Shown: positions 1 to 64,000 of the stretch, piece by piece
How positions within the stretch are numbered: the stretch's first letter is position 1
How the letters are laid out: every line of letters starts with the position of its first letter
NCBI GenBank assembly: GCA_947259575.1
Contig: CAMYMU010000001.1
Coordinates: 124,001-188,000, forward strand
Direction of reading: 5' to 3'
Length of the DNA stretch: 64,000 nt
Source: an uncultured Ectothiorhodospiraceae bacterium
GTDB taxonomy: Bacteria > Pseudomonadota > Gammaproteobacteria > UBA6429 > Thiohalophilaceae
Made by a program: the position numbers and the translations under genes
The notes under the pieces: model-generated
The model's input: the letters and a program-made list of their open reading frames with translations, nothing else
Database searches by the model: none
What the model was told of the DNA's origin: nothing

Positions 1-1
1 G

Positions 2-364
2 TATGATGGACTTAGCTTATCTCGCGGTATTAGTGATGAACGCAAGAAGATGTTTTTCAAGGCCCTGGATAATGACCGCTGGGCTTTAAATGATAAAGTC
101 AAATCAAATGTAAGATTCAGTGAACTCAATTTACTGCAAAACTACGCACTATTAGGTAAGTTTGATCTTATATTTTGTCGCAATGTCTTAATCTATTTTT
201 CCTCGGAATTAAAAAGCGATATTCTTACTCGCATGGCCAAGGTGCTGAATCCTGGCGGCTACCTCATTCTGGGTGGTTCTGAGTCACCTACAGGTTACTG
301 TCGTGACTTTGAAATGACTCGTTTTCCTAAGGGTGTGGTTTATCGTTTGAAAGAACCAGAATAA
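2..364 (+). CDS. cheR: Chemotaxis protein methyltransferase CheR, 3' part only
   Basis: C-terminal part of a CheR-type SAM-dependent glutamate methyltransferase that methylates chemoreceptors. The reading frame is open from the first bases, so the N-terminal half lies outside the window. The motif FDLIFCRNVLIYF and the following LNPGGYLILGGSES are typical of the CheR catalytic domain and match the second, complete CheR at 36263-37105 (FDFIFCRNVVIYF). A cheV-cheR pair directly upstream of flgB is the usual arrangement in Pseudomonas and Vibrio, so this is probably the flagellum-linked CheR, while the second copy belongs to the che operon downstream. The family is clear; the start is not visible. 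Confidence 0.93.
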   Translation, partial: YDGLSLSRGISDERKKMFFKALDNDRWALNDKVKSNVRFSELNLLQNYALLGKFDLIFCRNVLIYFSSELKSDILTRMAKVLNPGGYLILGGSESPTGYCRDFEMTRFPKGVVYRLKEPE

Positions 365-464
365 AGCGATCGATTTGCCGCTTGGCCAATCTTTGCCTCT
401 TTTGCCTCCTGATAAACACCGCTCTAAATTAACTAACTCATTGTTTTAAATAACAAATAAACTG

Positions 465-480
465 TGGCACGGTTGTTGCT
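465..480 (+). promoter_or_regulatory. sigma54 promoter of the flgB operon
   Basis: TGGCACGGTTGTTGCT matches the -24/-12 consensus (TGGCACG-N4-TTGCW) at every defined base, with GG and GC ten bases apart. It lies 35 bases before the flgB start. In polar flagellar systems of the FleQ type the flgB operon is a sigma54 target, which fits fleQ at 17811 in this window. Confidence 0.9.
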
Positions 481-514
481 CTGTCTACATTAGATTTTAC
501 GGATGGAGCATACA

Positions 515-913
515 ATGCCTTTTAGTTTTGATTCATATCTCAGTGTGCACGAACCAGCTTTGCATTTAAGAGCGAAGCGGGCGCAAGTGTTGGCATCAAA
601 CCTTGCCAATGTCGATACTCCCAATTACAAAGCCAGAGACATTGACTTCCAGGCGGCACTTAAGACAGTAAGGGGCGGTCAGACTGCGGGCATGCTGCGC
701 GGTACACATGCAAACCACATCCAACCACAATCATTTATCTCGGGTTACGAACTTCAATATCGCAATCCTTACCAGGCTTCACTGGATGGCAATACTGTTG
801 AGCATCAGGTTGAAATGGCAGCCTACTCAGATAATGCCATGCGTTATTTAGCTAACTTAAGATTTCTTTCTGGAAAGTTCAACACACTAAGAACTGCGAT
901 AAAGGGACAATAA
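515..913 (+). CDS. flgB: Flagellar basal-body rod protein FlgB
   Basis: Proximal rod subunit of the flagellar basal body, exported by the flagellar type III apparatus into the periplasm. The N-terminal rod signature (RAKRAQVLASNLANVDTPNYKARDIDF) and a length of 132 residues fit FlgB. I chose the ATG at 515 rather than the in-frame ATG at 503 because GGAG at 505-508 sits six bases before it. It is the first gene of a tightly spaced flg operon, with flgC starting one base after its stop, and it is led by the sigma54 promoter at 465. Confidence 0.96.
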   Translation: MPFSFDSYLSVHEPALHLRAKRAQVLASNLANVDTPNYKARDIDFQAALKTVRGGQTAGMLRGTHANHIQPQSFISGYELQYRNPYQASLDGNTVEHQVEMAAYSDNAMRYLANLRFLSGKFNTLRTAIKGQ

Positions 914-914
914 G

Positions 915-1328
915 ATGTCACTGTTTAATGTATTTGATGTATCAGGCTCAGCACTACAAGCACAAAGCGTCAGGCTGAATACAACCTCAAGTAATCTAGC
1001 CAACGCTAACAGTATTAGCAGCAGTAGTGGAGAAACATACCGCGCGAGACACCCTGTATTTGCTCCCTTGATGAAGGACTTTGGTGAACAGGATCCCGAT
1101 GTAGGAGTAAGAGTACTAGGAGTGGTTGAAAGTCAAAAACCATTACGACGTGAACACAACCCAGAACATCCTATGGCGGATGAGGAAGGATTTATATTTT
1201 TGCCTAACGTCAATGTTGTTGAAGAGATGGCGAATATGATTTCCGCATCACGTGCGTATCAAACGAATGTTGAAGTAATGAATAGTGCCAAACAGATGCT
1301 AATGCGGACGTTGGCAATCGGTCAATAG
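915..1328 (+). CDS. flgC: Flagellar basal-body rod protein FlgC
   Basis: Second proximal rod subunit. The N-terminus has the rod motif SSNLANANS, and the C-terminus has the coiled-coil motif (EMANMISASRAYQTNVEVMN) that packs in the rod. The length of 137 residues is normal for FlgC. It follows flgB with one base between and precedes flgD. Confidence 0.97.
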   Translation: MSLFNVFDVSGSALQAQSVRLNTTSSNLANANSISSSSGETYRARHPVFAPLMKDFGEQDPDVGVRVLGVVESQKPLRREHNPEHPMADEEGFIFLPNVNVVEEMANMISASRAYQTNVEVMNSAKQMLMRTLAIGQ

Positions 1329-1344
1329 TCAGAGGAATTATACG

Positions 1345-2043
1345 ATGGAAGGTATAGATAAATCATTGCCGACTTTTGAAAGTCTTGGGCTTCGCAAAGA
1401 AAAGCCAATTGAAAAGCCACGCCTAACGCAAGAAGACTTTATGAAGTTGATGATGGCGCAGATGAAGCACCAGGATCCAACCAAACCAATGGAGAATGGT
1501 GATTTCATAAGTCAGATGGCACAGTTTAGCTCTGTAAAAGGTCTTAAAGAGATAAAGGACTCATTTAATACTCTTGCCAACGCGTTGCAGTCATCACAGG
1601 CCTTACAAGCATCATCCATGGTTGGTCGCAAAGTGATGGTACCAGGCAATTCAACTGAGTTAACTGCCCAGGGTAGTTTGCGTGGAAGCATTGACTTACA
1701 AAACGAATCTGAATCAGTCAGCGTGAAAGTTTTTAATAAGTCAGGTGAGCAGGTGCATACAGTTGATCTTGGTCAGCGTGGAAAGGGTAGTGCGCAGTTT
1801 ACATGGGATGGAGTTATCAAAAAGGCCAACCCAGAAGTGCCAGGTAGCGAAGACGTTGTCGCGCCACCTGGGGTGTACAGCATAAAAGCTGAAGCAATGA
1901 TTGATGGCGAGATACAGTCTATTAAAACCTTTGTTGTGGATAAGGTCGACAGTGTTTCGTTAGCAAAAGACAGTAAAGGCGTAACGTTAAACCTCACCAA
2001 TGCCGGGGCAACAACGTTAGCACAAGTTCAAGAAATAATTTAA
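1345..2043 (+). CDS. flgD: Flagellar hook assembly scaffold FlgD
   Basis: Hook-capping protein needed to polymerise FlgE at the rod tip and discarded when the hook is finished. The conserved N-terminal region reads LTQEDFMKLMMAQMKHQDPTKPMENGDFISQMAQFSSV. This is the FlgD family signature, including the QDP and the Q-F residues. A C-terminal Ig-like/tudor region follows. It is 232 residues long, with an AGAGGAA ribosome site before the ATG, and sits between flgC and flgE as expected. Confidence 0.97.
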   Translation: MEGIDKSLPTFESLGLRKEKPIEKPRLTQEDFMKLMMAQMKHQDPTKPMENGDFISQMAQFSSVKGLKEIKDSFNTLANALQSSQALQASSMVGRKVMVPGNSTELTAQGSLRGSIDLQNESESVSVKVFNKSGEQVHTVDLGQRGKGSAQFTWDGVIKKANPEVPGSEDVVAPPGVYSIKAEAMIDGEIQSIKTFVVDKVDSVSLAKDSKGVTLNLTNAGATTLAQVQEII

Positions 2044-2067
2044 TCAGGTAGCGAAGGAGTAACAATC

Positions 2068-3324
2068 ATGCCATTTCGAGCCGCATTAAGTGGAATTAAC
2101 GCATCAGGTGAAGAGTTACGTGTTATTGGTAACAACGTAGCTAACGCCAGTACAACGGGTTTCAAAAAGTCACGAGCAGAATTTGCCGACGTATATGCAG
2201 CTGCAGATGGTGCAGCGAGTACATCGATCGGTGCAGGTGTTCGTCTCTCAGGTGTTACCCAACAATTTGGACAGGGTAATATCGGTTTTACTAATAGTAA
2301 ACTTGATCTCGCGATCAATGGTCGTGGTTTCTTTGTGATGGATGACAATGGTACACGTGCTTACACACGATCAGGCAACTTCCAGGTTGACCGAGAGGGT
2401 TTCATTACTAACCCAGATGGAAATAAACTTGTTGTTAACGGTGCTGATGACAATGGTACGATTACCGGTGCAGTTGGTCCTTTGCAGCTTGATCGCTCTA
2501 ATATCACACCACTGGCAACAAATCGCGTTGATGTTGGTTTGAATCTGGATAGTACTGAGCGGGTACCACCAACAGCACCTTTCTCACCTGATATTCCATC
2601 GTCATTTAACTCATCTACTTCGTTAACTGTGTATGACTCCTTAGGTGGATCACATCTGGCGACCATGTACTACGTCAAAGGCGCAGAGCCTGGTAAATGG
2701 GATATGTATACATTAGTCGATGGTAAAGACATTAAGGGCGGAGAAGCACCACCGTTTTCACCCGACACTATTGGATTTAACGGAGCGGGACAACTCGAGA
2801 CTATCAACGGCTCCCCTGTTCCTCCTGGTACGATAGATTATCCAGAATTTGATCCCGGAACAGGTGCTGAACCATTAACACTTAGTATGAACTTGTTGTC
2901 CAATTCACCGATTACTCAGTTTGGTACACGCTTTAATGTAAACGAGCTGTCACAAAATGGTTTCACTTCAGGTCGTTTAAGCGGCGTTGATATCGATGAT
3001 ACCGGTGTGGTTCGTGCACGCTATACCAACGGTCAGACAAGAACTCTGGGTCAGGTTGCTTTAGCAGACTTCTCTAATCCACAAGGATTACGCCCATTGG
3101 GTGACTCGGCCTGGGCAGAAAGTTTTGATTCTGGTGTGCCTCTGGTCGGTACCCCGGGCTCCGGTAGTTTAGGTGTCTTGCAAGCGGGTGCACTGGAAGG
3201 GTCCAACGTGGACTTAACCTCTGAACTGGTCAATATGATCACGGCACAGCGTAACTTCCAGGCCAATGCACAGGTCATTACGACCGCCGACACGGTAACG
3301 CAAACTGTTATCAATATCAGATAG
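2068..3324 (+). CDS. flgE: Flagellar hook protein FlgE
   Basis: Structural subunit of the universal-joint hook. At the N-terminus ALSGINASGEELRVIGNNVANASTTGFKKSRAEF is the axial-protein signature. The C-terminus has the paired coiled coil LEGSNVDLTSELVNMITAQRNFQANAQVI. A central variable domain gives 418 residues, close to the usual FlgE size. A strong GAAGGAG site lies upstream of the ATG. Confidence 0.97.
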   Translation: MPFRAALSGINASGEELRVIGNNVANASTTGFKKSRAEFADVYAAADGAASTSIGAGVRLSGVTQQFGQGNIGFTNSKLDLAINGRGFFVMDDNGTRAYTRSGNFQVDREGFITNPDGNKLVVNGADDNGTITGAVGPLQLDRSNITPLATNRVDVGLNLDSTERVPPTAPFSPDIPSSFNSSTSLTVYDSLGGSHLATMYYVKGAEPGKWDMYTLVDGKDIKGGEAPPFSPDTIGFNGAGQLETINGSPVPPGTIDYPEFDPGTGAEPLTLSMNLLSNSPITQFGTRFNVNELSQNGFTSGRLSGVDIDDTGVVRARYTNGQTRTLGQVALADFSNPQGLRPLGDSAWAESFDSGVPLVGTPGSGSLGVLQAGALEGSNVDLTSELVNMITAQRNFQANAQVITTADTVTQTVINIR

Positions 3325-3340
3325 GTAAACGGATAAGCTC

Positions 3341-4081
3341 ATGGATAAAGTCTTATATACAGCAATGTCAGGTGCTAAACAGACTGTCTTGGCACAGACT
3401 GCAAATAGTAACAATCTGGCCAATGTCAGTACGCCAGGATTCCGAGCTGACTACGCGCAGTTTAGAAGCATGCCAGTATATGGGGCCGGTTTACCAACGC
3501 GTGTGTTTGCCATGACAGAACGATCAGGGACTGATTTTTCTGCCGGCTCAGTGAATGCAACCGGTAACACCCTGGATGTAGCGATAAATGGTGATGGTTG
3601 GATTGCAGTACAGGCAGCAGATGGTAGTGAAGCCTATACACGAGCTGGCAATATGCGTCTGACAACGGAAGGCCTGTTGGTCACCGGTGGTGGTCACCCA
3701 GTTATAGGCGATGGTGGTGCTATCACGCTTCCACCTGTAAATCGTCTTGAAATTGGTGAAGACGGGACGTTATCGGTTAAGCCACTGGGTGAAGAAGCAA
3801 ATGAACTCAACGTTGTTGACCGTATCAAGTTGGTTAACCCGCCTAAGGGACAGTTGTACAAAGGCGAAGATGGACTAATGCATGTCAAAGGTGGCGAAGA
3901 AGTTGAGTTTGACGCAAACGTTAAAGTTGTTTCTGGAATGCTTGAGTCAAGTAATGTCAATATTGCCAGTGCATTGATTAACATGATCGACTTGTCAAGA
4001 CAGTTTGAGACACAAATTAAAGTCATGCGTGAGGCAGAGCAAAATGCAGATGCCGCACGTGAACTCTTGAAGATGGCATAG
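3341..4081 (+). CDS. flgF: Flagellar basal-body rod protein FlgF
   Basis: Proximal rod subunit adjoining FlgG. It has the N-terminal axial motif (NSNNLANVSTPGFRADYAQFRS) and the C-terminal motif MLESSNVNIASALINMIDLSRQFETQIKVM. At 246 residues it is typical for FlgF and slightly shorter than FlgG. It is 16 bases from flgE and 75 bases from flgG. Confidence 0.96.
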   Translation: MDKVLYTAMSGAKQTVLAQTANSNNLANVSTPGFRADYAQFRSMPVYGAGLPTRVFAMTERSGTDFSAGSVNATGNTLDVAINGDGWIAVQAADGSEAYTRAGNMRLTTEGLLVTGGGHPVIGDGGAITLPPVNRLEIGEDGTLSVKPLGEEANELNVVDRIKLVNPPKGQLYKGEDGLMHVKGGEEVEFDANVKVVSGMLESSNVNIASALINMIDLSRQFETQIKVMREAEQNADAARELLKMA

Positions 4082-4156
4082 AACCTGCAACTTTATTTAT
4101 TAGAAATAAACTGGCTCTTTGAATAGTAGAAGCCAAAATTAAAACTGGAGTAATTC

Positions 4157-4939
4157 ATGAATCCATTATGGGTAAGTAAGACAGGACTAGAGGCGCAGCA
4201 GAATCGGTTGTCTACGATCAGTAATAACCTGGCTAATGTTAATACAACAGGCTTTAAACGTGACCGTCCTGTATTTGAAGATCTTATATACCAGAATGTT
4301 CGGCAAGCAGGCGCACAAACATCTGCAAATACGGAATTACCCTCAGGCTTAATGTTAGGCACTGGTGTTCGCACAGTGGCAACACAAAAGATTCATACTC
4401 AGGGTAATATCCTGCAAACAAAAAATAAGTTAGATGTCGCTATTCAGGGACGTGGTTTTTTCCAGGTAGAGAAGCCGAATGGTCAGGCAGGTTACACTCG
4501 CACAGGTAGTTTTCAGGTTAGCTCAGATGGTTTAATTGTGACTGCATCGGGTTATCCTATTCAACCCGCGATTACTGTGCCTAGTAATGCGGCGAGTGTA
4601 ACGATTGGTAGTAATGGTGCAGTTTCGATTACGACTCCGGGTATAGCTGAGCCTCAACAAATAGGTCAAATCCAACTTTCAGATTTCGTTAACCCTAGTG
4701 GTTTACAACCAGTTGGTGAGAACCTCTATATAGAAACAACTGCGAGTGGTGCAGGAATTGTTTCCAATCCAGGTAATAATAATACTGGCACACTTATCCA
4801 AGGTGCGCTGGAAGGGTCAAATGTGAATGTTGTTGAAGAACTGGTCAATATGATTGAAACACAACGCGCTTATGAAATGAATTCGAAGGCGATTTCAACA
4901 ATGGATCAAATGCTACAGTTTGTAAATAATCAACTTTAA
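4157..4939 (+). CDS. flgG: Flagellar distal rod protein FlgG
   Basis: Distal rod subunit. It has the N-terminal motif [25 protein letters not shown] and the rod-specific continuation [14 protein letters not shown], which separates FlgG from the hook protein. The C-terminus reads [30 protein letters not shown]. The length of 260 residues is standard. GGAG lies seven bases before the ATG. Confidence 0.97.
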
Positions 4940-4944
4940 TCTAT

Positions 4945-5649
4945 ATGAAAACGAATAATACACTTATGTTATTAACAAGACTTGCTGCAATATTTCTTAT
5001 GGTGTTTACGGTGATGGCCTTAACCGCTTGTGTGAAACAAGGTTCGGTTGTTAATAAATATGCACCACCAGAGATTAAGCAAAAAGAGATCGTTTCAAAA
5101 TATAACGGTGCTATTTACCAGGAAGGTATGTCAGTTAATATGTTCTTCGACACAACGGCGCGTGGTATAGGTGACACTTTGATGGTCAATCTGGTTGAGT
5201 CAGCGACCGCGTTATCGAGTTCAGATACTATCGCAGCGAAAGAGCAAACTGTTGAAATGGATAGTCCCACTATTGCCGGAGGTGAAGTTACTCACGATGG
5301 CAAGAAAGTTCTTGAAAATAATCTTGAAGCCAGTCGTGATTTTAAAGGTAGTGGTGAATCAAACCAGGCACATAATTTTCAGGCAGTTATCGCAGTGAGT
5401 GTTGTGGACGTTCTGCCAAATAAATATCTGGTGGTACGGGGTGAGAAGTTGATAACTCTGAATCAGTCGGAAGATTATATACGTTTTTCAGGGATTGTAC
5501 GCCCACAAGATATCAGCACCAATAACTCTGTTGATTCACAGAAGATTGCAAACGTACAAATAAGTTATTCCGGTAAAGGTCCTATCTCAAGCGCGAATGA
5601 AATGGGTACGCTCGCCAAGTTCTTTAATAGCAAAGTGTATCCATATTAA
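4945..5649 (+). CDS. flgH: Flagellar L-ring lipoprotein FlgH
   Basis: Outer-membrane L-ring subunit through which the rod passes. The first 29 residues form a lipoprotein signal with a lipobox ending LTAC. The mature part contains the family segments [26 protein letters not shown] and [23 protein letters not shown]. It is 234 residues, normal size. The upstream ribosome site is weak and flgG ends five bases before, so translation may be coupled. Confidence 0.96.
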
Positions 5650-5666
5650 CAGTAAAGGTGTATAGC

Positions 5667-6791
5667 ATGTTAAGACGCAGTGAATTCAAGTTTGTATTTA
5701 TTACTGGATTAATACTTATGGCAGCATTGTATACAGATGTTGTACAAGCCGATCGTATCAAGGATATAGCTAAAGTCGAAGGAGTACGTAGTAACCCGCT
5801 AGTTGGATATGGCCTTGTGGTAGGTTTGAATGGAACCGGTGATGGTAATGCACCGCATACTGTACAGAGCTTGCGTAGCATGTTGTCTCGCCTTGGCGTT
5901 AACATACCATCGAATATTTCATTGCAATCAAAAAATGTAGCGGCGGTAACTATTCACACAGAATTACCTGCGTTCGCTAAACCCGGTCAAACCGTGGATG
6001 TTACTGTTTCCTCGATAGGTAATGCGCGTAGTCTGCGCGGTGGTAGCCTATTGATTTCTCCACTAAAAGGTGTCGATGGAAAAGTCTATGCGATTGCACA
6101 AGGTAATATCATTGTTAGTGGTTTTGGTGCTGAAGGAAATGATGGTTCCCGTGTCACAGTAAATGTACCAAGCGTCGGTCGGGTGCCAAATGGTGCCACG
6201 GTTGAAAAAGCGGTTACTACTCCGTTCGGCCAAATGCGCGAGGTGGTTCTAAACTTACGGACGCCAGATTTTACGACTTCTAATAAAGTAACTCAGGTGA
6301 TCAATCAAACAATTGGACCAGGTACAGCCTATTCAATTGATGCAGGCTCGATCAATGTTCAAGCCCCAAAAGATTTGGCTCAACGCGTGGCGTTTATTTC
6401 AATGCTTGAGAATCTAACGGTTCAACCCGCTGAACCATCCGCACGTGTTATCGTAAATTCACGCACAGGAACCGTTGTCATCGGACGTCATGTTCGGGTA
6501 ATGCCGGCTGCCGTTTCACATGGTAGTTTGACCGTGACTATTACTGAAAGTAGCGACGTGAGCCAACCCGGCCCCTTTGGAGGTCCTGGAGCTCGTACTG
6601 TTGTAACACCATCATCTGATATTACTGTTTCTCAAACTAATTCTCGAATGTTCAAAATCAGAGAGGGTATTACCCTTGATGATATCGTTCGTGGCGTAAA
6701 TGAAGTGGGAATGGCGCCTGGTGACCTTGTTGCTATCCTTGAAGCCTTGAAAGAAGCAGGTGCGTTGCGCGCTGAACTCATTGTTATCTAG
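5667..6791 (+). CDS. flgI: Flagellar P-ring protein FlgI
   Basis: Periplasmic P-ring subunit. A Sec signal peptide (hydrophobic stretch from about residue 8, cleavage near VVQA) precedes the family start [32 protein letters not shown] prefer the ATG at 5667 to the in-frame GTG at 5658 because AAAGG lies at the right distance before it. The product is 374 residues, normal for FlgI. It is followed by about 200 bases containing a sigma54 promoter, so it probably ends the first flg transcript. Confidence 0.96.
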
Positions 6792-6931
6792 TCTCGTTAA
6801 TTACCTAAATCGGTGTACATGTTTGGTAATGCATACCCTGGTTGCCACTTCAACTACTAGCCTGCAAATAATTGCCGCAAAACAACCCTAAATAAATCAA
6901 TAAAAACAATAAGTTATAATATTTCCCGGGT

Positions 6932-6947
6932 TGGCAAGTAAATTGCA
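6932..6947 (+). promoter_or_regulatory. sigma54 promoter upstream of flgJ
   Basis: TGGCAAGTAAATTGCA keeps GG-N10-GC and the TTGC core of the -12 element. The only change in the -24 TGGCAC is its last base. It lies 45 bases before flgJ in a gap of 200 bases with no other gene and should drive flgJKL. Confidence 0.75.
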
Positions 6948-6991
6948 ATTACACAGCTATAGATCCAGTTTCCGTTCAAAAGACAGGGCCC

Positions 6992-7912
6992 ATGATAGCG
7001 AATACAGAACAAGCAACCTATAGCGACTTTGAAAGCATGAGCGGGTTACGCAAAAAAGCCGCGAATGATCCACATGCGACGTTACGGCAGGTCGCAAAAC
7101 ATTTTGAAAGCTTGTACATGAACATGATGCTTAAAAGCATGCGTCAGGCAAGTATGGGTGATCCGATATTTGATTCAAATAGCAGTGGTGTTTATCGAGA
7201 TATGTTTGACAGTCAGATTGCATTACAGATGAGTCAGCAAAACGGAATGGGTATTGCTGATATGTTAGTAAAGCAATTGCAGGGCGGTTTAGGAACGCCT
7301 GTACCGGACAAGAAGAACCCAGCAGCCTTGTCAGATGCTTTTGATCAAAAAGAGGGTAGTACTGTTGCTGGTGAGATGAAAACAAGTATCAAGAAACCTG
7401 TTCCGGTTTCATTTTCTTCTCATGCAGAGTTTGTTGATACATTGATGCCGTATGCAGAGCAAGCCGCTGACGAACTTGATGTTGCTCCACAGGTTTTAAT
7501 AGCGCAGGCAGCATTAGAAACAGGTTGGGGACAACATGTTCAAAAACTACCCAACGGACAAAGTAGTTATAACCTGTTTAACATCAAAGCGGATTCACGT
7601 TGGAATGGCGATAGTTTCAAAGTTAAGACGCTTGAGTACCATGATGGGATCGCACAACAAGAAAATGCATCATTTCGTAGTTATAGTTCCTATCAAGAGA
7701 GTTTTCGTGACTATGTTGAATTTATTCAAAACAACCCACGCTATGAAAAGGCTTTAGACACAGTAGCTGACCCAGAAGGTTATATGCAGGAGCTACAACA
7801 AGCCGGGTATGCAACAGATCCAAAATATGCGGATAAGGTCATTGATATTTATCAGCGCGAAGTTGTAGCAGCACCTTTCTCAGAATATTTCACTGAGAGC
7901 GCGAGTATCTAG
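6992..7912 (+). CDS. flgJ: Peptidoglycan hydrolase / rod-cap FlgJ
   Basis: Two-domain protein that caps the growing rod and cuts peptidoglycan to let it through. The N-terminal rod-binding domain (about residues 25-100) contains KHFESLYMNMMLKSMRQAS. The C-terminal glucosaminidase domain (about 145-295) contains VAPQVLIAQAALETGWGQH, with the catalytic glutamate in ALETGWG, and the later YNLFNIKAD. It is 306 residues, full length for the bifunctional gammaproteobacterial form. It begins a separate transcript under the sigma54 promoter at 6932. Confidence 0.96.
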   Translation: MIANTEQATYSDFESMSGLRKKAANDPHATLRQVAKHFESLYMNMMLKSMRQASMGDPIFDSNSSGVYRDMFDSQIALQMSQQNGMGIADMLVKQLQGGLGTPVPDKKNPAALSDAFDQKEGSTVAGEMKTSIKKPVPVSFSSHAEFVDTLMPYAEQAADELDVAPQVLIAQAALETGWGQHVQKLPNGQSSYNLFNIKADSRWNGDSFKVKTLEYHDGIAQQENASFRSYSSYQESFRDYVEFIQNNPRYEKALDTVADPEGYMQELQQAGYATDPKYADKVIDIYQREVVAAPFSEYFTESASI

Positions 7913-7926
7913 GGTGGGTATAAGAT

Positions 7927-10062
7927 ATGGCAGGTGACTTATTAGGAACGAGTACCTCTGGTGTACTCGCTGCACAGCGAGCCTTGGGCACGACTGGGCA
8001 TAATATTGCAAATGCAACTACAGAGGGCTTCTCTCGGCAGCGAGCAGATCTGGAGTCACGCAAACCAACTTTATCTGGAAATGGTGCAATAGGAACTGGT
8101 GTCATCGTCGATAATGTGAGTCGTTATTATGATGAGTTCGTTGTTGGGGAGTTACGTAATACGACATCACAAAGCAAGTTTTATGATAAAGCGTATGACT
8201 ATACAACCCAGGTTGATAATCTATTAGCAGATCCAAGAGCCGGTCTGGCTCCGTCATTATCAGATTTTTTCGACTCCGTAAATGGTCTAGCAAACGATCC
8301 TTCATCTAATTCTTCACGGCAGGTTATGTTGAGCTCCGCCAGAAATTTATCTGATCGCTTTGAGTTTATGAATACACGACTAGATGATCTGCGTACTGCG
8401 ACGAATGGTGACATGCGGGTAATGGTGGGTCAGGTCAATGAATTAGCAAAGGGTATTGCTGAGTTGAATAATGCCATTGTGCGTTCACGTGAAGTCACAA
8501 ATAAACCAGCTAATGATTTGCTTGATCAGCGGGATAGGCTTGTTGAGGAGTTGTCTGAACTAATTAACGTAAGAACAACGATCCAGGAAGACGATCGTAT
8601 GAACGTCTTTGTCGGCAATGGCCAGACGCTGGTAGTTGCAGATGTTGCCTCAAAACTAGATGTACAGTTGAATGAGTTTGATCCTACTCAATCTGAAGTC
8701 GTCTTCGTCGGCGCGGGAGGGAATACTGTTATTACACCGTACTTAACTGGTGGTGCCTTAGGCGGTCTTAATAAATTCCGTAGTGAAATACTTGACCCCA
8801 CTCAAAATGAACTTGGGCGTATTGCTATAGGTGTTGCCAAGACGTTTAATGAACAACACAAACTAGGTATGGATTTATCGAATCAACTGGGTGAAAGCTT
8901 TTTTTCTGAAATTGATACGGATTCTCCTCTTGTGTTGCCTAGTCTGAAAAACAAAGGCGATATACAACTCAAGGTTGAAGTTACGGATGCAGATAAACTA
9001 ACAACCAGTGACTATCAGTTGAATTATGTACAGGGCCAATATGAATTACTACGCTTAGATGATGCCAAGGTAATAAGACGCTTCTCAAGTCCACCACAGG
9101 AATTCGAGGAAGAAGGTCTGCGACTCACGATTAAAGGCGGCAGTAATATTCAGGAACTCGACAAGTTTATTATTCAACCGACGCGTCGCTCAGCAGAATT
9201 GTTTGGCGTTGAAGTCGGTTCGATTTCTAATATCGCCGCGGCATCTCCTATTCGTGTCGAGTCTGATATCGATAACCTTGGCGATGCCGAAATTGAAGTT
9301 ACCCAGATTACTTCAACAGACAATCCTTCATTTAAGACTGCTGCAGGTAATCTGAGCCCACCTTATATTGTTCGCTTCGTGGATGATAATAATTTTGAGA
9401 TCCTGGATAACTCAGGCAAACCGGTACGAGTGAAACTGGATGCATCTGCCGATGATCCGTCAATAAGCTTGAACGAATTTAAGGGTGCGACACCTGCTGT
9501 TCCTGCTACAGAAACAGAGGACGGGAGGGCCATACCTGCTATCCCCCCTAAACATGATCGCAAAGAGAAAGGTGAACAGGCTGATGGTCTTGGTGGTGTA
9601 GCAGGACCGATTCCCTACAACGCAAATGAGGGAACGGAGATATTACCTGTTGCAGGTGGTATCGATCGAGGTATTAACATCAAAGTGAATGGTAAGCCCC
9701 GTGCCGGTGATATTTTCAGGATCGAATTTAACACCGATGGAACCAGTGACAATAAGAATGCGCTGGCCTTAGCTCAGTTACAAACAAAACCCACTCTAAT
9801 GAGTAGCACAGCCGACTATGCACAGACATATGGTCAACTTGTTTCACGGGTTGGTAGTACAACCCATGAACTGGGTTTAAACAAAAAAGCCCAGAGTCTC
9901 TTACTAGATCAGGCGATCGAATCACGTGAAGCCGTATCAGGTGTGAATCTTGACGAAGAGGCAGCCGAGTTGATTCGCTACCAAAATCTTTACCAGGCGA
10001 ATGCACAGGTCATTGCTTCAGCAAAACAGACTTTCCAGGTTTTACTGGACGCGTTCAGGTGA
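7927..10062 (+). CDS. flgK: Flagellar hook-associated protein 1, FlgK
   Basis: First junction protein between hook and filament. The N-terminal motif is TSGVLAAQRALGTTGHNIANATTEGFSRQRAD, and the C-terminal coiled coil is SGVNLDEEAAELIRYQNLYQANAQVIASAKQTFQVLLD. It is long (711 residues), mainly because of an extended central domain. That domain includes a proline- and charge-rich segment at about residues 520-570 (ATPAVPATETEDG, PAIPPKHDRKEKGEQ), which looks like a flexible insert. The flgL start is five bases downstream. Confidence 0.96.
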   Translation: MAGDLLGTSTSGVLAAQRALGTTGHNIANATTEGFSRQRADLESRKPTLSGNGAIGTGVIVDNVSRYYDEFVVGELRNTTSQSKFYDKAYDYTTQVDNLLADPRAGLAPSLSDFFDSVNGLANDPSSNSSRQVMLSSARNLSDRFEFMNTRLDDLRTATNGDMRVMVGQVNELAKGIAELNNAIVRSREVTNKPANDLLDQRDRLVEELSELINVRTTIQEDDRMNVFVGNGQTLVVADVASKLDVQLNEFDPTQSEVVFVGAGGNTVITPYLTGGALGGLNKFRSEILDPTQNELGRIAIGVAKTFNEQHKLGMDLSNQLGESFFSEIDTDSPLVLPSLKNKGDIQLKVEVTDADKLTTSDYQLNYVQGQYELLRLDDAKVIRRFSSPPQEFEEEGLRLTIKGGSNIQELDKFIIQPTRRSAELFGVEVGSISNIAAASPIRVESDIDNLGDAEIEVTQITSTDNPSFKTAAGNLSPPYIVRFVDDNNFEILDNSGKPVRVKLDASADDPSISLNEFKGATPAVPATETEDGRAIPAIPPKHDRKEKGEQADGLGGVAGPIPYNANEGTEILPVAGGIDRGINIKVNGKPRAGDIFRIEFNTDGTSDNKNALALAQLQTKPTLMSSTADYAQTYGQLVSRVGSTTHELGLNKKAQSLLLDQAIESREAVSGVNLDEEAAELIRYQNLYQANAQVIASAKQTFQVLLDAFR

Positions 10063-10066
10063 GTAT

Positions 10067-11287
10067 ATGAGAGTTTCATCTAATCAATTCCAGAAAGTTG
10101 CTATAGATTCTATGCTGGATCAACAAGCCAAGTTGAGTAAAGTACAAGAACAGGTTGCAACAGGTAAGAAAATCACCAAGCCATCAGAAGATCCAGTCGC
10201 TGCCGCAAAGATTGTTAAGCTGCAAGATATCCTTAAAACGGTTGATCAATTTCAATCGAATATTAATTCTGCTCGCTCCAAGTTGACTCTGGAAGAAAGT
10301 GCCCTAGCAGACACAGTCTCTATTTATCATAGAATCCGTGAACTCACTATACAGGCGAACAATGCAAGCCAGACAAATGAGACACGAGGGTTTATTGCAG
10401 AAGAGATGCAACAGTTACTCGAGGAACTGGTGGCATTGGCCAATGCGACAGATAGTTCAGGTGAGTTCTTGTTTGCCGGAAACAAAGGAAAGTTTAAACC
10501 CTTCGCAAAAAATGCCACGGGAGGTTATGACTATCACGGTGACGATGGACGGCGCCAGATCCAGATAGGGCCTGGGCGACAAATTTCGATCAATGATTCA
10601 GGCAGTGATGTATTTCGAGAAATAAGAGACGGCAATGGTAAGTTTGCAGTGTTAGAAAGCAGCCGCAATCGTGGTACGGGGGTCGTCGATCCCGGTGCTG
10701 TAACGGGTAATTATGACATGGGAACGTTTGCTATTATATTTGACCGTAAGCAGTCAATCGATCCCAATGAACCCGTCACATACGCTGTCGTTGATGATAA
10801 GGGTAAAGAAATATTACCTGCAGGCCAACTTTATAACGATGGCAACGCGATAGAGTTTGCAGGTATTCATACGTTCATTAAAGGTGAACCAGAGCCCGGT
10901 GATTACTTTGTGGTAAGGCCCAGTTTCCACCAGGACATCTTCAAAACAATTCACGATTTTTCTAAGGATCTAAAGATAGGACGTGGTACAGAGGCTGACA
11001 TTGCGGCACTGAATAATCATGCCAACAGGATACTGGTATCTATGGACACTGCCCTGGGTAGCGTGCTTGAAACACGTGCTAATGTTGGAGCACGCTTGAA
11101 TGCACTCGAGAGTCAGGAAAATATTAATGAATCTGTTAAAGTCGAGGTACGTAAAATTTTATCAGATGTGGAAGATCTAGATTACGCCAAGGCGGTCAGT
11201 GAGCTAAACCTGAAGCTCACCGGACTACAGGCCTCGCAAAAAGCATTCACCCGCGTGCAGGATATTTCACTTTTTGATTTTATATAG
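10067..11287 (+). CDS. flgL: Flagellar hook-associated protein 3, FlgL
   Basis: Second hook-filament junction protein, homologous to flagellin at its ends. The N-terminus MRVSSNQFQKVAIDSMLDQQ is followed by KVQEQVATGKKITKPSEDPVAAAKI, and the C-terminus ends LNLKLTGLQASQKAFTRVQDISLFDFI. I used the ATG at 10067, just after the flgK stop. A longer frame starting inside flgK is not expected. It is 406 residues. A six-base-pair hairpin (AGTCCC/GGGACT, 11286-11300) overlapping the stop could be a weak terminator. Confidence 0.95.
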   Translation: MRVSSNQFQKVAIDSMLDQQAKLSKVQEQVATGKKITKPSEDPVAAAKIVKLQDILKTVDQFQSNINSARSKLTLEESALADTVSIYHRIRELTIQANNASQTNETRGFIAEEMQQLLEELVALANATDSSGEFLFAGNKGKFKPFAKNATGGYDYHGDDGRRQIQIGPGRQISINDSGSDVFREIRDGNGKFAVLESSRNRGTGVVDPGAVTGNYDMGTFAIIFDRKQSIDPNEPVTYAVVDDKGKEILPAGQLYNDGNAIEFAGIHTFIKGEPEPGDYFVVRPSFHQDIFKTIHDFSKDLKIGRGTEADIAALNNHANRILVSMDTALGSVLETRANVGARLNALESQENINESVKVEVRKILSDVEDLDYAKAVSELNLKLTGLQASQKAFTRVQDISLFDFI

Positions 11288-11370
11288 TCCCATAGGGACT
11301 CCTCATTATTTTCCCTGAGTAGACCAATAAGACTCGAATGTTTGGCTAGCACAGGGGAAGAGTTTCTTTG

Positions 11371-11452
11371 CCTACTTTCTTGTCGAGACAAGAAAGTAGG
11401 TCGCTCTAGGCGAGAGCGAAAGAACACATACGATCACAAAGCAAAATCATAT
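11371..11452. repeat. Hairpin repeat element, copy 1 (single unit)
   Basis: A perfect inverted repeat (arms CCTACTTTCTTGTC, 11371-11384, and its complement, 11387-11400) is followed at once by a second hairpin (TCGCTCT / AGAGCGA, 11401-11419). An A-rich spacer containing ACAAAGCAAAATCATATC comes next. The same layout and near-identical sequence recur at 61461-61630. It lies between the convergent genes flgL and the dsrC-like gene, four bases before the stop of the latter. No transposase or coding content is seen. Confidence 0.75.
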
Positions 11453-11455
11453 CTA

Positions 11456-11818
11456 CTAACAACTTGTTCCAAACGATTGATTACGACTGTCACCGGGCGC
11501 GGGGATACCTGCTATCTTACTCCCCTGCGAAACGGGTCCCTCGGGGAAGAGGGTATAGAGATATTTACTGCCACCTTTACTCGCGAACTGTGTATTCATG
11601 GCCTGTGAGAGCGAACGAACGTGTTTAATTTGCCCGTGCTTTTTAAAGGTGCGGCGTAAGTAACCCAGAACTTCGATGTGTTCATCTGTGAGCTCGATGT
11701 TTTCAGATTTTGCTATTTCATATGCCACGGTAGGATTCCATGGCTCAGTCATTTCATAGTTATCATGTATACCTAATACCTGAGTTTTTTTCTGTTTCTC
11801 CGTAAGTTCGTTTTGCAT
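11456..11818 (-). CDS. DsrC/TusE-family protein without the usual cysteines
   Basis: A 120-residue member of the DsrC/TusE/RspA family. It has LTDEHIEVLGYLRRTFKKHG in the middle and the family block YLYTLFPEGPVSQGSKIAGIPAP near the end. DsrC proteins use two C-terminal cysteines ten residues apart to carry sulfur as a trisulfide, and TusE keeps the last one. Here the first is Ser (QGSKIAG), and the position eleven residues on is also Ser (PGDS). A nine-residue extension follows, ending in a lone terminal Cys. This suggests an RspA-like regulatory protein or a changed active tail rather than a standard sulfur carrier. A GAGGTG ribosome site precedes the ATG. It stands alone, opposite to the flagellar genes on both sides. 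Confidence 0.8.
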   Translation of the reverse strand: MQNELTEKQKKTQVLGIHDNYEMTEPWNPTVAYEIAKSENIELTDEHIEVLGYLRRTFKKHGQIKHVRSLSQAMNTQFASKGGSKYLYTLFPEGPVSQGSKIAGIPAPGDSRNQSFGTSC

Positions 11819-12053
11819 GTCTAGTCACCTCTAATGAGATAGTCAGCCGTTCTCATAGTTTGGACCAAAATAAGCAAATTTGAAGGCGTGGAATCGCTAA
11901 TTTAGCGTTTGTTTAAGCGTGGATAATTTTCACCAGGCAATATGAGGAATGAAATTCAGAATATTTTTATGATTTTCAGCTAAAGTTTTTTATTTTCATC
12001 AAAAACAATGGCTTATAGGGTGCCTGGGCGGCAATAAATTTCCTCCTTGTCTA

Positions 12054-12080
12054 TAAAGATGCCTTGATCCCGGACGCTAG
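12054..12080 (+). promoter_or_regulatory. Probable sigma28 (FliA) promoter of fliC
   Basis: TAAAGATG, eleven bases, then GACGCTAG. This matches the FliA pattern TAAAGTTT-N11-GCCGATAA at 6/8 and 5/8 positions with exact spacing. It lies about 110 bases before the flagellin start. Flagellin is a FliA target in essentially all gammaproteobacteria, and fliA is at 38908 here. No better match was found in the gap. Confidence 0.5.
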
Positions 12081-12135
12081 GATTATCGGGAGCGGTGATT
12101 ACGCCATTTGTGCGTATGTCCGCTAAGGTTAAATT

Positions 12136-12163
12136 CCCGAATCCTGCTGCAACAGGAAACGGG
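12136..12163 (+). promoter_or_regulatory. Hairpin in fliC 5' leader
   Basis: CCCG-AA-TCCTG, a six-base loop, then CAGGA-AA-CGGG. This is a nine-pair stem with a symmetric AA/AA internal loop, ending 28 bases before the fliC ATG and just before the AAGAGGAG ribosome site. It could stabilise the mRNA. The GGA triplets in and around it could also serve CsrA or another translational regulator, which is inference only. Confidence 0.5.
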
Positions 12164-12191
12164 ATAATAGTTCCAAGAGGAGCATAGCGTC

Positions 12192-13640
12192 ATGCCTCAA
12201 GTCATTAATACAAACATTATGTCGCTCAACTCGCAGCGAAATCTGAACACTTCTCAGGAAGCGTTACAGGTTAGCTTGCAACGTCTGTCATCTGGTCTGC
12301 GTATCAACAGTGCCAAAGACGACGCAGCAGGTCTTGCGATTTCTGAGCGTTTTACTTCACAAATTCGTGGTTTAAACCAAGCAGTACGAAACGCCAATGA
12401 CGGTATTTCACTTGCTCAGACCGCTGAAGGTGCACTGGCTGAGTCCGGTAACATCTTGCAACGTGTTCGTGAACTGGCTGTTCAATCAGCTAACGCCACG
12501 AACTCTGCTTCAGATCGTCAAGCTCTACAAGCTGAAGTAGGTCAATTAGTGCAAGAACTGGACCGGATTGCCAAGAACACTGAGTTCAACGGTCAAAAAC
12601 TACTTGATGGTACCTTTGGTACAGCGGTCTTCCAGGTTGGAGCGAACGCAAACCAAACAATCCAAACAACTACTAACAACTTCCGTACCAATCAATTCGG
12701 TAACCACCGTATTGAAGGTCTGGAAACATCTGCTGCTGGCGAAAATCGTTATGCACAGGGTGATTCAGTAACGGTCGCTGGTAGTCTGGGTACCCGCACA
12801 ATCGCGATTGATGCGGATTCTAGTGCCAAGATCGTCGCAGAGAAAGTCGATGCCAAGAGTAATGAGACCGGTGTTAAAGCCTTTGCTCAAACTGAAATTG
12901 GTGCAAGCTTCTCAGCAGCAGGTGCTTATACCATCGAAGTGCAATCAGACAACAATGACTTCCAGTCAATCTCGTTTACCCTTGCGGGTACCGAAGGTAG
13001 CGATGGATTGTCAGCGGCTGTCACTGCCTTTAACGACGTAGCTTCAAAAACGGGTGTTACCGCACGTGTTAGCGAAGACAGTAAAGGCATTGTTTTAGCA
13101 AACTCTAGCGGTAATAACATTACTCTGCGTGATACCGTCAACCCAAATTCGGGTAATGTCATGATCGGTGGTAATGCTGAAAACCCAGGAACGGCTCTTT
13201 CGGCAAATGGTGCAGCTGAAACTGCGGTAATCGTCGGTAAAGTGACCTTCGATTCTGATAAGTCTTTCGGTGTCTCTGGTGTAGCTGGCGTAACCACTGA
13301 ACTTGCTCAGGAAGCATCAGCCATTAACGCTGTACAAGACATGGAAATCAGTACGGTTGAAGGCGCGAATGTTGCCCTGGCAATTGTTGACTCGGCTTTG
13401 AACACAGTGAACGCGCAACGTGCGAAGTTCGGTGCGGTACAAAGTCGCTTTGGTTCAACCATTGCTAACTTGTCGACTAACGTTGAAAACCTGACAGCTG
13501 CCCGTTCACGTATTCGTGATGCGGACTTCGCGATGGAGACGGCGGAATTAACACGTGCTCAAATCCTGCAACAGGCTGGTGTCGCCATGCTTGCTCAGGC
13601 TAACGTGGCTCCGCAGAATGTTCTGTCACTGCTGCAATAA
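12192..13640 (+). CDS. fliC: Flagellin FliC
   Basis: Filament subunit. The D0/D1 N-terminal region ([14 protein letters not shown], then [21 protein letters not shown]) and the C-terminal region ([27 protein letters not shown], ending NVLSLLQ) are highly conserved. The middle (about residues 170-385) is the variable outer domain. It is 482 residues. It is the only flagellin gene in the window, with a strong AAGAGGAG ribosome site and a long leader downstream of a sigma28-type promoter. Confidence 0.98.
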
Positions 13641-13703
13641 CGTAGACGAGGAGCTTTTTAGTGAAATTTATTTCACGCTCCAATTACCAAGAGAGGTGAT
13701 GTT

Positions 13704-14126
13704 ATGGCGAATGAATCCATAGCGTCGGTAGTCTCGCAGGTAGATACGAGAAGCAGCGGCAGTGAGATCAGCGTTACCCGCATCAGGGATGTGGATGTAG
13801 TGGAACTGGAACCACGGGTATCGACGAAGCAGAGGTTGTCTGATGTAAGGGACGCCACTTCAGAACAGATGCAGGTCTCACGCGAGGCACTCGACAAGGT
13901 CGTCAGCGAGCTAAAAGCCTACGTGCAGAACTCGCAACGAAATCTGGACTTTCATGTAGATGACAGGACAGGCAGGGTTGTAGTTCAAGTAGTCGACGCA
14001 ACGAATGATTCGGTAATACGGCAAATTCCTTCCGAGGAGATGATAGCAATATCGCATCGAATCCACGATTTTATGGAACAAAATCAACAGGATATGAAAG
14101 GAATGCTTTTGGAGATAAAAGCCTAG
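13704..14126 (+). CDS. flaG: FlaG family protein
   Basis: Small flagellar protein of the FlaG family, which influences filament length in Vibrio and Pseudomonas. The FlaG domain occupies the second half, with LDFHVDDRTGRVVVQVVDATNDSVIRQIPSEEMIAISHRI matching the family core (V-D-TG-V-V-V-D-IRQIP-E). The N-terminal half is polar and probably flexible. It is 140 residues. It lies between fliC and fliD as in Pseudomonas. AGAGAGGTGATG provides the ribosome site. Confidence 0.93.
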   Translation: MANESIASVVSQVDTRSSGSEISVTRIRDVDVVELEPRVSTKQRLSDVRDATSEQMQVSREALDKVVSELKAYVQNSQRNLDFHVDDRTGRVVVQVVDATNDSVIRQIPSEEMIAISHRIHDFMEQNQQDMKGMLLEIKA

Positions 14127-14129
14127 GAT

Positions 14130-14145
14130 TGGCACTGGAATTGCA
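14130..14145 (+). promoter_or_regulatory. sigma54 promoter of fliD
   Basis: TGGCACTGGAATTGCA is a full match to the -24/-12 pattern. It begins three bases after the flaG stop and 68 bases before the fliD start. The expected start point is near 14156, immediately before the GC-rich hairpin at 14158. Confidence 0.85.
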
Positions 14146-14157
14146 ATTACCGGTTAT

Positions 14158-14183
14158 GCCGGCCCCGAATTGGCGGGGCCGGC
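14158..14183 (+). terminator. GC-rich hairpin, flaG terminator or fliD mRNA 5' stem
   Basis: Perfect ten-pair stem GCCGGCCCCG / CGGGGCCGGC with loop AATTGG, followed by AATCATTTTATT. It could stop fliC-flaG transcripts, although the T tract is poor. Because the sigma54 promoter lies upstream of it, the fliD transcript would begin with this stem. Confidence 0.55.
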
Positions 14184-14212
14184 AATCATTTTATTCAGTG
14201 CAGTGAGGTTCT

Positions 14213-16237
14213 ATGCAAGGCATTAACGCAACCGGATTAGGGGGCTCTAGTTTAGATGTAGAGGGTCTCGTTGATCAGTTGGTTACGGCCGAAGGCGCAC
14301 CCGCAACAGGTCGTCTGGATCGGCAGGAACTCGAGGCACAAACCAATATTTCAGCATTAGGCACGTTCCGCGGTGCACTTGCGGACTTTCAGGGCTCACT
14401 GGGCTCACTAAGAAGTGCAGAAGATTTCTATAAGGTCGCTGCCAGTTCTTCAGATGAAGAAAAGGTGGGGATTACTGCAACAAACGAAGCGCAGTCTGGC
14501 GCTTATTCCGTTGAGGTTTTACAGCTGGCCAAATCACAGCGGCTCACTTCTGAGTCGTTTGAGTCTGAACTTGATCCTATCGGTTCTGGTAACCTCAGTT
14601 TTCAATTTGGCAAAGTTAATCCACAAACCGGTCAATTTGTGGTTAACGAAAAAGCCACAGTTAAAAATATCCAGATTAATGATGAAAATAATTCTTTACT
14701 TGGAATTGCTGAGGCGATCAACGCAGCCGATTTTGGTGTGCGTGCTTCCATTATAAACGATGGGGTGGGCTATCGCTTAGCGGTTTCAACTGCAGCGACT
14801 GGTGAGATAAACGGTCTCCGATTAAAAGTGAGTGATAACGATAACAGTGATACAGACGTGCGAGGATTATCACGTTTAGCTTATGACCCCAGTAATCCAG
14901 CTGCGATGAATTTAATCGAGACGGGTGTTGCACAAGATGCAATTGTTTTGCTTGATGGGATTGAGATAAACAGTCCCTCAAATGATATCGATAGCGCTAT
15001 CACAGGCGTTACTCTGTCTCTGAATGGACTTACCGGTGACTCGCCTGTTCGAGTCACAACTGAATTTGATACTGCTGCGGTGAGGGAGTCGATCACCACA
15101 TTCGTGAGTACCTACAATGAGATGATCGCAACCATTCAGTCGATCTCAGGTATTGATCCTGAGACCGGTGAGGGTGGTCCATTATCGGGTGACTCATCTG
15201 TTCGAGGTATCTCAGAACAAATTCGCCGCGTAGTGGGATCATCCTATAACAGCGTTAACGAAGATTTTGGTTCCTTAGCGAGTATTGGTATTGAAACCCA
15301 GCGTGATGGCACGCTGACCGTGAATGAAAGCAAGCTTAGCTCGGCTATTGAAGACAACTTTGAAGAAGTCACTAAGCTATTCGCAAGAGCGGGTTCTGCC
15401 AGTGATTCTCTCATTCGTTATGTCTCGGCTGACGATACAGCAGCTATGGGTGCCCATGAAGTCGAGATTACGCAATTAGCAACAAAGGGTAAGTACATCA
15501 GTGCAGACAATGGTCAAGCCAGCAGTTTCTCGATAAACGCCGGCGATAATAATTTCGTGTTACGCATCGATGGTGCAACGGGTGGTAGTATCAAAATTAC
15601 TCCAGGGCAGTACACCATGGGGGCTGAACTGGCAGAAGAATTACAGCGACAGATTAATAACGACTCTGTTTTTAAGCGCGAAGGTATAAGCGCAGCTGTA
15701 GAGTTTGTGCAGGGCCAGTTTGTGATTGAGTCCAATAAATTGGGCAGTGCATCTCGCGTCGAAGTGTTATCTGCTGATGACAGTATTCGTAGCATAGGTA
15801 TTGACCCTGCAGAGGGCATTACCGGTCAGGACGTTCAGGGTCGTATTGGCACCATGCCTGGCGAAGGCAATGGTTCGATGTTAAAAGGTGCCGGTGAGGC
15901 AGCAGGCATTAACATCAATGTGCTTGGTGGAAAAATTGGCAAGCGTGGCACCGTCTCTTTTTCAATGGGTGTTGCCGAGAAACTTAGTAACAGCTTTAAC
16001 TCCTATACGGGTAGTAATGGTCTATTACAAACTAGAACCAATGGCCTGAACAACCGTATTGAAGATATTAATCAACAACGAGAGCGCCTGGCGCGTCGTT
16101 TGGCTGTGTCAGAGGAACGATTGCTAAAACAGTTTTCTAATCTGGATGCTTCGCTGGGTCGTATGCGCAGCACCAGTACATTTTTATCAAACCAGCTAGC
16201 TGGTTTGCCGGGTGCCCAAAAACAGGGTGATAAGTAA
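14213..16237 (+). CDS. fliD: Flagellar filament cap FliD
   Basis: Filament-cap protein (HAP2) that guides flagellin folding at the tip. The N-terminus GLGGSSLDVEGLVDQLVTAEGAPATGRLDRQE and the C-terminus RIEDINQQRERLARRLAVSEERLLKQFSNLDASLGRMRSTSTFLSNQL are the conserved coiled coils. It is large (674 residues against about 450-480 in Pseudomonas and E. coli), with added outer domains in the centre. It heads the fliD-fliS-fliT set. Confidence 0.95.
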   Translation: MQGINATGLGGSSLDVEGLVDQLVTAEGAPATGRLDRQELEAQTNISALGTFRGALADFQGSLGSLRSAEDFYKVAASSSDEEKVGITATNEAQSGAYSVEVLQLAKSQRLTSESFESELDPIGSGNLSFQFGKVNPQTGQFVVNEKATVKNIQINDENNSLLGIAEAINAADFGVRASIINDGVGYRLAVSTAATGEINGLRLKVSDNDNSDTDVRGLSRLAYDPSNPAAMNLIETGVAQDAIVLLDGIEINSPSNDIDSAITGVTLSLNGLTGDSPVRVTTEFDTAAVRESITTFVSTYNEMIATIQSISGIDPETGEGGPLSGDSSVRGISEQIRRVVGSSYNSVNEDFGSLASIGIETQRDGTLTVNESKLSSAIEDNFEEVTKLFARAGSASDSLIRYVSADDTAAMGAHEVEITQLATKGKYISADNGQASSFSINAGDNNFVLRIDGATGGSIKITPGQYTMGAELAEELQRQINNDSVFKREGISAAVEFVQGQFVIESNKLGSASRVEVLSADDSIRSIGIDPAEGITGQDVQGRIGTMPGEGNGSMLKGAGEAAGININVLGGKIGKRGTVSFSMGVAEKLSNSFNSYTGSNGLLQTRTNGLNNRIEDINQQRERLARRLAVSEERLLKQFSNLDASLGRMRSTSTFLSNQLAGLPGAQKQGDK

Positions 16238-16276
16238 TTTATTTAGAGAAGTAAACCTCAGTACGGGAGTTGTATT

Positions 16277-16681
16277 ATGAACATGGTAAAACCACGAGGC
16301 GCAATTAACGAATACAGTCAGGTAGGGGTATCGTCTGGCGTTGAACAAGCTAGCCCGCATCGATTAATTCAGATGTTGATGGATGGTGCGATCGAGAAAG
16401 TTGCGATGGCCAAAGGCTTTATGGAGCGCGATGAGATTGCGCTAAAGGGTAGTCACATTAGTTGGGCTATCTCAATCATCGAAGGCTTACGCGCCAGTCT
16501 TGATAAGAATGCAGGTGGCGAGATTGCGGATAATCTGGATGACCTATACGACTATATGATTAGACGTCTGGCTCGCTCAAATGCTGAGAACAATGTCGAC
16601 CTGCTTGAAGAAGTGTTGTCGTTGTTAAGGTCAGTTAAAGGCGCTTGGGATGAGATTCCTGCGGCTATAAGTCATAAATAA
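16277..16681 (+). CDS. fliS: Flagellin export chaperone FliS
   Basis: Cytoplasmic chaperone that binds the flagellin C-terminus. The sequence has the family motifs YSQVGVSSGVEQASPHRLIQMLMDGAIEKVAMAKG and LDDLYDYMIRRLARSNAENNVDLLEEV. At 134 residues it is normal. GGGAG precedes the ATG. It lies directly after fliD. Confidence 0.96.
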   Translation: MNMVKPRGAINEYSQVGVSSGVEQASPHRLIQMLMDGAIEKVAMAKGFMERDEIALKGSHISWAISIIEGLRASLDKNAGGEIADNLDDLYDYMIRRLARSNAENNVDLLEEVLSLLRSVKGAWDEIPAAISHK

Positions 16682-16708
16682 CAAACTACTACGAGTAAAT
16701 TTACAATA

Positions 16709-17029
16709 ATGGAATACCTTTCATTACAACAATGTGCCGATAAGATACTGCGTTTAACCCAACGTATGCTGGAACGTGCACAATCCCAGGAGTGGGAGTT
16801 AATGAGTGTCCTCGAACTGGAAAGGGGTAAAGCCATGGAGCACCTGTTCCGTCACCCTGAGATTAAAAGTTCGATGCAAGTAATTTCAAGCATCCTGTTT
16901 GATGTCATGGAACTGGATAAATCCTGCATTGAACTCGCCGAACAAGCCAAGCAGTCAATGCTTGAGCAACTAAATAGCCAGTCGCAGGGCAAACATGCCC
17001 TGAGTCTATATCTGGAAAATACCGGTTAA
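16709..17029 (+). CDS. fliT: FliT-like flagellar chaperone
   Basis: A 106-residue all-helical protein in the standard fliD-fliS-fliT position. FliT proteins bind FliD before export and are poorly conserved. The pattern here (LTQRMLERAQSQEWELMSVLELERGKAMEHLF, then a helix with IELAEQAKQSMLEQL) fits the FliT/FlaG-operon family in length, helix layout and the E-W-x(2)-L signature. The call relies partly on context. Confidence 0.75.
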   Translation: MEYLSLQQCADKILRLTQRMLERAQSQEWELMSVLELERGKAMEHLFRHPEIKSSMQVISSILFDVMELDKSCIELAEQAKQSMLEQLNSQSQGKHALSLYLENTG

Positions 17030-17123
17030 GGGAACGGTTTATTAAAACCTGTACTATTATTTACTGATACAGAGATTTTAAGGGTACTGGAATGCCCATT
17101 TTTTTATAAGCGTGTGGTGACTC

Positions 17124-17633
17124 GTGTCTTTTCTGGTCGAAATTAAATGTCCTTTTGCATGGAAGTTGTGCTCTGCTGATGATGGCATGAACGAATTTCC
17201 GCTGAATAATATCGCTTATACCTTGTTGGAGGAAACTGGTCATCATGGTATAGCTCGTGAAAACGATTTCGACTCCGAAATCCAACGCCTCGAACACAAA
17301 ATTAACCTGGTTATCCAGATGCTTGGGCAGATGATGCAGTCGAAACAATCTCGTCCCGATAAGGTTTTACTCAGATTGGGCGCAGAGACCATAGACTGGC
17401 AAAACCCACAAGCACAACCTGGAGAGCGTTATTTAGTTAGCCTGTATTTATATGAGTCGGTTGCCGTCCCTATTCAGGCCTATGTTGATATTATAGAGAA
17501 GCAGGGTGAGTGGTGTAGCGCCCGTATTGTGCCTTTATCAACGGATGAACAGTCTGCCTGGGAGCGTTGGGTTTTTCGTCAACATCGTCGTCAGGTAGCC
17601 AATACGCGTGCGCATACATCTAGCCCACGTTAG
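17124..17633 (+). CDS. Atypical (tetrameric-type) PilZ domain protein
   Basis: A 169-residue protein resembling the tPilZ family, described for a Xanthomonas protein that tetramerises through a long heptad-repeat helix. Here residues 48-75 form such a helix (FDSEIQRLEHKINLVIQMLGQMM). It is followed by a beta-rich PilZ-like core (LRLGAETIDWQNPQAQPGERYLVSLYLY). The canonical RxxxR c-di-GMP motif is not evident, as in that family. The start is a GTG: an in-frame stop at 17118 leaves no earlier choice. Lying between fliT and fleQ, it probably links c-di-GMP or a protein partner to flagellar output, but the function is inferred. Confidence 0.65.
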   Translation: MSFLVEIKCPFAWKLCSADDGMNEFPLNNIAYTLLEETGHHGIARENDFDSEIQRLEHKINLVIQMLGQMMQSKQSRPDKVLLRLGAETIDWQNPQAQPGERYLVSLYLYESVAVPIQAYVDIIEKQGEWCSARIVPLSTDEQSAWERWVFRQHRRQVANTRAHTSSPR

Positions 17634-17703
17634 ACGATCAAAATACGATAACTCAAGCACTTATCCTCGCTGTTTTTCCCTGACTATTGAGATCGCCAAG
17701 ATT

Positions 17704-17732
17704 TTGACTTTCGCTTAATATCTGTCTACTCT
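17704..17732 (+). promoter_or_regulatory. Possible sigma70 promoter of fleQ
   Basis: TTGACT, 17 bases, TACTCT, about 80 bases before fleQ. The -35 matches five of six bases and the -10 only three. FleQ sits at the top of the hierarchy and is expected to use sigma70. Confidence 0.35.
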
Positions 17733-17810
17733 GTTTACGTTACAGCCTGCACTTGGTTGTCAGCAATATATTAAATGTTTTCAATTTCAAGATTATATAG
17801 ATTGGAGCTT

Positions 17811-19244
17811 ATGTCTATTCTCATCATTGACGATAATAACGAGCAACGCCAACATCTCGAATTGTTACTGGGTTTTATAGATTATGAAATCTATGCTTCA
17901 GTTACCTCAGACAGCTGGCAAGAAGCAAAACAAGAACATGAACCTGAATCCGTTCTACTCGGTGATATAGGCGATACACAGGCCATTGTCGATATCATTA
18001 GCAAGATAAAAGAAGAATACGATAAGGCTACACCGGTCTTATTGATATCAGATCTACATGATAAGAGTCTGTTACCGCCAGAGATTGCTGGCTTAATTGT
18101 TAATGTGGTCGAGCGACCAATTAAACACCGGCAGTTGATCCATGCCTTGCATTTGGCGCAGGTCTATCGCGAGTCACAGACAAGTGCTGGAAAATCTGCT
18201 CCTATGTTGTTTCGTAGTTTGGTCGGCCATTCACGTTCGATTACTCAGGTCCGCAAGCTGATAGAACAAGTTGCGGATACTGATGCCAATGTCCTTATTC
18301 TTGGTCAATCGGGTACTGGCAAAGAAGTCGTAGCGCGTAACCTTCATTATTACTCATCACGCCGCGACAAACCCTTTGTCCCGGTTAACTGTGGTGCTAT
18401 TCCTCCTGATTTATTAGAGAGTGAGCTTTTTGGTCATGAGAAGGGTGCCTTTACCGGTGCAATTTCTGCAAGACAGGGACGTTTTGAATTAGCCGAGGGC
18501 GGAACGCTATTTCTGGATGAAATTGGTGATATGCCGCTGACCATGCAAGTGAAATTGTTGCGCGTGTTGCAGGAGCGCGTTTTCGAGCGCGTTGGTAGCA
18601 ATAAGAGCATTAAGGCTGATGTTCGAATTGTGGCGGCGACCCACAGGGAGCTAGAAGAAGAGATTAAAGAAGGGCGTTTTCGAGAAGACCTGTATTACCG
18701 CTTGAATGTCTTCCCGATTGAAATGCCTGCACTAAAAGATCGCTGTGATGATATTCCATTGTTGATTAAAGAACTGGTTACACGGATGGAGCATGAGCAG
18801 CGTGGTTCTGTGCGCTTAACACCGACCGCCATTGCAGCGCTGTCCCAGTATCCGTGGCAAGGAAATGTGCGTGAATTATCAAATCTGATGGAACGGTTGA
18901 TTATCATGTTCCCCTATGGAGTGGTTGATGTGCGCGATTTACCCGAGAAATTCAGGGGGCAGGCTGTGGCGGGTGAGCAGAGTGATGCTCTAGAGACAAC
19001 AACTGCAGTGACGCCTATGGTTGAACCAACCGATGTGAACGCGGCAGTTCGCTTGCCCAGTAATGGCCTGGACCTCAAAGAGCATTTAAGCCAGCTTGAG
19101 TTCTCGCTTATTCAACAGGCACTGGAAGAAGCCGACGGTGTCGTTGCACATGCTGCCAAGCGTTTATCCATGCGCCGTACTACCTTAGTCGAAAAAATGA
19201 AGAAATATGGCCTGCAACGTCAAGAACAGGTGTCAGGAATTTGA
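17811..19244 (+). CDS. fleQ: Flagellar master regulator FleQ/FlrA (sigma54 activator)
   Basis: AAA+ enhancer-binding protein that opens sigma54 promoters of early flagellar genes. Domains: a degenerate receiver (1-120), an AAA+ domain (about 140-370) with Walker A GQSGTGKE, the sigma54-contacting GAFTGA and Walker B GGTLFLDEIGD, and a C-terminal Fis-type helix-turn-helix (AHAAKRLSMRRTTLVEKMKKYG). The receiver has Gly where the phosphate-accepting Asp should be (VLLGDIG) and Arg for the usual Lys (VVERPI). This matches FleQ, which is controlled by FleN and c-di-GMP, not phosphorylation. I use the ATG at 17811 (GGAG just before it) rather than the one at 17775. It is 477 residues. Confidence 0.94.
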   Translation: MSILIIDDNNEQRQHLELLLGFIDYEIYASVTSDSWQEAKQEHEPESVLLGDIGDTQAIVDIISKIKEEYDKATPVLLISDLHDKSLLPPEIAGLIVNVVERPIKHRQLIHALHLAQVYRESQTSAGKSAPMLFRSLVGHSRSITQVRKLIEQVADTDANVLILGQSGTGKEVVARNLHYYSSRRDKPFVPVNCGAIPPDLLESELFGHEKGAFTGAISARQGRFELAEGGTLFLDEIGDMPLTMQVKLLRVLQERVFERVGSNKSIKADVRIVAATHRELEEEIKEGRFREDLYYRLNVFPIEMPALKDRCDDIPLLIKELVTRMEHEQRGSVRLTPTAIAALSQYPWQGNVRELSNLMERLIIMFPYGVVDVRDLPEKFRGQAVAGEQSDALETTTAVTPMVEPTDVNAAVRLPSNGLDLKEHLSQLEFSLIQQALEEADGVVAHAAKRLSMRRTTLVEKMKKYGLQRQEQVSGI

Positions 19245-19297
19245 CCGGGCACCACCTCTCCCTTAGTAACTTGTTGTTAAACCAGTAAAAAACATTT

Positions 19298-19313
19298 CGG
19301 CATACTTCTTGCT
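19298..19313 (+). promoter_or_regulatory. sigma54 promoter of fleSR
   Basis: CGGCATACTTCTTGCT keeps GG-N10-GC and the full TTGCT -12 element, but the first base and the end of the -24 box deviate. It is 80 bases before fleS. In Pseudomonas fleSR is a direct FleQ/sigma54 target, which supports it. Confidence 0.65.
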
Positions 19314-19393
19314 CTAGCCAAATAAAGATTCGATTGTCTCTTGAGTGACTAATCCAGAGACAGGTTTTTATTTGGCAACAGCAGAAGTGGCCC

Positions 19394-20611
19394 ATGACTC
19401 CAGACGCACAGACATCTAAGCAAGCATTAGAAAACGCATTCCAAACTTTTAACCAGTTATCCGATCAACTGGCTGAGTCTTATCATGCTCTGGAACAACA
19501 AGTCTCTCATCTTAATGAGGAATTGACCCAGTCACGTGACGAACGTTTAAAAGAACTCACCGAAAAAGAGCGTTTAGCAAACCGGCTGACAACTTTACTG
19601 CAAGCCCTACCAGGTGGTGTGATCGTACTTGGCAGTGATGGCCGTATTCAGGAATTCAATCCAGCTGCAGTGGATCTACTAGGTACCCCGTTACAGGATC
19701 AGTTGTGGACGGACGTAATTAAGCGTGCTTTTGCACCGCGCACTGATGATGGCCATGAGGTGTCCCTAGCCGATGGTCGCCGCGTCAATATCTCTACCTG
19801 CCCATTATTAAACGAACCAGGTCAAATCATTCTCATCACCGATGTTACCGAAATGCGTGACATGCAGGATAATCTCAATCAGAAACAACGTCTGGTTGAG
19901 ATGGGTGAGATGGCTGCATCGTTGGCACATCAAATACGAACACCATTAGCCTCGGCTATGTTGTATAACTCGAATCTGAAACGTGCTGGTGTTTCAAGGA
20001 CGGATCAGGAACGCTATGTTAGCAAGATAAAAGATCGCCTGGCCCACCTTGAACATATTGTGAATGATATGTTGTTGTATGCACGCAGTAATTCAACCGG
20101 CGTCGAAGAAGTTTTTCATATGAATCAATTATTTACTGAACTGGAGCTCTATCTTGATTCACAATTATTGAATACACAAATTGAGTTTGGCTGGCAGGAC
20201 CAGACAAACGGCGTTGATGTTAGTGCAAATAAGCAAATGTTATTAAGTGCTTTATCAAATCTTTGTGTCAATGCTATTCAGATTATGCAAGGTCAGGGTC
20301 AGGTTAACGTTACTGCAAGAATGTCAGGCGATAACAATATCGAAATACTCGTTTGTGATAACGGCCCTGGCATTGAAGAAGAAAAGCTCAACAATATCTT
20401 TGACCCCTTTTATACAACACGAAACGATGGCACCGGCCTGGGTTTGGCAGTGGTCAAGGCAATTATTCATGCACATAAAGGTGAAGTGTTGGTGGATTCC
20501 CAGCAGGGAGTAGGCACTACTTTTATCGTACAGATCCCTCTTTTAAATATTGCAAATAATAATTTTACTGATGATCAGGCTGAGAGTGCTCGTCTGGTTG
20601 GTATGAGTTGA
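19394..20611 (+). CDS. fleS: Flagellar sensor histidine kinase FleS/FlrB
   Basis: Cytoplasmic histidine kinase partner of FleR. A coiled coil (about 15-75) leads to a PAS domain (76-150). The HisKA domain follows with phospho-acceptor His179 in ASLAHQIRTPLASAM, and the ATPase domain has N (ALSNLCVNAIQI), G1 (CDNGPGIEEE) and G2 (GTGLGLAVVKAI) boxes. No membrane segment is present, as in FleS. It is 405 residues. Its stop is 13 bases before fleR. Confidence 0.94.
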   Translation: MTPDAQTSKQALENAFQTFNQLSDQLAESYHALEQQVSHLNEELTQSRDERLKELTEKERLANRLTTLLQALPGGVIVLGSDGRIQEFNPAAVDLLGTPLQDQLWTDVIKRAFAPRTDDGHEVSLADGRRVNISTCPLLNEPGQIILITDVTEMRDMQDNLNQKQRLVEMGEMAASLAHQIRTPLASAMLYNSNLKRAGVSRTDQERYVSKIKDRLAHLEHIVNDMLLYARSNSTGVEEVFHMNQLFTELELYLDSQLLNTQIEFGWQDQTNGVDVSANKQMLLSALSNLCVNAIQIMQGQGQVNVTARMSGDNNIEILVCDNGPGIEEEKLNNIFDPFYTTRNDGTGLGLAVVKAIIHAHKGEVLVDSQQGVGTTFIVQIPLLNIANNNFTDDQAESARLVGMS

Positions 20612-20624
20612 AGGAGAACTATTT

Positions 20625-22031
20625 ATGGCTGAAGCACAGGTTATGGTTGTTGAAGATGATGCAGATTTACTTGAGGCGTTATCGGAGACCTTGTCTACCG
20701 CAGGTTATGAAGTTGCACATGCCAGGGACGGTTCTGATGCGTTAAAGTTATTGGAGCAACAACAATTTGATCTTGTGGTGAGTGATATTCAAATGCCCAA
20801 TATGGATGGGCATAGTATGTTGAAGAAGGTTAAGGAAAATCATCCAGATCTGCCGGTCATGTTAATGACCGCCTATGGCAGTATCCAACAGGCGGTGGAT
20901 GCAATGCGTGATGGTGCCGTGGATTACATGGTCAAGCCTTTCGAGGCTGAAGTATTGGTGAACATGGTCTCGCGTTATGCCGGTCAGCCAAAAGATCAGG
21001 ATTCGAGCATGGTTGCAGAAGATGCCAAGTCCAAAAAAATGCTATCGATCGCGAAGCGGGTAGCGCAAAGTGATGCGACGGTCATGATTACCGGCGAGAG
21101 TGGTGTTGGCAAAGAGGTGCTAGCACAGTACATCCATCATAACTCAAACCGTAGTGAGCAACCGTTTGTTGCGATTAATTGTGCTGCGATACCTGAGAAT
21201 ATGCTGGAAGCAACGTTATTCGGGTATGAAAAGGGTGCTTACACAGGGGCCTACAAGGCATGTCCGGGTAAATTCGAGCAGGCCCAAGGTGGCACCTTGT
21301 TGTTGGACGAAATTACCGAGATGGATATGGGGCTCCAAGCCAAGTTGTTACGTGTCTTACAGGAAAGAGAAGTAGAACGTCTCGGCGGTAATAAAATGAT
21401 TCCACTTGATGTCCGAGTAGTTGCAACCTCAAACCGCAACGTCAGCGATTACGTGAGCGAAGGTAAGTTTCGTGAAGATCTTTTTTATCGTCTGAATGTT
21501 TTCCCCATAAGCATCCCTGCACTGAGATTACGCCAAGGTGATATTTTGCCGTTAGTGGCCCGCATCATGGAGAAACAGTGTAAGCAAATGAATATTGCCA
21601 TCCCGGAGATCTCAGTAGCTGCAGAGAAAAAATTACTTTCGCATAGCTGGCCGGGAAACGTGCGCGAGCTGGATAATGTTATGCAACGAGCGTTGGTATT
21701 GCAGCAGGGTGACTTTATAGAGGACACCGATATACATTTTGAAAGCGCAACGGGTGATGGTGTTATGACCGCTGCGATTGAAAATCATGTTCCCCATCCT
21801 GCAAGTGTCCGGACAGGTGTTGCAGATGTCTCAACTTCCAGTGACACCTTGAACGATGAAATGAAACAAAAGGAATGGCGAGTCATTCTCTCAACGATTG
21901 CATCTGTTCAGGGAAGCCGCAAACAGGCAGCAGAGAAGCTTGGTATTAGCCAGCGTACTCTGCGTTATAAGCTTGCCAAGATGCGTGATGCGGGTATCAC
22001 GATACCTGGTCGTTCAGCGGAAGCGTTTTAG
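20625..22031 (+). CDS. fleR: Flagellar response regulator FleR/FlrC (sigma54 activator)
   Basis: Activates mid-class flagellar operons (hook, basal body) with sigma54. Receiver domain with acceptor Asp54 (VVSDIQMPNMDG), AAA+ domain with Walker A GESGVGKE, GAYTGA instead of GAFTGA, and Walker B GGTLLLDEITEM. The C-terminal Fis-type helix-turn-helix is SRKQAAEKLGISQRTLRYKLAKM. The F-to-Y change in the sigma54 loop is found in other active regulators. It is 468 residues, with GAAGGAG before the ATG. Confidence 0.95.
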   Translation: MAEAQVMVVEDDADLLEALSETLSTAGYEVAHARDGSDALKLLEQQQFDLVVSDIQMPNMDGHSMLKKVKENHPDLPVMLMTAYGSIQQAVDAMRDGAVDYMVKPFEAEVLVNMVSRYAGQPKDQDSSMVAEDAKSKKMLSIAKRVAQSDATVMITGESGVGKEVLAQYIHHNSNRSEQPFVAINCAAIPENMLEATLFGYEKGAYTGAYKACPGKFEQAQGGTLLLDEITEMDMGLQAKLLRVLQEREVERLGGNKMIPLDVRVVATSNRNVSDYVSEGKFREDLFYRLNVFPISIPALRLRQGDILPLVARIMEKQCKQMNIAIPEISVAAEKKLLSHSWPGNVRELDNVMQRALVLQQGDFIEDTDIHFESATGDGVMTAAIENHVPHPASVRTGVADVSTSSDTLNDEMKQKEWRVILSTIASVQGSRKQAAEKLGISQRTLRYKLAKMRDAGITIPGRSAEAF

Positions 22032-22069
22032 TTTTTAGATTGAAGTTTATAGTTCTTTAGGAGAATTAT

Positions 22070-22393
22070 ATGAGTAACACAATTACACCCGATGCTTTGC
22101 TTGCACAGATGCGAGCAATGATTGATCAGTCCCAGGGCAAGACAACTGTTGAAGCCAATCCAGCAGGTAAAGATGTATTTTCAGATTTACTTAAGAATGC
22201 TGTCGATACGGTTAACTCTAACCAGCAACAAGCATCGAAGTTATCTGAAGCATTTCAAAGTGGCGACCCGAATGTTCAGATGTCTGAGGTCATGGTGGCG
22301 TTACAGAAATCAAATGTTTCGTTTCAAGCAATGGTTGAAGTCCGTAACCGCCTGGTAAGTGCTTATCAGGAAATAATGAATATGCAAGTATAG
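22070..22393 (+). CDS. fliE: Flagellar hook-basal body complex protein FliE
   Basis: Small rod/MS-ring junction protein. The C-terminal half matches the family (DPNVQMSEVMVALQKSNVSFQAMVEVRNRLVSAYQEIMNMQV). It is 107 residues, normal. It begins the fliEFGHIJ run, with TAGGAG before the ATG. The 38-base gap after fleR holds no recognisable sigma54 site, so it may be co-transcribed with fleSR. Confidence 0.96.
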   Translation: MSNTITPDALLAQMRAMIDQSQGKTTVEANPAGKDVFSDLLKNAVDTVNSNQQQASKLSEAFQSGDPNVQMSEVMVALQKSNVSFQAMVEVRNRLVSAYQEIMNMQV

Positions 22394-22404
22394 GAAACTA
22401 ATAG

Positions 22405-24033
22405 ATGGCAACTGATCTTGTTAAGAGCGAACAGCTCAATGCTTCCTTTCAGGGAATGTCTCGACTTCCCATTATTCGCCAGGTAGGTTTATTAGTTGGC
22501 CTGGCGGCCAGCATTGCGATTGGGGTGTATGTAGTGCTGTGGTCACAAAATCCGAATTTCAGTATTTTGTATCATCAGGCCTCAGCTAAAGATGCCAGTG
22601 AAATTGTCAGTGTATTACAGAGTCGAAATATTAAATACCAGATCGATACCGCGACAGGGGTTATCCTGGTGGAAACCTCAAAACTACATGAAGCAAGGAT
22701 GTCGCTGGCTGAGCAGAGTCTGCCAAGCAACATGGGTGGTGGTTTTGAATTCATTAAAGAGCCACAGGGAATTACCACCAACGATTTTATCCAAAATAAA
22801 CGCTACCAGGTTGCACTTCAGAATGAATTAGCACGCACGATTATGTGGATGGCGGCAATTGACAATGCCCGCATCCATCTGGCTTTGCCCAAACAATCGG
22901 CATTTCTTTCGGATAGGCGAAAACCGAGTGCATCTGTACTTGTTGACCTTGCGTCTGGTCGCCGGCTTGAAGATGAACAGATTGAAGCAATTATGAATCT
23001 AGTTGCGTCAAGTGTACCTAATTTGAATAGTAATGAAGTAACGGTTGTTGATAACAAAGGGCGGTTGTTGTCCAAATCAGATCATGCCAGTGGTATTGGA
23101 TTATCTTCACGCCAACTAGCGTACAAAAAGCAGATTGAAGAAGACTTGTCACATAATATTGAGAGTATTATCGCGCCGATGACCGGCGACAATAAAGTGC
23201 GCGCTCAGGTTGTTGCTCAAATGGATTTTACACAACTTGAAATGACACAAGAATCTTTTAACCCCGATGTGCCTGCCGTACGTAGTGAACAACGTGTAGA
23301 AGAGAGTAGTAAGGGAAGTGCTGCAACGGGTGGTATTCCTGGTGCCTTAAGTAATCAGCCGCCTGGTGCTGCGACTGCACCGGAACAGACCGGCCAGACA
23401 GGTCAAGGTGTGGCTGGCTCGGCTCCCACACGGTCAACAGTGCGCTACACTATAAATAACGAACTTGATCGTTCGATAGTGCATAAACGCCAGAGTCCAG
23501 GAGTCGTCAAGAAGCTGTCGATTGCCGTAGTAGTTGATAACAAAGCAGTGACAAACGATCAAAACGAAGTAGTCATGACCCCTTATACTGCGGAAGAGCT
23601 TGCAGGCTTGACCAGTCTGGTCAAGGAGGCAGTTGGTTTTAATGCGATTCGAGGTGACACGGTCAATGTGATGAATGCTGCGTTTGTATCGCCAGAACCA
23701 TTGGGACCAGCAGCAGAGGAATCGCTACTTGATCAACCCTGGGTCTGGGATCTTGGTAAGCAAATATTAGGTGGTTTATTGGCAGCGATTGTTTTATTTG
23801 GCATTTTGCGTCCCGTTATGCGTAATCTGTCGGCGGTTCCTCATCTGCGAGCAGTACCTGAAGGTGGCGGTGAAGATGCCCTTGAGGAAGATCAAGTCAC
23901 TTTAACCGGTGAAGGAGGACAGCGTCTTCCCAAACCAAAGGAATATGAGTCTGACTTAGAGATGGCAAAATCAATGGTTGTACAGGAGCCTAAGCGGGTA
24001 GCACAGGTTGTGAAACAATGGGTTAATGAGTAA
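22405..24033 (+). CDS. fliF: Flagellar MS-ring protein FliF
   Basis: Inner-membrane MS-ring subunit, the base on which the flagellum assembles. A first membrane helix lies at about 28-48, ring-building motifs follow (YHQASAKDASEIVSVLQ, SVLVDL, VTVVDNKGRLLS), and a second membrane helix lies at about 450-470. The C-terminal tail (TLTGEGGQRLPKPKEYESDLEMAKSMVVQEPKRVAQVVKQWVNE) contacts FliG. It is 542 residues. Confidence 0.96.
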   Translation: MATDLVKSEQLNASFQGMSRLPIIRQVGLLVGLAASIAIGVYVVLWSQNPNFSILYHQASAKDASEIVSVLQSRNIKYQIDTATGVILVETSKLHEARMSLAEQSLPSNMGGGFEFIKEPQGITTNDFIQNKRYQVALQNELARTIMWMAAIDNARIHLALPKQSAFLSDRRKPSASVLVDLASGRRLEDEQIEAIMNLVASSVPNLNSNEVTVVDNKGRLLSKSDHASGIGLSSRQLAYKKQIEEDLSHNIESIIAPMTGDNKVRAQVVAQMDFTQLEMTQESFNPDVPAVRSEQRVEESSKGSAATGGIPGALSNQPPGAATAPEQTGQTGQGVAGSAPTRSTVRYTINNELDRSIVHKRQSPGVVKKLSIAVVVDNKAVTNDQNEVVMTPYTAEELAGLTSLVKEAVGFNAIRGDTVNVMNAAFVSPEPLGPAAEESLLDQPWVWDLGKQILGGLLAAIVLFGILRPVMRNLSAVPHLRAVPEGGGEDALEEDQVTLTGEGGQRLPKPKEYESDLEMAKSMVVQEPKRVAQVVKQWVNE

Positions 24034-24044
24034 GGCAGGGTTAA

Positions 24045-25064
24045 ATGGCAGGAGAACAAAACAAAAGCCGAATGAATGGTTCAGAAAGAGCGGCCGTTCT
24101 TTTAATGACATTGGGAGAAGCTGACGCTTCAGAAGTGTTAAAGCACATGTCGCCAAAGGAAGTCCAAAAGATTGGTGAGGCGATGGCGGCGATGGCAAAT
24201 GTTCCAAAAGAGTCGGTGAGTGATGTACTTGGTGACTTTTGCGATACGGTTGATGAACAAACCGAGCTGGGCATTGGTAATGATGAGTATCTAACAAATA
24301 TTTTAAACGGTGCGCTTGGCGAAGATAAAGCGAAGGGTATTATTGATCGTATTTTACTCGGCAGCCACTCGAAGGGTCTGGATCAGTTGAAATGGATGGA
24401 GCCACGTGCCGTTGCAGATATTATTCGCCTGGAGCATCCGCAGATTATTGCTATTGTTCTTTCATACTTAGAACAGGATCAAGCTGCAGATGTACTCGCG
24501 GCATTACCGGAAAATATGCGTGTCGATGTTGTTATGCGTATCGCAACCCTGGATGGTATTCAGCCCAGCGCCATTCATGAGTTAGATGAGATGCTTGAAA
24601 AACAATTCTCAGGTAATTCTGACAATATTCGTACCTCAGCAGTGGGTGGTATAAAGACTGTTGCTAACATCATGAACTTTATGGATAGTAGTCTCGAATC
24701 TGAGATCATCGAAAAAGTAAAAGAGATGGACGAAGAAATTGGTACCGAGATTCAGGATCACATGTTTGTATTTGAGAATCTGATTGAAGTGGATGACCGC
24801 GGGATACAGGCATTACTAAGGGAAGTATCAGCCGAGACCCTTATTGTTGCTCTGAAAGGAGCCGATGAAGGGGTGAAGGAGAAAATATTCAAAAATATGT
24901 CACGTCGTGCAGGTGAAATGCTCAAAGACGATCTGGAGTCTCGCGGACCTGTTAAGTTGAGTGAAGTTGAAGGAGGACAAAAAGAAATACTTACCGTTGC
25001 TCGTCGCATGGCTGAGACCGGCGAAATATCCTTAGGTGGTAAGGGCGGCGACGAATATGTCTAA
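24045..25064 (+). CDS. fliG: Flagellar motor switch protein FliG
   Basis: Rotor protein that contacts the stator and determines torque. The N-terminal domain binds FliF (AVLLMTLGEADASEVLKHMSPKEVQKI). The middle has the EHPQ motif (RLEHPQIIAIVLSYL), and the C-terminal domain carries charged torque residues (DRGIQALLREV). It is 339 residues. Its end overlaps the fliH start by eight bases. Confidence 0.96.
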   Translation: MAGEQNKSRMNGSERAAVLLMTLGEADASEVLKHMSPKEVQKIGEAMAAMANVPKESVSDVLGDFCDTVDEQTELGIGNDEYLTNILNGALGEDKAKGIIDRILLGSHSKGLDQLKWMEPRAVADIIRLEHPQIIAIVLSYLEQDQAADVLAALPENMRVDVVMRIATLDGIQPSAIHELDEMLEKQFSGNSDNIRTSAVGGIKTVANIMNFMDSSLESEIIEKVKEMDEEIGTEIQDHMFVFENLIEVDDRGIQALLREVSAETLIVALKGADEGVKEKIFKNMSRRAGEMLKDDLESRGPVKLSEVEGGQKEILTVARRMAETGEISLGGKGGDEYV

Positions 25065-25677
25065 CCTGCTTTCATCAGATGATGATACCGAGGTTCGGCC
25101 CTGGAAATTACCAGACGTTGACATGTCTGGAGGTGTGCATGGCCCATTAACAGCCGGTCAAATAGAAAAGCTACAAAAGCAGGCCTATGAAGAGGGATTT
25201 GAGCGTGGCAGACAAGATGGCTTAAAAGCGGGTGATCAAGAGGCCGCTAAGCAGCTTGAATATATTTCTTCAATAATCGAGTTATTCAATAATCCACTAA
25301 AAGAACTGGATGAAAATGTTGTCCAGCAGTTAATTGATCTAACTACAATTATCGCAGGTCAGGTAATACGACGTGAACTACGTGCTGATCCGGGACAAAT
25401 TATTGCCGTCGTGCGTGAATGCATTAAAAATCTTCCGATTGCTTCTCGCAAAATTAGTATATTTTTACACCCGGATGATGCGATGCTAGTGCGCGGAGCT
25501 TTTTCTATCGATGAAAATGTCGATCAAAGCTGGCAAATCATAGATGACCCCGTACTCACACGCGGTGGTTGCCGCATTGAAGCGGAAAACTCAAAGATTG
25601 ACGCTACGGTTGAACAACAACTTAATCGAGTGATAGCTAATCTACTCGGCGGTGAGCGTGAGCAAGATGAAGGTTGA
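25057..25677 (+). CDS. fliH: Flagellar assembly protein FliH
   Basis: Regulator of the export ATPase FliI. The family features are [20 protein letters not shown] (the glycine-repeat helix) and a C-terminal FliH/YscL domain ([40 protein letters not shown]). I chose the ATG at 25057, which overlaps fliG, rather than the upstream GTG at 25036. It is 206 residues. Confidence 0.93.
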
Positions 25678-27100
25678 AGTCGAATCATCACTACGTAAGT
25701 CCAGACAGCACAATTGGATGTCTAAATTAGATACCCATAAAGAACGTTTGGCAGAGCCACCAGGCATTATCGTTGAAGGTAAACTCAGTCGTATGGTGGG
25801 ATTGACGCTAGAAGCAGTGGGTTGTCATGCGCCGATCGGGGCACGCTGTATCGTTGACAGTCATGGCAGTCAACCTATCGAAGCCGAAGTTGTTGGATTT
25901 GCCGACGAACGTCTTTTTCTCATGCCGACCAGCAGTGTGCAAGGCATCCGTCCTAATGCACGGGTTATTCCAACTGAACGTGTTTATGAAGCACCGGTAG
26001 GTAAATCACTCCTCGGTCGCGTGATCGATGGTGCCGGTCGACCACTTGATGGAAAGGGTCCACTACGGACAACTGAAAAAATGCCATTAACCGGTCGCAC
26101 TATTAATCCCTTACAAAGGCAGCCTATTGAAGAACCCCTGGATGTCGGTGTACGTAGTATCAATTCACTATTAACTATCGGGCGCGGCCAACGCATGGGA
26201 CTGTTTGCAGGCAGTGGCGTAGGCAAGAGTGTGTTGTTAGGTATGATGACACGCTTTACCGCTGCAGATGTCATTGTTGTTGGTCTTATTGGTGAGCGGG
26301 GGCGAGAGGTAAAAGAATTTATTAATAATATTCTCGGCGCAGCCGGATTGGCACGTGCGGTTGTCGTTGCCGTGCCTGCGGATCATACACCGGTTATGCG
26401 AATGCATGGTGCGTCTATGTGTACAGCAATTGCTGAGTATTATCGGGATCAAGGGCAACATGTTTTGTTACTGATGGACTCACTGACACGCTATGCGCAA
26501 GCTCAGCGTGAAATTGCGCTGGCAATTGGTGAACCCCCTGCAACCAAAGGCTATCCTCCATCTGTGTTTGCCAAACTACCCCAATTAGTTGAAAGAGCAG
26601 GCAATGGTGACAAAGGCGGTGGCTCGATCACCGCGATTTATACCATTCTGACAGAAGGCGATGATCAACAGGATCCGATCGCAGACGCTGCACGCGCTAT
26701 ACTTGATGGACATATCGTTTTATCTCGTGACATGGCTGAGGCAGGTCATTACCCGGCGATCGACATTGAGGCGTCAATTAGTCGAACCATGACTGAAATT
26801 GTGAGTGAGGAACAACTACTATTGGCACAACGTTGTCGTCATATTAACTCGATCTTCAGACAGAACGAGGATCTGATCAGTGTCGGTGCCTATACCCCGG
26901 GAACTGACTCCCGTATCGATGAGGCAATAAACTTTTACCCACATTTAATGAATTTTTTACAGCAGGATTTACATACGGCAACTGATTGGCAAGCGAGTTT
27001 AACCGGTTTACTGGAACTTTTTCAGAGGCATGAAGCGACTCGCCAGTCTGAGGCGGATTCAAATTCACAAATGGAGATGGTGAATCATGGCCAAGCGTAA
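25667..27100 (+). CDS. fliI: Flagellum-specific ATP synthase FliI
   Basis: Export ATPase related to F1-beta. Walker A is [11 protein letters not shown], Walker B is [18 protein letters not shown], and the conserved [13 protein letters not shown] and [10 protein letters not shown] segments are present. I use the ATG at 25667, which overlaps the fliH end. A GTG at 25652 in the same frame is possible. It is 477 residues. Overlaps on both sides indicate translational coupling of fliH, fliI and fliJ. Confidence 0.96.
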
Positions 27101-27521
27101 GTCAGAGCGTTTTAAAGTTCTGCAAAAGCTAGCAGGTAAGTACGAAGAGCTGGCTGCGCAGTCGTTAGGTAAATCAGTCAGTAATGTCGATGCGCAAAAG
27201 TCCCGCCTTGCAGAACTAAAACAATTCCGTGAAGAGTATACCAAGCAATTTTATGCAACAGGTGCAGCAGGAATTAGCGGTGCTGCTATTCAGTCGTATC
27301 AAAACTTTATTGCGCAACTGGATGTGGCTATCGAACAACAAAAGCAGACTCTGTTTGCTGCCGAAACAGATCAATCACAGAAGAAAGAAGTTTGGCAGGA
27401 CAAGCATCGGACAACGCGAATTTACGATAAAACTATCGAGCAATTCACCGCCAAGGAAACAAAGGAAAAGGATCGACGCGAGCAAAAAGAACAGGATGAT
27501 CGTACTCACACCGTTAAGTAG
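27087..27521 (+). CDS. fliJ: Flagellar export protein FliJ
   Basis: Coiled-coil component of the export ATPase complex, comparable to the F1 gamma stalk. The whole 144-residue sequence is predicted antiparallel helix, with a highly charged tail ([16 protein letters not shown]). It starts inside the end of fliI and precedes fliK, the standard position. Confidence 0.93.
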
Positions 27522-27550
27522 TAATTGCTAATCTGGATTAAGTAATAATC

Positions 27551-27566
27551 TGGCACGGTCGTTGCA
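27551..27566 (+). promoter_or_regulatory. sigma54 promoter of fliK
   Basis: TGGCACGGTCGTTGCA is a full -24/-12 match, nearly identical to the flgB promoter at 465. It is 38 bases before fliK and implies that fliK starts its own transcript. Confidence 0.9.
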
Positions 27567-27603
27567 ATTTCACACATAGAAAACTGCAATGTGAGAGAGT
27601 GAT

Positions 27604-28752
27604 ATGTCTGATCCTGTACCAGCGATGCTGGGTAATAGTTTGCCAACTGATGTTAACCCTGACACAAATAATCCCTTAACCTCGGCGGAGCTGCCACAAA
27701 GCCCTGATGGAGAAGCATTTCCAAAGCTTTTTGCTAGCTTTGATCCAGCGGCTACAGCCGTTGATGAGACAGATATGTCAGCGCTACTGTATCTGGAGAA
27801 TCCCTTTTCACCATTACCGACATTGACCGATTCTACCCAGACGGGAATTGCAACGCTTAACAACGGACAAACCGGCAATGCCTTGCCGCCTCATTTGCCC
27901 TCTATGTCTATTAACGGATTTATTGCACACTCGGATCCAAATGGTGCCGCGGCTATCTCATTTACTGGAGATGGTCAGCAATTCATTGCAACAACACCAC
28001 AGCTCGCTTCAGGCCTGGCGCCTGCCATCCAGCAATCACAGGCACAGCTGCAAGAAGGCATGCAGCAATCCATACAACAATCCATACAAAATCCTGTGCT
28101 GGTATCAAATGTTGCTCTGGCAAATCAAAATACTAACGAAGCAGGTAAGCAGTTAGAAATTCTGTCGGAGATGGTAGCGCAGACCAAGCCAGGTGATGAA
28201 TTGAGCGTACCGAAATCAACAACGCCAATCGGTTTTTCTCAGTTGCTTTCTACACCCATGGCTGGATTGGAATCAGCCAGTGGTATCGCAACAGTAAGCC
28301 GGAGTATGGAGCCCATGACCGCGACTCTGCAGCAACCCCATTGGAACGAACAGATTGGCGATCGACTTAATGTAATGATTTCAAGAGGCCTACAACAGGC
28401 TGAGATACGGCTCAATCCACCAGAGTTGGGCATGCTCGATGTGAAAATTCAGATTCAAGGTGATCAGGCGAATGTTAATTTCAGCACTCCCCATAGTCAG
28501 GTGAAAGAAGCATTGGATGCCGCAATCCCTCGCCTGCGTGAGATGCTTGAAGAAAATGGTCTTACATTAGGAGATGTTAATGTTTCTCATCAGTCATTGG
28601 CACAAGGACAGTCACAAGGAGGTGAAGAATCAACCGAGCAAACTTCAGGTGACGTCGGACATGAAGTCGAACAGGAAACACTTACTGACAAACAAGACGC
28701 TAATGACCTTGAAAAAAGTGGTGAGATAAGCATGCTTGATGTCTATGTGTAG
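27604..28752 (+). CDS. fliK: Flagellar hook-length control protein FliK
   Basis: Molecular ruler that sets hook length and switches export specificity. The poorly conserved, Q- and P-rich N-terminal two thirds are followed by the conserved C-terminal domain (LNVMISRGLQQAEIRLNPPELGMLDVKIQIQGDQANVNFSTPHSQVKEALDAAIPRLREMLEENGL). It is 382 residues. The expected next genes (fliL onward) are absent; a che operon follows. Confidence 0.95.
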   Translation: MSDPVPAMLGNSLPTDVNPDTNNPLTSAELPQSPDGEAFPKLFASFDPAATAVDETDMSALLYLENPFSPLPTLTDSTQTGIATLNNGQTGNALPPHLPSMSINGFIAHSDPNGAAAISFTGDGQQFIATTPQLASGLAPAIQQSQAQLQEGMQQSIQQSIQNPVLVSNVALANQNTNEAGKQLEILSEMVAQTKPGDELSVPKSTTPIGFSQLLSTPMAGLESASGIATVSRSMEPMTATLQQPHWNEQIGDRLNVMISRGLQQAEIRLNPPELGMLDVKIQIQGDQANVNFSTPHSQVKEALDAAIPRLREMLEENGLTLGDVNVSHQSLAQGQSQGGEESTEQTSGDVGHEVEQETLTDKQDANDLEKSGEISMLDVYV

Positions 28753-28971
28753 TAATTCAACAAATTTTAAGTTTAAAAATCCCATCCATTTTTCTTCAGT
28801 TGCCACAAGACTTCAAGCTGAGGAATTATCTATGAAAATCCTAAAGCCAACTTAGATGCAGTCGATATCTACCACATAGGAACTTTTGGACAACAAACCT
28901 TGGGCCCAATCGGAAAGTTTTTTCACAAGAATCGGGAGCAACCTGAGGATGACGCAGGAGAAATGCGGGGC

Positions 28972-29247
28972 ATGGCGAGCGAAGTAGTGAGATGCGGCGA
29001 TGTACTGGATATTTCGGTGGTAACAGAGAGACAAGCTGAATTCCGAGATGTGCTAGAAAACCAAAAAGAGATTGAATTATCAGCAGGAGAATTACAGCGA
29101 ATTGATGGCGCGGGTATTCAAATGCTCGTGGCGTTATTTCGTCAGGCTGAACAGGAGCAGAAAGAAATTAGCTGGAAGGATACCTCTGATTCTTTGTTAA
29201 GTGCTGCCTCCTTACTGGGTGTCAGTGAAGAACTACACCTCAATTAA
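28972..29247 (+). CDS. STAS-domain protein (anti-sigma antagonist-like)
   Basis: Single STAS domain of 91 residues (GDVLDISVVTERQAEF, then LSAGELQRIDGAGIQMLVALFRQAEQ). In SpoIIAA-type proteins a Ser or Thr follows the Asp of this loop and is phosphorylated. Here the residue is Gly (RIDGAG), so switching by that route is unlikely. I chose the ATG at 28972, where the STAS fold begins and AGGAG lies eleven bases before. The frame is open further upstream (from 28822) with a TTG at 28900 and an ATG at 28963. It heads the cheY-cheA-cheW operon, and such proteins occur in other che clusters. Its role is unknown. Confidence 0.75.
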   Translation: MASEVVRCGDVLDISVVTERQAEFRDVLENQKEIELSAGELQRIDGAGIQMLVALFRQAEQEQKEISWKDTSDSLLSAASLLGVSEELHLN

Positions 29248-29364
29248 GTGTTTGCAAGTAATCCTAGTGGGAAATATTAAAAATTTTGTGACGGAACTTT
29301 GGGTAAAGTAGACCGGGAATAATAAGCTCGGGAGTAACGGAACCCAGAGTACAAGGAGTTAAAC

Positions 29365-29730
29365 ATGGCAGTAAAAATATTAGCAGTTGACGACTCGGCA
29401 TCCATGCGACAAATGGTGACCTTTACTCTCAAAGGTGCTGGTTATGATGTGGAAGAGGCTGCAGATGGTCAGCAAGCGTTGGATAAAGCAAAAGGTGGTA
29501 AGTTTAATCTTGTTATCTCTGACGTAAATATGCCTGTCATGGATGGCATTACCTTAATCAAAGAACTCCGCACCTTAGCTGATTATAAGTTTACCCCCAT
29601 ACTTATGCTGACCACTGAAAGTACTTCTGATAAGAAACAGGAAGGAAAATCAGCAGGCGCAACTGGCTGGATAGTTAAACCATTTAATCCAGATCAGCTA
29701 CTTGCAACGGTTAAGAAAGTAGTTGGCTAA
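29365..29730 (+). CDS. cheY: Chemotaxis response regulator CheY
   Basis: Single-domain receiver of 121 residues. It has the acid pocket (VDDS), acceptor Asp53 (ISDVNMPVMDG), the Thr of the switch (MLTTES) and the Lys of IVKPF. CheA phosphorylates it and it would bind the motor switch or act as a phosphate sink. ACAAGGAG precedes the ATG. It lies between the STAS gene and cheA. Confidence 0.93.
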   Translation: MAVKILAVDDSASMRQMVTFTLKGAGYDVEEAADGQQALDKAKGGKFNLVISDVNMPVMDGITLIKELRTLADYKFTPILMLTTESTSDKKQEGKSAGATGWIVKPFNPDQLLATVKKVVG

Positions 29731-29754
29731 TAATAATTTAGGGATAAATAGTCT

Positions 29755-31812
29755 ATGACCATTGATATGACTCAGTTTCTACAGACTTTCTACGAAGAAA
29801 GTTTTGAAGGTCTAGATGTCATGGAGTCGGAGCTGTTAAACCTTGATGTCGGTGCAGCAGACGAAGAAACCATTAATACCATTTTCCGTGCGGCACATTC
29901 GATTAAAGGTGGTAGTGGTACCTTTGGTTTGACAGCAGTTGCTGAATATACCCATGTCATGGAAACTCTGTTGGATGAAATGCGTGATGGGCGTCGCCAG
30001 GTTACCCAGGAAAGTGTTGATGTCCTATTGCGTTCAGTTGACGTACTAAGAGGAATGTTGACGGCTCTTCGAGACGAGGAAGATCTGGATAGCCAAAGCA
30101 TCGGTGAGTCGCAAAAAGAATTAGATGTCTTGTTGGCCAGTGGTGGTGATGCAGTCGTTTCAGGTACTACAGCTGCTCAAAGCACTGATCAAGTACAGCA
30201 AAGCGAAGAAAAAAATACAGGATGGAAAATTAGCTTCAGCCCCCATATCAATATGTTGAAAACCGGTAATGATACGGTACGCATGTTACGTGAGCTGGCT
30301 GAACTGGGTGAAATGGAGTTGACCGCGAACGTAGAAAATATTCCCGATTTTAGCGAGCTTGATCCTGAAGAAAGCCACATGCGCTGGAATATTCATTTGT
30401 CCGGAGATGTAACAGAAGAGCAAATTAGAGAAATCTTTGAATGGGTTGATGACGAATGTGATCTTGAACTTCAACCAATAAAATCTGCACCAGCAACAGA
30501 TACTGAAAAGCAACCGGAAGCTGCACCTGCTACTACAGAGCGCAGGAGTAGCGCTGACCGTCGATCAGGTGATCGCCGCAAAGCCTCCTCTGAATCGGCT
30601 TCAATTCGTGTTTCTATAGATAAAGTTGATGAGCTGATCAATACAGTCGGTGAATTAGTTATAACTCAATCCATGCTTGGGCAGTTTGGTGAGGCGGAAG
30701 AATTTACCCCTGAACATATTGAAAAATTACGTGATGGACTGGGTCAACTAGAACGTTATACCCGCGAGCTTCAGGAATCGGTAATGCGTATTCGTATGTT
30801 ACCAATAAGTTTTGTCTTTCAGCGGTTCCCGAGACTTGTCCATGACCTAAGTGGAAAACTTAATAAGCAAATAGAACTGAAAATGTCAGGTGAGGGTACT
30901 GAGCTTGATAAAACTGTGATGGAAAAAATAGGCGACCCGCTAGTTCACCTGGTTAGAAATTCAATTGATCACGGGATTGAAATGCCAGATGTGCGAAAAC
31001 AAAATGGCAAGTCAGAAATGGGCGTCGTCCATTTAAATGCATATCACCAAGGCGGAAACATTGTTATCGAAATAACAGACGATGGTGCCGGCCTTAATCG
31101 TGAAAAAATATTAAACAAAGCTATAAAGAGTGGCCTTGTCTCAGAGAGTGACCAGTTAACAGATGAGCAAATCGATGATCTGGTTTTCCATCCAGGTTTA
31201 TCAACTGCTGATGAAGTTAGCGATATATCTGGTCGTGGCGTAGGCATGGATGTGGTGCGTAAAAATATACGCTCCCTAGGGGGTGCGGTCGATGTTAAAT
31301 CAATGCCAGGTAAAGGTTCGACATTCTCAATTCGCTTACCACTGACACTTGCAATTCTTGATGGCCAGTTAGTCACAGTCGGTGATGAGACCTATATTGT
31401 TCCACTTGTATCGATTGTAGAGTCGATTCAGGTTAAACAAGCAGATGTGAATCTTATCAATGGTCGTGGTGAGGTCTATAAGTTGCGTGATGAATATATT
31501 CCTGTTGTCAGGCTGTACCACATGTTTGGTAACAAGCCGCAATCGACGACCTTGGATGATGGTTTGTTAGTTGTTGTCGAAGCTGAGGGTCAGAAAATGG
31601 CATTGTATGTCGATGATCTACAAGGTCAGCAACAGGTCGTTATCAAGAGTTTGGAAACCAACTTCAAGAAAGTAGAAGGGATATCAGGTGCGACCATACT
31701 TGGCGATGGAACAGTTGCACTTATTCTCGATATAAGTGGTCTTGTATTGCTTAACAAAATAGCAGGTGTACCAGATTTATCCGTTGTCGATAGTGATATC
31801 GAAGCGGCATAA
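29755..31812 (+). CDS. cheA: Chemotaxis histidine kinase CheA
   Basis: Receptor-coupled kinase that phosphorylates CheY and CheB. Domains in order: HPt with acceptor His48 (RAAHSIKGGSGTFG); a P2-like region (about 160-245); the dimerisation helices (VDELINTVGELVITQ); the ATPase with N box HLVRNSIDHGIE, DDGAGL and GRGVGMDVV; and a C-terminal CheW-like domain. It is 685 residues, a normal single-HPt CheA. It lies 24 bases after cheY. Confidence 0.97.
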   Translation: MTIDMTQFLQTFYEESFEGLDVMESELLNLDVGAADEETINTIFRAAHSIKGGSGTFGLTAVAEYTHVMETLLDEMRDGRRQVTQESVDVLLRSVDVLRGMLTALRDEEDLDSQSIGESQKELDVLLASGGDAVVSGTTAAQSTDQVQQSEEKNTGWKISFSPHINMLKTGNDTVRMLRELAELGEMELTANVENIPDFSELDPEESHMRWNIHLSGDVTEEQIREIFEWVDDECDLELQPIKSAPATDTEKQPEAAPATTERRSSADRRSGDRRKASSESASIRVSIDKVDELINTVGELVITQSMLGQFGEAEEFTPEHIEKLRDGLGQLERYTRELQESVMRIRMLPISFVFQRFPRLVHDLSGKLNKQIELKMSGEGTELDKTVMEKIGDPLVHLVRNSIDHGIEMPDVRKQNGKSEMGVVHLNAYHQGGNIVIEITDDGAGLNREKILNKAIKSGLVSESDQLTDEQIDDLVFHPGLSTADEVSDISGRGVGMDVVRKNIRSLGGAVDVKSMPGKGSTFSIRLPLTLAILDGQLVTVGDETYIVPLVSIVESIQVKQADVNLINGRGEVYKLRDEYIPVVRLYHMFGNKPQSTTLDDGLLVVVEAEGQKMALYVDDLQGQQQVVIKSLETNFKKVEGISGATILGDGTVALILDISGLVLLNKIAGVPDLSVVDSDIEAA

Positions 31813-31822
31813 GGAGAAATAT

Positions 31823-32344
31823 ATGACCGACATAGCACAAACAGTAGGTAATACAGACATTATGACAGATGGAGATGAATCTCATCAGCAATATCTAACC
31901 TTTATTCTTGCAGGAGAAGAATACGGAGTAGATATTTTAAGGGTCCAAGAAATTAAGGGCTGGGACACTGTGACACAGATACCCAATACACCTGAGTATA
32001 TTCGTGGTGTGATAAACCTGCGTGGCACCATCGTGCCTATTATTGATATGCGGGTGCGTTTTGGGTTGGAAGACCTCGGTTATGGACCCACAACCGTAGT
32101 CATTGTTCTAAAAGTAAATAGCGACGATAAAAGTAGAATTATGGGGATTGTTGTTGATGGTGTTTCTGATGTCTACAACATGCCGGATGAAGAGATTAAA
32201 CCATCGCCTGATTTCGGTTCGGCTGTAGATACTGATTTTGTCAAAGGCCTGGCGACAGTCAATGAAAAGATGGTCATCGTGCTTGATATTGACCATATGT
32301 GTAACTCTGATGAGTTATCAAATATAGATAGTGCAACAAATTAA
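31823..32344 (+). CDS. cheW: Chemotaxis coupling protein CheW
   Basis: Adaptor linking receptors to CheA. The family segments are YLTFILAGEEYGVDILRVQEIKGWDTVTQIPNTPEYIRGVINLRGTIVPIIDMR. AAGGAG precedes the ATG at 31823; an earlier in-frame start inside cheA is unlikely. It is 173 residues. Confidence 0.96.
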   Translation: MTDIAQTVGNTDIMTDGDESHQQYLTFILAGEEYGVDILRVQEIKGWDTVTQIPNTPEYIRGVINLRGTIVPIIDMRVRFGLEDLGYGPTTVVIVLKVNSDDKSRIMGIVVDGVSDVYNMPDEEIKPSPDFGSAVDTDFVKGLATVNEKMVIVLDIDHMCNSDELSNIDSATN

Positions 32345-32382
32345 AATAGAAATAGATTGAAACGGATCTTAAGGAAATGCGA

Positions 32383-33135
32383 ATGATCGCAGTGATGAAT
32401 CAAAAAGGTGGCGTAGGCAAAACAACGACCACGATGAACTTATCACATGCTTTGGCACAAACAGGCCAGCGCGTGTTAGCGATTGATCTTGATCCTCAGG
32501 CACATTTAACAGCAGGCTTTGGCCTGGTTCGTCGCTCACAACCAGGAATGGCGGAACTGATGTTAGGTGAGAAGTCAGCAGATGAAGTGATTGTGTTAGC
32601 TCGAGATAACATGGATCTAATACCAGCTGGTGATCGTTTGGGTGAGTTAGAGCACTTAACAGATGGTGGTTCAAAGCGAGGTTGGTTATTACGAGATTCA
32701 CTACAGGATGTTGCAGAAGAGTATGATTATATCTTAATTGATTGCCCACCTTCTTCAGGCATTCTTGGTATGAATGCACTGCTGGCAGCAAAAGAAGTCT
32801 TAATACCGGTATCGGGTGATTTTTTCGCGTTGCAAGGATTAGCGAGATTGATGGGGATTTTTCAACATATTGAGTCATCGCTTAATTTGAATACGGAAAA
32901 GTGGGTTGTGTTGACACGATTCCAGGAAAGACGACGTTTAGCGAAAGATGTCCGCGAAAAAATTATGTCTTACTTTCCGAAGCGTGTTTACCGAACTGCT
33001 ATTCGTGAGGCTGTGGCACTAGCAGAGAGTCCAGGGTTTGGGCAAACAATTTTTGAGTACCAGGCAAGTAGCAATGGCGCCAAGGACTATAAAGAGTTGG
33101 CTAAGGATATTTTAAAAGGCAAAGCAATGCATTAA
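32383..33135 (+). CDS. ParA-family ATPase of the chemotaxis operon
   Basis: MinD/ParA-type ATPase with the deviant Walker A KGGVGKTT, Walker A' DLDPQAH and Walker B LIDCPPS. ParA homologues inside che operons (ParC in Vibrio, PpfA in Rhodobacter) position chemosensory arrays at the pole or partition cytoplasmic clusters. With a soluble receptor two genes downstream, a role in placing cytoplasmic arrays is the likely one. I chose the ATG at 32383, which has AAGGA seven bases before it, over the ATG at 32377. It is 250 residues. Confidence 0.9.
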   Translation: MIAVMNQKGGVGKTTTTMNLSHALAQTGQRVLAIDLDPQAHLTAGFGLVRRSQPGMAELMLGEKSADEVIVLARDNMDLIPAGDRLGELEHLTDGGSKRGWLLRDSLQDVAEEYDYILIDCPPSSGILGMNALLAAKEVLIPVSGDFFALQGLARLMGIFQHIESSLNLNTEKWVVLTRFQERRRLAKDVREKIMSYFPKRVYRTAIREAVALAESPGFGQTIFEYQASSNGAKDYKELAKDILKGKAMH

Positions 33136-33146
33136 GTGGAATGATA

Positions 33147-33287
33147 ATGATGACTGATGAAGAAAATATTAAGCAAGTCCTGGTAAAAGCAGCCAAGGCA
33201 GCTCAGAAAAAAGCTAAAACACATCATCGTGATGTTGATTTTCTGACTGAAGTATTGGCCTGTATGGCCTGGACAACCAAGGGATAG
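33147..33287 (+). CDS. Small basic ORF between parA and the chemoreceptor
   Basis: A 46-residue open frame with the start [15 protein letters not shown] and the end [10 protein letters not shown]. It is lysine-rich and likely helical ([16 protein letters not shown]). AAGTGGA lies six bases before the ATG at 33147 (alternative starts 33141 and 33150). Its position in an otherwise gap-free operon and good start signals suggest it is translated. I recognise no family. It could assist the ParA protein, but that is only a guess from position. Confidence 0.5.
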
Positions 33288-33301
33288 TCAAGGGATTTAA
33301 G

Positions 33302-36244
33302 ATGGCTAAACGATCAGAAAGTAAACTGGGTTTTGACCCATTATCCTGGATGGATGAGGATAGTGACGGTAACAAAGAAACCAGCAAGTCTAGCGCAAAG
33401 AAAAAAAGCGGAAAGGAGAAAACCATGGCACGAAGTTCAGTAACAAAAAAGGGGAGTGCCAAAAGTACAGCGAATAATCATCCGCTTGGCTTGAATGTAC
33501 CAGCACTTGAAAAAAGTTTTAATCTTCTGGCTCCACAAGCAGATAAGCTGGTTGCCAGGTTTTATGAAGAATTGTTTAAGCGTCACCCAGACGTTAAACC
33601 TTTATTCAAGAATACAACACCTGCAAAGCAGCAAAAAAAGTTAATTGCCGCTTTGTCACTGGTTGTCTCCAACCTGAACAACGTTGATGTTTTGTCAAAA
33701 GCATTAACAGAAATGGGGGCGAGACACGAGGGATATGGGGCGATAGAAGCACATTACGGAGCAGTCGCCACTACATTAATGGATGTAATGAAAGAATTGG
33801 CAGGCAGGGCCTGGACTAAAGAAGTCCATGAGGCCTGGAGTCATGCTTTAGGAACAATTGCAGAGGTTATGCTGAGCGCATACGGAAAATCGGAGGGTAA
33901 TACCATGGCAGCAAATTTAGAAGAAGTAGCAGGAATGAGTGAATCGGAGGGTGCTGAACTAACACGCATGCGCTCTGCTGTCGATGGCGCGATGACGGCA
34001 ATCATGATGATTGATCGTGACTTTAATATCACCTATGCGAATAAATCAACGGTTGATATGTTGACCAAACACCAGGATACGATGCGAACAGTATTTCCAG
34101 GTTTTAACGTAGACAACCTAATTGGTTCGTGCATCGATACGTTCCATCGTAATCCAACGCATCAACGCCAATTGTTGAGCAATCCGGCTAACCTCCCATA
34201 TTCAACAGATATCGAAGTAGGTCCGCTTAACTTTAGACTAAACGTGACTGCGATGATTGATGATAGCGGTAACTACATTGGTAATACTCTGGAGTGGTCA
34301 GATATTACAGAAACAAAGGCAAAAGAATCAGAAGTAGTTCGGTTACAAGGTACGGTTGATGGTGCGATGACGGCAATCATGATGATTGATCGTGATCTCA
34401 ATGTCACCTATGCCAATGATGCAACGCTTAAAATATTGCGCGACAATGAAGCAGCATTACGCTCTATTTATCCTGGGTTTAATTCAGACCAATTGATTGG
34501 TTCATGTATTGACATGTTCCATAAAAACCCCGCACACCAGCGGCAGCTGTTAGGTAATCCAGCCAATCTACCATACTCAACAGATATTCATGTTGGTCCT
34601 CTCATTTTCCGCATCAATGTAACCGCAATTATGGATGCACAAGGTGAGTATGTTGGAAATGCACTGGAATGGTCTGACGTTACTGAAACACGTAAGAAAG
34701 AAAATGAAGTTGCACGACTGATGTCAGCAGTCGATGGTGCAGAGGCGAACTTAATGCTTTGTGACGAAGATCTGAATATAACTTATGCAAACCCTGCTGT
34801 AGTACAGATGTTGGCCAATCGTCAAACAGAGCTTCGTCAGATTTGGCCAGGCCTGGATGTAAATAATTTGATTGGAACGTGTATTGATGGTTTCCACAAG
34901 AACCCTGCTCATCAACGTGCATTATTATCCGATAAGTCCCGACTGCCTGCGACCGCAGAAATCAAAGTTGCTGAGCTTGAGTTTAGAGTTAACGCAACTA
35001 TGATCACTGGCCCGAATGGTGAGTATATGGGGAACATGGTGCAGTGGAGCGATATCACTGAGCAGAAAGATGCTGAGCGTCAAATCGAAAATTTAATTGA
35101 TTCGGCGAGTATGGGTGAGCTTAGTGCGCGCATCAATTCTGAGGGGTATTCAGGCTTTATGAAGAACCTGGGCACGGGCATTAATAACCTGATGGATGCC
35201 GTTGTGGCGCCAATCCAGGAGAGTAAGCGTGTCATGGTCTCGTTGTCGAAAGGGGATCTTACTCAGAGTATGGCCGGTGAATACCATGGCGAATTCGCAG
35301 AATTACGCGATGCTGTTAATGAGAGTATCAATAATCTGTTTAAAATGGTGAACGACATTCGTAATTCATCAGGAAGTATTTCTTCTGCAGCGAGTGAGAT
35401 TTCTCAAGGTAATACTGATTTGAGTCAGCGTACTGAAGAACAAGCATCCTCACTTGAAGAGACCGCATCCAGTATGGAAGAGATGACTAGTACCGTAAAA
35501 CAAAATGCCGATAATGCACGACAAGCTAATCAACTTGCCTCAGCTGCTCGTGAACAGGCTGAAAAAGGTGGTGACGTTGTTTCAAATGCGGTCACCGCGA
35601 TGGGCGAGATTAACACAAGTAGTAAGAAGATCTCTGACATCATCAGTGTTATTGACGAGATTGCTTTCCAAACTAACTTGCTGGCCTTAAACGCCGCGGT
35701 GGAAGCCGCACGAGCGGGTGAGCAGGGTCGCGGTTTCGCAGTTGTCGCTGGAGAGGTTCGTAATCTGGCACAGCGAAGCGCTGGTGCCGCGAAGGAAATT
35801 AAATCTCTGATTAACGACAGTGTTGAGAAAGTTGATGAGGGGTCCAAGTTGGTTGACGAGTCTGGCGAGACACTGGCAGAAATTGTGAATGCAGTTAAGA
35901 AGGTAAGTGACATCATTGCCGAGATTGCTGCTGCCGGACAGGAACAATCGTCTGGTATTGAACAGGTCAATAAGGCTGTGATGCAAATGGATGAGATGAC
36001 TCAACAAAACGCTGCGCTGGTAGAAGAAGCGGCATCGGCTAGTGAGTCAATGGAAGAACAGGCCAAGGGTATGATGCGTTTAATGGAATTCTTCAACTTA
36101 GGCGAGGGTGGGCAATTTACTGCGGCTCCTACGGCAGCACCGCACCATCAGACTGCACCAGCTGCACCACGTGCTAGTCGCCCCGCGGCGGCACCAAAGC
36201 AGCAGGCACCTGGGGCAAGCGATAGTGAGTGGGATGAGTTCTAA
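33302..36244 (+). CDS. Soluble chemoreceptor with globin, three heme-type PAS domains and CheR-docking tail
   Basis: A 980-residue methyl-accepting chemotaxis protein with no membrane segment. Layout: charged linker (1-60); globin of flavohemoglobin type (61-195) with Phe102 in PLFKN and proximal His142 in RHEGYG; three PAS domains (about 222-337, 347-462, 472-587); HAMP-like segments (588-680); a kinase-control domain with the hairpin tip around [26 protein letters not shown]; an Ala/Pro linker (940-972); and the tail EWDEF. Each PAS has the Aer2-type signature FHxNPxHQR (His282, 407, 532) and a Trp in the last strand (Trp332, 457, 582), residues tied to heme and oxygen in Pseudomonas Aer2. 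Oxygen sensing is inferred. Good internal starts lie at 33425 and 33905. Confidence 0.93.
33965..35089 (+). repeat. Three tandem 375-bp PAS-encoding units
   Basis: Residues 222-596 of the chemoreceptor are three units of exactly 125 residues. The key His (282, 407, 532) and Trp (332, 457, 582) recur at constant spacing, and blocks such as [14 protein letters not shown] and [11 protein letters not shown] are shared by units 1 and 2. Unit 3 is more diverged. This points to stepwise internal duplication, with units 1 and 2 the younger pair. Confidence 0.85.
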
Positions 36245-36262
36245 ACAAAAAAGAGACGCAGT

Positions 36263-37105
36263 ATGTCATCGGTATACGATCGTGAATTCGCATTCACACA
36301 TAAGGACTTTGAATACATACGGGACCTGGTTGGAGAGCGTACTGGGATAGTTCTCTCCGACCATAAGGTCGATATGGTATATGGTCGTCTTGCGCGCCGT
36401 TTGCGGCAGCTTGATATTTCTTCTTTTCAGAATTACCTGTCAGTTCTTGAAGATAAATCTAATAGTGACGAGCTGATTGAATTTACCAACGCCTTAACAA
36501 CCAATCTGACTTCGTTTTTCAGAGAGCCACATCATTTTGATTTTTTGCTAAAAAAGGGTATTCCAGATTTATTAAAACGTCGGCCAAACAAGCGTTTGCG
36601 TATCTGGTCTGCTGGCTGTTCAACGGGCGAAGAGCCGTACACGCTAGCAATTACCCTTAACGAAGCCATTCCCAATATCAAAAATTGGGATGTAAAAATC
36701 CTGGCAACAGATCTTGACTCCAACGTCGTAGCAAAAGGTAAAGCAGGTGTTTATACCCAGGATCGCGTTAACGGCATTGATAAGGGGCGATTAAACAAAT
36801 GGTTTAAAAAAGGCCGTAATGATCTGTTAGACAAGGTACGCGTTTCACAAAATCTGCAGGATCTGATTACCTTTAAGCAACTGAACTTGTTACATGAGTG
36901 GCCGATGAAAGGGAAGTTTGATTTTATATTTTGCAGGAATGTGGTCATCTATTTTAACAAAGACACACAGCGTGAATTGTTTGACCGCTACGCAGATCAT
37001 TTAGCGGATGATGGCTATTTGATAGTAGGACATTCAGAGTCTCTTCATAAAGTGAGCGATCGTTTCAAATTATTGGGTAAAACAATCTATAGTAAAGTTA
37101 AATAA
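36263..37105 (+). CDS. cheR: Chemotaxis methyltransferase CheR (complete copy)
   Basis: SAM-dependent glutamate methyltransferase. The N-terminal helical domain (FEYIRDLVGERTGIVLSDHKVDMVYGRLARRLR) and the catalytic domain (RIWSAGCSTGEEPYTLAI, the SAM-binding loop; FDFIFCRNVVIYF) are intact. It is 280 residues. It follows the receptor carrying the EWDEF pentapeptide and precedes cheD by one base, so it is probably the dedicated methyltransferase of that receptor. Confidence 0.96.
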   Translation: MSSVYDREFAFTHKDFEYIRDLVGERTGIVLSDHKVDMVYGRLARRLRQLDISSFQNYLSVLEDKSNSDELIEFTNALTTNLTSFFREPHHFDFLLKKGIPDLLKRRPNKRLRIWSAGCSTGEEPYTLAITLNEAIPNIKNWDVKILATDLDSNVVAKGKAGVYTQDRVNGIDKGRLNKWFKKGRNDLLDKVRVSQNLQDLITFKQLNLLHEWPMKGKFDFIFCRNVVIYFNKDTQRELFDRYADHLADDGYLIVGHSESLHKVSDRFKLLGKTIYSKVK

Positions 37106-37106
37106 G

Positions 37107-37757
37107 ATGACTGGACTAATCCAACAAAAGGATTTGCCGCCGCCACCCAGAGCTTTACGGGGGTTCTCAGAGGTTAATCGTTATTGGGATCGACAGCGAG
37201 AAATCTATGCGGCCAAGATTCTGCCCGGCGAATATTATGTCACAACAAATAATGAATTAATTGTCACGGTACTCGGTTCCTGTGTATCGGCATGTATTCG
37301 TGATCCAGTGATGGCTATCGGCGGTATGAATCACTTTATGTTACCTGCTAGTGCAGATATGAATAGTTCCAGCTTTAACTCTGAAGCGACTCGATATGGC
37401 AATTTTGCAATGGAAAAATTGATCAATGATATTTTGAAGAATGGCGGTCGTCGTGAGGCATTAGAAATTAAATTGTTTGGTGGTGGCAAAGTGATTGCAC
37501 ATATGAACCAGGCTGATGTTGGCAACAGGAATATTGCCTTTGCCCGTGACTATGTGCAGATGGAAGGATTTAGAATAACAGCAGAAGATATGGGTGATAT
37601 TTATCCTCGCAAAGTTGTCTACGATCCGATCTCTGGTAAAGTTCAGATCAAGAAACTTAGAAAATTACACAACGAAACTATTGTGCAGCGTGAGCAAGGT
37701 TACCTTGAAACAATTAAAGAAACTCCATCTGCTGGTGACATAGAGTTGTTTGATTAA
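37107..37757 (+). CDS. cheD: Chemoreceptor glutamine deamidase CheD
   Basis: Deamidates receptor glutamines and can interact with CheC or CheY. The catalytic Cys59 ([10 protein letters not shown]) and His76 (GGMNHFML) are present, and the [12 protein letters not shown] segment fits the family. It is 216 residues. It lies between cheR and cheB, as in the Che2 operon of Pseudomonas aeruginosa. Confidence 0.95.
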
Positions 37758-37758
37758 C

Positions 37759-38838
37759 ATGGATAAGATAAAAGTACTTGTTATTGATGATTCAGCTCTG
37801 ATACGTCAGATGTTGACTGAGTTGCTAAATAAAGATCCTGAAATTGAAGTAGTAGGCGCGGCACAAGACCCAATCATTGCACGCGATAAGATTAAGCAAC
37901 TCAATCCGGATGTCTTAACACTGGATGTAGAAATGCCGCGCATGGACGGCATCACTTTTTTACGAAATCTTATGCGCTTGCGACCAATGCCTGTGGTTAT
38001 GGTATCGACCTTAACCGAGAAAGGTGCGGATGTTACCTTTGAAGCAATGGAATTAGGTGCGATAGATTTCGTAACTAAACCTAATCTTGATGTTCGTGAA
38101 CAGTTACAAAACTATGCTGAAGAGATTGCGACTAAAGTTAAGATTGCCTCTAAGGCAAAGGTTACGGCGATCACCGATCGTGTGCGCAATAAGGATAAAG
38201 ATGTAAAAAGAACCGCAGATGCGGTACTGGAAAAACGCTCAGCACCTAGTTCAACTAAACTCAAAACGACGGATAAAATTATCGCGATTGGGGCTTCAAC
38301 CGGTGGTACAGAGGCGATCCGCGAGGTACTTGAGTATATGCCTGCTGATGCGCCGGGCATTGTGATTACCCAGCACATTCCACCTAAATTCAGTACCTCG
38401 TTTGCACAACGCATGGATACGGTTTCTGCCATGACTGTCTATGAAGCTGAGGATGGTCAGCAGATTGTGCCTGGCCACGTCTATATTGCTCCAGGTGATC
38501 AACACTTGCTGGTGGAACGCAGTGGTACCTGCTACTACTGTCGATTAAATGACGGTCCAGCCGTCAGCCGTCATAAACCCAGTGTTGATGTACTGTTCCG
38601 TTCGGTGGCCCAAAGCGTAGGCTCTAGTGCCATTGGCGTTATTTTAACCGGTATGGGAGACGATGGCGCGAAAGGGATGCTAGAGATGAAAGAGGCTGGA
38701 GCGCCCACCATTGCTCAGGATGAGGCGAGCAGTGTGGTTTGGGGCATGCCCGGTGAGGCAGTGAAATGTGGTGCTATTGACACAGAATTGCCGCTGGCCA
38801 GTATCGTAGGCAAGCTCATTACCCTTTCACGCTCCTAA
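37759..38838 (+). CDS. cheB: Chemoreceptor methylesterase CheB
   Basis: Response-regulator methylesterase/deamidase. The receiver has acceptor Asp56 ([12 protein letters not shown]). The catalytic domain has Ser in GASTGGTEA, His in TQHIPPKFS and Asp in LTGMGDDGA. It is 359 residues. The ATG at 37759 directly follows the cheD stop. It closes the che operon. Confidence 0.96.
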
Positions 38839-38907
38839 GCCGGGTCTGATGGGCTCCCAGGATCGAAATTTGCATAATCTTACCTGGATCACCGTTATTG
38901 CAGGATT

Positions 38908-39660
38908 GTGAAGATTAAAGCGAAGACCTACACAACAGCCGAAAAGAGTGAAATGGATGCTCTTGTGGACCAACACGCTGAGTTGGTGCACCGTCTTGCC
39001 TATCACCTCTCGGCCCGCTTACCCGCCAGTGTCTTGATCGACGACCTGATTCAGGCTGGTCTGATTGGTTTGATGGATGCGGCCTCACATTATGATCCTA
39101 GCCAAGGGGCAAGTTTTGAAACCTATGCCTCAATTCGAATACGTGGTTCGATGCTGGATGAGCTACGCCGTAACGATTGGGCACCAAAATCAGTGCATCG
39201 CAAGGCGCGTGATATGGTCGCTGCTGTCAACAAAATAGAGTCCCGCACCGGGCGAGATGCGAGACCAACAGAAGTTGCTAAGCTCATGGGTATCTCTGTG
39301 GATGAGTATCATCAAATGGTGTTGGAGACCAATACCTGCCGGGTACTGAACTTTGCGGATGTGGAATACGATGACCAGAACTATTGCGATGGGGTTTCAG
39401 ACGAAAAGCAGCAAGGTCCATTGAAAGGTATTCAGCGGGATGAATTTAAACAATATCTGGCCGATGCCATCAAGCTTTTACCAGATAGAGAGCAGTTAAT
39501 TATTAGTTTGTATTACGACGAAGAGTTAAATCTAAAAGAAATCGGTAGCGTGCTCGGGGTAAGCGAATCGCGGGTCAGTCAATTAATGAGTCAGGCCCAT
39601 GTCAGAATGCGAAGCAGCCTGCATGAGTTCTTAGAACCAGAAACACAGGAAGCTGGCTAA
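38908..39660 (+). CDS. fliA: Flagellar sigma factor FliA (sigma28)
   Basis: RNA polymerase sigma factor for late flagellar genes such as fliC. Region 2 (HAELVHRLAYHLSARLPASVLIDDLIQAGLIGLMDAASHYD, RIRGSMLDELRRNDW) and region 4 (LPDREQLIISLYYDEELNLKEIGSVLGVSESRVSQLMSQAHVRMR) are typical. I use the GTG at 38908. An ATG at 38953 is an alternative that would still keep region 2. It is 250 residues. A small hairpin (TGGCTAA/TTAGCCA, 39654-39670) overlaps its stop. Its place after cheB instead of after flhF-fleN is unusual. Confidence 0.95.
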   Translation: MKIKAKTYTTAEKSEMDALVDQHAELVHRLAYHLSARLPASVLIDDLIQAGLIGLMDAASHYDPSQGASFETYASIRIRGSMLDELRRNDWAPKSVHRKARDMVAAVNKIESRTGRDARPTEVAKLMGISVDEYHQMVLETNTCRVLNFADVEYDDQNYCDGVSDEKQQGPLKGIQRDEFKQYLADAIKLLPDREQLIISLYYDEELNLKEIGSVLGVSESRVSQLMSQAHVRMRSSLHEFLEPETQEAG

Positions 39661-39836
39661 AAATTAGCCAATTCCGGCTGGTGTAGGCCTAAATCCAGCT
39701 TATTCTATATATATGTAATCTTTTTAGCGTCATTGCCTACGTTCTGTGAACTACTAGGCAGTTGTATTGCCCTGAGCAGCCTTAGTATTCCTGTTAGGCA
39801 GGGGGAATTGATGTGCCTTAATGAAGGAGGTTGTAC

Positions 39837-41276
39837 ATGAGCTTTAATGATGTTTTTTTAATCGTACCCAACCCAGTGCTGGCAGGGTTCATCTGGTTCA
39901 TTGTTATTGTGGCCGTGATGTACTTTGCCCGTTCTCCTGCTCACCGGGCAATCCTGTCATTCAGCCGGGTTTTTCATAATGCTATGCGCTTGTCTGCGCG
40001 TGCGGTGATGGGTGCAGAAGGGCGTTTGAATGAACGCAACCGAGAGGTGCTATTGGAACAGGGGCGTGAAGCCGTTGAGCGCGTTATCGAGCGTGAGTTT
40101 GATCGTGTTGATGCGACTGTGCGACGAGACCTGTCTGAGTATCCCGCACTGCACCGCAAATTAAGTGAAGAGATCACAACCATTGATGATGACTATAAGG
40201 AAAGTACTGAAGTTCCGCCAGAGCCACCTGGTTGGGTGAAAGCGGTTGATGCGGTTGCTAAGATTCCTGGTAAGGATCCAATGGTCGCCAGTATACTTGA
40301 AGATATTCATAGTTCAATGGTGAAGGCGAATACTCAGGCGATCGAAGAGTATCGCAAGTCCAGTCACAAACGACACGATCACTTGAAAAATATGATGCCG
40401 CATTGGCGTAAGGTCAAGAGCGTGTTAGGGCAAGTGGACAAAAATGTCACTAGCCTGTTATCACGTTCTCAAACAATCGATCGTCATATGCAAGAGTATG
40501 AAGGAATCATTAAAAAGACGGATCGTTCAGTTAGAGCCCTGTCTTCATCGTCTTTAACACAATTCTTTATTTCGTTATTGGTTTTAGCGATTGCGATTGG
40601 CGGTGCCTTTATTAACTTTAACTTGATTGCGCGACCCATGGCCGAGATGGTCGGGGGTACTAGTCAGATTATGGGATTTGCCATTAATAACATCGCTGCG
40701 ATGGTCATCATCCTGGTTGAGTTAGCCATGGGCCTGTTCTTAATGGAAACGTTGCGAATTACCCGTTTGTTTCCGGTGATCGGCGCCTTAAACGATAAGG
40801 TTCGTTTACGTTTGGTCTGGGTATTTTTCGGGATACTATTATTTCTCGCCTTGGTAGAAGCGGGTCTGGCCTTTATGCGTGAAATGTTAATGGAAGACGA
40901 TTCTAAAGTGACTGCCGCATTAACGGGCACGACTGAAGGTGGCTATGCCGATGCGACCAACAGCTATCTCTGGATTACGACCGTAGCACAAATGGGTATG
41001 GGATTTGTTTTACCCTTTGCGCTAATGTTTGTCGCGATTCCACTTGAAACATTTGTACATGCAATGCGCACCGTCTTTGGTTTGATCGGAGTGGGTACGT
41101 TAAGAGTCATCGCCTGGTTTTTGCGTGTACTCGGAAATGTAATGCGGTTTTTTTCAAATTCGCTGGTGCAAATTTACGATCTTGTAATCTTCGCACCGCT
41201 TTGGCTTGAGCGAACGGTAAAAAATAAACACCCTAAAGAAGAAGATACTGAAGTAGATGTATCTTCTCCAATTTAA
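39837..41276 (+). CDS. Unassigned membrane protein with coiled-coil region
   Basis: I do not recognise a named family. The 479-residue product has a membrane helix at about 12-32 and a long charged, mostly helical region (40-235) rich in E/R/K, probably coiled coil. At least four more membrane helices follow (about 240-262, 285-308, 327-350, 380-405), then a helical and acidic tail. The start is clear: AAGGAGG lies before the ATG at 39837. It is followed 13 bases later by a VWA lipoprotein gene, and a terminator comes after that, so the two form one unit. The plan of one helix, cytosolic or periplasmic coiled coil and a helix bundle suggests a membrane scaffold or channel-like protein, but function is unknown. 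Confidence 0.85.
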   Translation: MSFNDVFLIVPNPVLAGFIWFIVIVAVMYFARSPAHRAILSFSRVFHNAMRLSARAVMGAEGRLNERNREVLLEQGREAVERVIEREFDRVDATVRRDLSEYPALHRKLSEEITTIDDDYKESTEVPPEPPGWVKAVDAVAKIPGKDPMVASILEDIHSSMVKANTQAIEEYRKSSHKRHDHLKNMMPHWRKVKSVLGQVDKNVTSLLSRSQTIDRHMQEYEGIIKKTDRSVRALSSSSLTQFFISLLVLAIAIGGAFINFNLIARPMAEMVGGTSQIMGFAINNIAAMVIILVELAMGLFLMETLRITRLFPVIGALNDKVRLRLVWVFFGILLFLALVEAGLAFMREMLMEDDSKVTAALTGTTEGGYADATNSYLWITTVAQMGMGFVLPFALMFVAIPLETFVHAMRTVFGLIGVGTLRVIAWFLRVLGNVMRFFSNSLVQIYDLVIFAPLWLERTVKNKHPKEEDTEVDVSSPI

Positions 41277-41289
41277 AATGGAGCGAATA

Positions 41290-41940
41290 ATGGGATTTAG
41301 AAAATTCATTATAATCGGTTTTGCCTTTTTAATGCTGAGTTGTTCGGCAGAAAGCACAGGACCTAATAATCATGGTGTTTATATGCTGGTTGACACTTCA
41401 GGCACCTATACTAAAGAGCTTTTACAGGCTCAGAAGATTATTAATTTCACACTATCAAAACTTAACCCAGGTGACACCTTTGCGGTCGCAAGAGTCGATA
41501 CAGGTAGTTTTAGTGAAAAGGATATCGTCTATAAGCAGTTTTTCGATGATCGCCCCAGTATGACGAACAAACAGAAACGTAAGTTCAGAGATGAAATCGA
41601 TAAGTTTATTAAGTCGGCAAAACCGAGTGCCTATACTGATATTACAGGTGGCCTGTTACAGGCTATTGAATATCTGAATGAAGCAGGGACAAAGAAAAAA
41701 ACTGTTTTGATTTTCTCGGACTTAAAGGAGGAACTTCAAAAGGGTTTTATTCGGGACGTACCTTTGCAGCTCACAGGTTTTCAGGTAATCGCGGTCAACG
41801 TTACAAAACTACGCTCGGATAATATAGATCCTCGTGAATATCTCGATCGCCTGGAGGCGTGGGAATTGCGTGTTCAGACCGGTGAAGGAACATGGAAAGT
41901 TATTAATGATCTATCGCGGTTAGAGCCTATTTTTCACTAG
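41290..41940 (+). CDS. VWA-domain lipoprotein
   Basis: Predicted lipoprotein (lipobox LMLSC at residues 14-18) with a von Willebrand A-type domain: MLVDTSGTY is a near-standard metal-binding motif (D-x-S-x-T for D-x-S-x-S), followed by SAYTDITGGL and VLIFSDLKEE. VWA domains mediate metal-dependent protein contacts. GGAG six bases before the ATG at 41290 fixes the start. It is 216 residues. It is paired with the upstream membrane protein and closed by the terminator at 41966, so the two products probably act together at the envelope. No known pathway is indicated. Confidence 0.8.
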   Translation: MGFRKFIIIGFAFLMLSCSAESTGPNNHGVYMLVDTSGTYTKELLQAQKIINFTLSKLNPGDTFAVARVDTGSFSEKDIVYKQFFDDRPSMTNKQKRKFRDEIDKFIKSAKPSAYTDITGGLLQAIEYLNEAGTKKKTVLIFSDLKEELQKGFIRDVPLQLTGFQVIAVNVTKLRSDNIDPREYLDRLEAWELRVQTGEGTWKVINDLSRLEPIFH

Positions 41941-41965
41941 TCCTAATTCGGTTCGTAACAATTAG

Positions 41966-41998
41966 AGGCCACAATACTCACGTGTTGTGGCCTTTTTT
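41966..41998 (+). terminator. Intrinsic terminator
   Basis: AGGCCACAA / TTGTGGCCT stem with a ten-base loop, followed by a run of T. It ends the membrane protein-VWA unit. Confidence 0.85.
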
Positions 41999-42138
41999 CG
42001 TTCATTTTTGTGTTCGACCATTCCGTGTTTGTCAAGGCTGGTATTTTAATTTTAGGCGTGGAAAAATATTGTTATGGTTCAAGTTATCCAAATAATTGCC
42101 GACTTAAAATATTAAGATTTAGACATTAGAAAAATATA

Positions 42139-42585
42139 ATGACCCACTCTATAAAAGAAAGCCGTAGCAGAAATCCGATGTGGTATTTTGAGCGCAATTA
42201 TTTTCTGTTATCTGAGATGCTGGAAGAGACACAGCTGCTACAGAATGGGGTGGCAGGCTTTGAGCTTGGAGCTTGCCCAGTTGAACTCAGTGTTATCGAG
42301 ACTACGCGTTATACATCACTGGTGAAAATCCACCAATTGTTCGTGAGCAAGACGACGCACCTGCCTGATATTGTGTTTGATGTAAGAGTTTATCATGATG
42401 CCAATTTGGCAGAAGTGCTCAGCTATCAAGGCAGGGAAAGGATTCAGTATAAATATACATATCCTAATGAGAATATGTTCGTACCGGATGAGAAGCGTCA
42501 GGGGAATTTACTTTTACATGACTGGCTTTCGACATGTTCTCGTCTAAACTACAAAGATAACATAATAGAGAACTGCCAACAGTAA
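42139..42585 (+). CDS. DUF1249 (YqiB-like) protein
   Basis: Conserved protein of the DUF1249 family, found across gammaproteobacteria and named YqiB in E. coli. Diagnostic segments are NYFLLSEMLEE near the start, LSVIETTRYTSLVKI, and VRVYHDANLAEVLSYQGRERI. It is 148 residues and cytoplasmic. In E. coli it sits next to nudF and cpdA; here that context is absent, with a Sel1/SPOR gene downstream. The function is not known. Confidence 0.88.
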   Translation: MTHSIKESRSRNPMWYFERNYFLLSEMLEETQLLQNGVAGFELGACPVELSVIETTRYTSLVKIHQLFVSKTTHLPDIVFDVRVYHDANLAEVLSYQGRERIQYKYTYPNENMFVPDEKRQGNLLLHDWLSTCSRLNYKDNIIENCQQ

Positions 42586-42613
42586 GGGATAACCCGAGCC
42601 TCTCTTTACCAAT

Positions 42614-43294
42614 ATGTATCAATTCTTCACTCTTCGACCGCCGAAATCGTCTTCAAAATGGCTGGCGTTTACCTTAACAGCTGTTCTGTTCGGTTGGCTC
42701 AGCCTGATGTCCAAGCCACTGTTAGCCGATAGTGCAGGTGCTCTGGATGCCCACAACCGTGGTGACTTTCAAGCAGCAGCTCAGTTATGGCAGGAGCTCG
42801 CCAATGATGGTGATGTTACCGCTCAATATAATCTATCGCTGCTATATGAAAATGGCAGCGGTGTCGGGCAGGACCAGAATCTTGCCCGTTATTGGCTCAG
42901 CATGGCTGCCCGACAGGGGATGGCCCAGGCCTACCAACGCCTCAATGCAAAAAGTGTTAACCCTAGTCGTCAACGTGTGGCTGTCCAGCAGCTCATCACG
43001 ACCCCTCAGGGGTGGGTATCAGCGCAAAACCCTGCGCATTACACCTTGCAGCTAGCCAGTAGTACCAACCAGGCACTTATTCAGAAATATTTTAATGAGA
43101 ACAAACTTCAAGGTGAGGCGGGGTATTATAGCTCCATGAGGCAGGGAGAGCGCTGGTACGCGCTTGTCTATGGCGCATATCCATCTGTCAATGAGGCGAA
43201 AGCAGCCATCTCTACTCTGCCCCAAGACCTGAGAAAGTGGTCTCCGTGGGTTCGCAACATCCGTTCGATTCACAAGATCATGATTCGTGAGTAA
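42614..43294 (+). CDS. Sel1-repeat and SPOR-domain exported protein
   Basis: A 226-residue protein with an N-terminal signal or anchor (about 16-39, ending ADSAG). One or two Sel1-like repeats follow (GDFQAAAQLWQELANDGDVTAQYNLSLLYENGSGVGQDQNLARYWLSMAARQG). A C-terminal SPOR domain comes last (YTLQLASSTNQALIQKYFNENKL, RWYALVYGAYPSVNEAKAAISTLP). SPOR domains bind denuded peptidoglycan at division sites, so a periplasmic cell-wall role is likely. It ends at a strong bidirectional terminator. Confidence 0.88.
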   Translation: MYQFFTLRPPKSSSKWLAFTLTAVLFGWLSLMSKPLLADSAGALDAHNRGDFQAAAQLWQELANDGDVTAQYNLSLLYENGSGVGQDQNLARYWLSMAARQGMAQAYQRLNAKSVNPSRQRVAVQQLITTPQGWVSAQNPAHYTLQLASSTNQALIQKYFNENKLQGEAGYYSSMRQGERWYALVYGAYPSVNEAKAAISTLPQDLRKWSPWVRNIRSIHKIMIRE

Positions 43295-43379
43295 GTGTCA
43301 CCTAATACACCCCATCCCCATTATATTCCTTTAAAAACATGAGGTTATATAAAGTCAGCGCATAGTATTTACAGAAACC

Positions 43380-43412
43380 ACTAAAAAGGGAGCCTCCGGC
43401 TCCCTTTTTAGT
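43380..43412. terminator. Bidirectional intrinsic terminator
   Basis: Perfect 15-pair stem (ACTAAAAAGGGAGCC and its complement) around a three-base loop. T runs face both ways. It separates the convergent SPOR gene and the small lipoprotein gene. Confidence 0.9.
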
Positions 43413-43429
43413 GGTGATCGTATGATCGT

Positions 43430-43825
43430 TTACATCTTCGAGAGTGTATCGCGAATGTTTCGGTGTAAGTGAGTTACCCACTTATTGTAAGTACCATGAA
43501 TTACGTTGCCATCGTATTTAAGGTTGCTACTGTCTTTATAAGTGATGCTGTAGGTATCGGCCGTATAATTAATTTCAACCTTTGCCATGCTGCCACGCTT
43601 GAAGATAGTGGCATACATAGTACCTGGTTTTACCTGTTGCATTTGCCAGCCAATCCTTGAACCGGCCAATATGATGCCACGCTTAACATCTTGCATGTTC
43701 TTTTTCGCACCCGAGGCAACAATCGGGGAGTTATTAAAATTCTGTACTGGGTCGCCACCACCACAGCCTGCAAAGGCAAAAACACTGGCGCAAAAGGCGA
43801 TGAGGGCGAGTCTGCTGAACGACAT
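43430..43825 (-). CDS. Small conserved lipoprotein
   Basis: A 131-residue predicted lipoprotein with a lipobox ending FAGC. The mature part (IILAGSRIGWQMQQVKPGTMYATIFKRGSMAKVEINYTADTYSITYKDSSNLKY) resembles a widespread proteobacterial family of uncharacterised lipoproteins with a G-W and a Y-x-I-x-Y-x-x-S-x-N-L pattern. The ATG at 43825 is preceded by AAGGAGATC, so the longer frame reaching 43948 is not used. The role is unknown. Confidence 0.85.
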   Translation of the reverse strand: MSFSRLALIAFCASVFAFAGCGGGDPVQNFNNSPIVASGAKKNMQDVKRGIILAGSRIGWQMQQVKPGTMYATIFKRGSMAKVEINYTADTYSITYKDSSNLKYDGNVIHGTYNKWVTHLHRNIRDTLSKM

Positions 43826-43960
43826 ATGGATCTCCTTACATATTATCTTGTCATATTTATAGCTTATTGTAGTTATATCGGTTCTTGGGTATGAAACTAT
43901 ATAGCAAAAAGTGGTCTGATATGCTGATCGGTTCATAGTTTTAAACATGGAATTACCATC

Positions 43961-44707
43961 ATGAAGCTAATTTTACCTCTACTATTGGCTATTTCCCTGC
44001 TTAGTTGTAGTCCACCCATATCTGTACCTATCCCAACTACTGACTTTCGCAGTGCTGGAAAACCAGCAAAACACCTAATTGTGTTGCTCAGTGGCAGGGG
44101 GGCACCGGCAAGTTATTTTCAAGATCACCAGTGGATTGAGCTGGCACGTGAGTATAATGTCGATGCTGACTTTATTGCTCCCTATGCGCACTTCGGTTAC
44201 TACATGCGACAGCAATTAATTCCAAGATTGCACCAAGATGTGATCGAACCGGCCAAAAAGCAGGGTTATGAGACCATTTCCTTAGTTGGTATTTCAATGG
44301 GGGGCATGGGATCAATACTTTACAGCGAAAAATTTCCTAAAGATATTGATCGGATCTACCTGGTTGCCCCTTATCTGGCAGATGAAGACGTGCACAATGA
44401 AATAAGTGCTGCTGGTGGTCTATCAGCATGGCAGATAAGTGGCATTAAGCGTGACGATTGGGAGTACATTCTGTGGCAACGCCTAAAAGATATCACCACC
44501 GATAACAAACTTAAGAATAAAATATTTCTTGGTTATGGCGATAATGATCGATTAGCAGGGCACGACTTGCTCGCACAGAATATTCCAGCCAGGAATGTGG
44601 TTAAAATTCCTGGCACACATAAAGATGTTACTTTCAAACAAGTTTGGAAGATAATGTTAGAGCGAGGCTTTCTTGAAGTACAGGATAAGTTCGCCGTTAA
44701 TCAATAG
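43961..44707 (+). CDS. Alpha/beta-hydrolase lipoprotein
   Basis: A 248-residue predicted lipoprotein (lipobox SLLSC) with an alpha/beta-hydrolase fold. LIVLLSGRGAPASYF gives the oxyanion strand, SLVGISMGGMGS the nucleophile elbow with Ser, LGYGDNDRL the acid region, and GTHKDVTF the catalytic His. It probably cleaves an ester or amide at the envelope. The substrate cannot be told. It starts 136 bases from the divergent lipoprotein gene. Confidence 0.85.
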   Translation: MKLILPLLLAISLLSCSPPISVPIPTTDFRSAGKPAKHLIVLLSGRGAPASYFQDHQWIELAREYNVDADFIAPYAHFGYYMRQQLIPRLHQDVIEPAKKQGYETISLVGISMGGMGSILYSEKFPKDIDRIYLVAPYLADEDVHNEISAAGGLSAWQISGIKRDDWEYILWQRLKDITTDNKLKNKIFLGYGDNDRLAGHDLLAQNIPARNVVKIPGTHKDVTFKQVWKIMLERGFLEVQDKFAVNQ

Positions 44708-44826
44708 GGATTCTAATTAGAGTCAATCTTTCCAGATCACAGCAGTTGCGAAATATTTTCATGGGCTTCCAGTTTAAATAGAACTTTTTTCTTGAAGACA
44801 AAATGTATACTGGATTATGGTTGGAG

Positions 44827-44862
44827 TAAAAAAACAGGCTGAGTTGGTATAACTCAGCCTGT
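44827..44862 (-). terminator. Intrinsic terminator of the 44881-45267 gene
   Basis: Perfect twelve-pair stem (ACAGGCTGAGTT and complement) with loop GGTAT. On the minus strand it is followed by seven T, downstream of the stop at 44881. Confidence 0.88.
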
Positions 44863-44880
44863 ATTCTGGTTTAGAAGAGT

Positions 44881-45267
44881 TTAAAGTCCTGCTTCTATCT
44901 TTTCGCGGATATCGCCAGGGGTAAAGATTGAACCGAAATCTTTCCAGGTCGTCTGTAACGTAAGTTTGCCATCAGCAAAATCAAGCAAACGATCATCTTT
45001 GCTTTCCAGGTTTTTCACGTAAACCGATTTAAATGATTCTTTCATGGCCTCTTTTGCCATATCATCACTGCAAAGTGTTTTAACCGCTTCAACAACTCTT
45101 CCGAATACCTGATGCTCTATCTCCTGGATAGAATCTTTGGCATCAAACGTATCCCAATCAATATCAATTGCTGTCTCCCCATCGAAAACACCGTTGATCT
45201 CAGCTGCTACATTAGGCACGATTTCTGTTTCAAGGTGTTGCTTCATTCTCTTTTCTTCTAGTCCCAT
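44881..45267 (-). CDS. Unassigned acidic cytoplasmic protein
   Basis: A 128-residue soluble, acidic protein starting MGLEEKRMKQHLETEIVP. It has no signal peptide, no membrane segment and no motif that I can tie to a named family. AAGGAG lies before the ATG and a strong terminator after the stop, so it is a genuine monocistronic gene. It sits between the hydrolase gene and ssrA. Confidence 0.8.
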   Translation of the reverse strand: MGLEEKRMKQHLETEIVPNVAAEINGVFDGETAIDIDWDTFDAKDSIQEIEHQVFGRVVEAVKTLCSDDMAKEAMKESFKSVYVKNLESKDDRLLDFADGKLTLQTTWKDFGSIFTPGDIREKIEAGL

Positions 45268-45554
45268 GTTGAATTTCTCCTTATAAAGTATGGGTTGTGG
45301 TAACCACTATGAAAACGCACTGAGCGGATGGAGGGGTTAAAGCGAGTTAAATTAAATGTTATTTATTTAGAGGTAAATCATCATGATTACCTCTTCAAAA
45401 AGTTTAACGACTGACTCTTTCCCCAAACCCAATGTATTTTCACTGGTTGGTTCGATTAGACCATTGGAATATGGCTAATACAATCTTATAGGTGGGGTTT
45501 TTACAACTAGGCACAAATATGCTTATTAAATGAATAAGTTTGATACATAAATAA
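45268..45554. other. Intergenic region with palindrome
   Basis: AT-rich gap between the acidic protein gene and the ssrA terminator. The one notable element is an imperfect palindrome at 45369-45394 (AGAGGTAA-A-TCAT-C-ATGA-TTACCTCT), which could be an operator or a hairpin. I see no gene. Confidence 0.5.
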
Positions 45555-45585
45555 AAAAGCCCTGCCAAAAAACGGCAGGGCTTTT
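45555..45585 (-). terminator. Intrinsic terminator of ssrA
   Basis: Stem AAAAGCCCTGCC / GGCAGGGCTTTT, followed on the minus strand by T residues. It lies nine bases beyond the tmRNA 3' end. Confidence 0.88.
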
Positions 45586-45593
45586 ACATTTAT

Positions 45594-45955
45594 TGGTGGA
45601 GGCGGCGGGAATCGAACCCGCGTCCGTAAGTCCTCTGCCATTGGCTCTACATGCTTATCCTGTTCTTTAATTTAACTGGCGGTTGCCCAACAGGCGGGGA
45701 ACACCGACAGCGATTCCGGTAAGAGTTTAACGAATCCACCCCGAAAACAGCTTCATCGCGATCTTGTATGGGATGACCCCGGTTATCTGAGCGTACAAGC
45801 ACACGTCAGGCCGAGGGCTTTACGCTGGTTATTAAGCAGCTAAAGCGTAGTTGTCGTCGTTGGCAACTAAATAGTTTGCAAACAGATTTACGAGGAATTT
45901 GCACCTCGGCATGCACCTCCGGTTTTGTAACCCGCGTCGAAGCCAGGTCGCCCCC
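45594..45955 (-). ncRNA. ssrA: Transfer-messenger RNA (tmRNA)
   Basis: tmRNA rescues stalled ribosomes and tags the incomplete protein. On the minus strand the 5' end is GGGGGCGACCTGG and the 3' end is ...CGCCTCCACCA, pairing as the tRNA-like acceptor stem. The TTCGATTCC T-arm is intact. The tag frame (45835-45864 plus a TAA) reads ANDDNYALAA, close to the E. coli tag ANDENYALAA. The length of 362 bases is typical, and smpB lies just upstream on the same strand. Confidence 0.96.
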
Positions 45956-46038
45956 AGAAATGGTCTGAAACCTTCTATGTAGGTTTCGATTACTAATGGT
46001 TAATGTATAGCCTTAGAGGGGCAATTTCAATGAAAGGT

Positions 46039-46518
46039 TCAACTGGATTTCATAATGCGCTGTTTATCGCGTTGCCAGTCGCGCGATTTCTCGCTTGCAC
46101 GTTTGTCGTGCAGCTTTTTACCTTTAGCCAGGGCGATCTCGACCTTGGCGCGGCCTCGTTTCCAGTACATTGCCGTTGGGATCAGGGAGTAACCTTTGCG
46201 TTCTACTGCACCAACCAGTTTATTCAATTCCTGGCGATGTAACAGTAACTTGCGATGTCGTTGTGGACTGGGGCTGATATGGGTCGATGCCGTTTGCAAC
46301 GGCGTGATCACTGTACCCACCAAATAGGCTTCGTTATCTTTTAGCTGAATATAACTGTCCCTGATCTGAACGCGACCTTCACGCAGGCTTTTTACCTCCC
46401 AACCTTCAAGGGCTATTCCCGCCTCTAAACGTTCTTCCAGAATATAATCGTGGCGTGCTTTCTTGTTTAGCACAATCGTATTGGACGTATCGCCTTTTTT
46501 TGTTTTTTTCTTACCCAT
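46039..46518 (-). CDS. smpB: SsrA-binding protein SmpB
   Basis: RNA-binding partner of tmRNA. The core segments [40 protein letters not shown] and [32 protein letters not shown] are textbook SmpB, with the basic tail ([12 protein letters not shown]) that enters the ribosome decoding site. It is 159 residues. It is on the same strand as ssrA, 83 bases upstream. Confidence 0.97.
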
Positions 46519-46689
46519 TTCGCGATTATAAACGAAGCTGCAGATAAAGACCCAAATTTGCTCAAAGTCGAGGCATAAGACACATTCAACAACGTTAAGT
46601 CAAGCCCGACTTATGACTGTGATCACTTGAGCCGGGCGGCGTTTTCCCGGACAATTTACTGATAACTATAAAAGATGGAGGAATGGGGC

Positions 46690-48120
46690 ATGGCAACCAA
46701 AACATCGATTCACGGCGCATGGTCATCACGCTGGGCATTCATCCTTGCCGCAACGGGTTCGGCGGTGGGCCTGGGTAATATCTGGAAGTTTCCATACATC
46801 ACCGGTGAAAACGGCGGCGGGGCCTTCGTCATTGTTTACCTGTTTTGCATTGCCATAATTGGTGTCCCCATCATGATGGCGGAGATCATGCTGGGTCGCC
46901 GTGGTCGACAAAGCCCAATCAACACCATGCATACCCTGGCGATCGAGTCAGGACATCATCCAGGCTGGAAATTTATAGGCATTTTAGGTGTGCTGGCTGG
47001 TTTTCTTATTCTTTCTTATTACAGCGTGATTGCCGGTTGGTCGCTGGCGTATATCTTCAGAGCAGGTGCAGGTGCCTTTACCGGTCAAACCCCAACAGGG
47101 ATTGAGGCCATCTTTGATAGTTTGCTGGGTAATCCTGAAGCCCTGCTTGGTTGGCACACCCTGTTTATGGCCATGACGGTTATCGTGATAGCACGTGGTG
47201 TTAAACATGGTTTAGAGAGAGCGGTTAAGTTTTTGATGCCGGCCTTGTTAATTCTGATGCTGATCTTAGTGGGTTATGCCATCAACACCAATAGCTTTGG
47301 AAAAGGCGTTTCATTTTTGTTTAACCTGAATTTCTCGGACTTGGGGTGGGGAGCCATCCTGACTGCAATCGGTCATGCCTTTTTTACCTTAAGTCTGGGT
47401 ATGGGCGCAATCATGATCTATGGCGCCTACTTACCGAAGGATGCATCGATCGCGAAAACGACATTTACGATTGCCGCTGCCGATACCATGATTGCCTTGT
47501 TAGCCTGCTTGATCGTCTTTCCGCTAGTGTTTGAAAACGGTCTGAAAGTTGGTGAAGGTCCGGGGCTGGTGTTTGTGACCTTGCCGCTGGCATTTGGCAA
47601 AATGGATGGAGGCGTCTTTTTTGGCACACTGTTTTTTATACTGCTGACTTTCGCGGCATGGACCTCAGCGATTTCTTTACTCGAACCGGTTGTAACCTGG
47701 TTGGTGGAGAACAAGGGACTTAAAAGGGTGACTGCTTCATTAATAGCAGGCGGCGTGACCTGGCTCGTGGGTGTATTAACAGTATTCTCTTTCCAAAAAG
47801 ATTCGCCAATCATCTTTTCATTCAAGTTTGCAGGCGAGCAAAAATCAAATGGAGTTTTCGATATACTGGATATTCTCACCGCAAACATCATGTTGCCCGT
47901 GGGAGGTGTCCTAATCGCGGTGTTTGCCGGCTGGATAATGAGTCGCGAAGCCAGTCGTGATGAACTTGAAATTGGCGATGGTCATACCTATAACTTGTGG
48001 CGTGTGCTGGTACGTTTTATCTCGCCAGCGCTGATCGTGATTGTTATCCTGAAACTTACGGGTTTACTCGATCCAATCATATATTTATTCACGCCCATTG
48101 TTGATATGTTTAGAAGTTAG
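46690..48120 (+). CDS. SNF-family sodium-dependent transporter
   Basis: Neurotransmitter:sodium symporter family protein of 476 residues with about 12 membrane helices. The sodium and substrate region at helix 1 (WAFILAATGSAVGLGNIWKFPYITGENGGGAF) is diagnostic. The substrate is probably an amino acid but cannot be specified. GGAGG eight bases before it favours the ATG at 46690 over the one at 46675. It is divergent from smpB. Confidence 0.93.
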   Translation: MATKTSIHGAWSSRWAFILAATGSAVGLGNIWKFPYITGENGGGAFVIVYLFCIAIIGVPIMMAEIMLGRRGRQSPINTMHTLAIESGHHPGWKFIGILGVLAGFLILSYYSVIAGWSLAYIFRAGAGAFTGQTPTGIEAIFDSLLGNPEALLGWHTLFMAMTVIVIARGVKHGLERAVKFLMPALLILMLILVGYAINTNSFGKGVSFLFNLNFSDLGWGAILTAIGHAFFTLSLGMGAIMIYGAYLPKDASIAKTTFTIAAADTMIALLACLIVFPLVFENGLKVGEGPGLVFVTLPLAFGKMDGGVFFGTLFFILLTFAAWTSAISLLEPVVTWLVENKGLKRVTASLIAGGVTWLVGVLTVFSFQKDSPIIFSFKFAGEQKSNGVFDILDILTANIMLPVGGVLIAVFAGWIMSREASRDELEIGDGHTYNLWRVLVRFISPALIVIVILKLTGLLDPIIYLFTPIVDMFRS

Positions 48121-48126
48121 TCGCAA

Positions 48127-48558
48127 GTGAAAAAAATTCAGAAAAGCGCTTTGGTGACTTACACACCAGAGCAGATGTTTTTGCTGGTTGATGATATTGA
48201 TACCTATGCAGAATTTTTACCCTGGTGTAGTAACAGCAAGGTCGTTGAACGTTCATCGGATGTTGTCAAAGGGCATTTGGAGATTAGTTATAGCCAGTTA
48301 AACAAATCTTTTATCACCCGTAACATCAATACCCCACATAGCCAGATAGAAATGCAATTAGTTGAAGGACCTTTTAAGCATCTGACCGGACTTTGGTTGT
48401 TTTCCCCATTAGGTGAAGATGGCTGTAAGATCGAGCTGAATATGGAATTTGAGTTTAGCAGCAAACTACTTGATATGACGGTTGGCCCGGTGTTTGGCAA
48501 GCTGGCAAATTCTTTGGTGGATGCCTTTACCGAACGTGCGACGCAAATCTATGGTTGA
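48127..48558 (+). CDS. ratA: RatA/COQ10-like START-domain protein
   Basis: Polyketide cyclase/START-fold protein of 143 residues, homologous to E. coli RatA (PasT) and to the ubiquinone-binding COQ10. Conserved segments are ALVTYTPEQMFLLVDDIDTYAEFLPWCSNSKVVER and ..GPVFGKLANSLVDAFTERA. The E. coli protein is reported to block 70S assembly at high level; a role in respiratory quinone handling is also likely. The start is a GTG with a weak ribosome site. Confidence 0.9.
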   Translation: MKKIQKSALVTYTPEQMFLLVDDIDTYAEFLPWCSNSKVVERSSDVVKGHLEISYSQLNKSFITRNINTPHSQIEMQLVEGPFKHLTGLWLFSPLGEDGCKIELNMEFEFSSKLLDMTVGPVFGKLANSLVDAFTERATQIYG

Positions 48559-48874
48559 AGAAAAAACAATATTAGTTGAAGTTGCCTATGCAACTCTTGA
48601 GCATCAGGTGATCCTACCGATCCAGGTACAGCCCGGTACAACGCTTGTTGAGGCGATCAAAATGTCCGGTATATTAGAGCAGTTTCCAGAAATAGATCTG
48701 GATACAAATAAGTTCGGGGTATTTAGCAAGATCAGTAAAGCGGATACTGTCTTGCGTGAGAAGGATCGGGTTGAAATCTATCGACCATTGATTGCGGATC
48801 CAAAAGAGTCGCGACGTAAACGTGCCGAGAAAAAAAAGAACCAGGAAGAAAAAGAGTCAAGCCGCGCAGAGTAA
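48551..48874 (+). CDS. ratB: RnfH/RatB family protein
   Basis: Ubiquitin-like beta-grasp protein of the RnfH family (E. coli RatB/PasI). Characteristic parts are VEVAYATLEHQVILPIQVQPGTTLVEAIKMSGIL and DRVEIYRPLIADPKESRRKRAEKK. The ATG at 48551 overlaps the ratA end by eight bases, the usual coupling. It is 107 residues. It converges on bamE with nine bases between. Confidence 0.92.
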   Translation: MVEEKTILVEVAYATLEHQVILPIQVQPGTTLVEAIKMSGILEQFPEIDLDTNKFGVFSKISKADTVLREKDRVEIYRPLIADPKESRRKRAEKKKNQEEKESSRAE

Positions 48875-48883
48875 ATACGGTTG

Positions 48884-49213
48884 TTATTGACTGACCACCT
48901 GTTTTTCCAGCTTGCTTACATCAATCTTGACCAGGACATCATCCTCAAAGTACATCGTCACAAGCTGGCGTGTTGTCGCTTTGCCGCCGGGTTTCTGTGT
49001 AAATATGTAATCCCAGCGATTTGCGTGAAAGGGGTCAGTCAGAAGAGGATTGCCCATCAAAAAGGTGACCTGGTTTTTCTTCATGCCGACTTTTACTTTC
49101 GCTAACTGCTCAACTTCGATTACATTTCCCTGCTGGATATCCACCTTGTAGATAGAACAGCCCGCCGTTAGCAGGGTAGCTACAAAAACTAAGTTAATGA
49201 GAATCGTTCGCAT
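48884..49213 (-). CDS. bamE: Outer-membrane assembly lipoprotein BamE (SmpA/OmlA)
   Basis: Small lipoprotein of the BAM complex that inserts outer-membrane proteins. The lipobox is LTAGC. The core VKVGMKKNQVTFLMGNPLLTDPFHANRWDYIF is diagnostic. It is 109 residues. It is divergent from fur, a common gammaproteobacterial arrangement. Confidence 0.96.
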   Translation of the reverse strand: MRTILINLVFVATLLTAGCSIYKVDIQQGNVIEVEQLAKVKVGMKKNQVTFLMGNPLLTDPFHANRWDYIFTQKPGGKATTRQLVTMYFEDDVLVKIDVSKLEKQVVSQ

Positions 49214-49325
49214 TTAGTGCTCTTTTCGCGTTATACTTCCAGGAGGTCAGGATCATACCGGAAACTAGCTGCATCTTCATCCGGTGTCTGAGCTGCCAGG
49301 TAAAAGAAGCATACAGGAGCAAAAC

Positions 49326-49739
49326 GTGGAAACGCAGGATCTGAAAAAAGCCGGCCTCAAGGCAACCGTTCCGCGGATGAAAATCCTCGCCTTACTGGAG
49401 GAAAATAAAGTCCGCCATGTCAGTGCTGAAGATGTCTATAAGGCGTTGCTCGAATCAGGAGAAGATCTTAGCCTGGCGACCGTTTACCGTGTGCTCACCC
49501 AATTTGAACAAGCAGGCCTGGTTACCCGTCACCACTTTGAAGGTGGACACTCAGTGTTTGAGCTGAATCAGGGTGAACACCATGATCATATTTTATGTGT
49601 CAAATGCGGAAGGGTAGACGAGTTTGTTGATAAGGTCATCGAAGAACGCCAGCAAAAGATCGCTGCCGAAAAAGGTTACAACATGACCGACCATTCTCTT
49701 TACATCTTTGGTATTTGCAGTGCTTGCCAGAAAGACTAA
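49326..49739 (+). CDS. fur: Ferric uptake regulator Fur
   Basis: Iron-responsive repressor. It has the winged helix (LKKAGLKATVPRMKILALLEE, SLATVYRVLTQFEQAGLV) and metal sites HHFEGGHSVFELNQGEHHDHILCVKCGRVDEF and CSACQ. I chose the GTG at 49326 with AGGAG six bases before it. The longer frame from GTG 49284 adds residues not found in the family. It is 137 residues. Confidence 0.96.
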   Translation: METQDLKKAGLKATVPRMKILALLEENKVRHVSAEDVYKALLESGEDLSLATVYRVLTQFEQAGLVTRHHFEGGHSVFELNQGEHHDHILCVKCGRVDEFVDKVIEERQQKIAAEKGYNMTDHSLYIFGICSACQKD

Positions 49740-49751
49740 CGAGCGATCTGG

Positions 49752-51425
49752 TTAGGACTGTGCGCTCTCTATCATCTCTTTGGCATGTGAGAGTGTTTGT
49801 TCGGTAATCTTGATTCCCCCCAACATCCGAGCGATCTCATCAATTCGTTGTGTTGTATCGAGTGGATTAATCTGTGTGACGGTCGTGGTTTGATCTGTCG
49901 ATTTACTCACCTGGTAATGATGATGACCGAGTGCCGCGACTTGTGGTAAGTGCGTTACACAGACAACTTGTCGGTGTTGTCCCAGTGCACGTAACTGGAG
50001 TCCGACAACTTCGGCTACACCGCCGCCAATGCCGACATCAACTTCGTCAAAGATCAAGGTAGGGATGCGAGTAGCCTGAGCCGTGATTACCTGGATAGCA
50101 AGACTGATGCGTGACAGTTCACCACCTGATGCAACTTTGTTGAGTGCTTTAAGGGGCATACCAGGATTAGCGCTAACCAGGAATTCTATATTCTCAGCAC
50201 CATGACTACTCCATTGAGCTTCTTCTAAAGGAATGATCTCAGCCTTGAATTGACCACCCTGTAAACTGAGTCCCTGCATTGCGTCAGTAATTTTTTCGCT
50301 AAGCGATGTGGCTGTCTTCTTGCGACTGTTACTAAGCTTTTTAGATGCTTTTTGGTATGCGCTCTTTGCGGTTTCGATTTGTTTTTGTAGATCACCCAGT
50401 TTGACGTCAGCCTGTTCCAGGTCTTCCTGTTCCTGCTTCAGTTTAGGGAATAGCTCAACCAGGTCTTCAGGTTCGACTCGATGTTTTCGTGAAAGGTTAT
50501 GGATGTCGGTAATTCGTTGTTCCACTTCGCTGAGGCGCTCAGGATCAAGTTCGAGCGATTCGGCATAGTGGCGAAGCTCACTTATGGTTTCCTGAACCTG
50601 GATAATACCGGTATTTAACAACTCAGCGATCGGCGCTAACTTTTCATCAACCCGTGTCAGGTCAGAGATATCCGTAGCTGACTGACTTAGGATGGAACTT
50701 ACCGCGTTGTGTTCATTTTCATCCAGATTTCCGATCACTGTTTGAGTGACGGTTAATAATTGATTGGCATTGGACAAACGTTTGAGTTCTTGTTCTAGTT
50801 TTTCAGTCTCGCCGGCTTGCAGATCCAGCGCCTCAAGTTCCTGGACCTGGTAACGGAGTAATTCCAGACGACTATCACGATCGGTATTGGCCTGACTTAG
50901 ACGAGCAAAATCACGACTCAGATTTTGCCAGTTGGTGTAGAGCTCGGCTACCTGGCCAAGTAAATCTTTATGGCGGGCATAGTCATCCAGTAACTGGCGT
51001 TGAATATCTTTGTGCAGTAAAGACTGGTGCTCATGTTGACCATGCAAATCAACCAACATCTCACCTAACTCACGTAGCTGCTGCACGGTTGAGGGTATGC
51101 CGTTGATAAACGCTTTCGATCCACCCTTGCGACTGATGGAGCGACGAATAATGCATTCGTTTTCGCTTTCCATTTCGTGTTGGGCTAACCAGGCGCTTGC
51201 CTGTGGTGCTTCATTGACACTAAAAGAGACGCTGATATCTGCCTTATCGCTACCATGGCGAATAACCGAGGTATCTGCACGATCGCCCAGGGCCAGACCG
51301 AGCGCATCCAGTAAAATGGATTTACCAGCACCGGTTTCACCGGTCAGTACCGTCAGCCCTGACTCAAATTCGATATCGAGGGATTCGACGATGGCAAAAT
51401 TCCAAATATGAATGTGTGTCAGCAT
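49752..51425 (-). CDS. recN: DNA repair protein RecN
   Basis: SMC-like ATPase for double-strand break repair. The N-terminus is MLTHIHIWNFAIVESLDIEF. Walker A is TGETGAGKS, a long coiled coil occupies about 150-370, and the C-terminal signature and Walker B (ASGGELSRISLAIQV, PTLIFDEVDVGIGG) are intact. It is 557 residues. Its ATG overlaps the nadK stop by one base. Confidence 0.97.
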   Translation of the reverse strand: MLTHIHIWNFAIVESLDIEFESGLTVLTGETGAGKSILLDALGLALGDRADTSVIRHGSDKADISVSFSVNEAPQASAWLAQHEMESENECIIRRSISRKGGSKAFINGIPSTVQQLRELGEMLVDLHGQHEHQSLLHKDIQRQLLDDYARHKDLLGQVAELYTNWQNLSRDFARLSQANTDRDSRLELLRYQVQELEALDLQAGETEKLEQELKRLSNANQLLTVTQTVIGNLDENEHNAVSSILSQSATDISDLTRVDEKLAPIAELLNTGIIQVQETISELRHYAESLELDPERLSEVEQRITDIHNLSRKHRVEPEDLVELFPKLKQEQEDLEQADVKLGDLQKQIETAKSAYQKASKKLSNSRKKTATSLSEKITDAMQGLSLQGGQFKAEIIPLEEAQWSSHGAENIEFLVSANPGMPLKALNKVASGGELSRISLAIQVITAQATRIPTLIFDEVDVGIGGGVAEVVGLQLRALGQHRQVVCVTHLPQVAALGHHHYQVSKSTDQTTTVTQINPLDTTQRIDEIARMLGGIKITEQTLSHAKEMIESAQS

Positions 51426-52300
51426 TATAGATGCTCGCTCCAATGTAACTTTTCACGTAATACATGGTAGTGATCGTGATCTGGTGGGTGCATGAGTCTG
51501 ACCCGAGTTGGTTTTCGCTGAATTAAAATTTTATCGCCGGAGACCAGGCCCATATTGATCTGTCCATCACAAGTAACCTGGGCATGGGAGTGGGGGTAGT
51601 CTCTGACGAGCACTTCAATCTTACTGGCACCATCGAGAACAATTGGGCGATAGCTCATGCTATGGGGACATATGGGCACAATAACCATCGCATCCATATC
51701 TGGCGCCAGTATCGGTCCCCCGCCGGACAGGGCGTAGGCGGTTGAACCGGTTGGAGTCGAAACAATCAGTCCATCAGAACGCATGGTGTTTAACAGTCGG
51801 CCATCGATATAAGTCTCGGTCTCGATCATGCGCGCGACTTCCCATTTGTGGATCACGACATCGTTAAAGGCGTCACTGATTCGGGGTTCGGGTTCTAATT
51901 CGTTCTCGATAGTAGCGGTGAGTATGATGCGGTGCTCTTCAACGTGCTCGCCAGTCAAGACTTCATTTAATTGTTTTTCAATTTGATCGGGGGAGACATC
52001 CACCAGAAAACCAAGCCGTCCTAAATTAACGCCGAGCAGGGCAATATCGTGATCGACTAATGAGCGAGCGCTATGAAGTAAGGTGCCGTCGCCACCAACA
52101 GTGATGGCCAAATCACATTTCTGGCCGATTTCATCAAAGTCTGCGATGGCCAGGCTGTGCCCAGGCATATGCTTGGCGGTGTTGGACTCTAGCCAGACCT
52201 CACAATGCCTTTTTTTCAATAGTTCATTCAGGCGCAACAGGGTATCGGCAACACTGGGGTCACCATATTTACCTATTAGCCCAACTTTAGAAAATGCCAT
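51425..52300 (-). CDS. nadK: NAD kinase NadK
   Basis: Phosphorylates NAD to NADP. Motif GGDGT (ITVGGDGTLLHSA) and SDGLIVSTPTGSTAYALSGGGPI are the family hallmarks, and the tail YHVLREKLHWSEHL fits gammaproteobacterial NadK. I use the ATG at 52300 (MAFSKVGLIG). It is 291 residues. It forms an operon with recN and is divergent from hrcA. Confidence 0.96.
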   Translation of the reverse strand: MAFSKVGLIGKYGDPSVADTLLRLNELLKKRHCEVWLESNTAKHMPGHSLAIADFDEIGQKCDLAITVGGDGTLLHSARSLVDHDIALLGVNLGRLGFLVDVSPDQIEKQLNEVLTGEHVEEHRIILTATIENELEPEPRISDAFNDVVIHKWEVARMIETETYIDGRLLNTMRSDGLIVSTPTGSTAYALSGGGPILAPDMDAMVIVPICPHSMSYRPIVLDGASKIEVLVRDYPHSHAQVTCDGQINMGLVSGDKILIQRKPTRVRLMHPPDHDHYHVLREKLHWSEHL

Positions 52301-52430
52301 GTTCGCTGCTCTACCGCTTATTTTTTCCAACGTTATCATAAGCCACCGGATCAGGCTACGCGGTGATCCGGCCTTTGTTGTGAAGCTGTGAGTTCTGACG
52401 TGATTTGTTGTTTAGCGGGATTAATTTAGG

Positions 52431-52457
52431 TTAGCACTCTGAGGCTTGGGCTGCTAA
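52431..52457 (+). promoter_or_regulatory. CIRCE operator for HrcA
   Basis: TTAGCACTC, exactly nine bases, then GGCTGCTAA. The left arm is a perfect CIRCE half site and the right arm matches seven of nine bases of GAGTGCTAA. It is 70 bases before hrcA, so HrcA probably represses its own operon. Confidence 0.8.
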
Positions 52458-52527
52458 ATTAGGTCTGTTAGCTGTAAGCTAAATTAGGTACCAGTAATCA
52501 GCACGAGTAATCAGATAGAAACATAGC

Positions 52528-53577
52528 ATGGGACGTCCACGTAAAAACAAATCAAAAGGTAGCGAGCGGGCCGAGGCGTTGCTCAAGACCCTCATCGAGC
52601 GCTATATCCAGGAAGGCCAACCCGTTGGTTCACGGGTATTAGCGCAAGACTCTGGTCTCGATTTGTCGCCGGCAACGGTCAGAAATGTGATGGCCGAACT
52701 CGAAGAAATGGGCCTGATTCTGGCACCTCACACATCGGCAGGGCGGGTACCGACGGCTAAGGGGTATAGGATGTTCGTCGACAGTCTGCTGACCGTCCAA
52801 CCCATGCAAAACACCATTATTGAGACCATCAAACAGCAGCTCTCTACCACTGCCGACACCGATGGGGTGATTAATAATGCCTCGTCCATGCTCTCCGAGA
52901 TTACCCAGCTCACGGGTATCGTGACCCTGCCAAAAAGAGAGAGTACTCGACTCGAACATATAGAGTTTATGCGATTGTCGGCTAAGCGGATTCTCGTCAT
53001 CCTGGTGGTGAACGGCCAGGAAATCCAGAATCGGGTAATTAATACTGACCGTGATTTTAGTCCTGCCGAGCTCCAGCAATCGGCTAACTATCTTAATGCC
53101 GAGTTTGCAGGCCAGGATCTGGCCTCTATCCGCTCCAAATTGTTAGCCAGTATGCAACAGGCTCGCGATGCCATGCAGCAGTTGATGCAGGACACCATGA
53201 ATATCGCCGATCAAGTCCTCAATAGCTCCAGGGATGACGATTATGTCCTCGCCGGCCAGACCAATCTGATGAGCTACGATGAGATGTGCGATATCGACAA
53301 GCTACGCAACCTGTTTGAGGCCTTCAATAGCAAGCGGGATATCCTGCATATCCTCGACGAGTCTATCCATGCTGATGGTATGCAGATTTTCATCGGAGGC
53401 GAGTCAGGCTATCAGGTCCTGGACGATGTCTCGGTCGTGACCACTCCCTATAAGGTCGATGATGACGTGATTGGGGTTCTGGGCGTCATAGGCCCCACCC
53501 GCATGGCCTATGACCGCATTATCCCGATAGTGGATGTCACAGCAAAACTTTTAAGTTCTGTCTTGAGACCAGATTAA
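52528..53577 (+). CDS. hrcA: Heat-inducible transcription repressor HrcA
   Basis: Repressor that binds CIRCE. The N-terminal winged helix (LLKTLIERYIQEGQPVGSRVLAQDSGLDLSPATVRNVMAELEEMGLI, then TSAGRVPTAKGYRMFVDSLL) and the GAF-like C-terminal domain are clear. It is 349 residues. It leads grpE-dnaK-dnaJ. Confidence 0.96.
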   Translation: MGRPRKNKSKGSERAEALLKTLIERYIQEGQPVGSRVLAQDSGLDLSPATVRNVMAELEEMGLILAPHTSAGRVPTAKGYRMFVDSLLTVQPMQNTIIETIKQQLSTTADTDGVINNASSMLSEITQLTGIVTLPKRESTRLEHIEFMRLSAKRILVILVVNGQEIQNRVINTDRDFSPAELQQSANYLNAEFAGQDLASIRSKLLASMQQARDAMQQLMQDTMNIADQVLNSSRDDDYVLAGQTNLMSYDEMCDIDKLRNLFEAFNSKRDILHILDESIHADGMQIFIGGESGYQVLDDVSVVTTPYKVDDDVIGVLGVIGPTRMAYDRIIPIVDVTAKLLSSVLRPD

Positions 53578-53590
53578 ATAGTCCCTATAT
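53562..53590 (+). promoter_or_regulatory. Possible sigma32 promoter of grpE
   Basis: CTTGAGA, 14 bases, CCCTATAT, close to the heat-shock consensus CTTGAAA-N14-CCCCATNT. It overlaps the hrcA end, 63 bases before grpE. It suggests dual control by CIRCE/HrcA and sigma32. Confidence 0.5.
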
Positions 53591-53652
53591 AAGTCATGAA
53601 TTTTCCCGCCGACCACCAAAATGGCCGGTATTTCTATATTTTTGGAGTAATC

Positions 53653-54258
53653 ATGAGCAAGAAGGAAGACCAGTCAGAAGCAGAACTGGAAGCCGAAGCG
53701 GCAGAAGCACGTGAAGCTGCTGCTGAAGTGAACACAGCTAGTGAGAGTGATTTAGAGCAAAAACTAGCCGATGTCGAGGCCAAGGCCCAGGAAAATTGGG
53801 ACAAAGCGGTACGTGCACAGGCTGAGCTTGAGAATGTTCGCCGTCGCGCCCAACGCGATCTGGAAAGTGCCCACAAATATGCCCTGGAGAAATTCCTGCA
53901 TGACCTACTGCCGATCCACGACAGTCTGGAGATGGGCCTGGCCGCAGCCAAGGATGATTCGGCAGATGTTGCCAAGCTTCGTGAAGGTTCTGAATTAATT
54001 CTAAAAATGTTCATGGATTTATTGAACAAATACGATATCGAGATGATTGACCCTGAGGGGCACCTTTTTGACCCGGAACATCACCAGGCAATGGCCATGC
54101 TCGAGAGCCCACACCACGAACCCAATACGGTGGTTAATGTGATGCAAAAGGGTTACAAGCTCAATGACCGGCTGGTTCGCCCTGCGATGGTGACGGTATC
54201 CAAGGCTCCTGAAACGAAGCAGGAAAATGATGAGAACAATATTGATGAAAAGGCCTAA
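53653..54258 (+). CDS. grpE: Nucleotide exchange factor GrpE
   Basis: Releases ADP from DnaK. An acidic N-terminal helix (about 5-60) precedes the core ([43 protein letters not shown]). The C-terminal motif is [25 protein letters not shown] chose the ATG at 53653 (GGAG before it) over 53596. It is 201 residues. Confidence 0.96.
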
Positions 54259-54365
54259 GAAAGAGCAAGTTAAGGCTTGATATCGAAGATAACGACCTTA
54301 AATTAATAAACAGACATTATACAAGTGAATAAAAATACGCTTGAAATATTTTGGAGATAAATGAA

Positions 54366-56309
54366 ATGGGAAAGATAATTGGAATTGACTTAGGTACGAC
54401 TAACTCCTGCGTAGCAGTGATGGAAGGCGGTTCACCAAAAGTTATCGAAAACTCAGAAGGTGATCGCACGACACCTTCCATCGTCGCTTTCACCAAAGAC
54501 GACGAAGTGGTGGTTGGTCAATCTGCCAAACGTCAGGCGGTAACCAATCCCAACAACACACTGTTTGCAGTCAAGCGACTCATTGGTCGCAAGTTCACTG
54601 ATGCCGAAGTACAAAAAGATATCGATATGGTGCCTTACAAGATCATCAAGGCCGATAACGGTGATGCCTGGGTTGATGTGGATGGCAAGAAAATGGCGCC
54701 GCCAGAAATTTCTGCACGTGTTCTGCAAAAGATGAAAAAGACCGCCGAAGATTATCTCGGCGAAGAAGTAACGGAAGCAGTTATTACTGTTCCTGCTTAT
54801 TTCAATGACTCACAGCGTCAAGCAACCAAAGATGCCGGTAAGATTGCAGGCCTGGATGTTAAGCGTATTATCAACGAACCAACTGCTGCGGCACTGGCCT
54901 TTGGTATGGATAAGAAAGAAGGTGATCGCAAGATCGCTGTATACGACCTTGGTGGTGGTACTTTCGATATCTCTATCATTGAGATTGCCGAGATCGATGG
55001 CGAACATCAAATTGAAGTATTGTCGACTAACGGTGATACCTTCCTTGGTGGTGAAGACTTCGACATGCGTATCATTGATTATCTTGCGGATGAGTTTAAG
55101 AAAGACCAGGGTATCGATCTGAAAGGTGATCCACTGGCGATGCAGCGTCTTAAAGAAGCCGCTGAGAAGGCCAAGATTGAATTGTCTTCAAGTTCACAAA
55201 CCGATGTAAACCTGCCCTATGTAACAGCAGATGCCTCTGGTCCTAAGCACATGAATGTGAATTTGACCCGCGCGAAATTAGAAGCATTGGTTGATGACTT
55301 AATCGCACGTTCGATTGACCCATGTAAGACCGCATTAAAAGATGCCGGTCTTTCAGCATCAGAAATTGATGATGTGATTTTAGTCGGTGGTCAGACCCGT
55401 ATGCCTAAAGTACAGGAAGCGGTAAAAGATTTCTTCGGTAAAGAGCCACGTAAAGACGTGAACCCTGACGAAGCGGTTGCAGCCGGAGCCTCGATTCAAG
55501 GTGGTGTACTGGGTGGTGATGTTAAAGATGTTCTATTGCTTGACGTAACACCACTATCTCTGGGTATCGAAACTCTGGGTGGTGTGATGACTAAGTTGAT
55601 TGACAAGAACACCACGATCCCAACTAAGGCAAACCAGGTGTTCTCAACTGCAGATGACAATCAGAACGCAGTAACCGTACATGTTTTACAGGGTGAGCGT
55701 GAGCGTTCAGATGCGAATAAATCATTGGGTCGTTTTGACTTAGCTGATATTCCACCTGCACCTCGTGGCGTACCACAAATCGAAGTAACCTTCGATATCG
55801 ATGCCAACGGTATCCTGCATGTATCTGCAAAAGATAAAGGTACGGGTAAGGAACAATCGATTGTAATTAAAGCCTCTAGTGGTTTGTCTGATGAAGAAGT
55901 TGAAAAGATGGTCAAGGATGCGGAAGCGCATGCTGATGACGACAAGAAGTTCCACGAACTTGTTGCGATTCGTAACCAGGCCGATGCCCTGATTCATGCC
56001 ACTAAGAAGTCGATGGAAGAGCTGGGTGACGACAAACTGGAAGCTGGTGAGAAAGAAGCGATTGAAGCGGCGACCAAAGATCTTGAAGAAGCCATGAAGG
56101 GCGACGACAAGGATGCAATAGAAGCCAAGACTAAGGCACTAAGCGAAGCTTCTGCGAAAATGGCAGAGCGTTTATATGCTCAAAAAGGAGCTGAGCAAGG
56201 TCAACCCGGTGCGGAAGGTGCACCAGGTGCAGACGCACAGGCTGACGCCGGCGCCGCTGATGATGTTGTCGATGCCGAGTTTGAAGAGGTCGACGACGCC
56301 AAGAAGTAA
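54366..56309 (+). CDS. dnaK: Chaperone DnaK (Hsp70)
   Basis: ATP-dependent chaperone. It has [18 protein letters not shown] at the start, the [13 protein letters not shown] phosphate loop, [12 protein letters not shown], the linker [18 protein letters not shown] and an acidic C-terminal end ([13 protein letters not shown]). The ATG at 54366 is used instead of the one at 54351. It is 647 residues. A terminator lies between it and dnaJ. Confidence 0.98.
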
Positions 56310-56335
56310 CATCATCTTGGTGAAAGAAATGCAGG

Positions 56336-56367
56336 CAGGCGTGACTAATTGGAGTCGCGCCTGTTTT
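56336..56367 (+). terminator. Intrinsic terminator after dnaK
   Basis: Eleven-pair stem (CAGGCGTGACT / AGTCGCGCCTG, one G-T pair) with loop AATTGG, followed by TTTT. Partial read-through would lower dnaJ relative to dnaK. Confidence 0.65.
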
Positions 56368-56433
56368 GTGTCAACAAATAGTAGAACTTGTTAATTCATG
56401 TTCAGCAAAAGTTAAAACTAAAGAAACAGCAAA

Positions 56434-57579
56434 ATGTCAAAACGCGATTATTATGAAGTCCTGGGTGTAGATAAAAATGCAACTGAAGCCGAAATCAAAA
56501 AGGCTTATAAAAGAGTTGCGATGAAACACCATCCCGATCGTAATCCTGACAACAAGGAATCCGAAGAAAAATTTAAAGAAGCCAACGAGGCCTATAGCAT
56601 CTTAAGTGATGCAGAAAAGAAGGCGGCCTATGATCAATTTGGTCATGCCGGCGTTGAAGGTGCGGGCATGGGTGCCGGAGGCTTTGGCGCGGGTGGCGCC
56701 AGTTTCTCGGACATCTTTGGTGATGTGTTCGGCGATATCTTTGGCGGTGGCCGCCAGGGCGGAGCCAGAGGTAGTTCACGGGCCTATCGTGGTGATGACC
56801 TCCAGTATAATTTAGAGCTCGATCTCGAAGAGGCCGTTGCAGGCACCAAAGTCGATATTCGTATTCCTACTCATGTGGCCTGCAAAGCGTGTGATGGCAC
56901 GGGAGCCAAGAAAGGCACGACCCCTACAACCTGTACGACCTGTGGTGGTGTAGGGCAGGTGCGTATGCAGCAGGGATTCTTCTCCCTACAACAGACATGT
57001 CCCCGTTGCCACGGTAGAGGCAAGATGATTACTGATCCGTGTGGTAGCTGTCATGGACAGGGACGCACTCAGGAGCATAAGACACTCTCTGTAAAAATTC
57101 CTGCCGGTGTCGATAGCGGTGACCGGATTCGTTTGAGCGGTGAAGGTGAAGCGGGTGAGCATGGTGGCCCAGCGGGTGATCTATTCGTTCACGTCAGTGT
57201 CCGTCCCCACAAAATTTTTGAGCGCGATGGCACAGACCTGTTTTGTGAAGTCCCCATCAATATGACCCTTGCGGCGCTCGGTGGTGAGCTAGAAGTGCCT
57301 ACCCTGAACGGTCGCGTCAAACTCAAGATTCCTGCCGAAACTCAAAGTGGCAAGCTGTTCCGCTTACGGGGCAAAGGTGTCAAATCTGTGCGCGGCGGAC
57401 AGCAGGGCGATCTACTTTGTCGCGTTCTGGTGGAAACCCCGGTCAATCTGACCAAAAAGCAGAAAGAACTGCTTATGCTGTTCAACCAGTCCCTGTCCGA
57501 AGACAAGGTTGAGCACAGTCCCCGCAGCGCTAGCTGGCTGGATGGGGTAAAAAAATTCTTTGAAGATATGAAGTTTTAA
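56434..57579 (+). CDS. dnaJ: Chaperone DnaJ (Hsp40)
   Basis: Co-chaperone stimulating the DnaK ATPase. The J domain ([34 protein letters not shown]) has HPD. A Gly-rich region (about 75-115), four CxxCxGxG-type zinc motifs ([32 protein letters not shown]) and the C-terminal beta domains follow. It is 381 residues, full length. Confidence 0.98.
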
Positions 57580-57692
57580 GCTATTTTGCCGATTAAATAG
57601 GTATATTGGGCAATGACTTAACATTGCCCACACCAGATCTGGGCTATTTTCTGACCAGTCGCGTACCGTGTTGATAGGGACAAACAGGCAAT

Positions 57693-60035
57693 ATGGGTTT
57701 ACTTGATGATTTAAGGAATCAGGCAGACAGCAAGCGGGCATCCGATGAAGAGGAAGCCAATCGCATTGCAAATCGGGAGCAGTACTATCTCGATAAGATC
57801 CAGCCACGTATGGTCAAGACCTACCAGTTTTTCAACGAGCTGGTTGAACACCTCAATTACATCAAATTAGAAACCGTCGTTGATTACCCACTGCAACCCG
57901 GTGGTGCTCCCCAACCCCTGCGCCAGGAAGGCTACAAGGTCGTGATCGACAGCTCCAAGGCGATCAAGAAAGTCGATTTCAGCATGGAAGGAGTTCTAGA
58001 CGAACCGGTTGAATTTGAGGTCTTCGGTAGAGACGCAGTTGCTAATCATCAAGAACGTATTCAACGTTATTCTTTCCGTCATGAGTGCAAAATAAGAAAG
58101 GATGCGCAGCAATACATTCAGTCTGCATTATTTATTCTTGAAGGGCCACTGCCACTGCGAGTGAGTGTCGAGGCCGATATTCCGACCAGTAAAATAAAGG
58201 TCACCATTCGAAACTTTACCGAACCGGGCTTTAGCACGAGAGCTTTTACGGTTGAAGAGTTCAATGATGAATTCCTGGATAAGATCGGTAAATTTGTCTT
58301 ACGTAAAGAACCTGTTTTATTCGGTAGCGTGGAAGAACTCTCAGACGAAGCTAAAAAGAAACTGCGTGACCGAATGATTGTAGAGCAGCGTATTCGTCAG
58401 CAGGAAATGATCGAAGCAGAAGCACGACGTCAGGCTGAAGAGGCCGCGGCAAAAGAAAAGTCGACTGCTGAGCAGCTAAAACGTGCTGTTAATACAAAAG
58501 TTGCTAAGGGCAAGGAAAGCCTCAAAGATATGTTTAGCAAGCTAAAGAAGCAGGCTGGCTTTGATGCAACATCAACTGATACGACTTTGCCGCCTCCAAC
58601 TGTGGCCGCACCAAAACAACAAGCAGGACAACGACAGCCTCCACAACAACCGGCAGCCGCAGCGCCTGGACAGCAACAAGCACAACAACCAGCTCAACAG
58701 GCTCCGCGACGACCAGCGGCAGCAGCGCCTAGACAGCAACAAGCACAACAACCAGCAGCAGCGCCTAGACAACAACAAGGACAACAGCCTCCGCAACAAC
58801 CAGTTCGACAGCCGGCTGTGGCGGCTCCAACAGTAAAGGCAGCCGATCCAAAGGTTACAGCACCACCACCTAAAAAAGCGCAGCCACCTAAAGTCTTTAA
58901 TGTTGAGGGGCCTAATCCTTTTTTGAATCCAGATGATCCAGTACCTGAGCCAGCTTCTAATGGACCTGAGGCTAAAACAGCCTCCGATACGGCAACCGAA
59001 CCCCAAGGTTCCGGTGAAAAAATAGATGCTTCGAAACAAAAGCAAGCGGCTAAACCAGCAGTAGTGTCTGGCTCCCCCGATCTTGCTTTATCGCCTGAAG
59101 ACCTGGAAAGAGATCTGGCTAATATTATCGAGCGTGATAAGTCGGGTGATTCAGAAGTTAAATCAGAAAATGCGCCACCTGCAGAAAAACCCCCTAAGCC
59201 TTATATAAAACCGGGTGAGTTGATTACGGACCTGTCTATGGAATTGGAGCTGCCGCAAAAAGATCTCGCTAAACAAGACAGCGCATCACCAGTTTTAGAT
59301 AAACAAGAGCAGGAACAACAAAAACCAAAAGAACCTGAATTGGCGAAGCCAAATATTAATGCAGACAAACCAGCTGCAGCGCCAACCACACCCACGGCGG
59401 CAAAGCCAGACTTGAAAATAGAAGAACCCGAGGCCGCTAGCGAACCTGTGGCAGCAAAATCAGAGCTAAAAATAGAAGAACCAGTGGCAGCTAGCGAACC
59501 TGTGGTGGCAAAGCCAGACTTGAAAATAGAAGAACCAGTGGCAGCTAGCGAACCTGTGGTGGCAAAGCCAGACTTGAAAATAGAAGAACCAGTGGCAGCT
59601 AGCGAACCTGTGGCAGCAAAACCAGAGCTGAAAATAGAAGAACCCAAGGCAGCTACTGCACCCGAGGCTTCAAAGCTAGAATTAAAAATAGAGTCGCCAA
59701 CAGAACCTGAGGCCTCGAAGCCTGATCTGAAAGTAGCAGATTTAACCGAACCTGAGACGCCTACACAAAACCCAATTTTATCAGTTGATGACGATGATGC
59801 ACCCGACATCGACCTGGCTGTGCCGATGCCTCAGTTTAATGCCAAGGCATCCAAACAATCGTCGCAGCCTGCAGCGCCTGTAAGCCAAAATACCAATGAC
59901 GATACACCCGAACCCAAACTGACACTAAAACTTGAAGACCAGGATGTACCTGAGAACCAGGCAAATGATGAAGAAGAAGCGCCCCTGGAATTAAAATTAG
60001 AGCCGCCAACAGACGATTCAACTCCCAAGCAATAG
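57693..60035 (+). CDS. Unassigned protein with disordered repeat tail
   Basis: A 780-residue soluble protein without signal peptide or membrane helix; I recognise no named family. Residues 1-245 look folded (MGLLDDLRNQADSKRA; LNYIKLETVVDYPLQPGG). Residues 230-285 are a charged helix ending KESLKDMFSKLKKQAG. The rest is low-complexity: a Q/P/A-rich stretch (about 305-390), then acidic Pro-rich sequence with five 18-residue repeats based on KPDLKIEEPVAASEPVVA (571-660). The tail ends acidic. It lies between dnaJ and dapB, 113 bases after dnaJ, with its own ribosome site. The composition suggests a scaffold or hub protein, but function is unknown. Confidence 0.85.
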   Translation: MGLLDDLRNQADSKRASDEEEANRIANREQYYLDKIQPRMVKTYQFFNELVEHLNYIKLETVVDYPLQPGGAPQPLRQEGYKVVIDSSKAIKKVDFSMEGVLDEPVEFEVFGRDAVANHQERIQRYSFRHECKIRKDAQQYIQSALFILEGPLPLRVSVEADIPTSKIKVTIRNFTEPGFSTRAFTVEEFNDEFLDKIGKFVLRKEPVLFGSVEELSDEAKKKLRDRMIVEQRIRQQEMIEAEARRQAEEAAAKEKSTAEQLKRAVNTKVAKGKESLKDMFSKLKKQAGFDATSTDTTLPPPTVAAPKQQAGQRQPPQQPAAAAPGQQQAQQPAQQAPRRPAAAAPRQQQAQQPAAAPRQQQGQQPPQQPVRQPAVAAPTVKAADPKVTAPPPKKAQPPKVFNVEGPNPFLNPDDPVPEPASNGPEAKTASDTATEPQGSGEKIDASKQKQAAKPAVVSGSPDLALSPEDLERDLANIIERDKSGDSEVKSENAPPAEKPPKPYIKPGELITDLSMELELPQKDLAKQDSASPVLDKQEQEQQKPKEPELAKPNINADKPAAAPTTPTAAKPDLKIEEPEAASEPVAAKSELKIEEPVAASEPVVAKPDLKIEEPVAASEPVVAKPDLKIEEPVAASEPVAAKPELKIEEPKAATAPEASKLELKIESPTEPEASKPDLKVADLTEPETPTQNPILSVDDDDAPDIDLAVPMPQFNAKASKQSSQPAAPVSQNTNDDTPEPKLTLKLEDQDVPENQANDEEEAPLELKLEPPTDDSTPKQ
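59403..59717 (+). repeat. 54-bp tandem repeats in the 780-residue protein
   Basis: Five in-frame units of 54 bases, encoding variants of KPDLKIEEPVAASEPVVA, followed by a shorter 45-base unit. Units 2-4 are almost identical in DNA sequence, which points to recent slippage or unequal crossing-over. Confidence 0.9.
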
Positions 60036-60057
60036 CTCTGAGTTAAATCCGCATTGA

Positions 60058-60927
<870 letters not shown>

Positions 60928-60980
60928 TTATTCGCGCCTTTTCTAGGTCTGATTTTGTTTCTATTTCGCCCCACTGGGCC

Positions 60981-61200
60981 GAGTCCCTTTCTTTTTGCTT
61001 GCCCAAAAAGAAAGAGACGAAAGAAAAAGGGCACTCCGTCGCTGGCAAAGCACTCGAATAAATTGGCAGTACTCAGTAAGGCTGCGCGATTCGGCCTCCT
61101 GCCTCAACGCGCAGGCTCGGCATCCGTGCCTCGCCCTTTCAGGCCTTACTTGCGTTGCAGCCAATTTTTCTCGTAGCCAGCGCATGGAGATATTTCCACT
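60981..61200. repeat. Intergenic palindromic repeat element, second type
   Basis: Begins with a perfect inverted repeat (TTTCTTTTTG / CAAAAAGAAA, 60988-61013). GACGAAAGAAAAAGGGCACTCC follows, then a GC-rich stretch to about 61200. Elements with this TTTCTTTTTG-N6-CAAAAAGAAA head are scattered between genes in many proteobacterial genomes and give rise to spurious ORFs. None of the overlapping open frames looks like a protein. The copy number in this genome is unknown. Confidence 0.55.
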
Positions 61201-61460
61201 TAGCTAGCAAAGTACGAGTTACCAGGAATTTATCTCTAGTGCTGTTGTGAGCAATCTGCCCCCATGTGCGGGTGTGTGAGTTTTCGTTTTTTTTGAAAAT
61301 TAATAAAAGGAGCGAGCCAGGGAAGGCGAGCCCGGTTTAGTACATGGAATGTACTTATGTCGCGGGAGCACAGGGATGTGCGGAGCGACGCCTAAACAAT
61401 TGCACCGCTCTCGGCCGTCCATGGCCTTCGCGGTGTAAGTACATCCTGTACAAATCTTTG

Positions 61461-61630
61461 CTTACTTTCTTGTTGCGACAAGAAAGTAAGTCGCCCCAGT
61501 GGGGCGAAAAACCACAACATGACAAGCAAAGAAAAATATCTCGTCCCAGTTGGGACGAAACAAGATAAAATGACAAGCAAAAAAGATAAGTATCTCGCCA
61601 CAGCCACGCAGTGGCGGGCGAAAGCCTTTT
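61461..61630. repeat. Hairpin repeat element, copy 2 (three hairpin units)
   Basis: Starts with inverted repeat CTTACTTTCTTGT / ACAAGAAAGTAAG (61461-61490), as in copy 1. Three tandem hairpins follow: TCGCCCC-AGT-GGGGCGA (61491-61507), TCGTCCCA-GT-TGGGACGA (61541-61558) and CGCCAC-N9-GTGGCG (61596-61616). The spacers between them share ATGACAAGCAAA and end in TATC. Stems differ in sequence but keep pairing, so the structure seems conserved. No coding content is seen. Confidence 0.75.
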
Positions 61631-61692
61631 ACTAGCCAAAGTAGACGCTCAAGGAGGGCAAAAAACCACCTAAAAATAAAACAAACACCTCG

Positions 61693-61722
61693 TGGACACT
61701 ATCCCCCCCACTTTGTTAGAAT
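61693..61722 (+). promoter_or_regulatory. Likely sigma70 promoter of carA
   Basis: TGGACA, 18 bases, TAGAAT, 107 bases before carA. It would give a leader of about 100 bases that includes the terminator-like hairpin at 61772. Confidence 0.5.
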
Positions 61723-61771
61723 AGCCCCGGTCAGCAACGAAAACTGCTGCGGCCAGCCAAATTTCACAAAT

Positions 61772-61805
61772 AACGGGATGTTCCACTTGGGACTTCCCGT
61801 TTTTT
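61772..61805 (+). terminator. Terminator-like hairpin in the carA leader
   Basis: AACGGGA pairs with TCCCGTT around an inner stem (GTTCC / GGGAC), directly followed by TTTT. It lies 23 bases before the carA start codon and about 50 bases after the likely transcription start, so it fits an attenuator better than a terminator of the distant dapB. Confidence 0.6.
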
Positions 61806-61828
61806 ACAGCCTGAATTTAGGAGGTCGT

Positions 61829-62959
61829 TTGAACAAACCGGCGCTGTTAGTACTCGAAGACGGCACTGTTTTTCACGGTGAATCGATTGGTATTGATGGT
61901 GATACTGTCGGCGAAGTGGTTTTTAATACTTCGATGACGGGTTACCAGGAAATCCTCACCGATCCCTCCTATGCAAAACAAATCGTTACCTTAACTTATC
62001 CTCACATCGGCAATGTCGGCACGACGCCTGAAGATGAAGAGTCTGTCTCTGTTTTCTCTGCTGGCTTAATTATCAGAGACTTACCTGCTATCGCGAGTAG
62101 CTGGCGTAACCAGGAGTCACTTGGCGATTACCTTAAGCGAAATAATGTCGTTGCCATCTCGGATATTGATACCCGTAAGCTGACGCGCATTCTGCGTGAG
62201 AAAGGTGCACAAAATGGCTGCATCATGGCGGGCAACATCGATGAGAAGGCTGCCCTGGCTAAGGCAAAAGACTTCCCTGGTCTAAAAGGCATGGACCTGG
62301 CTAAAGAAGTGACCACTGCTAAGCCGTATCCCTGGACTGAGAGCATTTGGGATTTGGAGCAGGGCTATGAGACGCCTTCAAATCCGGCTAAATACAAGGT
62401 GGTGGCCTTCGATTTTGGGGTGAAGCGCAATATTTTAAGACTGCTGGTCGACCGTGGTTGTGATGTGACCGTGGTCCCTGCCAACACCCCGGCCAAAGAT
62501 GTGCTGGCGATGAATCCTGATGGTGTGTTTTTGTCAAATGGACCCGGCGATCCCGAGCCGTGTGACTACGCTATCGAGGCGATTAAAGAGATCACCGATA
62601 AGGCCGTGCCGACTTTTGGTATATGCCTGGGGCATCAGTTGTTGTCATTGGCCAGTGGTGCGAAATCGACAAAGATGAAGTTCGGTCATCATGGTGCCAA
62701 CCACCCAGTGCAAGACCTCGAAACTCTACAAGTGTTTATCACCAGTCAAAACCATGGCTTTGCGGTGGATGAAACGAGTTTGCCTGACAACCTGACTGCG
62801 ACACATCGTTCGCTGTTTGATAAGTCCTTGCAAGGTGTGCATCGTACTGATGTGCCCGCGTTTAGTTTTCAAGGACACCCGGAAGCAAGCCCCGGCCCAC
62901 ATGATATCTGTGGACTGTTTGATCACTTTGTTGAATTAATTGAAGAGCATAAGAAGTAA
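61829..62959 (+). CDS. carA: Carbamoyl-phosphate synthase small subunit CarA
   Basis: Glutaminase subunit that supplies ammonia for carbamoyl phosphate (arginine and pyrimidine synthesis). The family start is [21 protein letters not shown]. The class I amidotransferase domain has Cys in [10 protein letters not shown] and His/Glu in [12 protein letters not shown] use the TTG at 61829 after AGGAGG. The ATG at 61778 lies inside the leader hairpin and would add 17 atypical residues. It is 376 residues. Confidence 0.95.
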
Positions 62960-62965
62960 AGCAGC

Positions 62966-64000
62966 ATGCCAAAACGTACAGATATAAATAGTATTTTAAT
63001 TATCGGTGCAGGACCGATTGTCATCGGTCAGGCCTGTGAGTTTGATTACTCTGGTGCGCAGGCGTGTAAGGCATTAAAAGAAGAAGGCTACCGTGTCATC
63101 CTGGTGAACTCTAACCCGGCGACCATCATGACTGACCCAGAGATGGCGGATGCGACTTATATAGAACCCATTACCTGGCAGACCGTTGCCAAGATTATCG
63201 AAAAAGAAAAACCCGATGTACTACTACCCACCATGGGTGGTCAGGTTGCACTGAACTGTGCATTGGATCTGGATCGTGAAGGTGTGTTGGAAAAATTTGG
63301 CGTGGAAATGATCGGCGCTAAAAAAGAGGCAATTGATAAAGCCGAAGATCGCGACCTGTTCCGTAAGGCGATGAAAAAAATCGGTCTTGATATGCCGCGC
63401 TCAGCGATTGCGCATAGCATGGAAGAGGCGCTGCAAGTTCAGGCACAAGTTGGTTTTCCTACTATTATACGTCCGTCGTTTACCATGGGGGGTAGCGGTG
63501 GTGGTATCGCCTATAACAAACAAGAGTTTGTTGAGATCTGTGAGCGTGGTCTGGATCTGTCACCGACCAACGAGCTCTTGATCGAAGAGTCGGCGCTGGG
63601 TTGGAAAGAATATGAAATGGAAGTCGTGCGGGATCATAAAGACAACTGCATTATTATCTGTTCGATTGAAAACCTGGATCCAATGGGGGTCCACACCGGT
63701 GACTCAATTACGGTCGCACCGGCACAGACCTTAACCGATAAAGAATATCAAATTATGCGCAATGCCTCGTTGAAGGTCTTGCGTGAGATCGGTGTCGATA
63801 CCGGCGGTTCTAATGTTCAGTTTGCGATTAATCCAGTAAACGGTCGCATGATCATTATTGAAATGAACCCTCGCGTCTCGCGCTCATCGGCATTGGCATC
63901 AAAGGCCACCGGTTTTCCGATTGCAAAAGTTGCTGCCAAGCTTGCGGTGGGTTTCACTCTGGATGAATTACAGAACGATATTACCGGTGGTGCAACACCC
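62966..64000 (+). CDS. carB: Carbamoyl-phosphate synthase large subunit CarB, 5' part
   Basis: Large synthetase subunit, first 345 residues. The sequence runs [22 protein letters not shown], then the ATP-grasp parts [15 protein letters not shown] and [16 protein letters not shown], then [18 protein letters not shown]. The frame is open to the end of the window. It begins six bases after carA. Confidence 0.97.

Follow-up and report, generated by a model that had tools for sequence, protein, structure and literature searches.

A probable Aer2-like chemoreceptor with three heme-type PAS domains and an added N-terminal flavohemoglobin-type globin in a ParA-containing chemosensory operon

In the usual account of bacterial chemosensing, receptors do the sensing, and CheA and CheW relay the result. 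The closest described systems are soluble Aer2 receptors: Pseudomonas aeruginosa Aer2 (McpB) has one PAS domain and five HAMP domains, and Vibrio cholerae Aer2 has two of each (PMC7184735). Three heme-PAS domains with similar O2 affinities are described for V. vulnificus Aer2 and three N-terminal PAS domains for a receptor of L. interrogans in PMC13401364, according to which globin-coupled sensors consist only of a globin, a linker, and a signaling domain. A globin and a PAS domain occur together in Cc_4972, a cytoplasmic MCP of a che cluster in Corallococcus coralloides that was described in silico (PMC6194562, in part). Finally, HGbRL is a putative sensor in which a globin of the same group as the one reported here is joined to Roadblock/LC7 (PMC4476040, in part).

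The window (the whole 64,000-nucleotide stretch of DNA that was analyzed) encodes a globin-PAS-PAS-PAS-HAMP-MCPsignal chemoreceptor at 33302..36244 on the forward strand, on which all features given below also lie. Its 980 residues are read in a single uninterrupted frame in the ORF listing, and with a highest 19-residue hydropathy mean of 1.45 the protein is soluble and without membrane segments, as a preliminary description of this DNA had proposed. A frame or assembly artifact is ruled out by this one open frame and by the recurrence of the architecture in 60 distinct receptors. The HAMP region (residues 593 to 684, 35078..35353; Pfam HAMP_2, PF18947, at 621 to 678) is followed by the MCP signaling region (681 to 935, 35342..36106; Pfam MCPsignal at 744 to 900), in which residues 710 to 932 align with residues 1 to 223 of Tsr (1qu7) at equal length, as an MCP hairpin, possibly of the 36H class. 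The C-terminal pentapeptide, EWDEF (36227..36241), fits the pattern x-[HFYW]-x(2)-[HFYW] given for CheR tethers in PMC7184735, which 58 of the 60 receptors share. Kinship with Aer2, which the preliminary description had drawn, is borne out by NF041847 (aerotaxis transducer Aer2, a Vibrio equivalog), spanning residues 206 to 980 at 1,078.4 bits, below its cutoff of 1,200.

The receptor is encoded together with cheA, cheW, cheR, and other che genes. Upstream lie genes for a STAS protein (28900..29247; no globin, start uncertain), CheY (29365..29730), CheA (29755..31812; without a globin in this genome's copy), CheW (31823..32344; no globin, start placed at an internal ATG of the 31766 frame), and, directly before the receptor, a ParA-type ATPase (32377..33135); downstream follow CheR (36263..37105), CheD (37107..37757), and CheB (37762..38838; start placed at an internal ATG of the 37750 frame). 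This operon, the HAMP domain, the CheR tether, and an N-terminal tag discussed below go beyond the preliminary description. The idea that this set, F7 by gene content, had replaced the flagellar F6 set was dropped, as another contig carries a second FliA and a second CheA together with CheY, CheZ, CheB, CheW, and proteins of the MotA and MotB types.

The three PAS domains, PAS1 (residues 222 to 339, 33965..34318), PAS2 (347 to 464, 34340..34693), and PAS3 (472 to 589, 34715..35068), each align to the solved heme-PAS domains of Aer2 from P. aeruginosa (3VOL and 4HI4) and from V. cholerae (6CEQ) with E values from 1.6e-20 to 1.7e-27. The motif FHxNPxHQR begins at residues 281, 406, and 531, placing histidines at 282, 407, and 532, and tryptophans 332, 457, and 582 stand in the respective last strands, just as had been claimed; by alignment to 3VOL and 4HI4, the Eta-helix His and I-beta Trp are present in all three domains. 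The Eta-helix His, HAMP domain, MCP hairpin, CheR pentapeptide, and che operon are thus shared with both the P. aeruginosa and V. cholerae receptors, and the I-beta Trp also with that of P. aeruginosa, 6CEQ having no Trp at the last-strand place; three PAS domains, an N-terminal globin, and ParA in the operon set the window receptor apart from both. The three PAS histidines, the three PAS tryptophans, and His142 of the globin all fall in invariant columns of 20 aligned receptors, which argues that the pattern is not due to chance. Among the 60 receptors, [FY]H and [EQ]W are kept by all 153 detected PAS domains; the strict patterns, which are not tied to an alignment column, match 146 and 150 of them, and the 7 and 3 exceptions still have FH or YH and EW in the printed rows.

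The globin (residues 63 to 194, 33488..33883) matches PF00042 at residues 86 to 190 with 60.7 bits (cutoff, 22), and His142, previously singled out, aligns to the F8 His column. We take Tyr88 to be B10, Phe102 CD1, Gln110 E7, His142 F8, and Tyr152 G5, with Tyr194 at the place of flavohemoglobin Glu H23. Flavohemoglobin pocket residues are therefore present on both sides, Tyr B10 and Gln E7 distally and His F8 and Tyr G5 proximally, and these four and Phe CD1 are invariant in 104 of 104 aligned globin domains. Pocket residues are intact in the globin and in all three PAS domains, so that the four candidate heme sites proposed earlier stand at the level of sequence. By profile, the closest solved globins are Vitreoscilla hemoglobin and the Hell's Gate globins HGbRL and HGbI of Methylacidiphilum (3WFW and 3S1I), the latter two without chemotaxis domains; the modeled globin fits the O2-bound form of HGbI (3S1I) with a TM score of 0.90 by target length and an rmsd of 1.2. 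A HemAT-type globin is ruled out by these matches in the flavohemoglobin family and by the absence of a Protoglobin (sensor-type) match from the window receptor in the Pfam search, as the preliminary description had judged; globin-coupled sensors such as HemAT thus share its N-terminal globin and MCP output but differ in globin family. Some relatives show Protoglobin matches weaker than their Globin match, above the cutoff in two of them (L043 and L070).

The protein is not a flavohemoglobin enzyme either. No FAD/NAD reductase follows the globin among the Pfam and NCBIfam domains of the window receptor, and Glu H23, which we take to be a member of the flavohemoglobin proximal triad, is kept in only 3 of the 104 domains. 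That place, located 15 residues after an invariant Trp, holds Tyr in 82 domains, including the window globin, Asp in 10, Gly in 3, Ala and Asn in 2 each, and His and Ser in 1 each. The pocket count and the globin tree left out three fragments of fewer than 120 residues (L048, L091, and L124), and the 104 do not include five single-domain globins, among them one (L034) that is off-register and has a branch length of 10. As the tree (132 columns and 109 rows, with two intended outgroup rows, L036 and L038, absent) has many open forks, only changes forced by well-supported branches were used, and the label changes so forced may be either gains or losses. A genome scan with all 38 globins offered no sufficiently conserved stretch.

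The globin is under purifying selection, with dN/dS between 0.05 and 0.17 in 11 pairs with unsaturated dS among 13 tried, two window pairs being saturated and yielding no ratio. Its evolutionary rate exceeds that of the MCP region in each of the 11 usable pairs and that of the last PAS domain in 7 of 9, given that one pair (L110/L112) matched noncorresponding PAS domains and PAS dS was saturated in another (L064/L065). The N-terminal globin of a relative (L187) is degenerate, with no F8 His in pairwise alignment, so the domain can persist after heme binding is lost.

The architecture is no oddity: domain-architecture comparison yielded 60 distinct complete globin-PAS-MCP receptors, duplicates being counted once, and this broad family rules out an architecture unique to the source genome. 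Such a globin occurs in a long frame in 43 of 369 genomes of the same class, one of these frames holding two stops (G155) and one being 592 amino acids long (G038). A relative receptor combines six globins with four PAS domains, and in relatives this type of globin is also built into CheA, lies within CheW or after it, and is attached to a STAS protein. A single operon of one genome (G018) encodes seven globins and four heme-PAS sites. The remark in the preliminary description that no receptor with this architecture is known to have been described holds in part. Three heme-PAS receptors and a PAS-containing MCP with a Bac_globin are already known, whereas our literature search turned up no Aer2 receptor, CheA, or CheW described as carrying a flavohemoglobin-type globin. 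V. vulnificus Aer2 shares the three heme-PAS domains, and a globin goes unmentioned in the part of PMC13401364 describing it; Cc_4972 differs in that Bac_globin is another Pfam family, and the relevant part of its description states no Aer2 kinship (PMC6194562). The new part is thus the N-terminal flavohemoglobin/Vitreoscilla-type globin on a multi-PAS Aer2.

What might this globin do? Among the 60 receptors, 93 of the 107 joints between PAS domains are exactly 7 residues long, whereas the gap between globin and PAS ranges from 18 to 280 residues (median, 29.5; 70 joints). In the window receptor this linker comprises residues 195 to 221 (33884..33964), of which 197 to 221 are modeled at pLDDT below 50, a value that may stem from the shallow alignment (20 rows). 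With its variable linker in front of mostly constant PAS-PAS spacing, the globin reads as an auxiliary module that binds gas and is tethered to a PAS relay of the Aer2 type, and nearby receptors without a globin match (L184, L185, and L186) indicate that the relay does not need it. Our favored explanation, at a probability of roughly 60% as a whole, is therefore that this is an Aer2-like soluble receptor of an F7/Che2-type operon, an assignment read from gene content, with an N-terminal flavohemoglobin-type globin added on a flexible leash to a PAS relay leading to the MCP.

In this scenario, the globin and each of the three PAS domains would hold one b-type heme apiece and bind O2 or perhaps CO or NO. 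Signals from the PAS domains would run in series along helical joints of constant length into the HAMP domain and the MCP hairpin, which would set CheA activity, with EWDEF serving as the docking place of CheR. The leashed globin would bias this output by contacting PAS1 or neighboring globins rather than adding a link to a rigid relay, and the ParA of the operon would position the cytoplasmic array through contact with the N-terminal tag. What this scheme supplies by inference is heme occupancy, the identity of the ligand, the direction in which the receptor responds, how the globin acts, and the ParA contact. The similar O2 affinities of the V. vulnificus PAS domains speak against the earlier suggestion of several affinity ranges as far as the PAS domains are concerned.

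Alternatively, but in our estimate improbably, the globins may be array-building modules, their mutual contacts among receptors, CheA, and CheW holding or tuning the lattice and the heme being structural or an O2-dependent grip. Their occurrence on receptors, CheA, CheW, and STAS proteins, in tandems of up to six and on loose joints, is consistent with such a role, and so is the view, in part of PMC3964821, that ligand-binding domains face each other in the middle of the sandwich in cytoplasmic arrays. However, a purely structural domain would not need the five invariant pocket residues, among them distal Tyr B10 and Gln E7, and CheA and CheW are at the baseplates, distant from receptor N termini, in the account given in part of PMC7184735. 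More doubtful still is a nonsignaling gas-handling unit, a scavenger or buffer of NO or O2 shielding the heme-PAS domains: the missing reductase and the rarity of Glu H23 oppose it despite the flavohemoglobin-type distal pocket, the loose tether, and the attachment to several array proteins, and a tethered binder presumably could not hold a local difference, as small gases diffuse too fast. Least probable is an in-line sensor like that of HemAT, in which the last globin helix drives PAS1 by conformational change, since the N-terminal position and invariant heme pocket that would suit it are set against a long joint of varying length that is predicted to be disordered, unlike the PAS-PAS joints, and a globin outside the sensor (protoglobin) family.

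Returning to the leashed, auxiliary gas-binding globin, its distribution among relatives suggests a further and more tentative step, which we hold at somewhat less than even odds: copies of a single flavohemoglobin-type module may have spread within F7 operons from one protein to the next, among receptor, CheA, CheW, and STAS protein, so that gas binding would be read directly at the kinase and adaptor too.

The N-terminal tag, a candidate ParA-partner motif (residues 8 to 17, 33323..33352), was seen to track operon-encoded ParA: GxDPLxW[ML] occurs in 35 of 37 operons with ParA and in none of 20 others. On independent pairs, of which only four are supported, three agree, none disagree, and one shows no difference (P = 0.25). 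With a ParA-linked tag, the cytoplasmic arrays that their own ParA positions could be told by a simple rule from sequence.

With globins on the receptor and its partner signaling proteins, the whole sensing machine of these relatives may be wired with oxygen-binding modules. The relatives would offer a natural series of 0, 1, 3, and 6 globins for relating heme number to sensitivity and range, one member being in Thioalkalivibrio sulfidiphilus ALJ17 (L123). If heme globins do operate in CheA and CheW and are amplified to six on a receptor, the kinase layer itself can read gas.

The window receptor, a frame of 980 residues on the forward strand (33302-36244), is a real Aer2 variant with an added, probably heme-binding globin, and it is both conserved and widespread. 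Pfam places Globin at residues 86-190, three PAS stretches, HAMP_2 at residues 621-678, and MCPsignal at residues 744-900, and hydropathy indicates no membrane-helix-like stretch in the protein. His142 of the globin, three FHxNPxHQR motifs (His 282, 407, and 532), and a last-strand Trp in each PAS (332, 457, and 582) are present as the preliminary description had it. From residue 206 to its end, the receptor matches NF041847, NCBIfam's Vibrio Aer2 model, with 1078 bits, below that model's cut-off of 1200. All three PAS domains align to the heme-PAS structures of P. aeruginosa Aer2 (3VOL and 4HI4), with FHKNPAHQR and the last-strand QW both matched position for position; V. cholerae Aer2 (6CEQ) also aligns to each of them and lacks a Trp at the last-strand place. 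According to PMC13401364, His234 holds the heme in the P. aeruginosa Aer2 PAS domain. The closest solved structures for the globin are the Hell's Gate globins and Vitreoscilla hemoglobin, and an AlphaFold model of the receptor (20-row alignment, mean pLDDT 72.4, pTM 0.31) superimposes on O2-bound Hell's Gate globin I (3S1I) with a TM score of 0.90 by target length and an rmsd of 1.2. As a prediction from architecture, gas sensing stands on firm ground where the PAS domains are concerned, and globins of the window receptor type are likely to hold heme.

The earlier statement that no receptor of this architecture had been described has to be narrowed. Three heme-PAS domains in Aer2 (PMC13401364) and an MCP combining PAS with a globin of another family (PMC6194562) are already in print. 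In the passages of open-access papers that the literature search covered, neither Aer2-like receptors nor CheA or CheW were described with a globin of the flavohemoglobin type, a scope that leaves most subscription papers outside, and public domain databases may contain globin-Aer2, globin-CheA, or globin-CheW architectures without comment.

Scanning of named genomes yielded 66 loci, mostly from gammaproteobacterial MAGs, with further hosts in Thioalkalivibrio sulfidiphilus ALJ17 (L123), a Methylophaga (L116), and the Myxococcota (two receptors, L083 and L119). The 106 loci taken from genomes (L039-L124 and L161-L180) hold 60 distinct complete globin-PAS-MCP receptors besides the window's own; one globin is joined to three PAS domains in 31, to two in 26, and to one in one, and single receptors have three globins with three PAS domains and six globins with four, numbers that any PAS domain missed by the profile would lower. 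Receptor pieces at two contig ends of genome G028, L062 (an end) and L063 (a start), carry three and four globins; if they belong to one gene, it would have at least seven.

Among 369 sampled genomes of the class, 84 match the globin profile at 1e-20, and in 43 a match of 5e-35 or better lies in a frame 550 or more residues long (interrupted in G155 and taken without inspection in G038). Where the last PAS and HAMP match those of the window receptor at 3e-59 or better (40 genomes), a globin lies within 3 kb in a long frame in 34; the remaining six are G126, with pieces on two contigs, G371, G276, G113, G174, and G158. At weaker matches (to 1e-30), 8 of 46 genomes have the globin in a long frame. 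A tree from the last PAS to the hairpin covered 86 receptors, 65 with a globin match and 21 without, most of the latter chosen because the genome scan showed no globin there; globin presence changes five times on it, at least three times forced by well-supported branches, with the degenerate L187 scored as present.

Five heme-pocket residues, Tyr B10, Phe CD1, Gln E7, His F8, and Tyr G5, are invariant across the 104 globin domains compared, which come from receptors (80, including the window's), receptor pieces (5), CheW (8), CheA (6), STAS proteins (3), and protein kinases (2). The position of flavohemoglobin Glu H23, which we take to be Tyr194 in the window globin (placed by the Vitreoscilla alignment plus two ungapped residues), is occupied by Tyr in 82 of these domains, Asp in 10, Gly and Glu in 3 each, Ala and Asn in 2 each, and His and Ser in 1 each. 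A less probable alternative is that the globin is a nonsignaling scavenger or buffer of NO or O2 that shields the heme-PAS domains; the full H23 count slightly weakens the case against this alternative, but too little to make it more probable. PMC4476040 describes Hell's Gate globin I, in which Tyr B10 and Gln E7 are conserved, as binding O2 with very high affinity. Across 11 usable close receptor pairs, globin dN/dS is 0.05-0.17, exceeding that of the MCP region in all 11 and that of the last PAS in 7 of 9, values indicating that the globin is constrained, though less than the remainder of the receptor. Counting against the heme-globin reading, the receptor of L187 (1853-4612, G174) has retained a degenerate, globin-like N terminus (17 bits) that lacks the F8 His, its heme ligand. 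Another member of the flavohemoglobin family, a globin standing alone as a single domain, is encoded elsewhere in the window's genome (G000:C43:42868-43248) and is about 31% identical to the receptor globin.

In the window-receptor family, the same globin has multiplied and has moved into the kinase and the adaptor. Pfam places it between Hpt and the dimerization domain of CheA in L039, L044, L062, and L085, and globin profiles add L066 and pieces in L061, L091, and L124 (L039/L070, L044/L059, L041/L062, L042/L066, and L085/L169 being duplicate fetches of the same genes); in every CheA with both sides seen, it occupies the linker before the dimerization domain. By Pfam, one globin comes after CheW in L080, two in L102, and three in L043, and CheW holds one mid-chain in L089 and L178, for which a predicted structure gives the globin a pLDDT of 89-98 and the flanking CheW halves lower confidence. 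Pfam also shows globin-STAS proteins in L045, L088, and L166. A single operon of G018 encodes a CheA with one globin together with a receptor of 1839 residues that carries six globins and four PAS domains. The CheA and receptor globins of one operon in L059 are sisters (SH-aLRT 99; 91% identity in protein and 80% in DNA) and would most simply represent a copy made within the operon. On the globin tree, where label changes may be gains or losses, the CheA label changes three times (at least two forced by well-supported branches), the CheW label four times (at least one forced), and the STAS label once. With the L059 copy lying among receptor globins, repeated entry of the module into CheA would be the simplest reading.

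At two Myxococcota loci (L120, 7025-10405, domains by Pfam; L121, 7115-10414, by eye and globin profile), a single protein unites a protein kinase with leucine-rich repeats and ends in a globin of this type. In L045 (6882-7781 and 8616-11738), from G003, a close relative in the same genus, the receptor lacks a globin, and a globin-STAS protein with an N-terminal GxDPLxW[ML]-type tag stands directly behind parA.

The genes around the window receptor run STAS, cheY, cheA, cheW, parA, receptor, cheR, cheD, and cheB; relatives have much the same order, with parA present or absent, and in several of them another MCP, about 400 residues long, lies nearby. Contig C46 of the same genome (L181) carries a second CheA with CheY, CheZ, CheB, MotA- and MotB-type proteins, a ParA-like protein, CheW, and a second FliA. 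Judging by gene content, we take the window set to be F7-like and the C46 set F6 flagellar-like. Each set is adjoined by a sigma-28-like factor, downstream of the che operon in the window (38908-39660) and at 13956-14693 in L181, the two being 51% identical over 222 residues. CheD and the second, approximately 400-residue MCP near the operon terminate in the same tag type, [DE][IV][DE]LF (14 of 15 CheD and 10 of 10 such MCPs in L161-L180; DIELFD in the window CheD, 37107-37757), which is likely a docking tail common to both.

The 17-residue N terminus of the window receptor carries a GxDPLxW[ML] tag (window 33323-33352). Excluding the window, the pattern GxDP[LF]xW[MIL] is present in 35 of 37 operons with parA versus 0 of 20 without it (Fisher 2e-13, uncorrected for kinship), lying near the receptor N terminus in 29 and in the STAS protein in 6; the receptor is without it in operons whose STAS protein carries it. 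The two exceptions with parA have MDPLAWL (L170) and nothing similar (L180), and one parA-less operon has a weakly similar sequence, NFDPLVSM (L103). Of 21 further loci, whose receptors lack an intact globin, 4 have parA; L186 and L194 carry the pattern on the receptor and L045 on the globin-STAS protein, and L201 has a weaker form outside the pattern, GDDPLAAL, at the STAS start behind parA. The pattern occurs in 0 of the 17 loci without parA, mostly stretches of 5-7 kb that a distant parA could escape. On the tree, tag and parA each change nine times, and three of four independent supported pairs agree while none disagrees (p 0.25). According to PMC7993993, PMC10241942, and PMC3964821, partners of ParA/MinD ATPases work via short positively charged N termini, and Rhodobacter TlpT, a suggested PpfA partner, has such an N terminus. 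In our reading, arrays of the window type probably contact ParA through this tag, a candidate ParA-activating motif.

Successive PAS domains are separated by 7 residues at 93 of 107 joints and by 8 at 9 more, and a helix runs through this gap in the AlphaFold model of the window receptor; such constancy fits an in-line relay. The globin and the first PAS, in contrast, lie between 18 and 280 residues apart (median 29.5 over 70 joints; four of the long gaps, of 124 or more, may contain a PAS missed by the profile), and residues 197-221 of the window receptor have a pLDDT below 50. The receptor globin seems to be held on a flexible leash. The same seems to apply to the CheA linker copies and to those that follow CheW, with the mid-CheW copy as an exception. 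Given this variable gap against the fixed spacing of the PAS domains, we favor the globin as an auxiliary module of these receptors over an in-line sensor of the HemAT kind.
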